Positions 1 to 64,000 of a DNA stretch of 64,000 bases are shown piece by piece. Within the stretch, counting starts at the first letter, position 1, and each line of letters begins with the position of its first letter. The stretch is from contig NC_008786.1 of NCBI RefSeq assembly GCF_000015565.1, forward strand, positions 2,914,001 to 2,978,000, given 5' to 3'. The notes under the pieces are model-generated. The model made no database searches. It had not been told where the DNA came from and saw nothing but the letters and a program-made list of their open reading frames with translations. A program made the translations under genes and the position numbers. This stretch comes from Verminephrobacter eiseniae EF01-2 (GTDB taxonomy: Bacteria > Pseudomonadota > Gammaproteobacteria > Burkholderiales > Burkholderiaceae_C).

Positions 1-3000
1 TCGCCGTTTGAACGGGCCCAAGTCCAGTCAAAGGCCCGCCCGGATGCCACCATGACAGGGTTCACCGTATAGTCCTCAGGCGACGATTGACTGACCATGC
101 TGCCAGCGCTGCTGCTCCAAACGAACGACTGCGTGGTCGTCGACGAGGGCAGCCCTATGGCATGGGATAACGGGGTGTATTGCGCATCACCGAGTATCAG
201 GTCGGCACCGGCGCCGCCATCGATCGTATCCGCGCCCGCGCCGCCAAACAGCACATCGCTGCGGCGGCTGCCGTGCAGGCTGTCAGCGCCCGCTTCACCA
301 CTGACCCAGTCGCCACGGCTGTCGCTGTCTGCGGCCGTGGTCGCGTTCTCTGCTTCGTTGTCGCGACCGCCCCAAACCTGGTCGTCGCCGGCGCCGCCCA
401 TCAGCACATCCGATTCGTCGCCGCCGAAGGCGATATCGTTGTCCGTCGCCGTGGGGCTGGTGCCAGTGGCGCCGGTGCGGATGAAATCACGCCCCGCGCC
501 ACCGATCACCCTGTCGTCGCCACCGGCCGTGCTGACATAGTTGCTCAGCCCGCCTCCGGTATCGATCACATCCGCATAGGCGCTGCCCTCAAAGGAATTG
601 CTTCTGCTGCCCCCGCTAAAGCTCACGCCCCTGGGGGCCTGGGCGCCATTGAAGGCCATGTAGTTTGTACTCAGGGGAAGATGCAGCAGTATGCGGTCCG
701 GCCCCAGGATGTCCGTCCCCAGGGTCAGGCCATACTGGCCACTGCGCCAGTCTTTCAGGTCAGCCACCGCGTTGTATGCCCCGGCGGCATCCCTGACGCA
801 CAGGCGCCAGACACCATCGCCCGTCGAGCGCAGTTGGTAGGTTCTGTCGGAGTTGTTCCCGGTGCTGTAGTAGGTCTGTTCGTCCATGCCTTCGACGCGG
901 CAAAACTCGCCTTGGACCACCCCGCCATTGACTTCAATCACATTGTCGCCCTGGGTATCCACCAGGGTGTCAATGCCGACTGTGCCGGTTTGCAGCCGGT
1001 AGGTGTCGTTTCCAGTGCCGCCCACCAGCGTGTCACTCCCTGCACCACCGTCCAGCGTATCGTTTCCGGCATTGCCTTCCAAATGGTCTGCGCCATCGAA
1101 ACCGCTCAATCTGTCATCGCCTGCGCCGCCATACAAATGGTCTCCGAGAGAGTTGGAGGTTCCTTGCATGACGTCGTCAGCGTCGTTACCAAAAACGATG
1201 AATTGATCTGACCGAACCTGCGCTCTCGTGCCCTGGGGAACCTGCGCTCTCGTGCCCTGGGACAACAGTATCCGAGAGACAGGCTCTGTCTGGCCTTCTT
1301 GCATGTCGTCGTCGAAGAAATCAAACACGTAGACACGATCATTCGGCACGCTGGGGTCATAGACTCGGCCTGTGCTGTCGTTTCGTTGCCCTTCGATCAT
1401 CAGCGCACTGAGCAGGCGGCTGCGATCTTCAATCCACTGGTCCGAGAAAGTGGAAGGTGTCGATGAGCTTTTGTCGGTCTCCCACGCAGCAAAATCATTG
1501 CTGCGCGCGGATTTCCTCCACTCGGGCGCCATGGCCGCATTGGCGGCTGCGTTCTTGCCAGTCATCCAGAACCGGGAAAGATCGATCAGCGCAACCATCG
1601 CACCGAAGTCATTGCGCGCCACATCCTTGAGGTTGACATCGGCTGGTCGAACGATCGCCTTGCTTTCGATGGCGTCAAAAGTCGGGTTGTCAGTGATTTT
1701 CTTGAGGTTGCGATGCACTATCTCCCGATCAGCCGGGTTGGCCCAGGTGCCACCTTGCAGGTTGGCGGCCATCGGATCGAGGCTTACGCCGAACATGCGG
1801 CCCAGACTCTTGATGACATTTTCCAGCACATCGCCTTCGGCTTGGCCTTGCTTGCCAAGCGAAGAGACAGCGGTTCTTTTGGACGCAGCCTGAAAGATCG
1901 CGTCCATCGTCGCAGTGGTCAGTGAGTCGTCCAGACGCGCGAAAGTGTTTTGCACCGCCAGCGAGTCAACGATGAGCACCAGGCTATGGGTATCGCCAAA
2001 ATCGTTGAGTGCAAAGTTGTGAACCAGCAGTTTGAAATCGAATTCATTCAATAATGTCTTCACGGTTTCACGAGCGGCGCTAGCGATGATCGTGCCACGG
2101 TACTGTGGCTGGTCTTCGATAAAGAGGGGTGCAGGCGTTCCATGGTGCCACTGAGAGTTCGCCACTGCCGAAGGCGGGTTGGCGCCATACAGATCGTGAA
2201 AATCTGCAAGAGGGCCGCCTGGCGCAAGGTTGCGACCGGCATAGGCATCCCATCCACTGATGACCACGTTGGTTCTATACCCATCAGTGCTCCTGCCTGC
2301 ACGCAGCACTGCCAATTGGTAGTCCAATGAAACGGCGGCGATACGGGTTTTATCCACCACCAAAGCGTTATCACTGCCGGTGCCGCTGGCAATGCCTGCA
2401 TTGACGCGATCCGCCTCGTAGACAACGAGTTGCATTCGCTCAAGGGCATCCTCCAGCATTTGCACTTCCGCATTCTTGCCCGAGACCAGTGACTTTAGCC
2501 GTTGCTCTTGCGCACCGGCTTCGGCCAGGGTAACGCTGGCCCCTTCTTTGAAAATCTCTTTGAGTTCATTGTAGCGATCAAGCACCACCTGGTTGGTAAA
2601 GAGGTCAGCATTCCCACCCGGTTTGCGATGGGTGGAGAAATCGTTGATCACCTGCTCCAGGCTTGTCCCCTCATGAACGGTGCCAACGCCGGCGCCGTTG
2701 AATGTGTAGGTTGGGATCACCGTAGTCGGGTCCAGCAATCTGAACGCGGTCGCCAAATGCCCGCCAAGGCTATAACCCGTTACCGTCAAATTGGCGGCGG
2801 AAGGAATTTTCTCTCTGCTGCGCAGCGATTCAACCCACGCTTTCATGTCCGCGATCTGCCCGAAAGCCCAACCCTCCTCCTTGACTTCCATGGCATTGGT
2901 GGCCTGGTTGTCGCGTGCCGCGTCATCGGCAAATTCGGTGGAGCGAAACGAGAGCACCATTTCGTCCTTCACAATGCCGCGCTCAGGCGCATCGCGCAGC

Positions 3001-3254
3001 GCACGGAACAAGGTTCCGGAAAAACCGGTGCTCGTGTTGCCAATTTGTTCCACGACCTCCCAGTCCTGAATGAATTCTTCAGCCTGGATGGCGGTGAATC
3101 TGCTGGAGCGATCGTTGCCTTTAGTAAGCACATCACTCGTCAATTGCGATCCTTCAGACATGTTGCCGGGATTGGATGTTTTGGATACCACATATGCCTC
3201 CGCAGCCATCTGCAAATTCGCATACTTCAGGTAAGTTTCGATCTCTCTTGACAT
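1..3254 (-). CDS. RTX lipase/esterase-like exoprotein, C-terminus beyond window edge
   Basis: At least 1084 residues are open and no stop is seen before the window edge. The N-terminal third looks like an alpha/beta-hydrolase of the class 3 lipase kind: GYSLGGHLA places the nucleophile at Ser162 in a GXSXG elbow. From about residue 690 there are glycine/aspartate nonapeptide repeats of the RTX type (GGAGDDRLSG, GNAGNDTLDG). A second block lies near residues 905-1020 (GGAGADTIDGGAGADL). RTX repeats bind calcium and usually mark type I secretion substrates, and no N-terminal signal peptide is visible, which agrees. The start is the ATG one base after the stop of the upstream gene, with CAGGAG as its ribosome binding site. 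The substrate is unknown; phospholipid or ester cleavage is inference from the elbow motif only. Confidence 0.8.
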   Translation of the reverse strand, partial: MSREIETYLKYANLQMAAEAYVVSKTSNPGNMSEGSQLTSDVLTKGNDRSSRFTAIQAEEFIQDWEVVEQIGNTSTGFSGTLFRALRDAPERGIVKDEMVLSFRSTEFADDAARDNQATNAMEVKEEGWAFGQIADMKAWVESLRSREKIPSAANLTVTGYSLGGHLATAFRLLDPTTVIPTYTFNGAGVGTVHEGTSLEQVINDFSTHRKPGGNADLFTNQVVLDRYNELKEIFKEGASVTLAEAGAQEQRLKSLVSGKNAEVQMLEDALERMQLVVYEADRVNAGIASGTGSDNALVVDKTRIAAVSLDYQLAVLRAGRSTDGYRTNVVISGWDAYAGRNLAPGGPLADFHDLYGANPPSAVANSQWHHGTPAPLFIEDQPQYRGTIIASAARETVKTLLNEFDFKLLVHNFALNDFGDTHSLVLIVDSLAVQNTFARLDDSLTTATMDAIFQAASKRTAVSSLGKQGQAEGDVLENVIKSLGRMFGVSLDPMAANLQGGTWANPADREIVHRNLKKITDNPTFDAIESKAIVRPADVNLKDVARNDFGAMVALIDLSRFWMTGKNAAANAAMAPEWRKSARSNDFAAWETDKSSSTPSTFSDQWIEDRSRLLSALMIEGQRNDSTGRVYDPSVPNDRVYVFDFFDDDMQEGQTEPVSRILLSQGTRAQVPQGTRAQVRSDQFIVFGNDADDVMQGTSNSLGDHLYGGAGDDRLSGFDGADHLEGNAGNDTLDGGAGSDTLVGGTGNDTYRLQTGTVGIDTLVDTQGDNVIEVNGGVVQGEFCRVEGMDEQTYYSTGNNSDRTYQLRSTGDGVWRLCVRDAAGAYNAVADLKDWRSGQYGLTLGTDILGPDRILLHLPLSTNYMAFNGAQAPRGVSFSGGSRSNSFEGSAYADVIDTGGGLSNYVSTAGGDDRVIGGAGRDFIRTGATGTSPTATDNDIAFGGDESDVLMGGAGDDQVWGGRDNEAENATTAADSDSRGDWVSGEAGADSLHGSRRSDVLFGGAGADTIDGGAGADLILGDAQYTPLSHAIGLPSSTTTQSFVWSSSAGSMVSQSSPEDYTVNPVMVASGRAFDWTWARSNG
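1214..1261. repeat. 24-bp perfect tandem duplication inside the RTX lipase gene
   Basis: Two adjacent identical 24-bp units encode the repeated octapeptide QGTRAQV plus one residue, just before the first RTX block. The unit length keeps the frame. It looks like a recent slippage duplication in a linker. Confidence 0.85.
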
Positions 3255-3255
3255 T

Positions 3256-4152
3256 TCAATTCTCCTGTTTGGGTTTCAGAACTTGATCAACAAAAAAACG
3301 TGTTGCGTAGCGCGATGACTCTCCTTCGGTTAATTCAGGGCAGGTGATGGCAAATAGCCAAGGCGATCGCCATCCGGACTTGCTACCAAACCCTCTTTCG
3401 AAGGAATACCATGTTTTCTCGGCAATGACTTCATTGTTTTGGGTATCCGTGATCAACACCGTCATACCGGCCACCCATTGCTCCCTGTCTGCCGGGTTGG
3501 CCGTGATACCACGAAACGAAATGGCATAGCGCGCCGTCGCACCGCTCAATCGCTCTCTGCTCATGCTCTTTAATTCCGGCGGTACCCGACGAACAGGCCG
3601 GTAGCGATATACAAATCCATCACCCTCTTTCACATCAACGAAAGCATAGCCAGGAAGCGATTTGTACCAATCGTGTGCGCCACGATCTTTGGTATTGAGA
3701 TAGCCTCTTTGGGGTGGATGCTGCTGATGCTCCCACATAATGAAAGACTGGATATATGATTCTGCGCCATACTGATCTGGCAATCCGGCATTGGGCCAAT
3801 GGGGATCATGCCAATCAGAATTGCTGGCGCGTGGCCACACCTCCTGCAGCAGAACACCTTCTACGTCTTCCACCGTTTTGTAGACCTTCTCCCCTGCCGT
3901 TTTGCATCTTTCATCAAACAATGCCTTGCCCTTTTCGTATCTGGCCTTGCGCGCATCCACGATCCGGGATTTTTCGGCTTGCCTCCAATACATTGGCAGC
4001 AGAAAAACCAGCAGCACCGCGACAGCCCAGACGATCTTTTGCCACCAGCGCCGGGGAAACCACAGGCAAGCCCACAGCAACGCTGCGAAAAAGCCGATAT
4101 AAAGCCAGCCAATGGCGCGCAAGATGTCTGCGCCTGCGCCGAGTTCAAGCAT
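3256..4152 (-). CDS. Two-TM membrane protein coupled to the RTX lipase gene
   Basis: This 298-residue protein has two hydrophobic segments near residues 10-30 and 40-57, then a soluble domain of about 240 residues with many aromatic residues (IMWEHQQHPP, HDWYKSLPGY). I do not recognise the family. Its stop and the ATG of the RTX lipase are separated by one base, and the lipase ribosome binding site lies inside its last codons, so the two are probably translated as a pair. A membrane-anchored partner of a lipase could be an immunity protein, a chaperone or a secretion accessory; this is inference from the coupling alone. Confidence 0.6.
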   Translation of the reverse strand: MLELGAGADILRAIGWLYIGFFAALLWACLWFPRRWWQKIVWAVAVLLVFLLPMYWRQAEKSRIVDARKARYEKGKALFDERCKTAGEKVYKTVEDVEGVLLQEVWPRASNSDWHDPHWPNAGLPDQYGAESYIQSFIMWEHQQHPPQRGYLNTKDRGAHDWYKSLPGYAFVDVKEGDGFVYRYRPVRRVPPELKSMSRERLSGATARYAISFRGITANPADREQWVAGMTVLITDTQNNEVIAEKTWYSFERGFGSKSGWRSPWLFAITCPELTEGESSRYATRFFVDQVLKPKQEN

Positions 4153-4791
4153 GGGCGAACCCGGGCTTCATGGCAGGACCTGTGGATGACAACGATCCCC
4201 AACGGCCATTGGCCCCATCCATGCCCAACAGATCAAAATTCATCGCTTTCCTCATCGAGATCAACCGCGCAGGCCCCAGGCACAGCGCACCTTGCACGGG
4301 GGGCAAAGCAAGACTGACAAATAGAGACTATATCATGTGTTTTGTTACCAATGCACCCGCCGCAGAAATTCTTCAATCAAGGCCGGACGCATCGAAAGCG
4401 GTGCGCATCAGGCCCTCAAAGAGTGCTGGCGATCGTGTGGATGTCGCTGTGCCGGGCGCATTTTCATGGGAAGGATTTCCGGCACCAGACTTGGTGCGTG
4501 GCCGTGGCGATCTGTGTGATGGACGCGCAACCTTCGGCGCCTTGGTGTCGCCCGGTGGGCGTTCTGAGCATGCGCATCGCAGTGCCCGAGCGTGCAGGGC
4601 TTGCGGACCAGGTGGATGCCTGCGCCGGCGCGCATGGGCACGCTGGCCGGCATCTGCGCAAAGCGCGGCCCGTTCATGGCCAGCCGTTGCGCGCGCCCGG
4701 CCGCGCTCGAGGCGTGGCCGGGTTCACGAGGCGGGGCTGTGCGTGAGGCCAGGGGAGTTCGGCTGCGCCCGGCACCGCCCCCTGCCGGGTA
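4153..4791. other. Intergenic stretch without a recognisable gene
   Basis: About 640 bases separate the aroC 3' end from the membrane-protein gene. Several open frames exist on both strands, but they are arginine/histidine-rich, lack good ribosome binding sites and match nothing I know. A less GC-rich patch around 4310-4340 may be part of a promoter. Gene decay is possible but cannot be shown. Confidence 0.4.
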
Positions 4792-5889
4792 TCACGCCGG
4801 CGCGGCCGGGATCGGCGGCAGCGGCAGCACCACGTCTGCGCACTGGGCGCGGTGGCGCAGCGCGTGGTCCATGACCACCAGCGCCAGCAGTGCCTCGGCA
4901 ATGGGGGTCGCACGGATGCCGACGCAGGGGTCATGGCGCCCCTTGGTGCTGACCTCGATGCTGTGGCCATGGATGTCGATCGACGCGCTCGGGCTGAGGA
5001 TGGAACTGGTGGGCTTGATGGCAATGCTCAGTTCCAGGTCTTGCCCGGTGCTGATGCCGCCGAGCACGCCGCCCGCGTAGTTGCTGCGAAACCCCTGCGG
5101 GGTCATGGTGTCGCCATGCACGGTGCCGCGCTGCGCCACGCTGGCAAAGCCGGCGCCGATCTCCACGCCCTTGACGGCGTTCAGGCCCATCAGCGCGTAG
5201 GCGATGTCGGCATCGAGCTTGTCATACAGCGGCTCGCCCAGGCCCACCGGCATGCCCGTGGCCTGCACGCGGATGCGGGCGCCGCAGGAGTCGCCGGCCT
5301 TGCGCAGTGCGTCGATGTATTGCTCGTACTGCGCCACATCGGCCACCGGGGCGAAGAAGGGGTTGTTGCGCACATGGTCCCAGTGCTCGAACGGGATGGG
5401 TAGTTCGCCCAACTGTGTCATGCAGGCGCGAAACCGGGTGCCGTACTGCAGGGCCAGCCATTTCTTGGCCACCGCGCCGGCCGCTACCGTGGGCGCCGTG
5501 AGCCGGGCCGAGGAGCGGCCGCCGCCGCGCGGGTCGCGAATGCCGTACTTGCGCCAGTAGCTGTAGTCGGCGTGGCCGGGGCGAAAACTCTCGGCGCTGC
5601 GGCTGTAGTCTTTGCTGCGCTGGTCGGTATTGCGGATCAGCAGCGCGATCGGCGTGCCCGTGGTCTGGCCCTGGTAGATGCCGGAGAGTATTTCCACCGC
5701 ATCAGGTTCGTTGCGCTGCGTGACATGGCGGCTGCTGCCTGGCCGCCGCCGGTCCAGGTCGGTCTGTATGTCGGCCTCGGACAAGGGCATGCCGGGCGGG
5801 CAGCCGTCGATCACGCAGCCAATGGCCGGGCCGTGGGATTCGCCAAAATTGGTGACTGCAAACAGGGTTCCGAAGGTGTTGCCGCTCAT
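4792..5889 (-). CDS. aroC: Chorismate synthase
   Basis: The enzyme converts 5-enolpyruvylshikimate-3-phosphate to chorismate with reduced FMN, the last step of the cytoplasmic shikimate pathway. The 365-residue length is normal. Family signatures are [18 protein letters not shown] at the N-terminus, [35 protein letters not shown] and, near the C-terminus, [20 protein letters not shown]. The start follows this signature exactly (MSGNTFG). It is transcribed on the minus strand without a close partner on either side. There are no unusual residues. Confidence 0.97.
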
Positions 5890-6020
5890 GGGGATGGATT
5901 ATTCCATGAGCGGCCCCAGTGTCGTGTCACGGATCAGATGTCGTAGGCTGCGCGCAGCCATCGGAGCGTAGCGCAAGGCGCATCGCGCAGCCCATACCGA
6001 GCGTATTGGCAAGCGATGCA

Positions 6021-6078
6021 ACGCCGCGATGCGCTTCGATGGCCAGCGCAGACCGACAGATGATCGGTGACGCGACAC
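6021..6078. repeat. 58-bp dispersed repeat, copy A
   Basis: This segment matches positions 46419-46476 with two mismatches in 58 bases and the same orientation. Here it lies 57 bases past the stop of the minus-strand thiolase-like gene. A perfect 14-bp palindrome, GGCTGCGCGCAGCC, sits nearby at 5946-5959 in the otherwise gene-free stretch 5890-6135. The element may be a REP-like or terminator-associated repeat. Confidence 0.8.
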
Positions 6079-6135
6079 CAGGGTCGGCGGGATGGCCGGG
6101 GCAACGCCCGCGTTGGCAGCGGGCGTGGCGCAATG

Positions 6136-7293
6136 TCAGAGCGTGTCTTCGGTTCCCAGCACCAGCGTGACCTGGCTGGAGAGTTCGCCGCCATTGCCAT
6201 GCGCTACGGCCAGTTGCGCGTTTTTTACCTGGCGCTCGCCGGCCTGGCCCATCAGTTGCTGCGTGGCTTCGACCATGGTGAACAGCCCGTACATGCCGGG
6301 GTGCGTGCACGACAGTCCGCCGCCATTGGTGTTGACCGGTAGCGCGCCGCCGGGTGCGATGCGGCCGCCTTCGACAAACGCTCCCGCCTCGCCCTTGTTG
6401 CAAAAGCCGAGGTCTTCCAGGAACAGCAGCGTGTTGATCGTGAAGGCGTCGTAGAGCTCGGCCACATCCATGTCCCCGGGCTTGTAGCCGGACTGCGCAA
6501 AAGCCCGCGCGCCCGAGTGCACGGCTGCCGTGGTCGTCAGGTCGGGCATGGCGGTGATGTCTTTGTGGTCTGTGGCTGCGGCTGCGCCGAGCAGATAGAC
6601 CGGGCGCCGGGCCAGGTCGCCGGCGCGCTGCGCGCTCGCCATCACCACGGCCGCAGCGCCGTCGGTGACCAGGCAGCAGTCGCGCACGCTGAGCGGGTCG
6701 GACACCATGCGCGACGCAAGGTATTCCTGCATGCTCAGCGGCGTGCGCAGGAAGGCGTCGGGATTGAGCTGCGCCCAGCGCCGCGCGGCGATGGCCACCT
6801 GTCCCAGTTGCTCGCGCCTGAGCCCGTATTCGTGCATGTAGCGCGATGCGGCCAGCGCATAGGCGCCGACCGGACGGACGAGTTGGCAGGGCGATTCGTA
6901 GGCCGACGGCCGCAGCGAACTGATCAAACGGCCGGTGGCCGTGCGCTGGTTGCTGCCGTAGGCGATCAGCGCCAGGTCGCACTGGCCGGCTTCGATGGCC
7001 AATGCGGCCCACAGGGCATGTGTCAGGAACGAGGAGCCGCCGGTGCGGTTGTTTTCCGTGATCCTGGGCTGGATTCCCAGATACTCGGCAAAGCCCAGGC
7101 CCGACAGGGCGTCGTCGGGCAGCGCGATGAACAGGCCATCCACGTCGCCGGGCGTCAGGCCCGCCTGTTGCAGCGCCCGCACGCTGGCCGACACGGCCAG
7201 GTCCATCGAACTCAGGCCGGGCGATTCGCCCAGGCCATAGGTGGCGGCGCTGACGATGGCGGTCTTGCCACGCGGGAATTTGTCTTGGTTCAA
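6136..7293 (-). CDS. Thiolase-like protein (SCP2/Ltp2 type)
   Basis: The 385-residue protein belongs to the thiolase superfamily: AIVSAATYGLG at the N-terminus, AELYDAFTINTLLFLE, and the C-terminal NTNGGGLSCTHPG and HGNGGELSSQ loops. The usual N-terminal nucleophile cysteine is absent: the equivalent region reads NRTGGSSFLTHALWAA. That is typical of SCP-x/Ltp2-like members, some of which act as retro-aldolases or acyltransferases with a DUF35 partner, and the gene just upstream is a DUF35 protein. The start is set to TTG because GCAGGAG lies six bases before it; an ATG 54 bases further upstream would run inside the DUF35 gene. The substrate is unknown; an acyl-CoA pathway is inferred from the neighbours. 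Confidence 0.85.
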   Translation of the reverse strand: MNQDKFPRGKTAIVSAATYGLGESPGLSSMDLAVSASVRALQQAGLTPGDVDGLFIALPDDALSGLGFAEYLGIQPRITENNRTGGSSFLTHALWAALAIEAGQCDLALIAYGSNQRTATGRLISSLRPSAYESPCQLVRPVGAYALAASRYMHEYGLRREQLGQVAIAARRWAQLNPDAFLRTPLSMQEYLASRMVSDPLSVRDCCLVTDGAAAVVMASAQRAGDLARRPVYLLGAAAATDHKDITAMPDLTTTAAVHSGARAFAQSGYKPGDMDVAELYDAFTINTLLFLEDLGFCNKGEAGAFVEGGRIAPGGALPVNTNGGGLSCTHPGMYGLFTMVEATQQLMGQAGERQVKNAQLAVAHGNGGELSSQVTLVLGTEDTL

Positions 7294-7294
7294 G

Positions 7295-7666
7295 TCATTC
7301 TCCTGCCGGGTCGAACAGCAAGACGGCCTTGCCGTCGTGCATGCCAATGCGGGCGGTCACCGCCATGCCGATGCGCACGGCTTCGGGCGCGACGCCTTCG
7401 ACGCGGCTCATCACGCGCGGGCCTTCGGCCAAATCCACCAAAACCACGTTGTAGGGCGCTTGCGGGGGCTTGGGGCGCACGACGGTGGTGGCGTAGACCG
7501 TGCCACGGCCGCTGGCCGGCGTCCATTGGAGATCGCGCGCGCCGGTCACCGGCTCGGCGACGCGCGGAGGAAAGAACACGCGGCCGCTGCCGCGTGCGCG
7601 TTGCAGCATGAAGCGGCCTTGCGCCAAGTGCGCAAAGTATTCCTGTTCGGGTCTTGGTTCGGTCAT
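7295..7666 (-). CDS. DUF35 OB-fold protein, partner of the thiolase-like protein
   Basis: The 123-residue protein fits the DUF35/ChsH2-like family, whose members form complexes with thiolase-like enzymes. It shows the helix before the ribbon (QEYFAHLAQGRFMLQRARG) and the OB-fold region with GRGTVYATTVV. The N-terminal zinc ribbon is degenerate: where CxxC pairs are normal it has RARGSGRVFFPPRVAEP with no cysteine, a variant also known in other proteobacteria. It ends one base before the likely TTG start of the thiolase-like gene, so the two are coupled. Role: acyl-CoA binding or complex stability (family knowledge). Confidence 0.8.
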   Translation of the reverse strand: MTEPRPEQEYFAHLAQGRFMLQRARGSGRVFFPPRVAEPVTGARDLQWTPASGRGTVYATTVVRPKPPQAPYNVVLVDLAEGPRVMSRVEGVAPEAVRIGMAVTARIGMHDGKAVLLFDPAGE

Positions 7667-7702
7667 GGCGGTCAGATGATGGATGGATGGTTGGTTGGTT
7701 GC

Positions 7703-8512
7703 TCAGGGGGTTGGCGGGGGGGATTCGGGCCATTGGTAGGCGGGCGGCTCCTTGGCCAGGAAACGGCGCGCCGCATCCTGATGGAACGCGCTTTCGCGGG
7801 CCATGGCCTGGGCCATCGCTTCTTGCGCGTAGACATCGCGGCGCTCGGACTCGAAGGCGTGGTTGAGCACGCCCTTGGCGATGCCCAGCGCCTCGGTGGG
7901 CGCCTGGTGAAAGCGCTGCGCGAACGCCAGCGCGGCTGCGCGAACGTCGCCCGGCACTATTTGCTGCGCCAGCCCGATGGCCAGCGCCTCCGGCGCGTGC
8001 ACGACCCGGGCGCTGAACACCAGGTCCTTGGCGCGCGCCAGACCGATGGCCCGTGGCAGCAGGTACATGGCGCCCATGTCGGGCACGAAACCCAGGCGCG
8101 CGAACGCGCAGCAGAACTGCGCGCGCGGCGTGGCCAGCACGAAATCGGCCGCCAGCGCCAGCGAGAGGCCGGCGCCGAAGGCCGCGCCATCGACAGCGGC
8201 AATCACCGGTTTTTCGAGGTCCACCAATTCGTCGAACCAGCGATGCAGGCTGCGCATGCGCTCGCGGCCTTCGAAGATGTCGCGTTGGCCCCCCTGGCCC
8301 TGCACCATGGCCTTGACATCGCCGCCGGCGCAAAAATGCCCGCCCGCGCCGGTGAGCACCACGGCGCGGATGCCGGCGTCGTCACGGATGCCGGCGATGG
8401 CCGCGCCGAAAGCCTGGCGCATCGCCAGGTCCAGCGCATTGCGCGCCTCGGGCCGGTGCATGGTCAGCACCGCCGTGGCGCCGACGCGGTCGATTTGCAG
8501 TGTCTCGTTCAT
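7703..8512 (-). CDS. Enoyl-CoA hydratase/isomerase family protein
   Basis: The 269-residue crotonase-fold protein has both oxyanion-hole segments: HFCAGGDVKAM near residue 60 and GAAFGAGLSLALAADF near residue 105. The second catalytic acid position reads FVPDMGAMYLLPR, with Asp rather than the common Glu, so isomerase or another crotonase activity is possible. The ATG is chosen because GTGAGGAACTG precedes it. It lies upstream of the DUF35 and thiolase-like genes on the same strand, consistent with one beta-oxidation-like operon. Between it and DUF35 is a short run of GGAT and GGTT microrepeats. Confidence 0.88.
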   Translation of the reverse strand: MNETLQIDRVGATAVLTMHRPEARNALDLAMRQAFGAAIAGIRDDAGIRAVVLTGAGGHFCAGGDVKAMVQGQGGQRDIFEGRERMRSLHRWFDELVDLEKPVIAAVDGAAFGAGLSLALAADFVLATPRAQFCCAFARLGFVPDMGAMYLLPRAIGLARAKDLVFSARVVHAPEALAIGLAQQIVPGDVRAAALAFAQRFHQAPTEALGIAKGVLNHAFESERRDVYAQEAMAQAMARESAFHQDAARRFLAKEPPAYQWPESPPPTP

Positions 8513-8735
8513 CAGTTCCTCACTTTTGCAGCAGAGTTGGCCACCGGCTCGGCGTGGATCCACGGTTTGTCGCGTGTGTGTCGCGTGTGGCGCCGGCGAT
8601 GGTGTCCATCGTGGCCTGGCCGACGGCGAGCGCACCGCCACGCACCCGCACCAGGCGGAATGGGGTGGAATATGGGGCGGGATGGTCGGCCCAGGGCCAC
8701 GATCGCATCGATTCAAGCGCAACTTCGCCCGATCA

Positions 8736-9707
8736 TCAATCCGCCTTTACCCCCAGCGAGCGCGCCAAAGGGAGCCATTTGGCACGCTCGTCGGCAACGA
8801 ACTTGCCGAACGCTTGCGGCGAGCCGGGCAGGGGCTGGGCGCCGATGTTGCGCAGTTTTTCCAGCAGTTCGGGCTTCTTGAGCGCCACGTTGATCGCCTG
8901 GTTCAGTTCGATGACCGCAGCCGCCGGCGTCTTGGCCGGCGCCACCAAGCCAAACCAGGCGCTGGCTTGGGCGCCGGCGAAACCGGCTTCGTTGAGCGTC
9001 GGCACATCGGGCAGTTGCGGGAAGCGCTCGTCGTCCAGGATGGCCAGCGCCACGATCTTGCCGGCCTTGACCTGCTGCATCGACGATGGCAGCGCGTCGT
9101 ACATGATGTCCACGTTGCCGCCGAGCAGACTGCCGATGGCCGATGCGCTCCCGGTGAAAGGCACATGCGTGACCTGCAAGCCCATCAGGCGGCAAGCGTA
9201 TTCGCCTGCCAGGTGCGTGATGTTGCCGCTGCCGGCGCTGCCCATGGTGAGCTTGCCAGGCTCCTTCGTCCCCAGCGCAATCAGCGCGGCAAGGCTGCCC
9301 GCGCCCAGCGTCGGGCGCGCCACCAGCAGCAGTGGCGATTTGCCCATGCCGGCCACCGGAACGAATGCTTTTTCCGGGTCGTAGGGCATCTTCGCGTACA
9401 GGGCCTGATTGATCACCAAGGGCGCGTTCGAGCCGACGAAGAAGGTCTTGCCGTCGGGCTGCGCACGCGCGACGATGTCGCCGGCAATCATGCCGGCAGC
9501 GCCGCCCTTGTTGTCGATGACGATGGGTGCGCCCAGCGCGGCGGAGATTTCCTGGGCTACCAGCCGCGTGATCTGGTCCGCCGCACCACCGGCAGGGTAA
9601 GGCACGACGAATCGGATCGGGGCTTTCTGCGCAAACGCCGCAGTGGCTGCGGCAAGCGCCAAGGCGAGCCAGACGAGCGGGGCGAAAGGACGGGAGGCGA
9701 GGTTCAT
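8736..9707 (-). CDS. Bug-family periplasmic solute-binding protein (tripartite tricarboxylate type)
   Basis: The 323-residue protein has a Sec signal peptide (WLALALAAATAAFAQ) followed by PIRFVVPYPAGGAADQITR, a hallmark of the Bordetella uptake gene (Bug/TctC) family. Further family segments are IVIDNKGGAAGMIAG and FVPVAGMG. These proteins bind carboxylates or aromatic acids in the periplasm; many are orphans without linked membrane subunits, as here. The ATG follows GGAGACACCCCC. Its position upstream of the enoyl-CoA hydratase, DUF35 and thiolase-like genes suggests capture of the acid that pathway degrades (inference). Confidence 0.92.
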   Translation of the reverse strand: MNLASRPFAPLVWLALALAAATAAFAQKAPIRFVVPYPAGGAADQITRLVAQEISAALGAPIVIDNKGGAAGMIAGDIVARAQPDGKTFFVGSNAPLVINQALYAKMPYDPEKAFVPVAGMGKSPLLLVARPTLGAGSLAALIALGTKEPGKLTMGSAGSGNITHLAGEYACRLMGLQVTHVPFTGSASAIGSLLGGNVDIMYDALPSSMQQVKAGKIVALAILDDERFPQLPDVPTLNEAGFAGAQASAWFGLVAPAKTPAAAVIELNQAINVALKKPELLEKLRNIGAQPLPGSPQAFGKFVADERAKWLPLARSLGVKAD

Positions 9708-9961
9708 GGGGGTGTCTCCGGGGGAACGGTCTTGCGCAAATCTCCATACGCCCATCCGGGACCGTGGCCCGGCAAGGATGCGGGCAGGGCCGGTCGCCTT
9801 CTGCGCTTGTGCCTTTCTGCCTTCCGCTGCCCCGTGGCGGTTTTCATTATGGTCTGCCGGCTGCCGATCCCGCCATCGGGCAAAGCCCATGTGGCGGAGC
9901 GGGTTGGCCGGGTTGGCGCATGGGCTGCGGCCGTTGCCGGGGCGGGCAGGGCGCATGGTTT

Positions 9962-11812
9962 TCATGCGGCGCCGGCGCTTTGCTGCAGTGCCCACATGCT
10001 GGCGTAGCGCCCCTGCAGGGCCAGCAGTTGGGCGTGGGTGCCGCGCTCGATGATGCGGCCGCTGTCCATGACCAATATTTGGTGCGCGTCGACCACCGTC
10101 GACAGGCGGTGCGCGATCACCAGCGTGGTCTTGTGCTGCGCGATGCTTTGCAATTGGGCCTGGATGGCGCGCTCGTTGGCCGAGTCCAGTGCCGATGTGG
10201 CTTCGTCGAAGATCAGGATCGGCGGGTTCTTGAGCAGGGTGCGGGCTATCGCCACCCGCTGCTTTTCGCCGCCCGAGAGCTTGAGCCCGCGCTCGCCCAC
10301 CAGCGTGCCGTAGCCCTTGGGCGCGGCGGCGATGAAGTCGTGGATGCGGGCCGACCGCGCAGCCGCCTCGACCTGCTCTTGCGTGGCGCCCGGGCGGCCG
10401 TAGGCGATGTTGTAGGCCACGGTGTCGTTGAACAGCACGCTGTCCTGGGGCACGATGCCGATGGCCTGGCGCAGGCTCGACTGCGTGACGCTGCGGATAT
10501 CTTGCCCGGCGATGGTGATGCGGCCCTGCCGGATGTCATAAAAGCGAAACAGCAGGCGCGCCAGCGTGGACTTGCCCGCGCCCGATGGGCCGACCACGGC
10601 CACGGTCTTGCCCGCCGGAATCTCGAAGCCGATGCCCTGCAATACCGGGCGGCCCGGCTCCAGGCCACTGCCGTTGCCGTTGCCGTCGCCGGTTTCGTAG
10701 GCGAAGTGCACATCCTCGAAGCGCACCGTGGGCGAATCCAGCCCGCCCAACGGCGCGGCGCCAGCGGCATCGGCCACCTCGCGCTGCTGGTCCATCAGCC
10801 GGAACATCTTGTCCAGGTCGGTCAGGCTTTGCTTGATCTCGCGGTAGATCACGCCGAGAAAGTTCAGCGGGATGTACAACTGGATCATGAAGGCGTTGAC
10901 CATGACCAGGTCGCCCAGGCCCATGCGGCCATCGACCACGCCCTGTGTGGCGCGCCAGAGCATGGCCACCAGGCCGGCGGCGATGATCAGCTGCTGGCCG
11001 CTGTTGAGCAGCGACAGCGTGGTCTGGCTCCTCAGGCGCGCGCGGCGCAGGCGCTCCAGGCTTTCGTCGTAGCGGCGGGCCTCGAAGCCTTCGTTGTTGA
11101 AGTATTTGACGGTCTCGTAGTTGAGCAAGGAGTCCACGGCCCGGGTATGCGCCGCAGAGTCGGCTTCGTTGGCCTCGCGGCGCAACCGGCTGCGCCATTC
11201 GGTCACCAGCACGGTAAAGCCGATGTACAGCGCCAGCGCCGCCAGCGTGATCCAGGCAAACCAGGCATCGAACCGGGTGGCCAGCACCGACAGCACCAGC
11301 AGCATCTCGACCAGCGTGGCCGCCACGTTGAACAGCAGGTACGAGATCAGCGACTCGATGCCGCGCACGCCGCGCTCGATGTCGCGCGTCATGCCGCCGG
11401 TTTGCCGCTCCAGATGAAAGCGCAGGCCCAGCGCGTGCAGATGCTCAAAGGTTTGTAGCGCAATCGATCGCGCCGCACCCTGCGTGGCCTTGGCCAATAC
11501 CAACTCGCGCAGTTCGGTGCACAGCGAGGTGCACAGCCGCAGGCCGCCATAGGCCAGCAGCAGCCCCACGGGCACCACCAGCAACGCCGCCGGCGCGCCT
11601 GGCCCGATGGCCATCGCGTCCACCAGCGTCTTGAGCAGCATCGGCACGCCGACATTGGCCAGTTTGGCGCCCACGATGAAGGCCATCGCGGCGGCCACGC
11701 GCCCGGGGTATTGCCGCAGGTAGGGCAGCAGGCGCTGCAAAGTGGCCCGTCCGGGCGGGGCCGGTGCCGTGGCGGCGCTGGCGCCGGGGGTGATTTCGCC
11801 GTGCTGGCGCAT
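9962..11812 (-). CDS. Atm1-type ABC exporter (fused permease and ATPase)
   Basis: The 616-residue half-transporter has an N-terminal six-helix ABC membrane domain ([19 protein letters not shown] onwards; [16 protein letters not shown]) and a C-terminal ATPase. The ATPase carries Walker [15 protein letters not shown], signature [16 protein letters not shown], Walker [13 protein letters not shown] and switch histidine IAHRLSTV. Length and the FEDVHFAYE lead-in fit the ABCB7/Atm1 group, which exports glutathione-sulfur or heavy-metal-glutathione species across the inner membrane. The start is uncertain: an in-frame ATG lies 27 codons further upstream, but the chosen ATG is nearer the conserved domain. 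It seems monocistronic. Confidence 0.9.
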
Positions 11813-12347
11813 GGGGTTGGTTCCGGGTCGTGCTCGTTTTTGCCGACCCGTATGGTGCCCCACCTGTGGCGGCATGGGGGGACGCGATGGCAACGGATGT
11901 GATCAGGCCATGCAGCGCAAGCCGGTCGCCCGGTCGCCGCGCCCTGTGCCGTTGGCATCGCAAACGCGCAGGGCGCGCAGGGTGCGCAGGGCGTGCACAC
12001 GAACGGCGCGGGTTTGTCTCATGCCTTGGTCGAAGTGCCGACTGGGTCGGACTGGGTCGAAGTGCCCATCGGGGCGGGGATGCTTGCCGTGCCATGCTGC
12101 GCCTGGTTTCCGGACGGCGGTCCGGGCGGTCCGGGCGGTCCGTTGCGCGCCCATGGCCTTGGCGACATCGGCTTGCGTTGCCTCCCAAGCCGTGCCGGGC
12201 CGCGCTCGCAGAGCGTCGATCCGGGCCGTTCGCGTCTGCGCCGCCGCTCTGACCGTTCCAATGCGGCGCTGCGAGCCGGGTGCAGCAGGCGTGGCAGTGG
12301 CGCCCGGTGGGCCGGATCACGATCACCGCCTTGCCCCCTTGCCACCC
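11813..12347. other. Intergenic stretch with GC-rich microrepeats, no gene seen
   Basis: No reading frame here resembles a protein I know. The stretch contains several short direct repeats, including three copies of a 9-bp GCGGTCCGG unit near 12116-12142, a run of GCGCAGGG-like units near 11967-11995 and a doubled GACTGGGTCG near 12041-12060. They look like slippage products. Confidence 0.4.
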
Positions 12348-14948
12348 TCAGAACCAGAAGGAACCCGACTCGACATGCGGCGACTGCCCGACGATGGACA
12401 GCGGCATCTTCGCTGCGGCGCCAAGGGCGGTGATGTGGCCATCGGCCAGCCCGTCGGCGTCGTACTGGCCGCCGTCCTGGATCTGAAAGTCCAGCCGCGT
12501 GCGCCCGCCTTCGCTGCTCACCTTGCCGCCATACGGTTCGCTGGCCAGGTTCACCCAGGTGCCGGCGCTGTCCTTGACCCAGTAGCCGGTGGCGCCGGTG
12601 GCCGGGTCCACATACAGGCTGAAGCTCTCGGTGTAGCGGCCTTCGGACAGGCCGACCCTGAATTGCGTCAGACCGAGCGGCATTTCCATGCCCTTGGGCA
12701 GGCTGGCGGGGGCATCGCTGCGCACCAGTTCGGTGATGCGCGCATTGCTGCCGGGGATCAGTTTGCCGTCCTGGCTGCCGGCCACCAGGGTCAGGTCGCG
12801 GGTCGAGCCGACGGCGACCTGCTGGCTGTCCCGGATACCGTCGCCGTTGCCGTCGCCATCCGGGCCGGCCGAGCCATCGGGGCGCAGCAGGCCGGGGGCC
12901 TGGTCCTCCTGGGCGTTGGGCACACTGTCGTAGTCGGAGTCCAGCGCATTCGGCGTGGCACCGTCGCGGCCGGAGTCCGTCGCGGGTGCGGGCGAGGGTG
13001 AGGGCGCGGGCGGGGTGAGGAGGTTGGTCACCGGCCTGGCCGCGAAGCTGGCCGCGTCATCGCCGCTGGTGGCGCCGCTGCCGGCTTCCTGCACCGCCTG
13101 CAGGTCGTTGCCGGTGCTGGGGTCGGTGTAGGCGACGGTCACCGTCTGGCCGGCGGATACGGCGTCGGCCAGCGTCAGCGTGACGGTCTTGGCCGCTGCA
13201 TCCACGGCCAGGGACTGGACGCCGACGCGCCTGCCATCGACCAGCACCGTAAAGGCCGTGGTGGGCGCGCCATGGACCGGGTCAGCGTCCAGATGGGTTT
13301 CATCGCTGTAGCGCAGCACCAGCCGGGTGCCGTTGACCGTCGCGTCCCTGATGGCGAAGACCCTGGTATCGACGGTGTAATTTTGGCTCGGGGTCTTGCC
13401 CGTGCCGGTGCTGCCTGCGGCATCGGTGATTCTGTCCATGTCCACCGTGATGCGGCCGGGGGCGCGTGCCCGTTCGGCCGTGGGGGTGAAGGTGGCCGTC
13501 CAGACCCTGCCATCGGTGCCGACCGGGGTCAGGTCGCTGAGCGAACCTTGGGCGCCGGTGGTATCCACCTTGTCCATCGAGAAGCCGTTGACGCGCTCGC
13601 TGAAGGCAAAGGTGACGACGGCGGTTTCGTTGGCGCACAGGCGGGAATCGTCGAGCGTGATGGTGACGGTGGGCCGCACGGTGTCGATGCTGAAGTTGCC
13701 GCTGGTGCGGGCGGCGCTGTCGGTGGCGGCGCTGCCTGTGGCGTCAGTGATGCCATCGAGGTTGATGCGGATGGTGTTGCTGCTGTCATCGGTGTTGGCC
13801 GTGGGGCTGAAAGTGAAGATCCAGGTGCGGCCGTCTATGCTGGCCGGGCCGCTGACCAGCGTGCCGCTGGCGTTGGTCAGATCGATGTTGGCGCTGGTCA
13901 GGCCGGTGACAGGTTTGTTGAAATGGATGGTGATGGTGGTGGGGTCTTGGCCCGCATGGATGGTGGCGCTGGGCACATCGATGGCGGTGACGGTGGGCGC
14001 GATGTCGATGCGGTAGCTGGCGGTGTCGGCGGTGCCCAGGTCCGTCCACCCGCCCGCGCCCGTGTTGCCCGGGACATCGGCGATGCCGGCCATGTTGATC
14101 TGGATCCGGTTGCCCGTCGATACGCCGTTATCTGCGTCCGGCAAGGCGGCCGGTGCCCTGAGCTTGACCGTCCAGGTGATGCCGTCGGTGGTGCGCAGGT
14201 CGGACAACTGGCCCTTGAAGGGGGCCACCCGCAGGTCATCGGTGGTAAAGCTGGTCCGATTGAGCGCCTCGGAGAAGACGATGGTGATGGTGGTTTCTTC
14301 GCCGGCGCTCAGGTTCCTGTCAGCCATCGAGACGGTGCTGACGGTGGGTCTCTGAGAGTCGAATCTGATGAATTCGTGGTAGCTGTCGGCTCCTTTGTTG
14401 GTTGCTTCGTTGCCTGCCAGGTCCTTGACAGATTGGAGACGTATGCCTATGGGATGCCTGCCCTCGGTAACCCTGGGCCACCATTGGTAGGTCCATGTGC
14501 GACCACCGTTGCTGGAGGTACCAAAGGAATGTCTACCTCCGGTGGAGGAAAAGATCCTGGGGTTGGCGGCGTCGACAGGCTCGTCGAAGGTGATAGAGAA
14601 GGACACATCAACGTTTCCACTGCTCGCGATGACGGGGGGTATATCGAAATCGATGATGTCGGGCCGCACGTTGTCAACGGTGAAGGAATTGCTCTGTGCG
14701 AGCACGCCTCCGGCATCGTTGTTCACGGTGATCGTGCAGTCGGCGCGCTGTGTGGCCGCTGTGGCGGGTGTGAATGTGGCTTGCCAAACGCGGGACTGTC
14801 CGGGGGGGAAGGCGACGGGGGTGGACAGCGTGCCGCCAATGGCGGTGATGTTCGCTGGCGCCAGGGCATAGTCGGCATCGAAGGTGAAGGTGACGGTGGC
14901 CGTCTCTGTGGCGTTGAGAACGTTGTCGCTGAGTGTGATGCTGGCCAT
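12348..14948 (-). CDS. Large secreted multi-Ig-like repeat protein (adhesin-like)
   Basis: This 866-residue protein is built from about five tandem Ig-like domains of roughly 105 residues. Each has the pattern ATETATVTFTF, a variable middle, RVWxATFTP or similar, and a DG(I/M)TD-type segment (IRINLDGITDATGS, ITVDMDRITDAAGS). A SwmB-like domain follows (LVLRYSDETHLDAD; TVAYTDPSTGNDLQAV), then a proline/serine linker (PPAPSPSPAPA), then Asp-rich calcium-binding-like stretches (DSDYDSVPNAQEDQ, GPDGDGNGDGIRDSQQ). There is no N-terminal signal peptide, which suggests type I secretion. An alternative ATG lies 23 codons upstream after AAGGGG; the ATG used here starts directly at the first repeat. 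The biological role is unknown. Confidence 0.75.
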   Translation of the reverse strand: MASITLSDNVLNATETATVTFTFDADYALAPANITAIGGTLSTPVAFPPGQSRVWQATFTPATAATQRADCTITVNNDAGGVLAQSNSFTVDNVRPDIIDFDIPPVIASSGNVDVSFSITFDEPVDAANPRIFSSTGGRHSFGTSSNGGRTWTYQWWPRVTEGRHPIGIRLQSVKDLAGNEATNKGADSYHEFIRFDSQRPTVSTVSMADRNLSAGEETTITIVFSEALNRTSFTTDDLRVAPFKGQLSDLRTTDGITWTVKLRAPAALPDADNGVSTGNRIQINMAGIADVPGNTGAGGWTDLGTADTASYRIDIAPTVTAIDVPSATIHAGQDPTTITIHFNKPVTGLTSANIDLTNASGTLVSGPASIDGRTWIFTFSPTANTDDSSNTIRINLDGITDATGSAATDSAARTSGNFSIDTVRPTVTITLDDSRLCANETAVVTFAFSERVNGFSMDKVDTTGAQGSLSDLTPVGTDGRVWTATFTPTAERARAPGRITVDMDRITDAAGSTGTGKTPSQNYTVDTRVFAIRDATVNGTRLVLRYSDETHLDADPVHGAPTTAFTVLVDGRRVGVQSLAVDAAAKTVTLTLADAVSAGQTVTVAYTDPSTGNDLQAVQEAGSGATSGDDAASFAARPVTNLLTPPAPSPSPAPATDSGRDGATPNALDSDYDSVPNAQEDQAPGLLRPDGSAGPDGDGNGDGIRDSQQVAVGSTRDLTLVAGSQDGKLIPGSNARITELVRSDAPASLPKGMEMPLGLTQFRVGLSEGRYTESFSLYVDPATGATGYWVKDSAGTWVNLASEPYGGKVSSEGGRTRLDFQIQDGGQYDADGLADGHITALGAAAKMPLSIVGQSPHVESGSFWF

Positions 14949-15542
14949 GGTGGATACCTGGAATGGGAAGTGGGTTGCTTGATCGGGCCTTTGGTCATCC
15001 ATCGTGGCCGGGGCCATGGCGAGGCCCCTTGTTCAGCCGGGGACGAGAAACATATGGATGCTCGTGTCACTGTTACATGCCTAAATATAGCATTTTGGAC
15101 ATCTATTGTTCAGTGTCCAGTGTGTCCATATGACTATAGAATGGCTGCGTTGCCGCAGGCACATGGCATGGCCTCGCACCCCATCTTTGGCTGCGTATTC
15201 CCACTGCGCGATGCCCGTCGGTTCGAGCGCTGCTTCATGCGTGGCAAGCCAAGGGCGCAGGTCTGGCCCCGTTGCTGCACTACGCCCGCCTGCGCCCGCC
15301 TGCCCCCGCCTGCGTCCGCTGGCGCATGTGTCGCTGCAAGCGGGTTTGTTGTGAGGCTTGGGCGGCGGTCTTTTGAAAACAAAACCGGCGCTTCGCCGGC
15401 AGTGGCCTCCACCCTCCGGGTGGGCCACGGCGCTCCGGGCGGGCCATGGCCCTGAGCGCAAGCGCCATCGGGCGCTTGCGCCCGAACGCTGCCGCTGCGC
15501 GGCGCGCAAATCCGTGGCGTAAAAATTGCACACGCCATCGGC
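14949..15542. promoter_or_regulatory. Divergent intergenic region between the Ig-repeat gene and nasT
   Basis: The part at 15060-15145 is AT-rich against a GC-rich background and probably holds the promoters. It contains TGGACA (15096-15101) and two TGTCCA copies downstream, an inverted/direct arrangement that could be an operator. The rest has no credible gene. It is rich in hairpins: CCGGCG-CTT-CGCCGG at 15385-15399 and an 11-bp perfect stem at 15456-15481. No start site can be assigned with confidence. Confidence 0.4.
15456..15481. other. Perfect 11-bp hairpin with ATCG loop upstream of nasT
   Basis: GCGCAAGCGCC and GGCGCTTGCGC are exact reverse complements separated by four bases, ending 61 bases before the nasT ATG. 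There is no T-tract, so it is not a standard intrinsic terminator. It could be a leader structure or a remnant of a palindromic repeat. Confidence 0.7.
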
Positions 15543-16169
15543 ATGAATCAGGCTTTGCGCATCGTGGTGGTGGCCCCGGATCTGGCCGTTGCCGACCCTG
15601 AGGACGAACATGCCCTGCAGCAGGCCGAGCGCGCGCGGGCGCTGCACATCGGGCTGCTGGAAAACAACTTCAACCTGGTGGCCACGCTGCCCGCCGATGT
15701 CTTTCTGAGCGAGCGGATCGCCCAGTTGCAGCCCGACCTGATCATCGTCGACGCCGAGAGCGATGCGCGCGATGCGCTCGAGCATGTGGTGCTGGCCACT
15801 CGCGATGCCCGCCGGCCCATCGTGCTGTTCACCAACGACGAGGACCGCGCGCTGGTCAAGGACGCGGTGGCCGCCGGCGTCTCGGCCTACATCGTGGCCG
15901 GCCTGTCCACGCAACGCATCCGCCCGATTCTGGATGTGGCGCTGGCGCGCTTTCAGCACGAACAGGCGCTGCGCGCCGAACTGGCCGATGCCCGCACGGC
16001 CTTGCGTGAGCGCAAGACCATAGACCGCGCCAAGGGTCTGCTGATGCAGCGCCAGGGCCTGAGCGAACAGGCGGCCTACGAAAAGCTGCGCAAATCGGCG
16101 ATGGACAAGGGCCTCAAGCTCGGCGATGTGGCCCAGCGCATGCTCGACGCGATGGAATTGCTGGGCTGA
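15543..16169 (+). CDS. nasT: NasT-type response regulator with ANTAR RNA-binding domain
   Basis: The 208-residue protein has an N-terminal receiver-like domain (ALRIVVVAPDLAV; PDLIIVDAESDARDALE; RPIVLFTNDED) and a C-terminal ANTAR domain from about residue 145 (RKTIDRAKGLLMQRQGLSEQ; AAYEKLRKSAMDKGLKLGD). Family members such as Azotobacter and Paracoccus NasT bind a two-hairpin leader RNA and prevent transcription termination before nitrate-assimilation genes. The expected RNA target is visible downstream, before the nitrate transporter genes. The usual inhibitor NasS, a cytoplasmic NrtA-like protein, is not encoded in this window. Confidence 0.92.
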   Translation: MNQALRIVVVAPDLAVADPEDEHALQQAERARALHIGLLENNFNLVATLPADVFLSERIAQLQPDLIIVDAESDARDALEHVVLATRDARRPIVLFTNDEDRALVKDAVAAGVSAYIVAGLSTQRIRPILDVALARFQHEQALRAELADARTALRERKTIDRAKGLLMQRQGLSEQAAYEKLRKSAMDKGLKLGDVAQRMLDAMELLG

Positions 16170-16212
16170 CAGTGCCGGTCTGCACTGGCAGCCGGCACCC
16201 TTGATGGTGCGC

Positions 16213-16229
16213 TGCACAAATACGGTGCA
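16213..16229 (+). promoter_or_regulatory. NtrC-binding-site-like palindrome
   Basis: TGCACAAATACGGTGCA matches the NtrC consensus TGCACY-N5-GGTGCA at 11 of 12 fixed positions and has the right 17-bp length. It lies about 160 bases upstream of the sigma-54 promoter, a normal enhancer distance. A related GCACC-N6-GGTGC palindrome is at 16195-16210. Nitrogen-starvation activation of the nitrate operon would follow. Confidence 0.7.
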
Positions 16230-16375
16230 GCCCGGCGTTTCCCGGGCATCCATTCCCCCGCTGGCCACGGGCGCATGATCCGCATGTGTTCGTTGCTATG
16301 AAGAGCAGAGCAAGTCGGGCGCCAAGCCGGGTGCCAAACCGGGTGAGATAGTGGCCTTTGGCCTTCGATCAATGC

Positions 16376-16391
16376 TGGCACGCGGTTTGCT
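16376..16391 (+). promoter_or_regulatory. Sigma-54 (RpoN) promoter of the nitrate assimilation operon
   Basis: TGGCACGCGGTTTGCT is an exact match to the -24/-12 consensus TGGCACG-N4-TTGCW, with GG and GC separated by exactly ten bases. Transcription would start near 16402, just where the ANTAR leader hairpins begin. The NtrC-like site upstream supports the assignment. Confidence 0.88.
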
Positions 16392-16400
16392 AATCACCCT

Positions 16401-16473
16401 GCGAGACCAACGCATGGTCGCGACACGAACAGCATATGGACGGCATGGACCCAACGGCGGGTCGGTGCCGTCC
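16401..16473 (+). promoter_or_regulatory. ANTAR two-hairpin leader (NasT target)
   Basis: Two successive hairpins have loops starting with A and carrying G at position four, the recognised ANTAR target pattern. Hairpin 1: arms 16402-16408 and 16416-16422 around AACGCAT, with one internal mismatch. Hairpin 2: outer arms GGACGGCA (16438-16445) and TGCCGTCC (16466-16473), inner GACCC/GGGTC closing the hexaloop AACGGC (16453-16458). A third small stem, GGAGCC-GGAA-GGCTCC, follows at 16475-16490, then the terminator. NasT binding would let RNA polymerase read through into nrtA. Confidence 0.8.
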
Positions 16474-16500
16474 AGGAGCCGGAAGGCTCCGCACCCGGAC

Positions 16501-16567
16501 AAAGGCGTCCCCACCCGCATCTGGCTTTGCCATGGCCAGTGCGGTGTGTGGACGCCTTTTCGTTTTT
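16501..16567 (+). terminator. Leader terminator controlled by NasT antitermination
   Basis: AAAGGCGTCC (16501-16510) pairs perfectly with GGACGCCTTT (16550-16559). The inner part pairs further (CTGGC with GCCAG), and the stem ends in a T-rich run TTTTCGTTTTT. It sits between the ANTAR hairpins and the nrtA ribosome binding site, so it is an attenuator rather than an operon end. Confidence 0.85.
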
Positions 16568-16595
16568 CACGCCACCAGCGATGAAGGGATGAGCA

Positions 16596-17840
16596 ATGAC
16601 CGACCCGATGCCAACCAGCCTCCAGCGCCGCACCGTGCTGCAAGCCGCCAGCGTGGGCGCCGTGGGGGTCAGCCCCGCGCTGCGCGCGCTGGTGCATGCG
16701 CAGGGTTCGGACGCGCCCGAGAAGAAGGAAATCAGGATTGGCATCATTGCGCTGACCGACTGCGCCAGCGTGGTCATGGCCTCGGTGCTGGGCCTGGACA
16801 AGAAGCACGGTGTCAGCATCATGGTCTCCAAAGAGGCGTCGTGGGCCGGGGTGCGCGACAAGCTGGTCAATGGTGAACTCGACTTTGCCCATGTGCTGTA
16901 CGGCCTGGTCTACGGGGTGCACCTGGGCACTGCCGGCCCGAAGAAGGACATGGCGGTGCTGATGGGCCTGAACCGCAATGGGCAGGCCATTACCCTGTCC
17001 AAGGCGCTGGCCGACAAGGGCGCGGTCGACGGCCCTGCGCTGGCCCGGCTGATGGCCAAGGAACGGCGCGAGTACATTTTTGCCGGCACCTTCCCCACCG
17101 GCACCCACGCGATGTGGATGCACTACTGGCTCGCAGCCGCAGGCATCGACCCGGTGTCGGGCGCCAAACTGATCACCGTGCCGCCGCCGCAGATGGTGGC
17201 CAATATGCGCGTGGGCAATATGGATGGCTTTTGTGTCGGCGAGCCTTGGAACCACCGCGCCATCATGGACGGCATAGGCATCACGGCCAACACCACGCAG
17301 GACATCTGGAAGGACCACCCCGAGAAGGTGCTCGGCTGCACCGCCGATTTCGTCAAGAAATACCCGAACACCACGCGCGCCGTGATGATGGCCGTGCTCG
17401 AAGCCGGCCGGTGGATCGACGCCAGCCTGTCCAACAAGATGAAGATGGCCGAGACGGTGGCGCAAAAGTCTTTCATCAACACCAGCGCAGACGCCATCAA
17501 CCAGCGCATTCTGGGCCGCTATCAGAACGGTCTGGGCAAGACCTGGGACGACCCCAACCACATGAAGTTCTTCGACGATGGCGCGGTGAACTTTCCCTAT
17601 CTGTCTGACGGCATGTGGTTCCTCACCCAGCACAAACGCTGGGGCCTGCTCAAGGAGCACCCCGACTACCTGGGCGTGGCCGGGCAGATCAACCAGATCG
17701 AGCTGTATCGGTCCGTGGCCGGCGCGATGAAGATTTCTGCGCCCAAAGACCCGATGCGCACCAGCAAGTTCATCGACGGCGTGGTCTGGGACGGCAAGGA
17801 GCCGGCCAAGTATGCCGACAGTTTCAAGATCAGGGCCTGA
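16596..17840 (+). CDS. nrtA: Nitrate ABC transporter substrate-binding protein
   Basis: The 414-residue protein fits the NrtA/CmpA/NasF family that captures nitrate or nitrite in the periplasm. The N-terminus has a twin-arginine-like signal (LQRRTVLQAASVGAVG). Mature-domain signatures include IRIGIIALTDCASVVMA, LDFAHVLYGLVYGVHLG, GTHAMWMHYWLAAAGIDP and GFCVGEPWNHRAI. Because of the signal peptide this is the transporter subunit rather than the cytoplasmic sensor NasS. AAGGGATGAGCA precedes the ATG. It is the first gene after the ANTAR leader, followed by the permease 25 bases later. Confidence 0.92.
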   Translation: MTDPMPTSLQRRTVLQAASVGAVGVSPALRALVHAQGSDAPEKKEIRIGIIALTDCASVVMASVLGLDKKHGVSIMVSKEASWAGVRDKLVNGELDFAHVLYGLVYGVHLGTAGPKKDMAVLMGLNRNGQAITLSKALADKGAVDGPALARLMAKERREYIFAGTFPTGTHAMWMHYWLAAAGIDPVSGAKLITVPPPQMVANMRVGNMDGFCVGEPWNHRAIMDGIGITANTTQDIWKDHPEKVLGCTADFVKKYPNTTRAVMMAVLEAGRWIDASLSNKMKMAETVAQKSFINTSADAINQRILGRYQNGLGKTWDDPNHMKFFDDGAVNFPYLSDGMWFLTQHKRWGLLKEHPDYLGVAGQINQIELYRSVAGAMKISAPKDPMRTSKFIDGVVWDGKEPAKYADSFKIRA

Positions 17841-17865
17841 GCGCCCGGCCAGACAGGAGATCGCA

Positions 17866-18798
17866 ATGGCCAGCGCCGTCTTTCAGGCCCCGTTGGATAC
17901 CGCTCCGGCGGGGACACGCAACGCTATCGAAAATGTCGCTGCAGGGGCAGGCACAGGCACAGGCGCAGCCAAACCAAGCGCCGCAGCCCCGCCCAGGCGC
18001 GACCGGGCCGCCGGCATCCCGCAGCAGTTCTGGATGGCGGTGCTGCCCCCGCTGTGCGGCCTGGGGCTGCTGCTGGTGCTGTGGTCGCTGGTATCTGCCG
18101 GCACCGGCCGCAGCATTCCCGGCCCCCGGGAAACCTGGGCGCAGGCGCTGGAGGTGTTTGCCCACCCCTTCTACCGCAATGGCCCCAATGACCAGGGCCT
18201 GGGCTGGAATGTGCTGATGTCGCTGCAACGTGTGGCCATCGGCTTTGGCATGGCGGCGCTGGTGGGCATTCCGGCGGGCTTCGTGATCGGGCGCATGCCC
18301 TTTCTTGCGCGCATGTTCAACCCGCTGATCAGCCTGCTGCGCCCGGTGTCGCCGCTGGCCTGGCTGCCGCTGGGCCTGCTGGTGTTCAAGGGGGCCAACG
18401 CGGCGGCGATCTGGACCATCTTCATCTGCTCGATCTGGCCGATGGTCATCAACACGGCGGTGGGCGTGCAGCGCGTGCCGCAGGACTATATGAACGTGGC
18501 CCGCGTGCTGAATCTGTCCGAGTGGCAGATCGCCACCCGCATCCTGTTGCCGGCCGTGCTGCCCTATATGCTGACCGGCGTGCGTCTGGCCGTGGGCACC
18601 GCCTGGCTGGTGATCGTCGCGGCCGAGATGCTGACCGGCGGCGTCGGCATCGGCTTTTGGGTCTGGGACGAGTGGAACAACCTGAACGTCAAGAACATCA
18701 TCATCGCCATCTTTGTGATCGGCATCGTCGGCCTGGTGCTGGAATACGCGCTCATCCGGCTGGCCAGCGCATTCACGTTTGAAGAGGTGAGAGCATGA
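17866..18798 (+). CDS. nrtB: Nitrate ABC transporter permease
   Basis: This 310-residue inner-membrane protein has an Ala/Gly-rich cytoplasmic N-terminus of about 50 residues, then some six hydrophobic helices. The binding-protein-dependent transport signature follows (NVARVLNLSEWQIATRILLP, the EAA-like loop). AGGAG six bases before the ATG decides the start. The stop overlaps the ATG of the ATPase gene (ATGA), so the two are translationally coupled. Segments such as SLLRPVSPLAWLPLGLLVFK are typical of NrtB/TauC-type permeases. Confidence 0.92.
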   Translation: MASAVFQAPLDTAPAGTRNAIENVAAGAGTGTGAAKPSAAAPPRRDRAAGIPQQFWMAVLPPLCGLGLLLVLWSLVSAGTGRSIPGPRETWAQALEVFAHPFYRNGPNDQGLGWNVLMSLQRVAIGFGMAALVGIPAGFVIGRMPFLARMFNPLISLLRPVSPLAWLPLGLLVFKGANAAAIWTIFICSIWPMVINTAVGVQRVPQDYMNVARVLNLSEWQIATRILLPAVLPYMLTGVRLAVGTAWLVIVAAEMLTGGVGIGFWVWDEWNNLNVKNIIIAIFVIGIVGLVLEYALIRLASAFTFEEVRA

Positions 18799-18856
18799 GC
18801 GCCGCCCGGCCGCCCGAAGGTGCTCGCACCGCAGCCGAAGGCGAAGGTGTTTCATC
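18795..18856 (+). repeat. Single copy of the 60-bp repeat forming the nrtD start
   Basis: Across 62 bases this differs from the first array unit at 50536 by seven positions, starting exactly at the ATG. It encodes MSAARPPEGARTAAEGEG. Insertion of a mobile short repeat, or recruitment of one as a coding start, is inferred. Confidence 0.8.
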
Positions 18857-19667
18857 GATCGCCGCCCCGGGCCGCAGGTTCATCGACATCCAGGGCGTGG
18901 CGCAGAACTTCAAGACGGCCCGGGGCCTGTTTCCTGCGCTGCGCGACATCCACCTGGGCATTGCCCTGGGTGAATTCGTCACGCTGATCGGCCACTCGGG
19001 CTGCGGCAAATCCACGCTGCTGAACCTGATTGCCGGCCTGGCCACGCCCACGGATGGCGTGCTGCTATGCGCCAACAAGGAGATCAAGGGCCCGGGGCCT
19101 GAGCGCGCGGTGGTCTTTCAAAACCACTCGCTGCTGCCCTGGCTGAGCTGCTTCGACAACGTGCACCTGGCGGTGCAAAGCGTCTTCGGCGCCAAGGAAA
19201 GCAAGGCCCGGTGCCGGCAGCGCACCGACGCAGCGCTGGCGCTGGTGGGCCTGAGCCATGCCAGGCTGAAACGCCCCGGCGAGATATCGGGCGGCATGAA
19301 GCAGCGCGTGGGCCTTGCCCGGGCGCTGGCCATGCAACCCCGGGTGCTGCTGATGGATGAGCCTTTTGGCGCGCTCGACGCGCTGACCCGCGCCAAGCTG
19401 CAAGACGAGTTGCTGGAGATCGTGGCCCGCACGCGCAGCACGGTGGTGATGGTGACGCACGATGTGGACGAAGCCGTGCTGCTGTCCGACCGCATCGTGC
19501 TGCTGACCAACGGCCCCGCCGCCACCATTGGCCAGGTGCTGGCCGTCGACCTGCCGCGCCCGCGCCAGCGCGTGCAACTGGCCCAAGACCCGCAGTACGG
19601 GCATTACCGCAAGGCGGTGATCGACTTTTTGTATACGCGCCAGGCGCATGTGGAGACGATGGTCTGA
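18795..19667 (+). CDS. nrtD: Nitrate ABC transporter ATPase with a repeat-derived N-terminus
   Basis: The 290-residue ATPase has Walker A GHSGCGKSTLLNLIAG, Q-loop VVFQNHSLLPWLSC, signature ISGGMKQRVGLARAL, Walker B VLLMDEPFGALD and the switch histidine in VMVTHDVDEAV. It lacks the NrtA-like C-terminal extension of NrtC, hence NrtD. The first 20 or so residues (MSAARPPEGARTAAEGEG) precede the normal domain start (RFIDIQGVAQNF). They are encoded by a sequence nearly identical to the 60-bp repeat unit at 50536-50727, so the start codon itself comes from the repeat. It powers nitrate import at the inner membrane. Confidence 0.92.
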   Translation: MSAARPPEGARTAAEGEGVSSIAAPGRRFIDIQGVAQNFKTARGLFPALRDIHLGIALGEFVTLIGHSGCGKSTLLNLIAGLATPTDGVLLCANKEIKGPGPERAVVFQNHSLLPWLSCFDNVHLAVQSVFGAKESKARCRQRTDAALALVGLSHARLKRPGEISGGMKQRVGLARALAMQPRVLLMDEPFGALDALTRAKLQDELLEIVARTRSTVVMVTHDVDEAVLLSDRIVLLTNGPAATIGQVLAVDLPRPRQRVQLAQDPQYGHYRKAVIDFLYTRQAHVETMV

Positions 19668-19721
19668 CCGTCTCGGGGGCTGGACGCTTTTTTTGTTTTC
19701 GATCGAACCGACGGAGCCACG

Positions 19722-22199
19722 ATGAAAAAGCCTCAACTGGTGCTGGTGGGCAACGGCATGGCCGGTGTGCGCACGCTGGAAGAACTGCTCAGGATCGCCC
19801 CCGATCGGTACGACATCACGGTGTTCGGGGCCGAGCCGCACCCGAACTACAACCGTATCCTGCTGTCGCCGGTATTGGCCGGCGAGCAGAGCATGGACCA
19901 GATCATCCTCAACGACTGGTCCTGGTACGCCGAGCACCACATCACGCTGCACAGCGGCTGCACGGTGACCGATGCAGACCGCGCGCGCCGCGTGGTCCGT
20001 GCCAGCGACGCGGCGGGCAAGGTCATCAGCGCCCAGTACGACCGCCTCATCATCGCCACCGGCTCCACCCCCTTCATGCTGCCGATTCCCGGCACCGACC
20101 TCCAGGGCGTGCTGACCTACCGCGACATGGCCGACACCCGGGCCATGATCGCTGCGGCCGCAAGCTACCGGCACGCCGTCGTCATCGGCGGCGGCCTGCT
20201 GGGCCTGGAGGCCGCCAACGGCCTGATGAAGCGCGGCATGCAGGTCACCGTGGTGCATGTGGCCGACTGGCTGATGGAGCGCCAGCTCGACGCCGTGGCC
20301 GGCAAGATGCTGCAGCAGTCGCTGCAAGAGCGCGGCATGCAGTTTCTGCTGGGCGCGCAGACGCAGGCGCTGCTCGGCCATGCCGACGGCAACGGGCCAG
20401 GGCAAGGGCAAGGGGCCGCCCCGAGGGTGCGCGCCGTCCGATTCAAGGACGGCAGCGAACTGCCCGCCGACCTGGTGGTGATGGCCGTCGGCATCCGCCC
20501 CAACACCGCGTTGGCCGAAAGGATGCGTCTGCATGTTCAGCGCGGCATCGTGGTCAGCGACACGCTGCAAACCACCACCGACGCGCGCATCTACGCGGTG
20601 GGCGAATGCGCCGCCCACCGCGGCATCGCCTACGGGCTGGTGGCCCCGCTGTTCGAGCAGGGCAAGGTGCTGGCCAACCATCTGGCCGAATTCGGCATCG
20701 GCCGCTACCAAGGCTCGCAGACCTCGACCAAGCTCAAGGTCACCGGCATCGACCTGTTCTCGGCCGGCAACTTTCACGGGGGCGGGCACAGCGAAGAAAT
20801 CGTGCTCAGCGACCCCGGCGCCGGCGTGTACAAGAAACTCGTCATCCAGGACGACAAACTCGTGGGCGCCTGCCTGTATGGCGACACGGTAGACGGCAAC
20901 TGGTACTTCAAGCTGCTGCGCGATGGCCGCAGCGTGGACGACATCCGCGACAAGCTGATGTTCGGCGAATCCCAGTTGGGCGACACCGGCCACCAGGGCC
21001 AGCACAAGGCCGCAGCGCTGCAAGACAGCGACGAAGTCTGCGGCTGCAACGGCGTGACCAAGGGCCGCATCTGCAAAGCCATCCGGGAGCAGGGCCTGTT
21101 CACCCTCGAAGAGGTGCGCAAGCACACCAAGGCCAGCGCCAGTTGCGGCTCGTGCACCGGGCTGGTCGAGCAGATCCTGATGTTCGCCGCCGGCGGCGAC
21201 TACAGCGCCACGCCCAAAACCCGCGCCCTGTGCGGCTGCACCGGGCATGGCCACCAGGCCGTGCGCGATGCCATCCGCACCCTGAAGCTGCTCAGCATCC
21301 AGGCGGTCTTCGAGCACCTGCAATGGCGCACGCCCAACGGCTGCGCCAGTTGCCGCCCGGCCGTGAACTACTATCTCGTCAGCACCTGGCCCAAGGACGC
21401 CAGGGACGACCCGCAAAGCCGCGCCATCAACGAGCGCAGCCACGCCAACATCCAGAAAGACGGCAGCTACAGCGTCATCCCGCGCATATGGGGCGGCGAG
21501 ACCACGGCCGACGAACTGCGCCGCATTGCCGATGTCGCCGACAAATACCGTATCCCGACCATCAAGCTCACCGGCGGCCAGCGCATCGACCTGCTGGGCG
21601 TGAAGAAGGAAGACCTGGTAGGCGTCTGGAAAGACCTGGCCATGCCCAGCGGCCACGCCTACGCCAAGGCCCTGCGCACGGTCAAGACCTGCGTGGGCAG
21701 CGAATGGTGCCGCATGGGCGTGCAAGACAGCACCCGCCTGGGCAAGGAACTCGAACGCGCGATGTGGCGCATGTATGCCCCGCACAAACTCAAATTCGCC
21801 GTCTCGGGCTGCCCGCGCAACTGCGCCGAAGCCGGCATCAAGGACGTGGGCATCATCGGCGTGGACAGCGGCTGGGAGATGTACATCGCCGGCAACGGCG
21901 GCATCAAGACCGAGGTGGCGCATTTCTTCACCAAGCTCAAGACCGCCCAGGAGGTGCTGGAATACACCGGCGCGTTCTGCGAGCTCTACCGCCAGGAAGG
22001 CTGGTACCAGGAGCGCAGCGTGCACTACGTGGGCCGCGTGGGCCTGGAGCATGTGAAAAAGCGCATTCTCCAAGACCCGGCCGGGCGCAAGGCGCTGTGG
22101 GAACGACTGCAATGTGCGCTGGCCGATGAGCCCGACCCCTGGGTCGAGTTCGACAAGGCGGCGCTGGACACACGCCAGTTTGCCGCGCTGAACGCCTGA
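19722..22199 (+). CDS. nirB: Assimilatory nitrite reductase [NAD(P)H] large subunit
   Basis: This 825-residue cytoplasmic enzyme reduces nitrite to ammonium. Domains in order: FAD/NAD(P)H oxidoreductase (VLVGNGMAGVRTLEE at the start; VVIGGGLLGLEAA near 153), a BFD-like [2Fe-2S] domain with Cys440, Cys442, Cys475 and Cys478, and the sulfite/nitrite reductase domains. The siroheme-[4Fe-4S] ligands are Cys657 and Cys663 (CVGSEWC) and Cys697 and Cys701 (CPRNC). A second Cys cluster, CGCTGHG near 504, fits a further BFD-like segment. A Gly/Gln insert near residues 222-232 (GNGPGQGQG) is unusual but lies in a surface loop. It follows nrtD by 54 bases and precedes nirD. Confidence 0.96.
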   Translation: MKKPQLVLVGNGMAGVRTLEELLRIAPDRYDITVFGAEPHPNYNRILLSPVLAGEQSMDQIILNDWSWYAEHHITLHSGCTVTDADRARRVVRASDAAGKVISAQYDRLIIATGSTPFMLPIPGTDLQGVLTYRDMADTRAMIAAAASYRHAVVIGGGLLGLEAANGLMKRGMQVTVVHVADWLMERQLDAVAGKMLQQSLQERGMQFLLGAQTQALLGHADGNGPGQGQGAAPRVRAVRFKDGSELPADLVVMAVGIRPNTALAERMRLHVQRGIVVSDTLQTTTDARIYAVGECAAHRGIAYGLVAPLFEQGKVLANHLAEFGIGRYQGSQTSTKLKVTGIDLFSAGNFHGGGHSEEIVLSDPGAGVYKKLVIQDDKLVGACLYGDTVDGNWYFKLLRDGRSVDDIRDKLMFGESQLGDTGHQGQHKAAALQDSDEVCGCNGVTKGRICKAIREQGLFTLEEVRKHTKASASCGSCTGLVEQILMFAAGGDYSATPKTRALCGCTGHGHQAVRDAIRTLKLLSIQAVFEHLQWRTPNGCASCRPAVNYYLVSTWPKDARDDPQSRAINERSHANIQKDGSYSVIPRIWGGETTADELRRIADVADKYRIPTIKLTGGQRIDLLGVKKEDLVGVWKDLAMPSGHAYAKALRTVKTCVGSEWCRMGVQDSTRLGKELERAMWRMYAPHKLKFAVSGCPRNCAEAGIKDVGIIGVDSGWEMYIAGNGGIKTEVAHFFTKLKTAQEVLEYTGAFCELYRQEGWYQERSVHYVGRVGLEHVKKRILQDPAGRKALWERLQCALADEPDPWVEFDKAALDTRQFAALNA

Positions 22200-22224
22200 G
22201 CCGGCACCCGAAGGACCTTGGCCC

Positions 22225-22647
22225 ATGACCGAGCACATTCCCGATTGGCAAGCCATCTGCCGCATCGACGACATCCCGGTGCTGGGCGCGCGCCGCGTGG
22301 CCCGCCCCCGGGGGCTGGAGGTGGCGCTGTTCCGCAATGCCGACGGCGGCATTTTTGCGCTGCTCGACCGTTGCCCCCATCGGGGCGGCCCCCTGAGCCA
22401 GGGCATCGTGTTTGGCACCCGGGTGGCCTGCCCCCTGCACAACTGGACCATCGACCTGTGCGACGGCCAGGCCCATGCGCCCGATCAGGGATGCACACCC
22501 CGGTTTGCCGTCAAGGTGGACAACGGCACGGTCTACCTCGACCGCCATGAACTGGCGACGCTGGCCACCGATCAGACCCGGCCGGGCGCCGGGCCGGCAA
22601 GGCCGGCACAGTCGGCACAGTCGGCCCAAAGGGCGAGCGCAGCCTGA
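22225..22647 (+). CDS. nirD: Nitrite reductase small subunit, Rieske type
   Basis: The 140-residue protein has the Rieske [2Fe-2S] motifs CPHRGG (Cys50, His52) and CPLHNW (Cys69, His72), as in NirD that pairs with NirB. The last 25 residues are a low-complexity tail of PAQSAQSAQ type, longer than usual. The gene starts 25 bases after nirB and is followed by nasA 20 bases later, so the three form one transcript. Confidence 0.94.
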   Translation: MTEHIPDWQAICRIDDIPVLGARRVARPRGLEVALFRNADGGIFALLDRCPHRGGPLSQGIVFGTRVACPLHNWTIDLCDGQAHAPDQGCTPRFAVKVDNGTVYLDRHELATLATDQTRPGAGPARPAQSAQSAQRASAA

Positions 22648-22667
22648 GCAGCGCCAGCGCGCCGGCC

Positions 22668-25529
22668 ATGCAAGAAACCCGCTCCACCTGCCCCTACTGC
22701 GGCGTAGGCTGCGGCGTGATCATCGACAGCGACGGGGCGCAAATCACGGCCGTGCGCGGCGACCCGGCCCACCCCGCCAACTTCGGCCGCCTGTGCACCA
22801 AGGGCATGACGCTGCATCTGACGGCCAGCAGCCCGATCACGCGGCAAACCCGCCTGCTGCAACCGATGCACCGCGCGCACCGGGCCGATGCGCCGCAGCC
22901 CCTGTCATGGGATGCAGCGCTGGACCTGGCCGCAGGGAAGATCGCAGACAGCATCGAAAAACACGGCCCCGAGGCCATCGCCTTCTATGTCAGCGGCCAA
23001 TTGCTCACCGAGGACTACTACGTCTTCAACAAACTCGCCAAGGGCCTGATCGGCAGCAACCACATCGACAGCAACTCGCGCCTGTGCATGAGCAGCGCCG
23101 TCGCCGGCTACAAAGCCACGCTCGGGGCCGACGCACCGCCTTGCTGCTATGACGACCTGCAGCATGCGCAATGCCTGTTCATCGCGGGCAGCAACACCGC
23201 CTGGGCGCACCCCATCGTGTTTCGGCGCATCGAAGCCGCCCGCGCCGCCAACCCGGGCATGAAAATCATCGTCGTCGACCCGCGCCGCACCGATACCGCC
23301 GGCATGGCCGACCTGTTCCTGCCGCTACAGCCCGGCAGCGACGTGATGCTGTTCAACGGCATGCTGCACCTGATGCTGCGGGAAGGCTGGGTGGACAGCG
23401 CCTACATCGACGCGCACACCACCGGCTTTGCCGAACTCAAGACCCTGGTGCGCCACTGCACCCCCGAGCGCGTGGCGCAGGTATGCGGCATATCGCAGGC
23501 CGACCTGGCCACCGCCGCCCGGTGGTTTGCCACCGGCGCCGACAGCGACCCGGCGCAGCGCGGCGCCACGCTCAGCCTGTACTGCCAGGGCCTGAACCAA
23601 AGCAGCAGCGGCACGGCGAAAAACGCCGCGCTCATCAACCTGCACCTGGCCACAGGGCAAATCGGCAAACCCGGCGCCGGCCCTTTCAGCCTGACCGGCC
23701 AGCCCAACGCCATGGGCGGACGCGAAGTGGGCGCCATGGCCAACCTGCTCAGCGCGCACCGCGACCTCGGCAGCCCGCAGCACCGCGCCGAAGTGGCCGC
23801 GCTCTGGGGCCTGCCCTCGGTGCCCGACAAGCCCGGCAAGAGCGCCGTCGAAATGTTCCAGGCCGCCGCCGACGGCGAGATCAAAGTCCTGTGGATTGCC
23901 TGCACCAACCCCGCGCAAAGCATGCCCGACCAGACCACCGTGCGGCGCGCGCTGCAACGCGCCGAATTCGTGCTGGTGCAGGAAGCCTTTGCCGGCGCCG
24001 CCACCTGCGCCTACGCCGACCTGCTGCTGCCCGCCACCACCTGGGGCGAAAAAACCGGCACCGTGACCAACAGCGAACGCCGCATCTCGCGCGTGCGCGC
24101 CGCCGTGCCGGCCCCCGGCCAGGCACGCCACGACTGGGCCATTGCGGTGCAATTGGCACACCGGCTCGAAGCGCGGCTGCGCCCGGGAGCCGCCACCCTC
24201 TTTCCTTACGACACCGGGCACCCCGAGCATGGCGCGCAGACCATCTGGAACGAGCACCGCGCCAGCACCCGTGGCCGCGACCTGGACATCACCGGCCTGT
24301 CCTGGCCGCTGCTCGACGCCGCCGGCCCGCAGCAATGGCCGCTGCCCGAAGGCCGCACCACGGGCGCAGCCCGGCTGTACGAAGACGGCATCTACCCCAC
24401 CGCCGACGGCCGCGCGCGCTTTGCCGCGCATGCCTGGCAACCCACGGCCGAGCAGCGCCAGGCGCGCTACCCCTTGAGCCTGAGCACCGGCCGCCTGCGC
24501 GACCAATGGCACGGCATGACACGCACCGGCACCCTGGGCCGCCTGTTCGGCCATGCGGCCGAGCCGGGCGTGCAACTGCACCCGCAGGACATGCAGCGGC
24601 GCAACCTGCGCAACGGCGACCTGGTGCAGGTCAGCAGCCAACGCGGCGCCATCATCGTGCCCGTGCAGGCCGATGCCACGCTGGGCCTGGCGCAAGCCTT
24701 CATCGCCATGCACTGGGGCAGCGAATTCCTGAGCGGACGCTCGGCCAGCGGCGAACCGCTGGCCGGTGTCAACGCGCTGACCCCATCGGCCTTCTGCCCC
24801 GCATCCAGGCAACCCGAGCTCAAGCACACCGCCGTCCAAGTGCTCAAGGCCGACCTGCCCTGGACCCTGCTGGCCATGGCCTGGCTGCCCGCCGACAGCG
24901 CGCAGACCACGCGCCAGGCACTGTCCGCGCTGCTGCCGCAGTTTTCCTTTGCCAGTTGCGTGCCCTTTGCCAACGACACAGCGCTGGCCACCCCGGAGCA
25001 TGAACGCACCGGCGTGCTGCTGCGCGCCGCAGCCCCCGCAGCGCCGCCCGATGCGCTGATCGAACATATTGCCGCCCTGCTCGGCCTGGCCGGCACCGAC
25101 ACCCTGCGCTACATCGACAAAAAACGCAGCCAGCGGCGCTACGCACGGCTGCTGCGCCACGGCGACAGCAGCACACTCCAGGCCCTGGTGCTGGCCGGCG
25201 ACACCAGCGCCCAAGGCTGGCTCCAGACCCTGCTGCAAGAGCAGTTGCCCGCCCACGGCTATGGCCGCCTGCTGCTGCAACCCGGCGCCCAGGCCCCGCT
25301 GGCCCTGCCCGCGCGCGGCAAACCCGTGTGCAGTTGCCAGAACGTCACCGACACCGCCATCAGCGCCACACTGGCGCACTGCCACGGCAGCGCCAGCGAG
25401 CGCCTGGCCCAGTTGCAAAGCCAACTGCGCTGCGGCACCCACTGCGGCTCCTGCCTGCCGGAGCTCAAGCGCATGGTGCAAGCCGCCGGGGCACGGGAGC
25501 CCACGCCCGTGGCGCAGGCCGCGATGTAA
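22668..25529 (+). CDS. nasA: Assimilatory nitrate reductase catalytic subunit
   Basis: The 953-residue molybdopterin enzyme reduces nitrate to nitrite in the cytoplasm. N-terminal [4Fe-4S] ligands are Cys8, Cys11, Cys15 and Cys43 (CPYCGVGC, GRLCTKG). The molybdopterin domain includes SNSRLCMSSAVAGYK, IAGSNTAWAHPI and QGLNQSSSGT, and the dinucleotide-binding domain begins near YPLSLSTGRLRDQWHG. The C-terminus has a BFD-like [2Fe-2S] domain (CSCQNVTD; CGTHCGSCLPELKR), as in NasA proteins that take electrons from NasB or ferredoxin-like donors. No separate electron-transfer subunit is visible. It is the last gene of the nitrate operon. Confidence 0.95.
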   Translation: MQETRSTCPYCGVGCGVIIDSDGAQITAVRGDPAHPANFGRLCTKGMTLHLTASSPITRQTRLLQPMHRAHRADAPQPLSWDAALDLAAGKIADSIEKHGPEAIAFYVSGQLLTEDYYVFNKLAKGLIGSNHIDSNSRLCMSSAVAGYKATLGADAPPCCYDDLQHAQCLFIAGSNTAWAHPIVFRRIEAARAANPGMKIIVVDPRRTDTAGMADLFLPLQPGSDVMLFNGMLHLMLREGWVDSAYIDAHTTGFAELKTLVRHCTPERVAQVCGISQADLATAARWFATGADSDPAQRGATLSLYCQGLNQSSSGTAKNAALINLHLATGQIGKPGAGPFSLTGQPNAMGGREVGAMANLLSAHRDLGSPQHRAEVAALWGLPSVPDKPGKSAVEMFQAAADGEIKVLWIACTNPAQSMPDQTTVRRALQRAEFVLVQEAFAGAATCAYADLLLPATTWGEKTGTVTNSERRISRVRAAVPAPGQARHDWAIAVQLAHRLEARLRPGAATLFPYDTGHPEHGAQTIWNEHRASTRGRDLDITGLSWPLLDAAGPQQWPLPEGRTTGAARLYEDGIYPTADGRARFAAHAWQPTAEQRQARYPLSLSTGRLRDQWHGMTRTGTLGRLFGHAAEPGVQLHPQDMQRRNLRNGDLVQVSSQRGAIIVPVQADATLGLAQAFIAMHWGSEFLSGRSASGEPLAGVNALTPSAFCPASRQPELKHTAVQVLKADLPWTLLAMAWLPADSAQTTRQALSALLPQFSFASCVPFANDTALATPEHERTGVLLRAAAPAAPPDALIEHIAALLGLAGTDTLRYIDKKRSQRRYARLLRHGDSSTLQALVLAGDTSAQGWLQTLLQEQLPAHGYGRLLLQPGAQAPLALPARGKPVCSCQNVTDTAISATLAHCHGSASERLAQLQSQLRCGTHCGSCLPELKRMVQAAGAREPTPVAQAAM

Positions 25530-25565
25530 GGCAAAGGGGAAAGGGGAAAGGCAAGGACACCGGGC

Positions 25566-25853
25566 TTGGCGCGGGCGACCGTACAGCGCAAGACGAGTCG
25601 GCGCAAACCGCTGTCGGCCGATGAGTCCTCGCGGGCACTTGGCATCTGCAGGCTCATTGGCCAAGTACGCGCGCTGGTCGGGCAGTCGGGCGATGCCAGC
25701 GGATTCGACGCCGCTCGATGGGTTGCAGGCTGGCTCGATCAACCGCTGCCAGCCCTGTCCGGCATCGCGCCTGCGCAATTGATGGACACGGCAGAGGGCC
25801 AGGCCATCGTGGCGCAGGTGGTGGCGCGCATGCAAAGCGGTGTCTACGCATGA
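25566..25853 (+). CDS. Xre/MbcA/ParS-type antitoxin, probably N-terminally shortened
   Basis: The 95-residue product matches the toxin-binding domain of RES-Xre antitoxins: LSADESSRALGICRLIGQV resembles the helix before the domain, and WLDQPLPALSG, PAQLMDTAEGQAIV and RMQSGVYA are the hallmark. Full-length members are usually 130-150 residues with an extra helical N-terminus, so the 5' part seems missing. The stop overlaps the start of the next frame (ATGA), the usual antitoxin-toxin arrangement. The toxin is a stub, so the pair is probably inactive. Confidence 0.75.
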   Translation: MARATVQRKTSRRKPLSADESSRALGICRLIGQVRALVGQSGDASGFDAARWVAGWLDQPLPALSGIAPAQLMDTAEGQAIVAQVVARMQSGVYA

Positions 25854-25963
25854 TGCTTGCGCTGTGGCGCATCGGTTCGGACACGCCTGGGCACCAGGCC
25901 GACGACATGGGTGGCCGGGGCGCCGACAGCAGCGCTGCCATCGCGTCGTCCGCACCGTCGTGA
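25850..25963 (+). pseudogene. RES-domain toxin remnant
   Basis: Only 37 residues remain. The start, MLALWRIGSDTPGHQADDM, matches the N-terminus of RES-domain NAD+-degrading toxins (LWRI..DTP...ADD), but after GGRGA the sequence is unrelated and stops. A functional RES toxin has about 150-230 residues. The remnant overlaps the antitoxin frame by four bases. Confidence 0.7.
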
Positions 25964-26042
25964 CGCGCGCGATTCCGGGGGGCGTTCAGCAGTCCATAAG
26001 GCAAAACCTGCGGCTTGGCAACTGGGAAATCGCCCGGGAAAA

Positions 26043-26092
26043 TGAAATAAAAATATCTCTAGAATCACGAACGACATAAACGTTCCATTTCA
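26043..26092. promoter_or_regulatory. AT-rich promoter/operator region before the LacD-like gene
   Basis: An inverted repeat GAACG-N7-CGTTC (26069-26085) lies within a wider pair TGAAAT (26043-26048) and ATTTCA (26087-26092), directly before the ATG at 26099. The divergence in base composition from the surroundings suggests a promoter. An RpiR-type regulator is encoded at the end of the same cluster and could bind here (inference). Confidence 0.4.
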
Positions 26093-26098
26093 AAACCC

Positions 26099-27145
26099 AT
26101 GCAAATTTCCGCCGGCAAGCTGTGGTCGATGCGCCGTCTCGCCGACGAACGCGGTTTTTTCAAGATGACGGCTGTCGACCAGCGGCCTGGCGTGGAAGCG
26201 CTGGTACGCCAGCGGCGCGGGGCTGGTGGGGCTGGTGCGTGCCTCTTCGAGGATGTCGGCCAGGTCAAGCGCGTGCTGATCGAAACCCTGTCGCCCTGGT
26301 CGAGCGCGATGCTGCTCGACCCGGGCTACGCCTATCCGCGCGCCGCGTTGCAAGCCGATCCGCGCAAAGGATTGCTGCTGACCTACGAGCAATGGGACTG
26401 CGAGGAAACGCCCGGCGGCCGCAAGACCTTCGCCTACCGCGACTGGTCGGTCGAGAAGATCAAGCGCCTGGGTGCCGATGGCGTCAAGCTGATGCTGTGG
26501 TGGCGTCCTGATGCGAGCAAAGACGTGAAGCTGCATCAGCGTGCGCTGGTCGAACAGGTGGGCCGCGACTGCCGCCGGCACGATATCGCCTTCCTGCTGG
26601 AGCCGCTGCTCTACCCGCCGGGCAGCGCGCAGGGCGCTTCACGCTACGAGGAGGATGCGGGCAAGCGCCCCGAGATGGTGCTCGATACCGCGCGCGAGTT
26701 CCGCGCCGAGCGCTACGGGATCGACATCTTCAAGATGGAAAGCCCGATCGCCGCCCACAGCGTGCCCGATCCGGATGCGGCCGAATCGGCGGCCTGTCAG
26801 CGCTGGTTCGACGAACTGGGCCGCACGCTCGATCGCCCCTGGGTCATGCTGTCGGCCGGCGCGGGGATGGAACCCTTCCGGCGCATCGCGGCACATGCTT
26901 TCCGTGCCGGGGCCAGCGGCTACCTCGCCGGACGCGCCATCTGGTGGCCGAGCTTCGAAGCCGCCTTTCCTGACTGGGAGTCCATGCGCGCCGGCGTCCT
27001 GCGCGATGGCGTGCCCTACGCGCGGATGCTGCATGCACTGCTCGAGCGCACCGGCACGCCCTGGAGCGCCTGCCGCGCGTTTGCGCACGGCATCGAACTG
27101 GCGGACGCCAGCGCCGATTTCTACGCCCGCTATCCGGCCGCCTGA
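26099..27145 (+). CDS. LacD-like class I (tagatose-bisphosphate type) aldolase
   Basis: The 348-residue protein resembles LacD/class I aldolases: KLWSMRRLADERG, AVDQRPG (Asp27-Arg29), GADGVKLMLWW with Lys130 and, most telling, YGIDIFKMESPI with Lys212 at the Schiff-base position. The C-terminal phosphate-loop-like segment (WVMLSAGAGMEPF; GASGYLAGRAIWW) is also present. The substrate is not certain, because the linked transporter is of the polar amino-acid class rather than a sugar PTS. It starts the cluster that continues with permeases, ATPase, binding protein and RpiR regulator. Confidence 0.8.
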   Translation: MQISAGKLWSMRRLADERGFFKMTAVDQRPGVEALVRQRRGAGGAGACLFEDVGQVKRVLIETLSPWSSAMLLDPGYAYPRAALQADPRKGLLLTYEQWDCEETPGGRKTFAYRDWSVEKIKRLGADGVKLMLWWRPDASKDVKLHQRALVEQVGRDCRRHDIAFLLEPLLYPPGSAQGASRYEEDAGKRPEMVLDTAREFRAERYGIDIFKMESPIAAHSVPDPDAAESAACQRWFDELGRTLDRPWVMLSAGAGMEPFRRIAAHAFRAGASGYLAGRAIWWPSFEAAFPDWESMRAGVLRDGVPYARMLHALLERTGTPWSACRAFAHGIELADASADFYARYPAA

Positions 27146-27150
27146 GCGCG

Positions 27151-27822
27151 ATGGACTACACCTTCCAGTTCGGTTCGGTGTGGGCTGCGCTGCCCCGACT
27201 CGCGCAGGGCGCGCAATTGACGGTGCTGCTATCGCTCGCCGCCATCGCGATCGGGCTGGCCATCGGCGTGCTGTGCGCGCTCGCGCGGACCTCGCGCCGC
27301 GCCTGGCTGCGCTGGCCCGCTGCGGTCTACGTCGAGTCGATCCGCAACACGCCTTTCCTGATTCAGCTGTTTCTCATCTACTTCGGGCTTGCGTCGCTGG
27401 GCCTGCGGCTCGATCCGATCGATGCGGCGCTCGTCGGCATGTCCATCAACTGCGGCGCGTATGCAACCGAGATCGTGCGCGCAGGCATCGACGCCATTGC
27501 GGGCGGCCAACTCGAGGCGGCGCATGCGCTGGGCTTTCCCGTGCCCGCCATCGTGCGCCATGTGATTGTTTTTCCTGCGCTGCGCGCGGTCTTCCCCGCC
27601 CTGGCAAGCCAGTTCCTCCTGGTGATGCTCGGCTCGGCGGTCGTGTCGACGATTTCGGTCGAGGAGCTCACGGGCGTGGCGCATCTCATCGAAACCGAAA
27701 ACTTTCGCCCCTTCGAGGTCTACATCGTCGTGACGGGCATCTACCTGGCCATCGCGTTTTCGCTCAAACTGGTGTTCGCCGCCGTCGAGCGCTTTTACTT
27801 TCAGTCGCGGGGGCGCGCATGA
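27151..27822 (+). CDS. Polar amino-acid type ABC transporter permease 1
   Basis: The 223-residue inner-membrane protein has about five hydrophobic helices and the His/Glu/Gln permease signature (VESIRNTPFLIQLFLIYFGL; EAAHALGFPVPAIVRHVIVF). It follows the aldolase gene after five bases and overlaps permease 2 by four bases (ATGA). Together they should form the heterodimeric channel for the linked binding protein. Confidence 0.9.
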   Translation: MDYTFQFGSVWAALPRLAQGAQLTVLLSLAAIAIGLAIGVLCALARTSRRAWLRWPAAVYVESIRNTPFLIQLFLIYFGLASLGLRLDPIDAALVGMSINCGAYATEIVRAGIDAIAGGQLEAAHALGFPVPAIVRHVIVFPALRAVFPALASQFLLVMLGSAVVSTISVEELTGVAHLIETENFRPFEVYIVVTGIYLAIAFSLKLVFAAVERFYFQSRGRA

Positions 27823-28469
27823 TCCGCGACTTCGGCAGCGTCGAATTCCTCTACCTGCTGGCCGCGATGCGCTGGACGCTCGGCCTGTCGGTGCTGGCCT
27901 TCGTCTGTGGCGGCATCGTGGGCCTGGTGCTGGCGCTCGCGCGCGTCGCGCCCGTCGCGCCGCTGCGCTGGCTTGCAGCGGGCTACATACAGCTGTTCCA
28001 GGCCACGCCACTGCTGATGCTGCTGTTTCTCGTGTTCTTCGGTCTGGCCCTGTTCGACCTGGGCCAGAGCGCCTTTCTTTCGGTGACCATCGCATTGACC
28101 TGCTACGCCAGCGCGTACTTCGGCGAAATCTGGCGCGGCTCGATACAGTCCGTGCCGCAGACGCAATGGCAAGGCTCGGCGGCCCTCGGGTTCTCCTACC
28201 TCGAACAGATGCGACATGTGGTGCTGCCGCAATCAGTGCGCATCGCCACGCCACCGACCGTGGGATTCATGGTCCAGTTGGTGAAGAACACCTCGCTGGC
28301 CTCGATCATCGGCATGCACGAACTCGCCCACGCCGCGCAGTACGTCAACAACGTCACCCTCCGGCCGATCCTCGTCTACGGGGTGGTCGGCGCGATGTAC
28401 TTCGCTGTCTGCTGGCCCCTGTACATGCTGTCGCGGCGGCTGGAGAAAAAGTTCAATGCCAATCGTTGA
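27819..28469 (+). CDS. Polar amino-acid type ABC transporter permease 2
   Basis: The 216-residue permease carries IQLFQATPLLMLLFLVFFGL and the EAA-loop variant QWQGSAALGFSYLEQMRHVV. The start is the ATG overlapping the previous stop. Its 3' end overlaps the ATPase gene by 14 bases. Same family as its neighbour but clearly diverged, as is normal for heterodimers. Confidence 0.9.
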   Translation: MIRDFGSVEFLYLLAAMRWTLGLSVLAFVCGGIVGLVLALARVAPVAPLRWLAAGYIQLFQATPLLMLLFLVFFGLALFDLGQSAFLSVTIALTCYASAYFGEIWRGSIQSVPQTQWQGSAALGFSYLEQMRHVVLPQSVRIATPPTVGFMVQLVKNTSLASIIGMHELAHAAQYVNNVTLRPILVYGVVGAMYFAVCWPLYMLSRRLEKKFNANR

Positions 28470-29187
28470 GATCTCTTGCCTGCGCAAGCAATTCGGCCAG
28501 GCCACGGTGCTCGACGGCGTTGATCTGCAGGTGGCCGAGGGCGAGGTGGTCGCCATCATCGGACGCTCGGGCTCCGGCAAGAGCACGCTGCTGCGCTGCA
28601 TCAACGGCCTCGAACGCATCGACGGCGGCAGCATCGTCGCCGACGGCATGCAGGTGCAGCCATCGAGCCTGCGCGCGGTGCGCCGCTCGGTCGGCATGAT
28701 CTTCCAGAGTTTCAACCTCTTTGCGCACCTGAGCGCGCTCGAGAACGTCGCGCTGCCGCAGATGGTGATCCACAGGACGCCGAAAGCCGTGGCGCGCGCG
28801 AACGCCGCGCGGCTGCTCGAGCGCGTGGGCCTGTCGGCGCGTGCCGACGCCTATCCCGCCAAACTCTCCGGCGGCCAGCAGCAGCGAGTGGCCATTGCCC
28901 GGGCGCTGGCGCTGGAGCCGCGCATCCTGTTGTGCGACGAGATCACCTCGGCGCTCGATCCCGAGATGGTCGGCGAGGTGTTGGACGTGGTCGCGGAACT
29001 CGCCCGTGGCGGCATGACGATGATGCTGGTGACCCACGAGATGGGCTTTGCGCGCCAGGCCGCAGACCGGCTGGTGTTCATGCACGCGGGCAAGGTCTGC
29101 GAACAGGGAACGCCCGGCGCGATGCTGGACCATCCCGCGACGCAGCCACTGCAGCAGTTCGTCCAATCCATACGCCACAAGGGCTGA
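28456..29187 (+). CDS. Polar amino-acid type ABC transporter ATPase
   Basis: The 243-residue protein has Walker A GRSGSGKSTLLRCING, Q-loop GMIFQSFNLFAHLS, signature LSGGQQQRVAIARALAL, Walker B ILLCDEITSALDPE and switch histidine MLVTHEMGFA. The wording is that of the GlnQ/HisP group. The start lies inside the end of permease 2, so expression is coupled. Confidence 0.93.
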   Translation: MPIVEISCLRKQFGQATVLDGVDLQVAEGEVVAIIGRSGSGKSTLLRCINGLERIDGGSIVADGMQVQPSSLRAVRRSVGMIFQSFNLFAHLSALENVALPQMVIHRTPKAVARANAARLLERVGLSARADAYPAKLSGGQQQRVAIARALALEPRILLCDEITSALDPEMVGEVLDVVAELARGGMTMMLVTHEMGFARQAADRLVFMHAGKVCEQGTPGAMLDHPATQPLQQFVQSIRHKG

Positions 29188-29223
29188 ACGCCCGCGCCGT
29201 TTTCATCGCAAGGAGACAAACCA

Positions 29224-30021
29224 ATGACTTCGACATTCCCTTCCCGCGTCTGGCGCGCGCTCGCGGCCGTGCTGCTGCTTGCCGCCGCGCACGCGGCCGG
29301 CGCAGTCACCGTCGACGAGATCATCAAGCGCGGCAAACTGCTGGTGGCCATCGACACCAACAATCCGCCATGGGGACAGATGAATGCCTCGATGCAGCCC
29401 GAAGGCATCGATGTCGGCGTGGCGAATCTGATGGCCAAGTACATGGGCGTGCCGCTCGAGATCGTGCCGGTCACCAGCCAGAACCGCATTCCGTTCATCG
29501 TCACCGGCAAGGCCGATGTGGTGATGGCCACTCTGACGATCACGCCCCAGCGCGCGTTGCAGATCTGGTACTCCATCCCGTATGCCTTGCAGGACAGCGT
29601 CATCATGACCACCGACAACAGTCCGATCAAGAGTTTCGATGACCTCAACGGCAAGCGCGTGTCGGTCGTGCGCGGCGCGATCCAGGATGCCCTGGTCACC
29701 CGCATGGCCCCGCGCGCGCAGATGCAGCGTTTCGACAACGACGCCTCGACGATCCAGGCGCTGGTCGCCGGGCAGGTCGATGCGAGCGCCACCGGCTTTC
29801 TCATTCCGGCGCAGACGACCAAGGCCAACCCGGGCAAGACCTATGTGTCGCGCCTGAAACTCGGCACGCAGCACATCGGCATCGGCATGAAGCGCAACAG
29901 CCCCGACCTGCTGCAGTGGACCAACACCTTCATCTACCATATCCGTGCCAACGGCGAACTCTCGGACCTGTTCAAGCAGTACTTCGGCATGCCGCTGCCA
30001 AACGACATGCCCTCGTTCTGA
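29224..30021 (+). CDS. Periplasmic solute-binding protein (family 3)
   Basis: The 265-residue protein has a Sec signal peptide (VWRALAAVLLLAAAHAAGA) and the bacterial extracellular solute-binding family 3 fold: GKLLVAIDTNNPPWGQM, GIDVGVANLMAKYMGV, ADVVMATLTITPQRA and a C-terminal GELSDLFKQYFGMPLP. A purine-rich AAGGAGACAAACC precedes the ATG. It is the receptor for the two permeases and the ATPase upstream; the ligand is unknown. Confidence 0.93.
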   Translation: MTSTFPSRVWRALAAVLLLAAAHAAGAVTVDEIIKRGKLLVAIDTNNPPWGQMNASMQPEGIDVGVANLMAKYMGVPLEIVPVTSQNRIPFIVTGKADVVMATLTITPQRALQIWYSIPYALQDSVIMTTDNSPIKSFDDLNGKRVSVVRGAIQDALVTRMAPRAQMQRFDNDASTIQALVAGQVDASATGFLIPAQTTKANPGKTYVSRLKLGTQHIGIGMKRNSPDLLQWTNTFIYHIRANGELSDLFKQYFGMPLPNDMPSF

Positions 30022-30148
30022 GCCCAGTGACCGCATACCGCCATCCTGCGCGCACGGCGCGCGCCACCTGCATCGGCATGAGCGCCGAACCCATGGTCCG
30101 TGAGGTGCTGGCGCGTGTCGGCGCTGCCATCTGAACAGACGGTTTCCA

Positions 30149-31006
30149 ATGCCCTCCAGCGCCGCGCCCCTGACCCTCGAAGCGCTCAAGGAACTCGTGA
30201 CCCAGCGTTTCGACGGCCTGCCGGTGCGTCTGCAGGCTGCGGCGCGCCATCTCGTCGACCATCCCAACGCTGCGGCAGTGGACACCATCAAGTCGCTGTC
30301 GGGCGCCGCCGGCCTGCAACCGTCGGTGCTCATGCGACTGGCCAAGACGCTCGGCTACTCGGGTTTTTCCGAAATGCAGTCGGTGTTCCGCGATGCGTTG
30401 TTGTCGCAGACCCAGAGCTATGGCGAGCGAATGCGCACCCGGGGCCGCCGTGCCACGGCGCCGCAGGCGTCCGGCGACATGCTGCGACTGCTGTGCGAAG
30501 GTTCCATCGAATCGCTGCAGGGCTTGCGCGACGCCATCGATGCGCAGTCGCTGCGCGACGCCATCGAGATCCTGGCAGGCGCGCGATCGATCCATGTGTT
30601 GGGACTGCGCCGCGCCTGGCCTATCGCCACCTACCTGGTCTATCTTCTTTCGCGCAGTCGCCGGGTCGTGCGGCTGCTGGGCGGCATGGCCGGCATGCTG
30701 CCCGACGAGGTGCAGGCGCTGCAGCCGGGCGATGTTCTCGTCGCCATCAGTTTCCATCCTTTCCATGCCGACACGGTGGCGGCCGTCGAGCGCGCGCATG
30801 CGCAGGGCGTTTCGGTGGTGGCGCTCACCGATGGAGCACTTTCGCCGTTTGCGCGCCATGCGCGGACGGTGCTGGAGGTGCGTGACGCCGAGATCGCAGG
30901 CTTTCGCACGGTGGCCGCATCGATGGCCTTGTGCCATGGCTTGGCGGTCGGCCTGGTGATGAAAGAAGAATCGGGCGCAGCGCGCGGCAAACGCCATCGA
31001 TCCTGA
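30149..31006 (+). CDS. RpiR-family transcriptional regulator (HTH plus SIS)
   Basis: The 285-residue protein has an N-terminal RpiR helix-turn-helix (LQAAARHLVDHPNAAAVDTI; AGLQPSVLMRLAKTLGYSG) and a C-terminal SIS phosphosugar-binding domain (residues about 135-265: SIHVLGLRRAWPIATYLVY; VLVAISFHPFHADTV). It probably controls the aldolase-transporter cluster directly upstream, sensing a phosphorylated intermediate, and this supports a phosphosugar-like substrate for the aldolase. The 127 bases before it hold no gene. Confidence 0.9.
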   Translation: MPSSAAPLTLEALKELVTQRFDGLPVRLQAAARHLVDHPNAAAVDTIKSLSGAAGLQPSVLMRLAKTLGYSGFSEMQSVFRDALLSQTQSYGERMRTRGRRATAPQASGDMLRLLCEGSIESLQGLRDAIDAQSLRDAIEILAGARSIHVLGLRRAWPIATYLVYLLSRSRRVVRLLGGMAGMLPDEVQALQPGDVLVAISFHPFHADTVAAVERAHAQGVSVVALTDGALSPFARHARTVLEVRDAEIAGFRTVAASMALCHGLAVGLVMKEESGAARGKRHRS

Positions 31007-31093
31007 GCCTGCCAGAGCCGTCCGGTCCAGGCGCGCCTGGCCGGAGTCCGTCAGGTCGTCGACATGCCCGGGGTCAGCGCGCCGCCCCTGCGT

Positions 31094-31927
31094 TCAGACC
31101 TCGGCGCGGAACACATGCCTGGCGTAGATCTTCTCGGATTCGGTCAAACGGCCATGGCCCAGTTCGGTCAGGACATGGAACAGCAAGGATCGATCGACGT
31201 TCGCGTCGATACGCTTGGCCGCGTGGTTCACGGTGCCGGTCAGGGGCGCAGTCTGCTGATCGATAAATGCCTTGACCGCTGCTTCGATCCGCACACGGTC
31301 GATCAGATCGATGGCCTGGCCCGACGCGGCGACCGACTGTTGCGCCGGCGCCGACTGGCCAGACGGGGCATACCGGAGGACTTGCGCAAGCTCCGCCTGC
31401 CCGAGCAGGCCCACACGATCTGCCCTGCAGGCGATCTCGGCACTTCGATGGCGGGCAACACCGGTTGCAGGATCTTCCACCCCCAGCACGGCAATACGAA
31501 CCCCGTGCTTTTTTGCCATATCGATGCCGACAGCCAGGTCGCTGTCGCCAGTCACCAAGACGGCATCACAGATGGCGTGATGACCAGCCAGTTCGAGCAG
31601 ATCGGTGGCGATCAGGGACGCAATGTCCCTTTGCTGGTCTCGGCCGTTGATCGTGCCGGCGCGAAACTGCACGTCATCGATGTTGGCCAGGGATCGCTGT
31701 TGAGGCGTGAAGCCGTTGGCCATCACGCCGTCATACCAGTAGACACGCAGCAGTTCTTTGCGGGTCAGATCCAGCGTAGAGCGTGATTTATCCAGCAGCG
31801 CCTCGATGAGGCCGGCCGGATCGACGATATCCAGGTCGGCCCGCGAGGTGCTTGCCCGGTTGCTGACGATGTCGATGGCCTGGCGAAAAAGGTAGTCGGC
31901 ATCGACCATCACGACGAAGCGATTCAT
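31094..31927 (-). CDS. NYN-domain (PIN-like) putative ribonuclease
   Basis: The 277-residue protein begins with RFVVMVDADYLFRQA and carries DAVLVTGDSDLAVGIDMAKK, the acidic residues that define NYN/LabA-like nuclease domains. YWYDGVMANGFTPQQRSL is the expected linker between the two acidic motifs. The C-terminal 90 residues (IDLIDRVRIEAAVKAFIDQQ onward) form a helical domain of unknown role. GGGAGAGCAAAA before the ATG decides the start. It is divergent from rho. Confidence 0.82.
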   Translation of the reverse strand: MNRFVVMVDADYLFRQAIDIVSNRASTSRADLDIVDPAGLIEALLDKSRSTLDLTRKELLRVYWYDGVMANGFTPQQRSLANIDDVQFRAGTINGRDQQRDIASLIATDLLELAGHHAICDAVLVTGDSDLAVGIDMAKKHGVRIAVLGVEDPATGVARHRSAEIACRADRVGLLGQAELAQVLRYAPSGQSAPAQQSVAASGQAIDLIDRVRIEAAVKAFIDQQTAPLTGTVNHAAKRIDANVDRSLLFHVLTELGHGRLTESEKIYARHVFRAEV

Positions 31928-32309
31928 TTTTGCTCTCCCAAAAATAGATAAGCCCCCTGGCGCGGGGGGCAGATGTTGGCCGGGCCCGGACAGATAAGGA
32001 AGGGCCCGGCCAGCCGGGGCGAAAGTATATGTGGCCGAATGCCGGTGCGACCGTCCAGAGGGCAGGGCGGTGCGCAAAAGACAAGCCCGCTGCGGCCATC
32101 TGTTTCTGCCGTTCGATGGCCATGCACCACGTTGGGCAGGGCGCCGGGTATTTTTCCTGCCATAATCGCGCCCAGACCATCGGCCTGCATAGACATCGGC
32201 AGCCGAACCGGGATCCCCTCAGGGCCGGATCTGCAAGCAGCAGTTCATCCGCCCCCGGATCACCATCCCCCGCCCCAAGATCCCACCCGCTGCGCCAAAG
32301 AGCCCATCC
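31928..32309. promoter_or_regulatory. Divergent promoter region between the NYN gene and rho
   Basis: These 382 bases have no credible gene. A CATAAT hexamer at 32161-32166, after a T-rich stretch, could be a -10 element for rho, although no good -35 with normal spacing is seen. GC-rich inverted segments around 31960-32020 may form structure in one of the 5' leaders. Confidence 0.35.
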
Positions 32310-33572
32310 ATGCACTTAAACGAACTCAAGGCACTGCATGTGTCTGAAGTCCTCAAGCAAGCTGAAGACCTCGAAATCGAAAACACCGGCCGCATGCGCA
32401 AGCAGGAGCTGATGTTTGCCATCATCAAAAAGCGCGCCAAAACGGGCGAGCAGGTGTTTGCCGACGGCGTTCTGGAAATCCTGCCTGACGGATTCGGCTT
32501 TCTGCGCAGCCCCGACACCAGTTTCACCGCCAGCACCGATGACATCTACATCTCGCCCAGCCAGGTGCGCCGCTTCAACCTGCACACGGGCGACATGATC
32601 GAAGGCGAGGTGCGCACGCCCAAGGATGGCGAGCGCTACTTTGCCCTGACCAAGCTCGACGCCGTCAACGGCGGCCCGCCCGAGCAGAACAAGCACAAGG
32701 TGATGTTCGAGAACCTGACGCCGCTGTTCCCCAAGGAGCAGATGCGGCTGGAGCGCGAAATCAAGGGCGAGGAGAACATCACCGGCCGCATCATCGACAT
32801 CATTGCGCCGCTGGGTCGCGGCCAGCGCGCGCTGATCGTGGCCCCGCCCAAGAGCGGCAAGACGGTGATGATGCAGCACATCGCGCACGCGATCACGGCC
32901 AACAACCCCGATGTGCACCTGATGGTGCTGCTGGTCGATGAGCGCCCGGAAGAAGTGACCGAGATGCAGCGCACGGTCAAGGGCGAGATCATCGCCTCGA
33001 CCTTCGACGAGCCCGCTGCGCGCCATGTGCATGTGGCCGAAATGGTGATCGAGCGCGCCAAGCGCCTGGTCGAGCTCAAGAAAGACGTGGTGATCCTGCT
33101 GGACTCCATCACCCGCCTGGCCCGCGCCTACAACAACGTGGTGCCCTCGTCGGGCAAGGTGCTGTCCGGCGGGGTCGATGCCGCCGCCCTGCAACGCCCG
33201 AAGCGCTTTTTCGGCGCCGCGCGCAAGGTCGAAGAAGGCGGCTCGCTGACCATCATCGCCACGGCGCTGGTCGACACCGGCAGCCGCATGGACGAAGTGA
33301 TCTTTGAAGAATTCAAGGGCACCGGCAACTGCGAAATCCACCTGAACCGCCGCCTGTACGAAAAGCGCGTATTCCCCGCGATCGAACTGAACAAGAGCGG
33401 CACGCGGCGCGAAGAACTGCTGCTGGCGCCCGAGATCCTGCAAAAGACCCGCATCCTGCGCCAGTTCATGTACAGCATGGATGAAATCGAGTCCATGGAA
33501 CTGATGATCAAGAACATGAAGGCCACCAAGACCAATGTGGACTTCTTCGACATGATGCGCCGGGGCGGGTGA
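32310..33572 (+). CDS. rho: Transcription termination factor Rho
   Basis: At 420 residues this is a standard-length Rho. The N-terminal helical and cold-shock RNA-binding domains include [18 protein letters not shown] and [19 protein letters not shown]. The ATPase core carries Walker [13 protein letters not shown], Walker [17 protein letters not shown], the Q-loop [12 protein letters not shown] and the R-loop [11 protein letters not shown]. The hexamer loads on C-rich RNA and ends transcription; it should be essential. In many relatives trxA precedes rho, and here it does not. Confidence 0.98.
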
Positions 33573-33593
33573 AGCCCGTCGCGGTCGAGCCGG

Positions 33594-34511
33594 TCATTCA
33601 CCGGGCGGCATGGCCAGCCGCCGCTCACTTTCGAACACCCGCCGCTCACCGCTGAGCGGATCGACGAACTCCAGCGCGCGCGCCAGCAACTGCAATGGCC
33701 GCGAATAGTCCCCCGGGGGCGGGTCGTCGACCACCGGGTAGAACGGATCGTTGCGCAGCGGCAAGCCCAGGGCCGCCATATGCACCCGCAGCTGATGCCG
33801 CTTTCCGGTGCTCGGGGACAGGCGGTAATGCGCCCAGTCGCCGGCCACCGCCAGCAATTGCATATGGGTGTGGCTGTTGGGCGGGCCCGGCACCTCCTGC
33901 ATGCGAAAGAACTGCGGGCCAGGCTCGATGCGGCTCGTGTGATCGCGGGGGAAAACCACGTCGGCGCGCCAGGGCGCAATCGCCTCGTAATGCTTGGTGA
34001 TCCGCCGCTCGCGAAACAGGGCCTGGTACGCGCCCCGGGTGCATTGCTGCACCGACAGCAGGACCAGCCCGGCGGTATCGCGGTCGATGCGGTGCACGGG
34101 CGACAACTGCGGCAAGCCCAGTTGGCGCTTCAGGCGCACCAGCAGCGTGTGCTGCAGGTAGCGGCCCGAGGGCGTCACCGGCATGAAGTGCGGCTTGTCG
34201 GCCACCACCAGATGCGGGTCTTGGTGCAGCAGCGTCGGGGCAAACGGCAGCACCGGCTCGGCGCTCAGGCTGCGGTAGTAATACAGGCGCAGGCCGCCCT
34301 CGAACGGCTGCTCGGGCGCAACGCACCGGCCGCGCTCATCGACCACATCGCCGGCGTGCATGCGCTGGCGCCACTGCTCGCGCGCCACCATCGGCAAGCG
34401 CTGCGCGAGAAAGTCCAGCATGCTGCCCTGGCCCCGCGTCGGCAGCACCACGCAACTGGGGCTGACGCCGGCGCGCACCGGCAGGACCTGGGGATGGCGC
34501 GGGTTGTGCAT
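33594..34511 (-). CDS. RluA-family pseudouridine synthase
   Basis: The roughly 305-residue protein carries the RluA catalytic motif SPVHRIDRDTAGLVLLS, with the invariant Asp, plus DPHLVVADKPHFMPVTPSG and the C-terminal TGKRHQLRVHMAALGLPLRND. The N-terminal region (MLDFLAQRLPMVAREQWRQR) resembles an S4-type RNA-binding segment. It isomerises uridine in rRNA or tRNA; the exact site cannot be told. The start is uncertain, with further in-frame ATGs 9 and 30 codons upstream and no strong ribosome binding site. It converges on rho. Confidence 0.85.
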   Translation of the reverse strand: MHNPRHPQVLPVRAGVSPSCVVLPTRGQGSMLDFLAQRLPMVAREQWRQRMHAGDVVDERGRCVAPEQPFEGGLRLYYYRSLSAEPVLPFAPTLLHQDPHLVVADKPHFMPVTPSGRYLQHTLLVRLKRQLGLPQLSPVHRIDRDTAGLVLLSVQQCTRGAYQALFRERRITKHYEAIAPWRADVVFPRDHTSRIEPGPQFFRMQEVPGPPNSHTHMQLLAVAGDWAHYRLSPSTGKRHQLRVHMAALGLPLRNDPFYPVVDDPPPGDYSRPLQLLARALEFVDPLSGERRVFESERRLAMPPGE

Positions 34512-34662
34512 GGCGTGCAGCTTTACTCGGGCTTGCATGGCGCGGCGCGTCACCCACGGCGTATGAAACCGGGGCAGCCCACGGCCAGGGGCGCCGCGCA
34601 ACCGGCTTTGCCAAGCCGCTGGCGGCGTCCCGGGCAGGGGCCGCAGCCGGTCTGCGGGTGTT

Positions 34663-35502
34663 TCACCTGAACAAATCCAGCAAAAATGCCTGCACCGGCT
34701 GTCGCGCTGCGCGCAGGTTCAGCACGGTGTGCGGTGCGCCAGGCAGGAGCACCACGCTGGCATCGGGATGGTCCTCGAAGGCTTGCGCGCAATGCCCCCG
34801 GGCGGCGGGGTTTCCCAGCCAGGCGTTGGCCGGTGAAAAGAAGGGGTCTGCTGCGCTGATGACATTGAGCAGCGGTTGCGCTGGCCGGATGGCGGTCTGT
34901 GCGCGCTCGACGAAGTAGTTGTCTTCGCAGCTCCAGGAAAAAATGATCCGCCCGATGAATTCGTCACCGCCATGGCGGGCCACTGCGACCGCCCCCTCAC
35001 TGGTGCCGGCCAGCACCAGACGCCGGGTATCGGCCCAGGGCAGGCGGCGCAGGGCGTCGAGCGCCAGCATGATTTCGGAACTGCGCAGCGCGTGGATTTT
35101 TTCGTAGGCATCCTTGCCCACCGGCGATTGGTAGGTCATGCGCTCAGCCAGCGCGAAGGAGTCCGGCGCCAGGCTGGCAATGCCCAGGCTGCCCAGCCAT
35201 TGCTGCCACTGGGCAATCGCCTCGAGCCCCAGCCCGGACGAGCCATGCAGGAACACCACCACCGGCACCTTGGCGTGCGCCGTCGCCGGAGCGTCTTTCA
35301 GCGGCCCGAGATAGGCGCTGGCGCCGGTGGCGTTGGCGGGCAGGAGCAACTGCGCCCCGGCGATCACGCCCTGCGCCGAAGCCTCGGTGTGCGCCGTGGC
35401 GCGGCCTGCGACGGCGCCCTGGGGCGCTGGTGCTTGTGCATGGGCCCATGCTGCGCTGATGGCCAGCAGTGCGGACAGGGATGGCGCAAACCTTGTTTTC
35501 AT
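34663..35502 (-). CDS. Secreted dienelactone-hydrolase-like alpha/beta hydrolase
   Basis: The 279-residue protein has a signal peptide (SLSALLAISAAWAHAQA) and a hydrolase fold. PVVVFLHGSSGLGLE supplies the oxyanion region, LVLAGTSEGAVAVARHG the nucleophile elbow (GTSEG, Ser), and LLPGAPHTVLNL the catalytic His. CAGGAG seven bases before the ATG supports the start. It lies downstream of scoB on the same strand after a short gap, but a metabolic link is not evident. The substrate is unknown. Confidence 0.78.
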   Translation of the reverse strand: MKTRFAPSLSALLAISAAWAHAQAPAPQGAVAGRATAHTEASAQGVIAGAQLLLPANATGASAYLGPLKDAPATAHAKVPVVVFLHGSSGLGLEAIAQWQQWLGSLGIASLAPDSFALAERMTYQSPVGKDAYEKIHALRSSEIMLALDALRRLPWADTRRLVLAGTSEGAVAVARHGGDEFIGRIIFSWSCEDNYFVERAQTAIRPAQPLLNVISAADPFFSPANAWLGNPAARGHCAQAFEDHPDASVVLLPGAPHTVLNLRAARQPVQAFLLDLFR

Positions 35503-35544
35503 CGCGAAACTCCTGGAGCTCGGCACCGGCGGGCAGCGCGCCCC

Positions 35545-36186
35545 TTACCTGATCAGCGCCACCCCGGTTTTGGATTGAAGGGTCTCGAAACTGACGCCCG
35601 GCGCCAGTTCCACCAGCGCCAGGCCCTGCGGCGTCACGTCGATCACGGCCAGGTCGGTGATGATGCGGTCGACCACGCCCACGCCGGTCAGTGGCAGCGT
35701 GCACCGGGGCAGTATCTTGAGGTCTTCGCTGCCGTCCTTTTTGCGCGCCACATGCTCCATCAGCACGATCACGCGCTTGACGCCGGCCACCAGATCCATC
35801 GCGCCGCCCATGCCCTTGACCATCTTGCCGGGGATCATCCAGTTGGCCAGATCGCCTTTTTCGCTGACCTGCATCGCGCCCAGGATCGACAGGTTGATCT
35901 TGCCGCCCCGGATCATTGCAAAGCTGTCATGGCTGCCAAAGGTCGACGAGCCTTTGATGGTGGTGACGGTCTGCTTGCCGGCGTTGATCAGGTCGGCATC
36001 GACTTCGTCTTCGGTCGGAAACGGGCCGATGCCGAGCATGCCGTTTTCAGACTGTAGCCACACCTCCTTGTCGGCGGGCACGAAGTTGGCCACCAGCGTG
36101 GGGATGCCTATGCCCAGGTTCACGTAAAAACCGTCTTCGAGCTCTTGGGCGGCACGCGCCGCCATCTGGTCTTGACTCCACGACAT
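35545..36186 (-). CDS. scoB: 3-oxoacid CoA-transferase subunit B
   Basis: The 213-residue subunit has the catalytic glutamate motif [10 protein letters not shown] and family segments [17 protein letters not shown] and [17 protein letters not shown]. With subunit A it moves CoA from succinyl-CoA to acetoacetate or a similar 3-oxoacid, which feeds ketone-body or aromatic degradation products into acetyl-CoA. It follows scoA on the same strand after about 36 bases. Confidence 0.95.
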
Positions 36187-36222
36187 ATCTATTGCTCCGG
36201 GTGTGAGGGTGATGCAGCAGGC

Positions 36223-36930
36223 TCAGGCGCCCGCTTTGGCGCTGATCGTGCGCTTTTCGATGCGCTTTTCGGGGTTCGGGTTGTGCACGATGCGGTGCAC
36301 ATAGATGCCGGGCAGATGCACCTGGTCAGGCTCCATCGCGCCTGTGTCGACCAGCTCTTGCACTTCGGCGATGCAGACCTTGCCGGCCATCGCGGCTGCG
36401 GGGTTGAAGTTGCGCGCCGTCAGACGGAACTGCAGGTTGCCCGAGCGGTCGGCGCGGTGCGCCTTGACCAGCGCCACATCGGGCCGCAGCGCGCGCTCCA
36501 TGACATAGGTTTGGCCGTCGAATTCGCGCAGTTCCTTGCCCTCGGCGACCATGGTGCCGACGCCGGTCTTGGTGAAGAAAGCCGGGATGCCGGCGCCGCC
36601 TGCGCGCAGTTTCTCGGCCAGGGTGCCCTGGGGGGTGAACTCCAACTCCAGCTCGCCCGCCAGGTACTGGCGCTCGAACTCCTTGTTTTCGCCCACATAG
36701 GAGGCAATCATCTTCTTGATCTGGCCGGTGCTCAGCAGCTTGCCCAGGCCAAAGCCGTCGACCCCGGCGTTGTTCGAGATCACGGTCAGGTTTCTGACGC
36801 CCGAATCGCGCAGCGCGTCGATCAGCGCTTCCGGTATGCCGCACAAACCGAAACCACCCACCGCCAGCAGTTGGCCGTCTGCAACCACGCCCGCGAGGGC
36901 CTCGGCTGCGCTGGGGAATAACTTGTTCAC
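36223..36930 (-). CDS. scoA: 3-oxoacid CoA-transferase subunit A
   Basis: The 235-residue subunit shows the glycine-rich CoA site LLAVGGFGLCGIPEALI and SNNAGVDGFGLG, then GNLQFRLTARNFNPAAAMAG. A GTG start is chosen because AAGGAG lies six bases before it; the ATG ten codons upstream precedes that ribosome binding site and would add residues not found in the family. It is the first gene of the scoAB pair. Confidence 0.94.
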   Translation of the reverse strand: MNKLFPSAAEALAGVVADGQLLAVGGFGLCGIPEALIDALRDSGVRNLTVISNNAGVDGFGLGKLLSTGQIKKMIASYVGENKEFERQYLAGELELEFTPQGTLAEKLRAGGAGIPAFFTKTGVGTMVAEGKELREFDGQTYVMERALRPDVALVKAHRADRSGNLQFRLTARNFNPAAAMAGKVCIAEVQELVDTGAMEPDQVHLPGIYVHRIVHNPNPEKRIEKRTISAKAGA

Positions 36931-37007
36931 CACGATCTCCTTGTGAATGGCAACCCGCAACGATACTACGGCGCTGAAGTGGCTTTGCGCGCGACGGGCA
37001 GATCCGG

Positions 37008-38289
37008 CAGGGCCGGAGCATCAAATTTCCCGCAGATGAAGGATATTGGCGAGGTAGTCCGGGTTCCAGGCAGCGGCCTTGCGTTTTTTTGGCAGGCCCA
37101 TGGCGCGAGAGTGGTCAGCACGAAACAGGTTCATGGCGGCGCGGCGCAGCAATGAGAAGTCGAGTGCGGCATTGCGTAGCCGGATGGGGCAGGCGTCCTC
37201 TCCAAAGGTCACATCCAGGCACCAGTGCAAGCCATTTTCAATGTCCCAGTGCATGCGCACAGCGTGCAAAATGCGCTCACTGTCGGCGGGCAATGAACTG
37301 ATCACATAGCGCCGATCAGTCTCGGTCTTGCTGCCGATCACGCGGCTGGAGTCGATACAGGCCACCGAAGTGATCTTCTTCCAGCGTTCCTTGATCCAGC
37401 GTTCCTTGAGCCCCAGGGTAGCCAGCCAATCCAGATCGCCCACCGCCCGTGCAGCGACGGGTTTCAATGCGGCCATGGCCCTTGTCCAGCGTTTCATGCA
37501 CGCAGGTCTGTCTGACCGGGTCGCCGGGCGCGCCGAGCGTGCCAAAGAAGTCGCGCAAGGCGTGGGCCAGATGTGGTTGGTTGTCCTTGACGGCAAGCAC
37601 GTAATCGCCACCACCGCCTACGATCTGCTCGGCCATCGCGCTCTGGCAGCCGATGGCATCGATGGTGACAACCGCTCCCTCGAGCGCCAGCGTTGGCAGC
37701 AACTCGCCAATGGCCGTGATTTCGTTGGACTTTTCTTGGCAGGCCAATTGTCCCAGCGTCAGGCCATATCCGGCGGCGTAGGCCGATACCTGATGCAGTG
37801 CGCGCAACCCGCAGGCCGGACGTGCCGCGCCGCGCAGACTCTTGCCATTGATGGCAATGACCAGGCCGCCCACCGCAGGGCAGACTTGGCGCCATCCAGG
37901 AACTCAAGCAGGCCGACAACTGACTTGGCGAGAGCGCCTCAAATACCCGACGGATGGTGTCGTGCCCGGGAATGCCGTTGCGCAACTTCAGATAGCGACG
38001 CAGCCAGCTTTCGTGCGCGCGTCCCCAGTCCTCTATGTCATCCCACCCTTGCGCCCCTGACATGACCGCGCACAGTGCCAAAACCAGTATGTCGAGCAGG
38101 TTGTGGTCGGTGCGGCCTGCAACCCGCGGGTCCTTCAACTGGCGCAACTGCTCGATGAGCTCTTCTATCGTGTCTTTCTCCGCCATCTCTTGCTCTTGAA
38201 ACCCAAGAGTAGACACGATTTCTGAGCTGCTTTTACAACGGCTTATCGTAAGTCGTTGAATGTAAACAAACTTTGATGCTCCGGCCCTG
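37008..38289 (-). mobile_element. ISAs1-type insertion sequence, defective
   Basis: The element is 1282 bp, with perfect 18-bp terminal inverted repeats CAGGGCCGGAGCATCAAA at both ends. The single transposase gene is split over three frames. The right end cuts into the sacsin-like gene. The bases flanking the two ends show no matching target duplication, which suggests a later rearrangement or deletion at one side. Confidence 0.85.
37021..38186 (-). pseudogene. ISAs1-family transposase, two frameshifts
   Basis: The frame opens with AEKDTIEELIEQLRQL and NGIPGHDTIRRVFEALSP, moves to a second frame near 37875 (LVIAINGKSLRGAA; TIDAIGCQSAMAEQIV) and to a third near 37445 (DLDWLATLGLKERW; HAVRMHWDIENGLHWCLDV; FGEDACPIRLRNAA). 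These are the family motifs in the right order, so two small indels have broken one gene. A 15-bp exact tandem duplication near 37383-37412 (KERWI KERWK) is a further sign of decay. Confidence 0.85.
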
Positions 38290-40703
38290 GGTGCCAGTCC
38301 TGCCTTTACCGCCGTGCCCTGCGCTGCCCGTTGTGCCGTCGCCGCCGTCCGGGTCAGGCGTTCCCGGCGGAATGTTCGGCATGTCGTCGCCGTACAGGTC
38401 TTTCGCGTCGTTGTAGACATCATCGCCAGGAGGATCGGCTGTGGCCGTATCCGATTCGGTTGAGGACTCGACGGTCGGAGCATCGTCGGATGGAGCCTCT
38501 TCCTCCGGCGGTGGCTGGTCAGTGATTCCCAGACGGGAAGTTAGGTCAGCCACGCTGGTGATGCCGAGCTTCCGGAGCAGATCGAGGGCAGCAGGATCGA
38601 TGCCAGCCTCTTTCGCAAGCTGGTCGATGATTGGCGGCTTGAAGGCGATCTTGGTCAGCAGGAAGGGGTTGGTCTTCCAGCCGAGGGTGTCGAACACCAC
38701 GAGATTTGGCGCTACGAGTTCGCCGTTGGCATCGGGCACCCAAGCCGCCGCGTTGAGGTTGCGCAGGAAGGCAGACGGGAAGCTCGTGGCGTATCTGCCG
38801 TTGTGCGTCCACGTGTAGGAACCATCGAAGATGCCGCGCCCGCAGCGCTCTTCGAGGTCGCCCAAGCTCTCCCAAATCAGGCGAGCGCGCTCGGCGCGCT
38901 GCTCCGGCGTGAGATTCGGAAGGTGGTCAAGCAGATCTTGGAAGCCTTGCAGCGTCCAGTCTTCTACCGTGTCGCTGTAGCCTGACGTTTCGGCGTGACC
39001 AGCGCGAACGCGAAGCGCCCTCAGACGGTCGCTCCAGTGGTGTTCAACAGGAGCTTTCTCCGGGCGTGGGTATCGCAACGCACCACACGCTTCCAAGAAT
39101 ACACACATTTTCTCACCACGTAGGCAGTCGTATCCGTCGTCAACGATGAAGACTTCCGGAACACCGGCGAAGAGCTGTTTCAGACGCTCCGTGGCGATGT
39201 AGATACCACCCGGTTTGGCGACGTAGCCCTTGCCGTCACCTGTGTCTACGACCATCACGAAAGACGTGTCGCGCAGAGCAGCAAGGAGATTTTCACGCTG
39301 CGAATTCGAGTCGGTGTTGAATGCCTTGCGGATGCGCTCAATGTCGGCGGCGTAATCATCGTCGCCGACATCAACGGTATCCTGCTGATACTTCGGCAGC
39401 AGGTTCCAGACCACGTCATCAACCGGATCGGGTTCGGTGATGCCGAGTGGAGTGATGTCACCGGTCAGCCACGCCGACGCCTTGGAGCCAAACAGCAGCT
39501 CGACCTGTTCGGGGTTGAACAGGTCGCGCAGTTCCTGCGTGCGCGCGAGTTTCGCTTGCGAAGCCGGGACAAAGTCGCCATCGAAGCGCGGCAGCAGCGG
39601 CTCGTCCAAGAGCGCCTGCCGGACGGTTCCGAAGATGGGAGCGAACATCGCGCCATCGGGGAACTTCTCGCGGTCGAGCGGCAAGCAGCGCAAGGCGGAC
39701 GTGTCCAGCATCCCTTGTCGCGCATCCAGCGCATCGCTTCCACCAGCAGGCTGGACGTTTCCTTGACCAGATGCTGGTTCCACGGCTCGCCGCGCGGAAT
39801 GTTGTCGCGGCTGGGCGTGGTGCGATACGGCCCTTGCACGAGAAAGCCGAGATTGGTCGGCACCACGGTCGGGAAGAACACCACCAGCGGCGAAGCGGCC
39901 ACTGGTTGCACCGACCAGCGGCCCGGCGCGTCCTTGATGGCGACCAGCGAGAAGGCGATCTCCACGCGACCGACCTTTTCCTTCGCCTCGGTGAACACTT
40001 CGCGGTGGAACACCAGCCAGTTCTGGTCAACCTCGACCTTGCCGGTTTCTTGGCCGATTACCGTGATGAGCCGGACGTTCTCGCCGAACTCTTTGGTGAC
40101 GTTGTGCAGATAGAGGCCTGACGCGCCGCCGTCCACGCTCCAGTTGATCTCCTCGATGTGCCGAAGGAACAGCAACGCGCCGGGGCCCAAGTGCCGGAAG
40201 CCTGCTGAGATTTCCTGCTGCGCGGTGTCGTCGTCCGCTTTCAGGGGTAGGACGATCTGCGTTTCGCCCGCCTTGCGATCCGTGCGATCAGCCCGTTGCG
40301 GCTGCACGTAATTCGCTATTGCGAAATCCTCGTCGCCGGAGTGAATTTCCGGGCGGTCGGTGAACGTGTAGACCGACTTGAAGCCGATGCCGAACCGGCC
40401 AATCGAGAATTTGTCCTTTGTGCTCTCGGCGATGCCACATACGCCACGCACGTCGGTCTCATCGAACGGCCTGCCGAAGTGGGAGCGCGTCAGGCGAGTC
40501 GAGGTCAGCTCGAACGTGACCTTGCGCGGCCCGACCGAGTCGCCACGCCGACCCAGCGCGTCTTCGGCGTTCTGAAGCAGTTCGAAGATGAAGTGCGTCC
40601 GGTCGTCGTAGCGATCGGCCAACAGCATCGGGCCGATCCGACCGATGTCGGTGCCGTAGCGCCGCCGGTTCTCGTCGCTGATCGCCTCGTAGTTGGATGC
40701 CAC
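38290..40703 (-). pseudogene. Sacsin-like GHKL ATPase, frameshifted and 3'-truncated
   Basis: The N-terminus has a Hsp90/sacsin-type ATP-binding domain: HFIFELLQNAEDALG (residues 38-52) and SIGRFGIGFKSVYTF (100-114). A single-base loss near 39711 breaks the frame: MRWMRDKG should run into MLDTSALRCLPLDREKF. The downstream part continues for about 480 codons (DGAMFAPIFG; VFIVDDGYDCLRGEKM; LRKLGITSVADLTSRLG) and ends in an acidic Asp/Glu/Pro/Gly-rich tail where the ISAs1 element cuts in. Proteins of this kind often sit in defence islands with a C-terminal NOV/DUF3883 nuclease-like domain, which would be lost here. Function is unknown and the gene is probably dead. Confidence 0.75.
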
Positions 40704-40816
40704 CCGCTGCCCCCTCGTCGGTCCGGCAACTTTTCAGATGCCAAGTTTGCCCAAGTCTGCTCAACCGCGAAATCTTATGCCAAGATACGCCATTAGACCA
40801 TCCGTGTCGAAACGAC

Positions 40817-41044
40817 ATGGGCAAGCAAATGAGCGATCAACCGGACGAAATCCTCACGATTGATGAGGTGGCCGCCTATTTGAAGGCTAGCAAGCGTACG
40901 GTCTATCGCCTCGCGGCGAGCGGGAAGCTCCCAGCCTTCAAACTCGGCGGAACGTGGCGCTTCCGGCGTGGCGAACTGGATCAGTGGATCGCCAGCCACA
41001 TCGGCAAGGCATCGGTCGATGACAACGAGGGAGGAACGGAATGA
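40817..41044 (+). CDS. Excisionase-type helix-turn-helix protein (HTH_17)
   Basis: The 75-residue protein has the MerR/excisionase-like DNA-binding motif ILTIDEVAAYLKASKRTVYR followed by the wing KLPAFKLGGTWRFRRGELDQ. Its stop overlaps the UvrD gene start by four bases (ATGA), so it is coupled to that helicase. It is divergent from the sacsin-like gene and may control both. A second in-frame ATG four codons later is also possible. Confidence 0.85.
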   Translation: MGKQMSDQPDEILTIDEVAAYLKASKRTVYRLAASGKLPAFKLGGTWRFRRGELDQWIASHIGKASVDDNEGGTE

Positions 41045-41759
41045 CCAGCGCCGCCGCCCTCCAATCCAAGGACAATCCGCAGCAGCTCGACGCCATCCTC
41101 ACCACAGAAGGCCCGGTGCTCATCATCGCGGGCCCGGCTCCGGTAAGACCTTTACGCTGGTCGAGCGCATCGTCTATCTCATCACCCAGAAAGGCGTCGC
41201 GCCGGAGTCTCTGTTTGTCGTCACCTTCACCGACAAGGCCGCGCACGAGCTGACCACGCGCATCTCGAACCGCCTGACCGAGCTGGACATCAAGTTCAAC
41301 CTGAACGAGATGTACCTCGGCACCTTCCACTCCATCTGCCTGCGGCTGCTGGAGGAGTACCGCGAGTTCACGCGGCTCAAGCGCAGCTTCACGCTGTTCG
41401 ACCAATTCGACCAGCAGTACTTCCTATACCAGCACATCAAGGACTTCCGCGAATTGCCCGACGCGCAGCTCGTCATGGGCGACGACCAGTCAGGGCGCTG
41501 GGCGCAGTCGGAGAACCTGCTCAAGTGGCTCAACAAGATCAGCGAGGATGCCCTCGACGCTGCCACGCTCACAGCGGCTCCCGAAGTGGAAATCCGTGCG
41601 CTGGCCGCGTGCTTCGCCAAGTATCAGGAACTGCTGCACGAGAACAACCCGCTCGACTTCTCCGGCATCCAGTACGAGGCGCTGCAACTGCTGGAAAAGC
41701 GCCCCGAGGTGCTGGCACAGGTGCGCGAGAAACTCACCTACCTGATGGTGGAGCCCTAA
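41041..41759 (+). pseudogene. UvrD/Rep-type helicase, frameshifted and truncated
   Basis: The first 30 or so codons (AAALQSKDNPQQLDAILTTE, GPVLIIAG) lead into Walker A. A single-base loss near 41130 shifts the frame exactly there; the other frame restores GPGSGKTFTLVERIVYLITQ. Motifs Ia-II follow (LFVVTFTDKAAHELTTRISN; YLGTFHSICLRLLEEYREF; LDFSGIQYEALQLL). The frame stops at YLMVEP, just where the DEYQDTN Walker B should come. About two thirds of the helicase is missing, so a deletion joined it to the next module. Confidence 0.85.
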
Positions 41760-41839
41760 CGGAAATCGAACGGGCATCTACAACCCCGTAGGAATGTAGC
41801 GGAAATGGGCGGAAGCGCAGCCGCCGCGCCAAGCGGCAC

Positions 41840-41923
41840 CGTTGTTCCTTCGTTGTTCAGATTGTGCTTGACCGCCAGTGTCGGCATGCCTATGATCCGC
41901 TCCGGAACAACGGCTGAACAACG
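41840..41923. promoter_or_regulatory. Four-octamer operator-like site before the dynamin-like gene
   Basis: CGTTGTTC occurs at 41840-41847 and 41851-41858, and its reverse complement GAACAACG at 41905-41912 and 41916-41923. Both pairs have an 11-bp period, one helical turn, and the pairs are inverted around a 46-bp centre. The last copy ends nine bases before the ATG. This suggests cooperative binding of a dimer or tetramer that represses or recombines here. Confidence 0.65.
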
Positions 41924-41932
41924 AGGTGCGGC

Positions 41933-44203
41933 ATGGAGAAGCGTTTTGTGGTGACCCTGAGCCGGTCGCAGGGTCGCAGTGCATGGGCGGTGATCTTCCG
42001 CCATCCGGTTCGGGTCGACCCGAACACTGGCAAGCCGGGCTTGCGAGTCCGCCAGGGGCTCGGAACGTCCGACGAGGCCGAGGCCAATGATCTGAAGGAT
42101 CAACTCAACCAGCTACTGGCAGAGGAGAGCTTCTGGAGCTTGCCGGCCAGGGCGGAGGCTGAAAAGCGGTTCCATCGCCGGGTCGTCGAGATCTTCTATC
42201 ACGGCATGGAACCTGAGCAGAGCGACTTCGGCGCGATCCGCGAGTCGATCATTCCGCTGCCGACATCGAAGGATTCCGACTATCGGCAGGCGCTGCTCCT
42301 CGGGACGACCGGCGCCGGCAAGACGACGCTGCTTCGGCAGCTGATCGGCACGGACCCGGAGACCGAGCGCTTTCCGTCGACATCGACGGCGAAGACCACG
42401 GTGCATGAGACCGAGGTTGTGCTTGCACCAGGCCCGTACAAGGCAGTGGTCACCTTCTTCCCCATCGACGAAGTCCGCGAGCATTTGAACGAGTGCATCT
42501 CGGAGGCCGTTCTGTCCGCCTACCGTGGCGACGACGGTGAAGTGCTGCGCAAGTTGTTGATGCATGTGAACCAACGGTTCCGCTTCAACTACGTGCTTGG
42601 CAACGGACCTCAGGCAGCCGGCACCGACGACGATGAGGATGACGAGGACGAGGACGACGCTGCGGAGCAGACCGAGGAGACCGCTGCTGACGACGTGATC
42701 GATCTCGACGCCACCAATGCGCTGCTGACGAAGACGTTGACGGCGTTGCGCGCCATCGCCGCCCGCCACGGCGACCAACTCAAGACCGAGCTGGGCGCCA
42801 CCGACGAAAAGGACCAGCGGGTCGTCGACGAGTTGTTCGAGGAGGAGCTTGATCGCCGGCTTCGTGAAGACGACGAGTTCCACCGCATCAGCGACGAGCT
42901 CATGGACGAGATCGAGCTTCGTTTCTCGCTGCTTACCGATGGCGCGGTGCGCCGCAACAAGCAGGGCTGGCCGCAATCGTGGTCGTGGGAGACCGACGAC
43001 CGTGCGACCTTCATCAAGACGGTCACACGCTTCTCCAGTAACCACTCCCGACGCTTCGGGCACCTGCTGACGCCGCTGGTGAACGGCGTTCGCGTGGCAG
43101 GCGCATTCATGCCCGCGTGGAACGACGGTCAACAACCCAAGCTCGTGCTTCTCGACGGTGAAGGCTTGGGCCACACGCCCAAGTCGGTGGCAGCCATCTC
43201 GACTTCATTGACCCGGCGCATCGAGTCGACGGATGCCATCGTGCTCGTCGACAACGCCATGCAGCCGATGCAGGCCGCCCCGGTTGCGGCCATGAAGGAG
43301 ATGATCACGTCAGGCAGCACCAGCAAACTGCTACTCGTGTTCACGCACTTCGACGAGGTCAAGGGCGACAACCTGCGCAACGCGGCAGATCGGGAGCAGC
43401 ACGTCCTGGCTTCCGCCGAGAACGTCCTCGCGTCGATTGGCGAGGAGTTGGGTCCCTTCGCGGAACGTGCGCTTCGCGGCCGCCTGAAGGAAGCCTGCTT
43501 CTTCGTCGGCGGGATCGACGAGGACCTGGATGCTGCGAAGAAGACCCACAAGCGGACCATCGGTCAGTTGCAGACCCTGTTGGCCGCCATCGATGTCATC
43601 GTGGAAAAGCCGGCGCCCGTCCTCGCGAAGCCGGTGTACGACCGCATGAATCTCGTCCTGGCCGTGAAGAACGCTGCCGAGAGCTTCCACGATGCGTGGT
43701 GGCCGCGCCTGGGCCTCGACTACAAGCCCGGCGTCAGCAAGGAGCACTGGAAGCGCATTTGGGCATTGAGCCGACGACTCAGCACGCCCGGCCTCGGCGA
43801 CGAGTACGACAACCTCAAACCGGTCGCGGATCTCCGCAAGCAGCTTCAGGATCGGCTGTATGTGCTGCTGCAGAACCCACTCCGGTGGGACCCCGCCGAG
43901 CCGACCGACGATGCGCACAAGCAGCAGGTTTTTGACGGCCTGGCCAACGCGCTGTCCACCAAAACGCTGGACCTCGCTACTCGCCGCGTTCGGGCCGAGC
44001 GGATGCCGGAATGGCAGTCGGCGTTTAACCAGTCTGGGCGTGGTTCCAGCTACGCGCGCGCGTCGATCATCGGCGAGCGCATCTACGAGCGGGCTGCGCC
44101 GATTCCTGACATCACCCCCTCGCCGGATCGCAATTCCTTCCTGCACGAAGTGGCGGCTGTGGTCGAGAGCGTCTGCGAAGATTTCGGCGCCAAGCTCGCG
44201 TAG
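41933..44203 (+). CDS. Dynamin/GTPase-like protein with recombinase-arm-like N-terminus
   Basis: The 756-residue protein is intact. Residues 1-62 (WAVIFRHPVRVDPNTGKPGL; GLGTSDEAEANDLKDQLNQL) resemble the arm-DNA-binding AP2-like domain of tyrosine recombinases. A P-loop follows (GTTGAGKTTLL, 124-134) with a Ser/Thr-rich switch (FPSTSTAKTT), a G3-like DGEG (408-411) and a G4-like VFTHFD (469-474). Between them is a strongly acidic tract near 231-249 and a charged helical region. The rest is helical with no catalytic motif I know. There is no recombinase catalytic domain. Defence or plasmid/phage interference by a DNA-bound GTPase is a guess from the island context. Confidence 0.6.
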   Translation: MEKRFVVTLSRSQGRSAWAVIFRHPVRVDPNTGKPGLRVRQGLGTSDEAEANDLKDQLNQLLAEESFWSLPARAEAEKRFHRRVVEIFYHGMEPEQSDFGAIRESIIPLPTSKDSDYRQALLLGTTGAGKTTLLRQLIGTDPETERFPSTSTAKTTVHETEVVLAPGPYKAVVTFFPIDEVREHLNECISEAVLSAYRGDDGEVLRKLLMHVNQRFRFNYVLGNGPQAAGTDDDEDDEDEDDAAEQTEETAADDVIDLDATNALLTKTLTALRAIAARHGDQLKTELGATDEKDQRVVDELFEEELDRRLREDDEFHRISDELMDEIELRFSLLTDGAVRRNKQGWPQSWSWETDDRATFIKTVTRFSSNHSRRFGHLLTPLVNGVRVAGAFMPAWNDGQQPKLVLLDGEGLGHTPKSVAAISTSLTRRIESTDAIVLVDNAMQPMQAAPVAAMKEMITSGSTSKLLLVFTHFDEVKGDNLRNAADREQHVLASAENVLASIGEELGPFAERALRGRLKEACFFVGGIDEDLDAAKKTHKRTIGQLQTLLAAIDVIVEKPAPVLAKPVYDRMNLVLAVKNAAESFHDAWWPRLGLDYKPGVSKEHWKRIWALSRRLSTPGLGDEYDNLKPVADLRKQLQDRLYVLLQNPLRWDPAEPTDDAHKQQVFDGLANALSTKTLDLATRRVRAERMPEWQSAFNQSGRGSSYARASIIGERIYERAAPIPDITPSPDRNSFLHEVAAVVESVCEDFGAKLA

Positions 44204-44251
44204 TGGACGGTCACAGACATTCGAGGAGGGGCTTGCCCTGGAGCGAGGCTA

Positions 44252-45085
44252 GGGCGTGTTAACAATCAAGTAATCCAGATATAAGTACAAACCAGATTGA
44301 GAAACGACAGGTAGTTACGCGCCAGCTTTTCATAACGAGTTGCGATTCTTCGGAATTGCTTGATCCGATTAAAAAAACGCTCGACCAAATTGCGCTCCTT
44401 ATACAGATGTCGATCATAACTTCGCTGCACCACACGATTGCGCCTGGGTGGAATGACCGCCGTCGCACCAGCGACCTGAATGCTGTCAATCAGGGCATCG
44501 GCATCGTAGCCCTTGTCAGCCAGTACCGCATCGGCTTTCAAGCCTTCCAACAGCGACTTGGCTTGTGTAATATCGGCTACCTCGCCACCAGTGAGCAGCC
44601 AACGCACTGGGCTACCGAGCGCATCGACAACGACGTGAATCTTGCTCGTCCATCCACCACGCGAACGGCCTATTGCCTGTGGCCCCTCTTTTTTTTGGCA
44701 CCAGCAGCGTGTTGATGTGCACGCACCACCGTACTATCGATCATCAGCATTTTCAAATCTCTGTCGCCACTGACAATTTCGCAGACCCGCTGCCATACGC
44801 CCGACTCGCCCCAGCGTTTGAACCGCGTGTATGTCGTGTGCCAGTTGCCCAATTCTGCAGGCAAGTCTCGCCATGGTGAACCCGTGCGCATGATCCACAA
44901 CACCGCTTCCAAAAATAGCCGATTGTCCTGGGCGGTCGCCCCAGGATCGCTCGGCTTACCCGGTAATAACGGAGATAATTTCTCCCATTGTTCATCACAT
45001 AGTAGTTTTCTGACTTCTTGCATCTTGGGCCCCTATTCATTCAAAGATCAAGTATAGACATAACCCATGGATTGTTAACGCGCCC
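44252..45085 (-). mobile_element. IS5-family (IS427-like) element, copy 1
   Basis: The 834-bp element has terminal repeats GGGCGTGTTAACAATC and GATTGTTAACGCGCCC (imperfect inverted pair) and a TA duplication on both sides within CTAG. Another copy with the same encoded proteins lies at 61929-62762. The right TA is at the same time the left target duplication of the IS630-type element. Confidence 0.92.
44266..45023 (-). CDS. IS5-family transposase, two frames joined by -1 frameshift
   Basis: OrfA (45023 down to 44670) starts QEVRKLLCDEQWEKLSPLLP and contains the first catalytic Asp in LKMLMIDSTVVRAHQH. OrfB continues in the -1 frame (PQAIGRSRGGWTSKIH; LADKGYDADALI; RNLVERFFNRIKQFRRIATR), giving the remaining DDE residues. 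The shift site is an A8 run on the coding strand (44689-44696), as in other IS427-group elements. Both halves are intact, so the element may be active. Confidence 0.9.
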
Positions 45086-45163
45086 TAGTATTTCGTTTCG
45101 TTAAACCATTTACCCAAATCAGATTATATGCGATCATGTCACGGTAATTTTTTGGAGACTGGC

Positions 45164-46338
45164 ATGGCGCGACGGACAGGGCGATCGGAGTTGAAGTTGA
45201 GCCAAGAGCACAAGGTGATGCTCAAAGAGCTCGCCGGCTCTCGTACTGCACCCGTCCGCGAAGTCGAGCGTGCCCGAATGCTGCTGGCGTATGCCGATGG
45301 GCAATCGCCCACGCAGATACAGCGTGCGCTAGGCATGTCCAGGCCGACGATCTACAAGTGCATCGACAAGGCCTTGGCGACGGGCGTAGCGGCAGGGATG
45401 CAGGATCGCTACCACCGACCGTATGCACCGCAAATCACCGATGACGCGCGCGCCTGGGTCGTGGACTTGGCCTGTCGCAAGCCCAAGGACTTGGGTTACG
45501 CCGCAGAGCTTTGGACGCTCTCGGCGCTGGCCGCGCATGTCAGCGCGAACGCGCACAGCGCAGGCTTTGCGCGACCAGCGCGAACGCGCACAGCGCAGGC
45601 TTTGCGCGACTGGCTCGCGCGGGCAAGACCACGGTATGGCGCATCCTCAACGCCCATGAACTCAAGCCGCATCGGGTGCGCTACTACCTGGAGCGGCGCG
45701 ACGCACAGTTCGAGCGCAAGATGGCCCAAGTGCTGATGGTCTATCACGACGTGAATCTGTACCAAGCCGATGCGGTTGACGACGCACGTCCCACGCCAAT
45801 CTACACCGTCAGCGTCGATGAGAAACCGGGCGTGCAGGCGCTTGGCGTGACCGCGCCCGATCTGGCGCCGGTGGCCGGCAAGCACCCCGGCGTGGGGCGT
45901 GACCACGAATATGTGCGCCACGGCACCTTGTCCATTCTCGCGGCGCTGGACCTGCACGACGGCCAGATCATCGCCAACGTCGAGCCGCGCCATCGCAGTT
46001 GTGAGTTCATCGCCTTGCTCGAACGCCTGCATGAGCACTATCCGAGCCAGGCGGTCATCCGCGTCGTACTGGACAACCACAGCGCCCACACCTCCAAGGA
46101 GACGATGGCCTACTTGGCAAGCCGCCCGGGGCGCTTCGAGTACGTCCATACCCCCAAGCACGGCTCCTGGCTCAATCTCGTGGAGTCGGCCTTCTCGAAG
46201 ATGGCCCGAACGTTCCTGCGCCACATCCGGGTCGCTTCACTTGACGAACTCAAGCATCGTATTCTCAAAGGCATCGACGAGATGAACCTCCAGCCCGTTC
46301 GATTCCAATGGAAATCCTTCGACTTTCAAATGACATAA
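45164..46338 (+). pseudogene. IS630-family transposase broken by a 35-bp tandem duplication
   Basis: The N-terminal half (RSELKLSQEHKVMLKELAG; GMSRPTIYKCIDKALATG) is the helix-turn-helix region. The C-terminal half (YTVSVDEKPGVQALG; VVLDNHSAHTSKETMAYL; HTPKHGSWLNLVESAFSKMA) carries the DDE triad. The two halves are in different frames only because a 35-bp unit is present twice; removing one copy restores SANAHSAGFARLARAGKTT and the full frame. TTGGAG before the ATG supports the start. Confidence 0.88.
45541..45610. repeat. 35-bp exact tandem duplication
   Basis: Units 45541-45575 and 45576-45610 are identical. As 35 is not a multiple of three, the duplication inactivates the transposase. Confidence 0.95.
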
Positions 46339-46418
46339 TGTAATTGTTTTAATGAAACGAAACACTAGGCAGGGCACAAGCCCTCGCGCTGCCAGTCACG
46401 CATTGCGATGATTTGCAA

Positions 46419-46476
46419 ACGCCGCGATGCGCTTCGATGGCCAGCGCAGACAGACAGATGATCGGCGACGCGACAC
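46419..46476. repeat. 58-bp dispersed repeat, copy B
   Basis: This matches copy A at 6021-6078 with two mismatches and the same orientation. It lies 20 bases past the stop of the minus-strand tadA fusion gene, so both copies sit just downstream of minus-strand genes. Confidence 0.8.
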
Positions 46477-46496
46477 TGAGGGCGAAAGGCGCGGTT

Positions 46497-48144
<1,648 letters not shown>

Positions 48145-48275
48145 GCCACTGCTCCTTGCCGGGCCAGCGCAGCCCGCTGCCGGTGAATGTAAAGGCAAAA
48201 ACGGCCACGCTTGGCGGCCATGGGCCAAGGCAGCCGCTTGCATTGGCCATTGCGCGACGCGGCCCATGCATTTGG

Positions 48276-49763
48276 TCACAGCAACACGATGTCGTACTGC
48301 TCTTGCCCCATCGCGCTTTCGGCCTGTAGCGAGATGGGTTTGCCGATGAAGTCGATCAGGCCCGCCAAATGCTGGCTTTCCTCGTCGAGCAGTTGCTCGA
48401 TCACCCGTGCCGAGGCCACCACCCGGAACTCGCGCGGGTTGAACTGGCGGGCTTCGCGCAGGATCTCGCGCAGGATGTCGTAGCACACGCTGCGCGCGGT
48501 CTTCACGCTGCCCTTGCCCTGGCAGGCCGCGCAAGGCTCGCACAGCATATGGGCCAGGGATTCGCGGGTGCGCTTGCGCGTCATCTCCACCAGGCCCAGT
48601 TGCGAGAAGCCGCCGGCCATGGTCTTGACGCGGTCGCGTGCGAGCTGTTTTCTGAACTCGGTCAGCACGGCCTCCTGGTGGCCGCCCTGCGCCATGTCGA
48701 TGAAGTCGACGATGATGATGCCGCCCAGGTTGCGCAGCCGCAGTTGGCGCGCGATGGCCTGCGCGGCCTCCAGGTTGGTCTTGAAGATGGTGTCGTCGAA
48801 GTTGCGCACACCGACGAAGCCGCCGGTGTTCACGTCGATGGTGGTCAGCGCCTCGGTCTGGTCGACGATCAGGTAGCCGCCCGATTTCAGATCGACCCGG
48901 CGGCCCAGCGCCTTGGCCACTTCTTCGTCAATGGCGTACAGGTCGAAGATCGGCCGCTCTCCCTTGTAATGCTGCAGCTTGCCGGCAGCAGCGGGCATGA
49001 ACTCCTGGCCAAAGGCGTGCAGGCGCTGGAACTGCTCCAGCGAATCGATCCGGATGCTCTGCGTCTGCTCGCCCACCAGGTCGCGCAGCACGCGCTGCAG
49101 CAGGAACAGGTCCTGGTGCAGCAGCGATCGGGCAGGCAGTTTGAGCGCCGCCTCCTTGATGAGCGCCCAGGTCTTGCGCAGGTAGGCGATGTCCTCGGCC
49201 AGTTCGGCGTCGCTGGAATCCTCGCCATTGGTGCGCAGGATGAAGCCGCCGCCACCGCCCGTGGTCTTGTCGCCCACCAGCGCTTGCAGCCGCGCGCGCA
49301 GCGCGTCGCGCTCGGCGCCGGGGATTTTTTGCGACACGCCCACATGGTCGTCCTGCGGCTGAAACACCAGCAGGCGGCCGGCAATGCTGATCTGCGTGGA
49401 CAGGCGCGCGCCCTTGGTGCCAATGGGCTCCTTGATGACCTGCACCATCAGCGCCTGGCCATCGAACACCTGTTTTTCGATCGGTACCTGCGGCTGGCCC
49501 TTGCGGGCGAACAGGGGCGCTTCGCCGTCGGGCTGGCGCTGCCACAGATCGGCCACATGCAAAAAGGCCGCGCGTTCCAACCCGATGTCGATGAAGGCGG
49601 ACTGCATGCCCGGCAGCACGCGCGCGACCTTGCCCAGGTAGATGTTGCCGACCAGGCCGCGTTCGAGCGTGCGCTCGATGTGCAGTTCCTGCACCGCGCC
49701 GTGCTCGACCACGGCGACACGGGTCTCCTGCGGCGACCAGTTGATCAGGATGTCTTGTTGCAT
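48276..49763 (-). CDS. rng: Ribonuclease G
   Basis: The 495-residue endoribonuclease has an S1 domain near the N-terminus (GNIYLGKVARVLPGMQSAFI), the catalytic Asp motifs TTIDVNTGGFVG and GGIIIVDFIDM, and a zinc-link CEPCAAC. It processes 16S rRNA 5' ends and degrades some mRNAs. Length matches RNase G rather than the longer RNase E. It follows maf on the same strand, a common Burkholderiales order. Confidence 0.96.
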   Translation of the reverse strand: MQQDILINWSPQETRVAVVEHGAVQELHIERTLERGLVGNIYLGKVARVLPGMQSAFIDIGLERAAFLHVADLWQRQPDGEAPLFARKGQPQVPIEKQVFDGQALMVQVIKEPIGTKGARLSTQISIAGRLLVFQPQDDHVGVSQKIPGAERDALRARLQALVGDKTTGGGGGFILRTNGEDSSDAELAEDIAYLRKTWALIKEAALKLPARSLLHQDLFLLQRVLRDLVGEQTQSIRIDSLEQFQRLHAFGQEFMPAAAGKLQHYKGERPIFDLYAIDEEVAKALGRRVDLKSGGYLIVDQTEALTTIDVNTGGFVGVRNFDDTIFKTNLEAAQAIARQLRLRNLGGIIIVDFIDMAQGGHQEAVLTEFRKQLARDRVKTMAGGFSQLGLVEMTRKRTRESLAHMLCEPCAACQGKGSVKTARSVCYDILREILREARQFNPREFRVVASARVIEQLLDEESQHLAGLIDFIGKPISLQAESAMGQEQYDIVLL

Positions 49764-49817
49764 GGCGGCCGGGGGGCGTGGTGGGGTTGCGGCAGGGTTG
49801 CTCTGGGGATGCAGTGG

Positions 49818-50432
49818 TTATGGCGACAAGCCCGCCGCGCGCAGCAACTGTGCGGTCTCGTACAGGGGCAGGCCCATGATGCCTGAATAGCTGCCCGCCA
49901 GGTGTTGCACAAACGCTGCCGCCCGCCCCTGTATGCCGTAGGCCCCGGCCTTGCCCAGCGGTTCGCCGGTGGCCACATAGGCGGCGATCTGCGCCGGCGT
50001 CAGCGCGGCAAAAGTCACGCGCGACACGGACAGCGCCGTCAGGCGCCGGGGGCCTGCCTGCAAGGCCACGGCGGTGAGCACGCGGTGCGCGCGCCCGGCC
50101 AGCGCGCCCAGCATGCGGGCCGCGTGCGCCGCACCATCGGGCTTGCCATGGATGCTGCGGCCCAGGGCCACCGTGGTGTCGGCGCACAGGACAGGGGCCT
50201 GCGGCAGGGCACGGCGCGCGTGGCGGGCCATGGCCGCATCGAGTTTCAAGCCCGTCACGCGCTCCACGTAGCGGATCGGCGCCTCGCCGGGCAGCGGCGC
50301 TTCGAGCGCCTCGGCGTCTTGCTCATCCGCGTCGCCCGGGTCGGGGACGAGCAACTCATGCCGCAGGCCCAACTGTTCGAGCAGTTGGCGGCGGTGCGGG
50401 CTTTGGGAGGCCAGGTAGATGAAATCAGACAT
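49818..50432 (-). CDS. maf: Maf/YhdE-type nucleoside triphosphate pyrophosphatase
   Basis: The 204-residue protein has the Maf signatures IYLASQSPHRRQLLEQLG, CADTTVALGR, GKPDGAAHAARML and GKAGAYGIQGRAA with AGSYSGIMGLPL. Family members hydrolyse non-canonical or methylated NTPs such as dTTP/UTP-type substrates and are linked to septum formation control. The start is the ATG directly before SDFIYLASQSP. Upstream lies the 60-bp repeat array instead of close coupling to rlmH. Confidence 0.93.
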   Translation of the reverse strand: MSDFIYLASQSPHRRQLLEQLGLRHELLVPDPGDADEQDAEALEAPLPGEAPIRYVERVTGLKLDAAMARHARRALPQAPVLCADTTVALGRSIHGKPDGAAHAARMLGALAGRAHRVLTAVALQAGPRRLTALSVSRVTFAALTPAQIAAYVATGEPLGKAGAYGIQGRAAAFVQHLAGSYSGIMGLPLYETAQLLRAAGLSP

Positions 50433-50535
50433 CGACAGATTTTGAAGAACGAGGGGAACTGGTGGCGACACAGCGGAGCTGCCGCGAGCCGATCTTGCAG
50501 CAGCCATGGAACATGCCGCCGCCGCCAAGCCGCGC

Positions 50536-50727
50536 ATGAGCGCCGCCCGGCCGCCCGAAGGCGCTCATACCGTGGCCGAAGGCGAAGGTGCTCCATCCTT
50601 CGCCGCCCGGCCGCCCGAAGGCGCTCATACCGCAGCCGAAGGCGAAGGTGCTCCATCCTGCGCCGCCCGGCCGCCCGAAGGCGCTCATACCGTAGCCGAA
50701 GGCGAAGGTGCTCCAGTGAGCGCCGCC
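50536..50727. repeat. Tandem array of a 60-bp repeat (three units plus a partial fourth)
   Basis: Units start at 50536, 50596 and 50656, with the first 12 bases of a fourth at 50716. They differ at only a few positions per unit. The array stays open in one plus-strand frame (ARPPEGAHTVAEGEGAP) and in a minus-strand frame (MEHLRLRPRYERLRAAGR), since 60 is a multiple of three. It ends one base before the rlmH stop and fills most of the maf-rlmH gap. A single copy forms the start of nrtD at 18795. Confidence 0.92.
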
Positions 50728-50728
50728 G

Positions 50729-51196
50729 TCATTCGCGATGGTACGGGTGCCCGGCATGGAGCGACCAGGCGCGGTAGAGCTGCTCGATGAGCAGCACACG
50801 CACCAGAGCGTGGGGCAGGGTCAGGTCCGACAGGCGGATGCGCTCGTGCGCGGCCTGGCGCAAGGCCGGGTCCAGCCCGTCGGGCCCGCCGACGAGCAGC
50901 GCCACCGTGTCGCCGACCAACTGCCAGCCCCGCAGCCGTTCGGCCAAGGCCAGGGTGGTCAGACGGGTGCCGCGCTCGTCCAGCGCCACCACCTGCGCGC
51001 CGCGCGGGATGGCCGCCTCGATACGCCCGCGCTCGGCAGCAAGCAGGCTCGCCAGCGTCTTGCCGGCACGCGGCTCGGTCTTGACCGCCTTGAGCTCCAG
51101 CTTGAGTTCGGGCGGCAAGCGTTTGGCGTAGTCGTTGCATGCCGTCTGCGCCCAATCAGGCACCCGCTGCCCGACGGCGACGATCAGCAGCTTCAT
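50729..51196 (-). CDS. rlmH: 23S rRNA (pseudouridine1915-N3)-methyltransferase
   Basis: The 155-residue SPOUT methyltransferase has the SAM-knot segments [15 protein letters not shown] and the C-terminal [20 protein letters not shown] with GHPYH. It methylates pseudouridine 1915 in helix 69 of the ribosome. It lies 24 bases after rsfS. The 60-bp repeat array abuts its stop codon. Confidence 0.96.
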
Positions 51197-51220
51197 CGGG
51201 GCGAATCGAGGGCGGCCGGT

Positions 51221-51922
51221 TCAGCCCTTGCGGGCCGCAGCCTTTTTGCGCGCCGGCCTTGCCGTGGCGCCTGCCTTGGCGGCCGGCCTGTTCGCGCCAG
51301 AGGGCCTGATCACGATGGTCTCGATGGCGGCCTTCCTTGCGGTGGTGGTTTTGCCGGCCGGCTTGCCAGCGGGCCTGGCGGGCGCTTTCTTCGCCGGTTT
51401 GGCCGCAGATGGGGTCACAGGCTTCGCCGCAGTCCTGGCCACGATTTTCCTGGCCGGGGCCTTGGCTGCCGCTTTGCGGGCCGGTTTCTGGTCTGCGGCC
51501 TGCGCGGTCGTGCCGCCGGACGAGGGCGAGAAGGGTTTGGCCGCGCCGAGCTTGATGCGCACCGGTTTGTCACCCCAGAGATCTTCCAGACGGTAGTACT
51601 GGCGGATGGCGGGCTGCATGATATGCGCCACGGCGGCACCGCAGTCGACGATGATCCATTCGCCGTTGTCCTCGCCTTCGGTGCGCGGCTTGGCAAAACC
51701 GGCTTCACGCACCGCGTCGCGCACGCTGGCGGCCAGCGCCTTGGTCTGGCGGTTGGAACTGCCCGATGCCACGATGACCCGCTCGAACAGTGGCGACAGA
51801 TGCTCGGTGTTGAAGACCTGTATGTCTTGCGCCTTGACGTCTTGCAGGCCATCGACAATGGCGCGCTGGAGCTTGGCGAGGTTCTTCCGGGCGGCGGTTT
51901 CCGATGGGGTGGAGGCGGTCAT
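51221..51922 (-). CDS. rsfS: Ribosomal silencing factor RsfS with a long basic tail
   Basis: Residues 1-125 are RsfS/YbeB (AIVDGLQDVKAQDIQVFNTE; VIVASGSSNRQTKALAASV; WIIVDCGAAVAHIM), which blocks joining of ribosomal subunits during starvation. The remaining 100 or so residues are a Lys/Ala/Pro-rich histone-H1-like tail (KPARKAAAKAPARKIVART; AKPAKKAPARPAGKPAGK). Most RsfS proteins end near residue 120. nadD, which usually precedes rsfS, is absent; the next gene upstream is divergent. Confidence 0.93.
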   Translation of the reverse strand: MTASTPSETAARKNLAKLQRAIVDGLQDVKAQDIQVFNTEHLSPLFERVIVASGSSNRQTKALAASVRDAVREAGFAKPRTEGEDNGEWIIVDCGAAVAHIMQPAIRQYYRLEDLWGDKPVRIKLGAAKPFSPSSGGTTAQAADQKPARKAAAKAPARKIVARTAAKPVTPSAAKPAKKAPARPAGKPAGKTTTARKAAIETIVIRPSGANRPAAKAGATARPARKKAAARKG

Positions 51923-52110
51923 CAGGTGGTGCGGTCAAGGCAATGGGAAGGGGGGAAATATAGCGTGCAGCCGGCGCGGCCTCGGCCCGGCCACGCCTGC
52001 GCACCTACCGCGCGCTGCATGCCGGCAGCGGCAGGCACGCATCATACGTTGACGGCGCAGCGCGCCGTCTGCGCGACAATGCGCCCAGCCCCATCCCCGA
52101 AAGGCACATA

Positions 52111-53310
52111 GTGAAAGAGACCGCACCCCTGCAACTGCAACTCGAGCGCTTCCTGCCCGACGACGGCTATGCCGGCACGCTGGTGGCGCGGGTTTGGCGC
52201 CCCGACGTGCAAGGCCCCTCGGTGGTGGCCTTGCGCGCCTCGGGCGTCTACGACCTGAGCGCCGATTACCCGACGATGAGCAGCTTGCTCGACCAACCCG
52301 AGCCGGCGCGCTGCGTGCACCTGGCCCCGGGCCAGCGCTTGGGCAGCGTCCAGGAGATTCTGGCGCACAGCGACGAAGCCCTGCGCCATCTGCAAAAGCC
52401 CTTTTTCCTCGCCCCCTGCGACCTGCAAGTGGTCAAGGCTGCGGGAGTGACCTTTGCCGCCAGCCTGATCGAACGGCTGATCGAGGAGCAGGCCGACGGC
52501 GACCCGGCCAAGGCCCAGCAGGTTCGTGCGCAAATGGTCGCCAAGGTGGGCACCGACCTGTCAGCGCTCAAGCCCGGCTCGCCGCAGGCGATGGCGTTGA
52601 AACAGCACCTGAAAGCCCAGGGCCTGTGGTCACAGTACCTGGAAGTCGGCATCGGGCCCGACGCCGAGATATTTGGCAAGGCGCCGGTGTTGTCGTCGGT
52701 GGGCACCGGTGCCGACATCGGCATCCGCGCCGACTCCACCTGGAACAACCCGGAGCCCGAGGTGGTGCTGGCCGTCGACGGGCGCGCCCGCATCGTCGGT
52801 GCAACGCTCGGCAACGACGTGAACCTGCGCGACCTGGAAGGCCGCAGCGCGCTGCTGCTGTCCAAGGCCAAGGACAACAACGCCTCCTGCGCGATCGGCC
52901 CGTACATCCGGCTGTTCGACGCCAGCTTTGGCCTGGCAGATGTGCGCCGCGAGCAGGTCGACCTGCGCGTCGATGGCCCGGAAGGCTTTGTGCTGCAAGG
53001 CATGAATTCGATGCAGTTCATCAGCCGCGAGCCGCAAGACCTGGTCGAGCAGGCGACCGCCGCGCACCAGTACCCCGACGGCTTCATGCTGTTTCTGGGC
53101 ACGCTGTTCGCGCCCACGCAGGACCGCGATGAACCCGGCGGCGGTTTCACCCACAAGCTGGGCGACCGGGTCGCGATCCGCAGCGCCCATTTGGGTGAGC
53201 TGTGCAACCGCGTGAATCTGAGCGAAAAAGCCGCGCCATGGACCTTCGGCCTGCGCGCCTTCATCAACAACCTGGCCGCACGCGGGCTGTTGGCGCAGCG
53301 GGCGTTGTAG
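52111..53310 (+). CDS. Fumarylacetoacetate hydrolase family protein
   Basis: The 399-residue protein has a C-terminal FAH domain: GIGPDAEIFGKAPVLSSV, STWNNPEPEVVLAVDGR, with the metal-binding Glu pair, and GNDVNLRDLEGRSALLLSKA. The N-terminal 100 residues (FLPDDGYAGTLVARVWRP) are typical of a longer FAH subgroup found in Burkholderiales that probably cleaves or dehydrates sugar-acid derived 2-keto acids. The start is a GTG after GAAAGG. It is divergent from rsfS and stands alone; the exact reaction is unknown. Confidence 0.85.
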   Translation: MKETAPLQLQLERFLPDDGYAGTLVARVWRPDVQGPSVVALRASGVYDLSADYPTMSSLLDQPEPARCVHLAPGQRLGSVQEILAHSDEALRHLQKPFFLAPCDLQVVKAAGVTFAASLIERLIEEQADGDPAKAQQVRAQMVAKVGTDLSALKPGSPQAMALKQHLKAQGLWSQYLEVGIGPDAEIFGKAPVLSSVGTGADIGIRADSTWNNPEPEVVLAVDGRARIVGATLGNDVNLRDLEGRSALLLSKAKDNNASCAIGPYIRLFDASFGLADVRREQVDLRVDGPEGFVLQGMNSMQFISREPQDLVEQATAAHQYPDGFMLFLGTLFAPTQDRDEPGGGFTHKLGDRVAIRSAHLGELCNRVNLSEKAAPWTFGLRAFINNLAARGLLAQRAL

Positions 53311-53372
53311 GGCGATGCGGCCTCGATCTGCCCGGCCACCGGAATCCCGCCCGCAGCGGCAGACTCCAAAAA

Positions 53373-56183
53373 TCAGGAATCTTCAAACTCCGCGCTCCTG
53401 AACTTCAGCACGTTGCAGTTCTCCCTGACGGCGCGCTGTAGCCCCTCATCGAACCCGGTGTCCGAGTTGGCCCGAATCTCGATAGTGATGCTGACATTGA
53501 CGCCGAAGCGCGAGGTGAATTGCCGGACGACCTCGTCGTCCAGACTGGCAAACTGCTCCTTGGCGCGGAGCGGGTTGATCTCGATGCTGCTGTAGAAGCG
53601 CTTCCTGACCGATGGCGGAGCGTCGTCAGCGGGACGGGCTGGACCCTTGGCCCGTGGCAGGCTTGCATCGGGGCCAGTGGTGCCCGGTGCAGGCTCCATG
53701 GCCCTTGCAGCGGCATCTCGTTGGGCATACCCGGCAGCAGTGACTGGTTCGACCAACAGCAGCGATGAATCCAGGGACGGCGAGGCACGCCTGCCGAAAC
53801 TGAAGCCGACATAGCGCCCGTCTTCCTTGCCCTGCGCGAAGCCGAAGAACTCCCGGCTTTCTGCGCCTGCCGCCAGCGTTCGCTGAAAAACCGCGTCGTC
53901 CTTCAGGCGCGGCAGGTAGAGTTGCTGGCAACTCTGCTGCCATACGTTCAGGGCGCTGGTGTCCTTGGCATCGTCCTTCCAGAACCAGTCCTTCAGCACC
54001 TTGGCCAGATGGATCGGCGCCCACTCGCTGATGAGCAGCTCATTTTCCTTGAGCACGCGCTCGATTTCCTGCGACCAGTTCTGCGCGCCGGGGTTGAGCG
54101 GGAAATGCTCCCACTTCACTTCGGACAGGCCCCCGCCTTTCCCATTCATGGGGCGGGCTTCCTGCACCGGCGCGAGCAGCCACTTGCAGGTCTCGCGGAT
54201 CATGCGCCGCACCGTTTCCTCAGCCTGCTCCAGGCTGGCTTGCGCCTGCTTGGCCATCAGGTTGTCGAGGACGATGCGGTTGTCCTTGTAGTCGCTGACG
54301 ATGCTGCGCCAAGCCAGGTGCGTGCGAACGTGATCCTTCAGGCGGCCCACGCTATCGTAGTCCGCCGCCAGGAAGATCAGGCGGTTCTGCTTGAAGCGCG
54401 GCTGCTCGCCACGCTGGTTCAGAATCTCGGTCGCGCGCTCGATGGCCAGGCTCTGGCCGCTCTTGCTGAAGGCCGCGTCCGGCGGCAGCACCACCAACCG
54501 CAGCGCCCAGTCGTCGGGCACATCGCCGCTGCCGGTGAAGATGTGGATGCCGCCGAACACGTCGCGGGCAAAGCTCTTTTGCACGCGCTCGCGGATGGAG
54601 GGGAACAGGTCCTCCCTGTCCTGAAAGCGGCGCTTGCGTTCTTCCATCTCGCGCCGCAGGTTCGGGCGCGTGTCCAGCCAGAAGCGGTTGTTGGCGGCGT
54701 TCAGATAGTGCAGCCGGTCGCCCAGGCGCCGCAGCGCGTCCTTGAACAGGCCGGGTTGCTGTCCCGGCTGGGCCACGCCCAGGATCACGCGCTCCAGTTC
54801 CAGACCGCGCACACCCTGGCTGGATGTGCTGGGCGCGCTGCCCAGAAAGATCGCGCGCGCCGTGCGGCGGCAGGCTTGCACGCTGCCGAAACGGGTGTCC
54901 TTGTTCTCGATCTCCCAGGTCTCCGAACGCTCGCCGTCCACATCGCGCTCGATCACCGGCGGCCAGCCCTGCGGCAGGTAGTAAAGCACCTCGTTCAGCG
55001 TGTCGGCATCCATCAGCGGAAAGCTGCCGGACATGATCAGCAGGTCGTTGTTGCCATCCTTCCACAAGCGGTGAATCACCTTCGCCATCAGCTTCAGCAC
55101 GCCGCGTGTGCGCTGGAAGTTGTCCAACGTCGACCAGTCCTCGTACAGGCGGTCGAACACCTCGGGGTGGATGGGGTAGGCGTGCGTCAAGCGCTTCAGG
55201 TACTTGCTGTCCTGCGTTTCCTGCGGGAAGTCGTCGCGGTTGTCGATGTAGTAGTCCGCGAAGGCCCGGCAGACCGATTCCAGCGCCAACGGGTCGTTGG
55301 TGCTGGAAAACAGCCGCCGGCGCACGATCTCGAACGCCTCCTCGGTGGCCACCGGTTTCCACAGCGCCTGAATCCGGCCAAAGTAGTGCGACAGCGAATC
55401 CAGCGCCTTCTCGCCGCGCTGACTGCCGGCCTCCTTCGCGGACTCCTGCAGCGAGGCCAGCAGCACGGCGGTCGGCACGGCCTTCAGGGCTTCCGTCAGC
55501 GCCTGCACGAAGCTGAGGTTGGAATCGAAGCTGCCGCCCGTCAGCGCCTTGCCCTCCTCGAACTGGCGCACATAGGCCACCAACTCGTCGATCAGGATCA
55601 CGCAGGGCGCATGGCGGCCCAGCAGATCGGCCAGCACATCCTTGCCCGGCGAGGTGCCCGAGGCGTCGGCATCCGCCACCAGCGCGTAGCCCGGCGCCCC
55701 GCCCAGTTGCCAGGCCAGGTCGCCCCACAGCGTGCGGATGCTCTGCCCATCCCTGACCACAGCCTGGTTGGGCGAGGACTTGATGCCGTCCAGCACGGCG
55801 ACGCGCGCGCGGGGCAGTTCGGTCACGCCCGCCGCATCGAGGATGGCGGGCACGCCCTGCAAATCGCTGGCAGGTGCTTCGCCCTTGGCGAGGTGGTAGA
55901 CCGCCAGCATGGTGTGCGTCTTGCCGCCGCCAAAAGCGGTTTGCAACTGAATCACCGGGTCGCCACCTCGGCCAGACAAACGCTTGACCACCGAATCGAG
56001 CAGCAGGCGCATGCCTTCGGTGATGAAGGTGCGCTGGAAGAACAGCGCCGGGTTCTGGTACTCCGCGTTGGCCGTGCCGGCATGCACGCGCGACAGGTCA
56101 GCCGCAAACTCGGCTTGCTGGAATGTTCCCTTCAGCACATCGTCATGCGGGACGGCGATTTCACGCCAGGGTTTAAGTGTCAT
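53373..56183 (-). CDS. DUF499-type P-loop ATPase of the methylase-linked island
   Basis: The 936-residue protein matches the DUF499 family: [20 protein letters not shown] at the start, Walker [11 protein letters not shown] (82-91), Walker [13 protein letters not shown] (194-205) and [20 protein letters not shown]. The C-terminal 150 residues ([40 protein letters not shown]) form the usual small beta domain. DUF499 proteins are known neighbours of DUF1156 methylases in defence islands; their mechanism is not settled. It is the last gene of a four-gene minus-strand operon and overlaps the AlbA_2 gene by four bases. Confidence 0.85.
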
Positions 56184-57451
56184 GGCTGGGCCTCCGGATT
56201 CGCTGCCGGAATGACAAGAAGAAGCTCGCTCTGATCAATCATTCGGTAATGTGCTGGCTTGCCGCCAAGTTCGAGCGTCTCGCGCAAGATGATTGGAACA
56301 CCCTCGCCGCGACGATCCATGATGAAGTTCCGATAGGGCGCGAAGCTCGAGTCTTCCATCGGACAACGCGCAAGCAGACTGGCGAGGGCCTCATTGCGCG
56401 CGGATTGACGCTCCACCAGGCTCTCCGTATCCATCGTGTTGGGCAACATGCCCGGTGAATAAATTTCGAGGCGATCCGCAAACAGGCGCAGCCGTACCTT
56501 GGCGCCATGAATCGAGTAATCCCGATGCGCCACGGCATTGGTGATGGCTTCAAACACCGCCCGCATCGAGAACTGCGGCATATCCACACGCCCGCCATGC
56601 TGTTGCTTGAAGGCGGCGACTTGCATGTTCTTGCGCACAAAGGCGCAGGCAGCATGAATTTGCCGATCAAGCGGGCCGGTCATATCGCTTGCATCGATCT
56701 GGTAGGCGGACTCCCCTTGCGGCACCACCGTCGTGCCCTGATACGCAACCGCCTGGATATAGGCAGAAGGCAGAAATTCCTGAGGCCGTTCGCTGCCCAG
56801 CAACAACCCCGCAACCGTTGGCCGCCAAGCTCCATCATCGTCCTGCGCGGCCATCGCCAGCTTGCGCAACGCAACTTCACGCGGCGCTGCGCCTTCGCTC
56901 ACCACGAAACGACGCCACAAGTCTTCGCACAGAGGCTCCAACGTCGCGCCGGGAACGGGCATTTCATCAAACCGGATCAAGCGCGACTGGCTGCGTTGCT
57001 GGAACAGTCGCGCCAGTTGATCTGGAGGAATGGGCCGCCTGGAAGAACCCACGCGCTGCAAATAACCGCCGGGACTTTGATGCACGAACAAGCTGCGCTT
57101 GACCTCGACACGGATGACAGGCTGCTCGATGCCTCCCGCATCGGGCAGGGTCAGGCGCTCGATGATGGGGGCCAGCGGCGGCTTGATGGATTGTTCACAG
57201 GCTTCACGCAGCACAGTCTCCACCGCATCGAGCTTATCCAGTTCGATGCCGATTACTGTACGGCTGGTGTCCTCCACTCCCAGCAACAGCACGCCGCCCG
57301 CGCTATTGGCAAAGGCGGCCAATTCGTTGGCCACCCCATCTTGCGTTGGCCCACGGACTTTGCCTCCGGCGAACTTCACTTCTTTCATCTCCAGAAAACT
57401 GTCTTCGCCCAGACGGATTTTTTCCAGCAGTTCGCTGCGGGTTGCCAACAT
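56180..57451 (-). CDS. AlbA_2/Schlafen-like and GHKL ATPase-domain protein
   Basis: The 423-residue protein begins with an AlbA_2 (Schlafen-type) domain: [13 protein letters not shown] (15-27), [20 protein letters not shown] and the following VED. The C-terminal part has a HATPase_c_4-like N-box [11 protein letters not shown] (302-312) and [16 protein letters not shown] six bases before the ATG decides the start over an in-frame ATG 16 codons upstream. It begins just past the stop of the PHP-SMC gene and overlaps the DUF499 gene by four bases. Such proteins act as regulators or nucleic-acid sensors; here it may be the sensor or switch of the module (inference). Confidence 0.82.
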
Positions 57452-57452
57452 C

Positions 57453-60242
57453 TCAAACCTCCGTTCCCAGACGCTTCCAGCGCCGTGAAAATGCTTCATG
57501 CCCGCCCTCCATCACGCGGCACACTTCGCGGCGCACCTTCGATTCCTGCAATGCGCCGCTTTGCTGCACGAAACACTGTCCACGTCCAAACCCCATCAGA
57601 TGCACCAGTTCCGCATCGCCATTGACCACGACATTCGGGTTGTGGGTGACGACGATGAGTTGGCGGCGCAGCTTGTTCTCCCGAATCTGCCGCACGATCA
57701 GGTCATAGATCAGGTGGTTGTCGAGATCGTCTTCAGGCTGGTCGAGAACGATGGGTTCTTCCCCGAAAGCAAGCAAGAAGGCCAGCAAGGCGGCTGAACG
57801 CTGTCCTTGCGACCCTCGACTGATAGGGTGCCAAGCCTCGTCACGCCGGTACTCGATGCGCAAATCATCTTCCGGAAACCAGGCCAGCACATGGTCAGCA
57901 AACTCCGGCTTTTCACGCTTGCGCTGCAAGTAATTTCGGAAATGCCCGCCCAAAGCCAAATCGTCCGGTGCACCCCCACCTAGCACACCTAGCAATTGCT
58001 GTTTGGCGGCAGTCACCGCAGCTACCTTTCCCGCATCATCCGCCCGCGCCAGCGTGAATGCCATCCCGCCCGAAGGCTCGCCATTTTCAACCTTGAGGAT
58101 ATCGTCCTCGAATCGGTTGTCCGTCACATCGATCAATTCGCGCAATTCACGCTCGATCTGGCGCGGCCCGAAGCCGAAGGGCGCGACTGCAATGCGCACC
58201 TGCGTGTTGTTGGTCAAGGCGCTCCGTATGAAGGACTGTCGCGCTTGCGTGATGCTTTGACGCTTTTCCGCAAGCAGTTTTTGTTGTGCTTCGATCTGCT
58301 TCGCCAGTTCCTGGCGGTCTGATTTCATCTTCTGGAGTGCTTTGTGCTGCGTTTCCAGTTGCTGTTTTTCCTGCGTCAGCCGGGCAAACGCTTGCGGGTC
58401 GCTCACACCCTGCGCTGCGAACTGCTGTTGCAAGGCTGCATGCGCTTGCCGGGCGGCTTGAGCGCGTGCTTTCCATTGCGCGTGGCGGGCATCTTTTTGC
58501 AGGGTCTCGATCAACGCATCGAGCTTGCGCGCCTGCTCTTGCAAACCGGCGCGAACCTGTTCGACCTGCGCATCCGCATCCTTGCGCCAAGCCAACAGAT
58601 CGGCGTCCTGTTCCGTGAAGTGCTGGCCGGGCCAATCGTCCAGGACGATCTGCTCGGGCAATGCTGCAATGCGCTGCGCACCGTCGCGCAACTGCTCGAA
58701 CAAATTGCTCACCTCGCGTTCCTGGTGTTGCGCCTGCGCGTAAGCACGCAGCACCGTTGCATGGTCGGCCTGCGACAGTGCCGCCAACTTCTTGCCCGCT
58801 TCATCCAGCCTGCGCTCGACTTCGGCTTGCCCGGCCAACTTACCGTCCAGTTCACGCAAGCGGGCACGCTGGGTGAAAAATGTGCGCCGCGCTTCCTCAA
58901 GCACCTGTTTCAGTGGTTCGACATTGCCGGCTTCATCGATGATGGCAAGCAATGTTTGCCGCCCACTGCCCGCCAGGGCAGCGATCTGCCCCTGCGAGAA
59001 GATGCGCAAGGGAAACCGCGCCGCATTCACGCTTTGGCTGGGGGATTGTTGCCATTGCCCGTTGCGCCACTCCTGCACCTCCGCGCCTTGCCCATTGGCA
59101 GACCAGGACAGGCGTAGCCGATCATCGTCGTGCTGCCATTCCAGCCGGATCACGGTTTCGGCCCGCAATGCGCCCTTGCCATCGCGCCCGGTGGCAACCT
59201 TGCGAAACTCGTCGAAATGCGCACGCGGCTCGCTATCCTGCCCCAATGCCGTCAATTCCTGAACGCGCCCCGCCGCCAGCCGCAGGCCATGCACCACCGT
59301 GGATTTGCCTGTGCCGCGCCCGCCGACGACGGCATTGAAAAAGGGTGAGCAATCCAGCCTTGCAACCTGGCCGTTGCCCATGTAGCGCGCGTTTTCGATT
59401 TCAACGCCCGTAATGATGTGCGCGGGGAGCTTGAACGGGTCGAACGCCCCTTCATCGCTGCGCCGTATCGACACGCCATTGCCATCCAGCAATGCCAGCC
59501 GCAGCCCTTCCAGTGTGGGGCTGGCCATTTTCACCCAGGTGTAGGCAGACCCCGGTGCCTGTGCGCTTTGGAAGCTGTGGCAATCGCTGCCCAATACTTT
59601 CGCCAGGCGAGGCTCATCAGTCGCCACGCATTGCGGCCAAGGGGTGTTGCCATTGCCCCATTCCACAGCCAACAAGCCTTCCACGCCCATGGCCTGTCGC
59701 AGCGTATTGGCATCCACCTCGCTTTGTTTTGTGTTCGGCTTGCATTGCAGCAATCCTTTGTCTTTATCGGCATGGGCGGGAATGGGTACGGCCCCCGCAG
59801 TCAGGATGGCCTGAATCACCTCGGCAATCCCTCGGCTTGTCACGGCATCGCTGTCGCCCTTGGTGCCCTGATAACCAACAGCGCCCAGCAGCGTGTCAAT
59901 ATCACTGGTCGTCACGGCGGGGTCGAAAATCGCGAGCACATGCACACCGCCTTGCACGGAAATTTCCACGCCGGGAAACAACGTCAGTTCCCGGAACCCG
60001 GCGGGTGGCTGCGCTTTCATTTGCGCGTAGGCGATTTTGAGCGTATCGACCCACGCCCCGCTGTTGTGGTCGGTGACGGCCACGCAGTCGATTTCGGCAG
60101 CCATATAGCGCAGCAACCAATCCTCGGCAGACAATACCAAACCACCACGATGCCACGGCGTATCGTGCGAAGCCGGTGTGTGGGTGTGAAAATCAAACTT
60201 CCACCAACGGGAACCGGGGTAAGGCCATTTTGTCGTTGTCAC
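57453..60242 (-). CDS. PHP-phosphoesterase/SMC-like ABC ATPase (TrlF-like)
   Basis: The 929-residue protein fuses a PHP metal-dependent phosphoesterase and an SMC/RecN-like ATPase. PHP motifs: FDFHTHTPASHD with His19 and His21, VTDHN (56-60), FPGVEIS, PAHADKDKG (about 155) and GSDCHS (218-223). ATPase: Walker A GGRGTGKST (307-315), a long coiled coil rich in Gln/Ala/Glu (about 430-660), signature ISRGSQGQRS (about 807-816), Walker B IVLDQPEDDL. The GTG start follows TTGGAGACAGCGC. PHP domains hydrolyse phosphodiesters or phosphomonoesters, so a DNA- or RNA-loading nuclease is plausible. It starts 14 bases after the methylase stop. Confidence 0.85.
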   Translation of the reverse strand: MTTTKWPYPGSRWWKFDFHTHTPASHDTPWHRGGLVLSAEDWLLRYMAAEIDCVAVTDHNSGAWVDTLKIAYAQMKAQPPAGFRELTLFPGVEISVQGGVHVLAIFDPAVTTSDIDTLLGAVGYQGTKGDSDAVTSRGIAEVIQAILTAGAVPIPAHADKDKGLLQCKPNTKQSEVDANTLRQAMGVEGLLAVEWGNGNTPWPQCVATDEPRLAKVLGSDCHSFQSAQAPGSAYTWVKMASPTLEGLRLALLDGNGVSIRRSDEGAFDPFKLPAHIITGVEIENARYMGNGQVARLDCSPFFNAVVGGRGTGKSTVVHGLRLAAGRVQELTALGQDSEPRAHFDEFRKVATGRDGKGALRAETVIRLEWQHDDDRLRLSWSANGQGAEVQEWRNGQWQQSPSQSVNAARFPLRIFSQGQIAALAGSGRQTLLAIIDEAGNVEPLKQVLEEARRTFFTQRARLRELDGKLAGQAEVERRLDEAGKKLAALSQADHATVLRAYAQAQHQEREVSNLFEQLRDGAQRIAALPEQIVLDDWPGQHFTEQDADLLAWRKDADAQVEQVRAGLQEQARKLDALIETLQKDARHAQWKARAQAARQAHAALQQQFAAQGVSDPQAFARLTQEKQQLETQHKALQKMKSDRQELAKQIEAQQKLLAEKRQSITQARQSFIRSALTNNTQVRIAVAPFGFGPRQIERELRELIDVTDNRFEDDILKVENGEPSGGMAFTLARADDAGKVAAVTAAKQQLLGVLGGGAPDDLALGGHFRNYLQRKREKPEFADHVLAWFPEDDLRIEYRRDEAWHPISRGSQGQRSAALLAFLLAFGEEPIVLDQPEDDLDNHLIYDLIVRQIRENKLRRQLIVVTHNPNVVVNGDAELVHLMGFGRGQCFVQQSGALQESKVRREVCRVMEGGHEAFSRRWKRLGTEV

Positions 60243-60256
60243 GCGCTGTCTCCAAA

Positions 60257-61928
60257 TCAAATTTCCAACTGCCCTTGAGAGCCTAACATACCCGCCTCGC
60301 CAGCGGCCTGTTCGATGGCGCTCCACGCCGTGACCAGTTCGTTATAGGCGCGGGCATCTTCGGCCCAGCCCTTGCGCTCGCACAGCGTGTACAGCCGATA
60401 AGCCAGCGCACGCAGGGGGTCGGCCTGGGCGGGCATGCGTGCCAGCAGCGCACCGGCGGTGGATTCACCGTCCTGATTCAAGGCGCGGATGAGTTGGTGC
60501 AGGGCCTCCCATACGGACACACGGGCGTCGGTATCGGGCGACCAGTCACGCGGCAGTTCGGCCCATTTCAGCAAGCGCAGATTGCCGCCGCTGCTCTGTA
60601 CCGTGCCGCCGTCCACCAGCCCGCCGACACTGGTGCCTTTGGCGCGCGCCAGCACATCGGCTGTGCCGAATTTGCCCGAGGCCCAACCCTCGGCTGCAAA
60701 CCAGTGCAGGCAAAACTGGGTGTTGTGGTCGAAATCATCTTCAGCGAAAAAACGGTTGATCAATTGCAGCGCTGTCTTGACACGCATCGGCGTGCCATCG
60801 GCTTCGAGCACGGCGGCGTATTGGCTGAAAATCGCCATGCCGGGGCCGATGATGGCCTGGCTCAAATCGACTGGCGCTACCGGAGAATTGATGCCACCAC
60901 GGGTCATGCCCTGTAGTGCTTCTGGTAGCGTTGCGTTGAGTTCGCGCAGAAATTCGCGGCGGCTGACGGTGGCGGCATTTGCAACACGCTTGCGGCAGAC
61001 CAGTACGATGCTGGAAGCCAGTGCGTTGGTGCCTGAGCCGATCATGCGGTTTCCCATTTCGGTACGCATTGGCCAGGTGCCGGTGATGGCAAAGCCTGCG
61101 CGCAGCACCGCATCCAGAAAAGTCTCCCACCCGGTGCTGGAGGTGCCCGCATCGTCTTTGCTCTCGCTTTGCTTGAAGGCGTAATAGATGGTGACCGGGA
61201 AGGCCGGATGCGCCTGTGTCGCCAGATTGTGCATGGCATGCGTCATGCCATCCAGAAAAAAGGCTTCGGCCTGTTCCTTGCCTCCGTGGCGGTAAGGCGT
61301 GGCGACCAATTCTTCGGCTTTGGGCACGGCCAGTGTGGTATAGAGGTCAGGGAAGATGGGCCGCAAGCTCTTGCGCAGCCAGACATAGAAGAAGTCAGAC
61401 AGGTCTGCGTAGCCGATATTGTCGTAATAGGGCGGGTCGCTGGAGATGACCTTTTGCCGTGAAATTACTTGCGATTGCGCATCGCATTGAACAGCAAATC
61501 CGGCGGCTCTGGCGGGGAGATATTCGCGCACAACCCTTACACCTTGGTCGATAGCGTTCTCATAACTGCCTGCGGAGCTTTCAATAAAATTCGCTTCTGC
61601 AAAGTCCCACACCATCGGTATTGCTTGCCGACCGAACGTATTTCTGATGCTGTCACGCGATGTATCCCATCCACAAATAGACGACCCACGATCACACATT
61701 TTGTTAATCGCAAACGCCAAATACACCCCCACCGCCTCACCATAAGCCGTAGCCGCTGCGCCACCCGCATCCAATCCAAGGCCGTCGTCTGGCATCCCGG
61801 CGGCACGGGCGTCGGCTTGAACTTTGGCGATGGCTTTTGGAACCAGATCAGAAAATGTGGTGAGGGCTACCAATTGGCGTGGGGTGAAGAGTTCATGCCA
61901 TTGAGTAAACCCATAACCACGGCCGCTA
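60257..61928 (-). pseudogene. DUF1156-type DNA methyltransferase, N-terminus removed by IS5
   Basis: About 555 codons of the C-terminal part remain. The catalytic motif [22 protein letters not shown] is present, as are [13 protein letters not shown] and the C-terminal helical domain. DUF1156 methylases have some 900-1000 residues and begin with a Phe/Pro-rich DUF1156 segment and a SAM-binding motif; both are missing. The IS5-type copy 2 lies exactly at the break (TA target), so an in-frame ATG inside the IS would add five codons at most. The protein, if made, should lack SAM binding. As first gene of the operon it probably carried the promoter too. Confidence 0.85.
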
Positions 61929-62762
61929 AGGCGTGTTAACAATCAAGTAATCCAGATATAAGTACAAACCAGATTGAGAAACGACAGGTAGTTACGCGCC
62001 AGCTTTTCATAACGAGTTGCGATTCTTCGGAATTGCTTGATCCGATTAAAAAAACGCTCGACCAAATTGCGCTCCTTATACAGATGTCGATCATAACTTC
62101 GCTGCACCACACGATTGCGCCTGGGTGGAATGACCGCCGTCGCACCAGCGACCTGAATGCTGTCAATCAGGGCATCGGCATCGTAGCCCTTGTCAGCCAG
62201 TACCGCATCGGCTTTCAAGCCTTCCAACAGCGACTTGGCTTGTGTAATATCGGCTACCTCGCCACCAGTGAGCAGCCAACGCACTGGGCTACCGAGCGCA
62301 TCGACAACGACGTGAATCTTGCTCGTCCATCCACCACGCGAACGGCCTATTGCCTGTGGCCCCTCTTTTTTTTGGCACCAGCAGCGTGTTGATGTGCACG
62401 CACCACCGTACTATCGATCATCAGCATTTTCAAATCTCTGTCGCCACTGACAATTTCGCAGACCCGCTGCCATACGCCCGACTCGCCCCAGCGTTTGAAC
62501 CGCGTGTATGTCGTGTGCCAGTTGCCCAATTCTGCAGGCAAGTCTCGCCATGGTGAACCCGTGCGCATGATCCACAACACCGCTTCCAAAAATAGCCGAT
62601 TGTCCTGGGCGGTCGCCCCAGGATCGCTCGGCTTACCCGGTAATAACGGAGATAATTTCTCCCATTGTTCATCACATAGTAGTTTTCTGACTTCTTGCAT
62701 CTTGGGCCCCTATTCATTCAAAGATCAAGTATAGACATAACCCATGGATTGTTAACGCGCCC
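61929..62762 (-). mobile_element. IS5-family (IS427-like) element, copy 2
   Basis: The 834-bp copy has the same length and encoded proteins as the element at 44252-45085 and the same orientation, except that the first base of its left end is A rather than G. TA flanks both ends. On the left it interrupts the methylase; on the right its TA is shared with the IS630-type element 2. Confidence 0.92.
61943..62700 (-). CDS. IS5-family transposase, two frames joined by -1 frameshift (copy 2)
   Basis: OrfA and OrfB have the same sequences as in copy 1, with the A8 slippery run at 62366-62373. The DDE residues lie in LKMLMIDSTVV, LADKGYDADALI and RNLVERFFNRIKQ. Intact, so it may supply transposase for both copies. 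Confidence 0.9.
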
Positions 62763-62764
62763 TA

Positions 62765-63876
62765 GTCCACTGAATCATTGAATAAGCACCTGTCGAATGC
62801 GCCTTGATGGATCGTCGTACTTCCACTTGATGGGCTTGGGATTCTTGTTGTGTTCGCGGATGTAGCGCATCAGCTTTCGCCCCAAGTCCTGCACCGAGGT
62901 AAATACGCCGCGGGTTATGACATCACGCTGAATGCGCGAGAACCAGTTCTCCACTTGGTTCAGCCACGACGAGTACGTGGGTGTGAAGTGCATGCGCACG
63001 TTGCCGTGCCGTACAAGGAAGTCCCGCACGCGCTGGGTCTTGTGGCTGCTGACGTTGTCGCAGATGACATGGATCTCCTGCCGCTCGCACTGGCTGGCGA
63101 CGATGTCGGTAAGGAAGGCAACGAATTGCTCGCTGGTGTGGCGCGCTGCGGTCTTGCCCAGCACCTGGCCGGTGGCGGTGTTCAGCGCCGCGAACAAGCT
63201 CAGTGTGCCGTTTCTCTTGTACTCGAATCCGTGGCTCTCGGCACGCCCTGACGACAGCGGCAGCATCCGGTCCTTGCGATCGAGTGCCTGGATGGCGGTC
63301 TTCTCATCGACGCAGAACACCACGGCGTGCGCCGGTGGATTGAGGTACAGCCCGATCACATCGGCCGCCTTGGTCTCGAAGTCCGGGTCGTTGGACACCA
63401 TGTGTCGATCCAGTCTTTGCGGTCGCACGTTGTGCTTGCGCCAGATGCGCTGAACCGCAGAAACGGATACGTCACCAAGTTCAGCCGACAGCTTGTAGCT
63501 GCTCCAGTGCGTGGAGCCATCGCTCGGCTTGCGCCTGAGCGTGTAGTTGAGCACCCGCGCCTCCAGTTTGGCCGGTGGCTGCTTGGGCGCGCGTCCCGGA
63601 TGCCGGGCGTACATGCCCGCCAGGCGCTCGCTGAGAAAGCGGCTGGACCAGCGGGAGATGAAACGCGAGTCGCATTCGAGCCTTTGCATGATGGTGTCGC
63701 GCGACTGACCCTCTTCGAGCATGAGGATCAGCTTGGCCCTGCGCACGTCCGCCACGCGCGCCGTGCGGCTACGCGTGGCGGTCAGCAATTTGTCTCGCTC
63801 GGCGTCGGTCAGATTCATTTTTCCCATGTGTTGCATTTAACCACAAATGGGGTGTTGTTTCAATGGTGCAGTGAAC
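62765..63876 (-). mobile_element. IS630-type element 2, intact
   Basis: The 1112-bp element has imperfect inverted ends (GTCCACTGAATCATTGAA at the left, GTTCACTGCACCATTGAA read from the right) bordered by TA. It differs from IS630-type element 1 in both ends and transposase sequence. It is inserted in a nitronate monooxygenase-like gene. Confidence 0.9.
62775..63836 (-). CDS. IS630-family transposase
   Basis: The 353-residue protein has an N-terminal helix-turn-helix (LILMLEEGQSRDTIMQRL), a second winged region (YKLSAELGDVSVSAVQRIW) and the DDE catalytic core: VFCVDEKTAIQALDR, VICDNVSSHKTQRV and TPTYSSWLNQVENWFSRIQ. The frame is intact and of normal length, so the element is probably functional. 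Confidence 0.94.
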   Translation of the reverse strand: MQHMGKMNLTDAERDKLLTATRSRTARVADVRRAKLILMLEEGQSRDTIMQRLECDSRFISRWSSRFLSERLAGMYARHPGRAPKQPPAKLEARVLNYTLRRKPSDGSTHWSSYKLSAELGDVSVSAVQRIWRKHNVRPQRLDRHMVSNDPDFETKAADVIGLYLNPPAHAVVFCVDEKTAIQALDRKDRMLPLSSGRAESHGFEYKRNGTLSLFAALNTATGQVLGKTAARHTSEQFVAFLTDIVASQCERQEIHVICDNVSSHKTQRVRDFLVRHGNVRMHFTPTYSSWLNQVENWFSRIQRDVITRGVFTSVQDLGRKLMRYIREHNKNPKPIKWKYDDPSRRIRQVLIQ

Positions 63877-64000
63877 TAGGTCGCCATAGCCGCCGCCGAC
63901 CAGCCCCAAGGCCCCTGCGCGGGCGCAGGCACTGGCCAGCGCGCCGCCAGAGGCCAGTGCCATCGGCGCGAGCGCCATCGGGGTGAGCAAACCGAAACCG
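63877..64000 (-). pseudogene. Nitronate monooxygenase-like gene, cut by IS630-type element 2
   Basis: The frame enters from the right edge and reads LTPMALAPMALASGG, ALASACARAGALGLVGGGYG, the N-terminal flavin-binding start of 2-nitropropane dioxygenase/nitronate monooxygenases (APMA..S...LA.A...AG.LG..GGGY). It then runs into the IS630 end at its TA target. Only about 41 codons are visible, and the rest of the gene is not found on the other side of the IS block. Confidence 0.7.

Follow-up and report, generated by a model that had tools for sequence, protein, structure and literature searches.

An intact TrlF-SLFN gene pair, probably a co-expressed back-up defence, in the HmaB-HmaC gap of a decayed Hma operon

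Four tightly packed ORFs, all co-directional, occupy positions 53373..61928 on the minus strand of the window, the 64,000-nucleotide stretch of the Verminephrobacter eiseniae EF01-2 genome analyzed here. The question raised by this locus is whether the four genes act as one defence system. The original prediction regarded them as a single restriction-like system. The sequences are better described as two nested units, a TrlF-SLFN module inside HmaB-HmaC. We consider that the locus is probably a decayed operon of Hma (helicase-methylase-ATPase), a Type-1 BREX-related system, whose HmaB-HmaC gap holds an intact TrlF-SLFN pair, and that in intact hosts this pair would act as a co-expressed back-up.

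Gene organization of the locus

The ORFs on the minus strand were assigned to a hmaB fragment (60257..61928), encoding the C-terminal part of an N6-adenine methylase; trlF (57453..60242), encoding an intact protein of 929 amino acid residues with a PHP phosphoesterase and an SMC/ABC-type ATPase; slfn (56180..57451), encoding an intact protein of 423 amino acid residues with Schlafen AlbA_2 and GHKL/HATPase_c_4 domains; and hmaC (53373..56183), encoding a DUF499 AAA+ ATPase. The gap between hmaB and trlF was 14 nt and that between trlF and slfn was 1 nt, while slfn and hmaC overlapped by 4 nt, in agreement with the earlier description of genes on one strand separated by at most 14 bases or overlapping by four. 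The trlF gene was assigned a GTG start at 60242, within an ORF that opens at 60326. The slfn ORF opens at 57499, and its start was set at an internal ATG because most of the relatives listed have 420–425 residues and start there. The hmaB fragment ends at an IS5-family element with a two-ORF transposase (61929..62762; NF033580 matches); an IS630-family element (62765..63876; NF033545) comes next. The ends of both elements were read from the sequence, and each has TA on both sides. The IS5 copy is one of six full-length copies in the genome with 99–100% identity.

State of the Hma genes

Profile matches identify the outer genes as homologues of HmaB and HmaC of the known Hma system, in the same order and on the same strand, which bears out the earlier view that this is a defence locus and that DUF1156 and DUF499 proteins are partners. 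HmaC matched PDLC00662 with 1524 bits over positions 1–940 of the 941-position profile and Pfam DUF499 with an E-value of 4.5e-27, and the alignment showed that both Walker A (GGGKT) and Walker B are retained; its identification as a DUF499 ATPase was thus correct, and the protein is full length. HmaB matched PDLC00660 with 982 bits, covering only positions 414–966 of 967; the N-terminal ~405 residues are absent. Compared with 60 full-length relatives, it retains DPPY but has neither the DUF1156 domain nor SAM motif I. The former designation as a DUF1156 methylase therefore holds for the methylase homology and not for the domain. Since motif I is missing, methylation of the cell's own DNA is not to be expected of this fragment, and the self-marking role once proposed for it is not supported.

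The genome-wide search for the DUF1156 domain yielded zero matches, and nothing corresponding to the N-terminal half of HmaB was found elsewhere in the genome except two short matches to query residues 565–614. No HmaA helicase was found in the window or in the 14 kb beyond. Two broken HmaA copies with 79–86% identity to the HmaA of a relative were located 140–170 kb from the locus; as is usual for helicases, the HmaA profile also gave matches in each of the 14 control genomes, and the two strongest loci alone were used. The locus thus differs from Hma in the absence of HmaA and of the N-terminal part of HmaB and in the two extra genes between hmaB and hmaC. Hma should be dead here, whereas TrlF-SLFN may work alone.

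Features of TrlF and SLFN

TrlF matched NCBIfam NF045780 with 618 bits (cut-off, 350) over positions 2–944 of 944 and the PADLOC Ppl model with 432 bits. Its score against the NCBI Ppl equivalog NF042955 was 518 bits, below the cut-off of 1000, and the biochemistry of Ppl may for this reason not carry over to this protein. Pfam detected no PHP domain at a threshold of 0.001; the domain was supported by a fold search of the predicted structure of residues 1–290. H19, H21, H59, E93, H101, H157, D220, and H222, which we take to be the PHP metal-ligand set, were invariant in 14 sequences, and Walker A, Walker B, and the ABC signature were invariant in 18 sequences. Family assignment, fold, and ligand positions agree with the PHP-SMC ATPase proposed originally. 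Matches to AriA profiles (best, 36 bits) and to HEC-01A and PDC-M49A/S06 (at most 33 bits) were weak. Kinship of TrlF and its relatives with Septu, Gabija, or Lamassu was rejected because only weak ABC-domain matches were obtained, and Menshen (NsnA/B/C) was rejected because neither TrlF nor SLFN matched an Nsn model at 0.001.

The AlbA_2/GHKL architecture proposed for the second protein was confirmed by Pfam matches to SLFN_AlbA_2 (59 bits) and HATPase_c_4 (67 bits). The protein has E16, E21, K23, and D61; among 27 aligned sequences, E16 and E21 were invariant and D61 was conserved in at least 90%. Comparison with Schlafen structures in the PDB showed that the E16/E21/D61 tri-carboxylate site agrees with the catalytic residues of SLFN13. 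The AlphaFold2 model had a pLDDT of 81.6, with a weak region at residues 135–158, and its best whole-length fold match was 3lmm, with a large rmsd. In the SLFN tree, the Hma-associated copies were not resolved as a clade, and the SLFN of the window lay on a long branch (0.45), perhaps reflecting relaxed selection. This branch, the IS5 and IS630 elements at the cut in the operon, and the broken HmaA copies would also be seen if the region were simply rich in insertion sequences and all of its remaining genes were decaying remnants with no present function; this is quite improbable, as three of the four genes retain full-length frames and their motif residues.

Content of the HmaB-HmaC gap among relatives

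Both flanks were available for 74 HmaC relatives, and the gap between hmaB and hmaC was empty (<100 nt) in 30 of these and occupied in 44. The order hmaB-trlF-slfn-hmaC occurred in four of them (L025, which holds further cargo, L035, L041, and L054); the pair is Hma-embedded in these loci as it is in the window. In L010 and L061, TrlF-SLFN adjoined HmaC at a contig end. In L035 (Methylococcus capsulatus str. Texas), HmaB, TrlF, SLFN, and HmaC are full length, and HmaA lies partly inside the fetched stretch.

The gene order of the window recurs in these four loci; the remaining gaps are empty or hold other content. Together with the close packing of the co-directional genes, this recurrence is what a single four-gene system would predict, in which HmaB marks self, TrlF loads on and cuts DNA, SLFN is a nucleotide switch, and HmaC supplies power. 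We find such a system barely plausible, because the order is so rare, hmaB and hmaC lie side by side in 30 of the 74 relatives, the other cargo is interchangeable, relatives of TrlF-SLFN are found without Hma, and the HmaB of the window has lost motif I.

Occurrence of the pair outside Hma

In a class-wide draw, an SLFN relative was located directly downstream of 12 of 20 trlF genes. Four of these pairs, including that of the window, were close relatives, and eight were distant (SLFN identity, 26–32%). Nine of the 12 pairs (4/4 close and 5/8 distant) lay within or next to methylation systems (Hma, DUF499-DUF1156, BREX, type I, or type III); the other three were solo pairs, which were also found in L205, L210, L216, and L217 among the other fetched loci. 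By comparison, one of eight TrlF genes without SLFN was beside a methylase (Fisher p = 0.02; 0.07 if 2/8 are counted and the window is left out), a weak contrast because the PADLOC scan was not applied to these eight loci and two of them are on contigs shorter than 6 kb. A methylase-motif regular expression was not used for the context loci because it missed known PglX/DUF1156 proteins (L207, L208, L209, and L219). L209 is frameshifted, and TrlF of L210 lacks part of the PHP domain.

In PLSDB (72,556 records), TrlF matched 1138 records, all with <60% identity, of which 354 covered at least 80% of the query; SLFN had no match there at an E-value of 1e-40. One TrlF relative on an E. coli plasmid immediately follows a helicase and an N6-methylase and has no SLFN beside it. 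This arrangement, the PHP nuclease fold of TrlF, and the location of nine of the 12 pairs would fit a role of the pair as an additional effector dedicated to the carrier, with TrlF replacing or assisting the nuclease on DNA flagged by the methylase/ATPase complex and SLFN serving as a regulator, not an RNase. We regard this role as rather unlikely: the core enzymes of the carriers vary (Hma, BREX types 1 and 3, DUF499-DUF1156, and type I R-M), solo pairs occur, and both glutamates of the SLFN site are kept in all 27 sequences. As far as sequences can tell, TrlF and SLFN are an intact, separate, and coherent two-gene module; the pair looks like a travelling back-up defence whose relatives recur in several methylation-based systems.

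Proposed mechanism

A back-up that senses nucleotides or DNA ends and triggers RNA cleavage is the likely function of the pair. In intact hosts, Hma would provide the methylation-based first line and TrlF-SLFN would be co-expressed as the back-up. TrlF, as kin to Ppl, might sense that nucleotides are depleted or that DNA ends are exposed, and either restrain SLFN or pass a signal to it. SLFN would then cut tRNA or other RNA via its Schlafen tri-carboxylate site, gated by the GHKL ATP-binding domain. This cleavage would stop the infected cell, so that the back-up fires when the restriction system is beaten. In vertebrate SLFN11, DNA damage is linked to tRNA cutting within one chain. Only tentatively do we extend this proposal further: TrlF-SLFN would be a widespread anti-phage system of two genes, so far without a name, which specialises in guarding methylation-based restriction and inserts itself into gaps within Hma, BREX, and R-M operons. 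In this system, a PHP-SMC protein that senses nucleotides or DNA ends would be coupled to Schlafen tRNA cleavage, as a bacterial two-protein counterpart of SLFN11.

If the proposal is right, the known cases of defences nested within other defences gain a concrete two-gene module, and a recurrent partner can be named for the Schlafen-kinase proteins associated with BREX-like systems. It would also provide a hypothesis, open to experiment, on how bacterial Schlafens are activated. The intact pair within a beheaded Hma operon would be a case of cargo outliving its carrier.

Comparison with known systems

Hma-embedded cargo is already a published idea. The Hma-embedded candidates (HEC-01, -02, -05, and others) and the PADLOC PDC families occupy the same HmaB-HmaC gap, but TrlF-SLFN matched none of the HEC/PDC models as a system. 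The original proposal to compare the genes with PADLOC models succeeded for the outer genes, which matched HmaB and HmaC, and for TrlF, which matched Ppl, and not for the pair: PADLOC 2.0.0 has no system model for TrlF-SLFN, contains TrlF only as single-gene Ppl, and has no model of its own for SLFN. No description of the pair was found in the literature searched; a preprint on embedded defences (Payne 2024), the 2020 ABC-ATPase classification, and a 2025 preprint on bacterial Schlafens were outside the search and may mention it.

Ppl of E. coli, a PHP-NTPase described as a single-gene defence and as a 3′-5′ ssDNA exonuclease that bound NTPs keep inactive, shares the layout of PHP and SMC-like NTPase with TrlF of the window, which differs in belonging to the broader TrlF family and in having a Schlafen partner. 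According to the main text of Rakesh & Krishnan (2026), at least 1017 taxa have Schlafens with a C-terminal histidine kinase-like domain in linkage with BREX/BR core loci, and SLFN of the window shares the architecture and the linkage of these auxiliary RNases. A search of that main text for PHP and Ppl gave no match, and hence neither term is used there to name the TrlF partner.

PARIS, composed of AriA (OLD-ABC) and AriB (TOPRIM tRNase), is likewise a two-gene cassette of an ABC-type ATPase and a putative tRNase at BREX-type loci, but the putative nuclease of TrlF-SLFN is a Schlafen, unrelated to TOPRIM, and the PHP and GHKL domains are additional. The AriA-AriB pair is absent from the window, where the partner of TrlF is SLFN. 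TrlF-SLFN would thus work like PARIS, as an ABC sensor and a tRNase at BREX loci, with different parts. StySA of S. Typhimurium carries an ATPase-DUF4435 pair between pglX and pglZ, and in three BREX loci TrlF-SLFN occupies this same gap.

Organization of the island

The four genes at 53373–61928 all run on the minus strand and were as tightly packed as originally predicted: two junctions are gaps of 14 nt and 1 nt, and at the third the genes overlap by 4 nt. They encode HmaC, the DUF499 ATPase of the Hma system (PADLOC HmaC profile, 1524 bits, full length); SLFN, a Schlafen-type protein with Pfam SLFN_AlbA_2 and HATPase_c_4 domains; TrlF, a PHP protein with an SMC-like ATPase (NCBIfam TrlF, 618 bits against a cut-off of 350; PADLOC Ppl, 432 bits); and the N6-methylase HmaB (982 bits). 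The reading of the four genes as a single system was not borne out. The island is a broken Hma system carrying an intact, nested two-gene module, and the HmaB–HmaC order with TrlF and SLFN in between was found in only 4 of 74 loci.

The methylase had been called a DUF1156 protein, an assignment that was not retained: the product covers only positions 414–966 of the 967-position HmaB profile, and DUF1156 had no match anywhere in the genome (5.60-Mb assembly, two contigs). The gene ends at an IS5-family element, which begins at 61929, with an IS630-family element following from 62765; both have TA on both flanks, and their limits were read from the sequence. The IS5-type element occurs six times at full length in the genome (99–100% identity, counting that at 61929); the copy at 44259–45080, 17 kb from the one ending hmaB, is 100% identical and in the same orientation. 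When residues 1–616 of a relative's HmaB were searched against the genome, only the island part (412–616) and two short matches to residues 565–614 were found. Motif I (DPFAGGG-like) was present in 59 of 60 full-length HmaB relatives and DPPY in all 60, whereas the island fragment retains DPPY and lacks motif I.

HmaA, the Hma helicase, lies upstream of HmaB in the 53 loci in which both were found, and had no match in the window or in the 14 kb beyond it. Two HmaA pieces were located elsewhere in the genome (C2:3115364–3118069 and C2:3145312–3147750), one without the N-terminal part and Walker A and the other with an internal gap. With HmaB beheaded and HmaA absent at the locus and broken elsewhere, we infer that the Hma system of this genome should be inactive. 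The HmaA pieces, 140–170 kb from the island and with no HmaB or HmaC match in the stretches fetched around them, suggest an older or scattered Hma operon. The best named match to the island HmaC, at 90%, is from Verminephrobacter eiseniae. Among 47 same-genus genomes, the only other two HmaC carriers have an HmaC of 56% identity, adjoined by HEC-02-type cargo.

The HmaB–HmaC gap as a cargo slot

Among the best 80 of 158 HmaC relatives confirmed by scan, 74 loci had both HmaB and HmaC, and six without HmaB in the fetched stretch were excluded. The HmaB–HmaC gap was shorter than 100 nt in 30 of the 74 and longer in 44. The longer gaps held HEC-02-like (10), PDC-M61 (8), GmrSD/HEC-05-like (7), YhcG/PDC-S02 (5, including L007 and L028), HEC-01-like (4), TrlF plus SLFN (L025, L035, L041, and L054), another DUF262-type (3), GGCT-like (2), and PIN-like (2) genes; four gaps of 266–874 nt had no assigned cargo. 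Types were assigned by similarity to one scanned representative each, with the GGCT, PIN, and second DUF262 types read from the sequences, and four loci with more than one cargo (L025, L036, L039, and L043) were counted under each. The gap is a cargo slot. At two contig ends (L010 and L061), TrlF–SLFN adjoined HmaC; in L061 both proteins were distant and TrlF was a C-terminal piece only. The HmaA–HmaB gap was also variable (0 to 2242 nt in the 53 loci), with genes including a WYL protein and a DUF3644/HEC-08-type gene upstream of HmaB (one representative each scanned), and is perhaps a second slot.

An HmaC tree (77 rows, quick method, SH-aLRT only) was built with a single label for multi-cargo loci and without four loci lacking HmaB and a label. 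The ten slot labels required 37 changes, where the minimum is 9 and shuffling gave a mean of 44.4; 0 of 200 shuffles reached so few, indicating some clustering. TrlF–SLFN required seven changes for seven rows, scattered like shuffled labels (mean 6.8), at least four of them forced by starred branches. In the TrlF tree, the six Hma-embedded copies tested and the solo copy L210 formed one clade (support 100/100); in the SLFN tree, the same group was unresolved together with L208 and L209. Judging from these label changes and trees, cargo appears to move between Hma backbones.

TrlF–SLFN as a unit and its genomic contexts

In an even draw of the class (369 genomes), TrlF matched in 24 at 1e-20 and exceeded the cut-off in 20. 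An SLFN relative lay directly downstream in 12 of the 20, counting the pair of the window, and was lacking in eight; SLFN was distant (26–32% identity) in eight of these pairs and close (54% or more) in four. In an even draw of the phylum, SLFN was found in 36 of 398 genomes (18 genera), and TrlF was directly upstream in 19 of the 30 loci returned. Wherever both were detected at more than 60 bits, in loci up to L219, TrlF preceded SLFN on the same strand, no more than 150 nt away (64 of 64, repeat views of the same places included). TrlF–SLFN is a unit in its own right.

A methylation-system context was observed for 9 of the 12 pairs (close SLFN, 4/4; distant SLFN, 5/8). Besides the pair in the Hma gap of the window, the pair lay between PglX and PglZ of BREX in L207, L209 (with frameshifted genes), and L219, between DUF499 and a DUF1156 methylase in L208, in the HmaA–HmaB gap of a divergent Hma in L212, directly upstream of a divergent HmaB in L211, and between the S and R genes of a type I system in L224. 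In L226 (338–8149), a type III-type methylase gene flanks the pair on one side and a 460-aa ORF on the other; this ORF duplicates part of the methylase at 99%, as if a partial methylase duplication had brought the pair in. The pairs in L218, L223, and L225 stood alone. Near the eight TrlF genes without SLFN, an ORF read as a methylase adjoined TrlF in L227, and L232 had a methylase match 7 kb away. Fisher's p was 0.02 with one of the eight counted and 0.07 with two counted and the window omitted, a weak contrast because two of the eight contigs were shorter than 6 kb and this group was read without a PADLOC scan. In two loci hand-chosen from the phylum search (L213 and L214), the pair lay between PglXI and the helicase of BREX type 3; in four more hand-chosen loci (L205, L210, L216, and L217), it stood alone.

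Relation to described systems

The name Hma comes from Payne 2021 (PMC8565338), and Rakesh & Krishnan 2026 (PMC12839542) reclassified the system as Type-1 BREX-related. The latter connected BREX/BR loci with Schlafen-kinase proteins in 1017 taxa or more; neither PHP nor Ppl was found when the main text was searched. Hma-embedded candidates are described via PMC12988326. StySA carries an ATPase and DUF4435 insert between pglX and pglZ (PMC9009780), the same gap that holds TrlF–SLFN in three loci here. In PADLOC 2.0.0, the Ppl model fits TrlF, and the profile search gave no model fitting SLFN as its own family. From the published candidates, the Schlafen-kinase links, and the Ppl model, both the principle of embedding and the individual protein families are therefore already known; judged by the sources searched, the recurrent TrlF–SLFN pair across carriers is new.

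Other associations of TrlF and SLFN

In two loci (L188 and L189), an SLFN at 48% identity occurred without TrlF and with a helicase-like stretch upstream; SLFN of this type may therefore have another partner. A second, different Schlafen/AlbA_2-like gene was seen near TrlF–SLFN in L224 (11089–13508) and L211 (7309–13376). On an E. coli IncF plasmid (L148, 1317–8865), a DEAD-box helicase, an N6-methylase, and a TrlF of 47% identity lie in a row without SLFN, possibly a three-gene restriction system. TrlF matches were found on 1138 of 72,556 PLSDB records, and on 354 of these they span 80% or more of the query.
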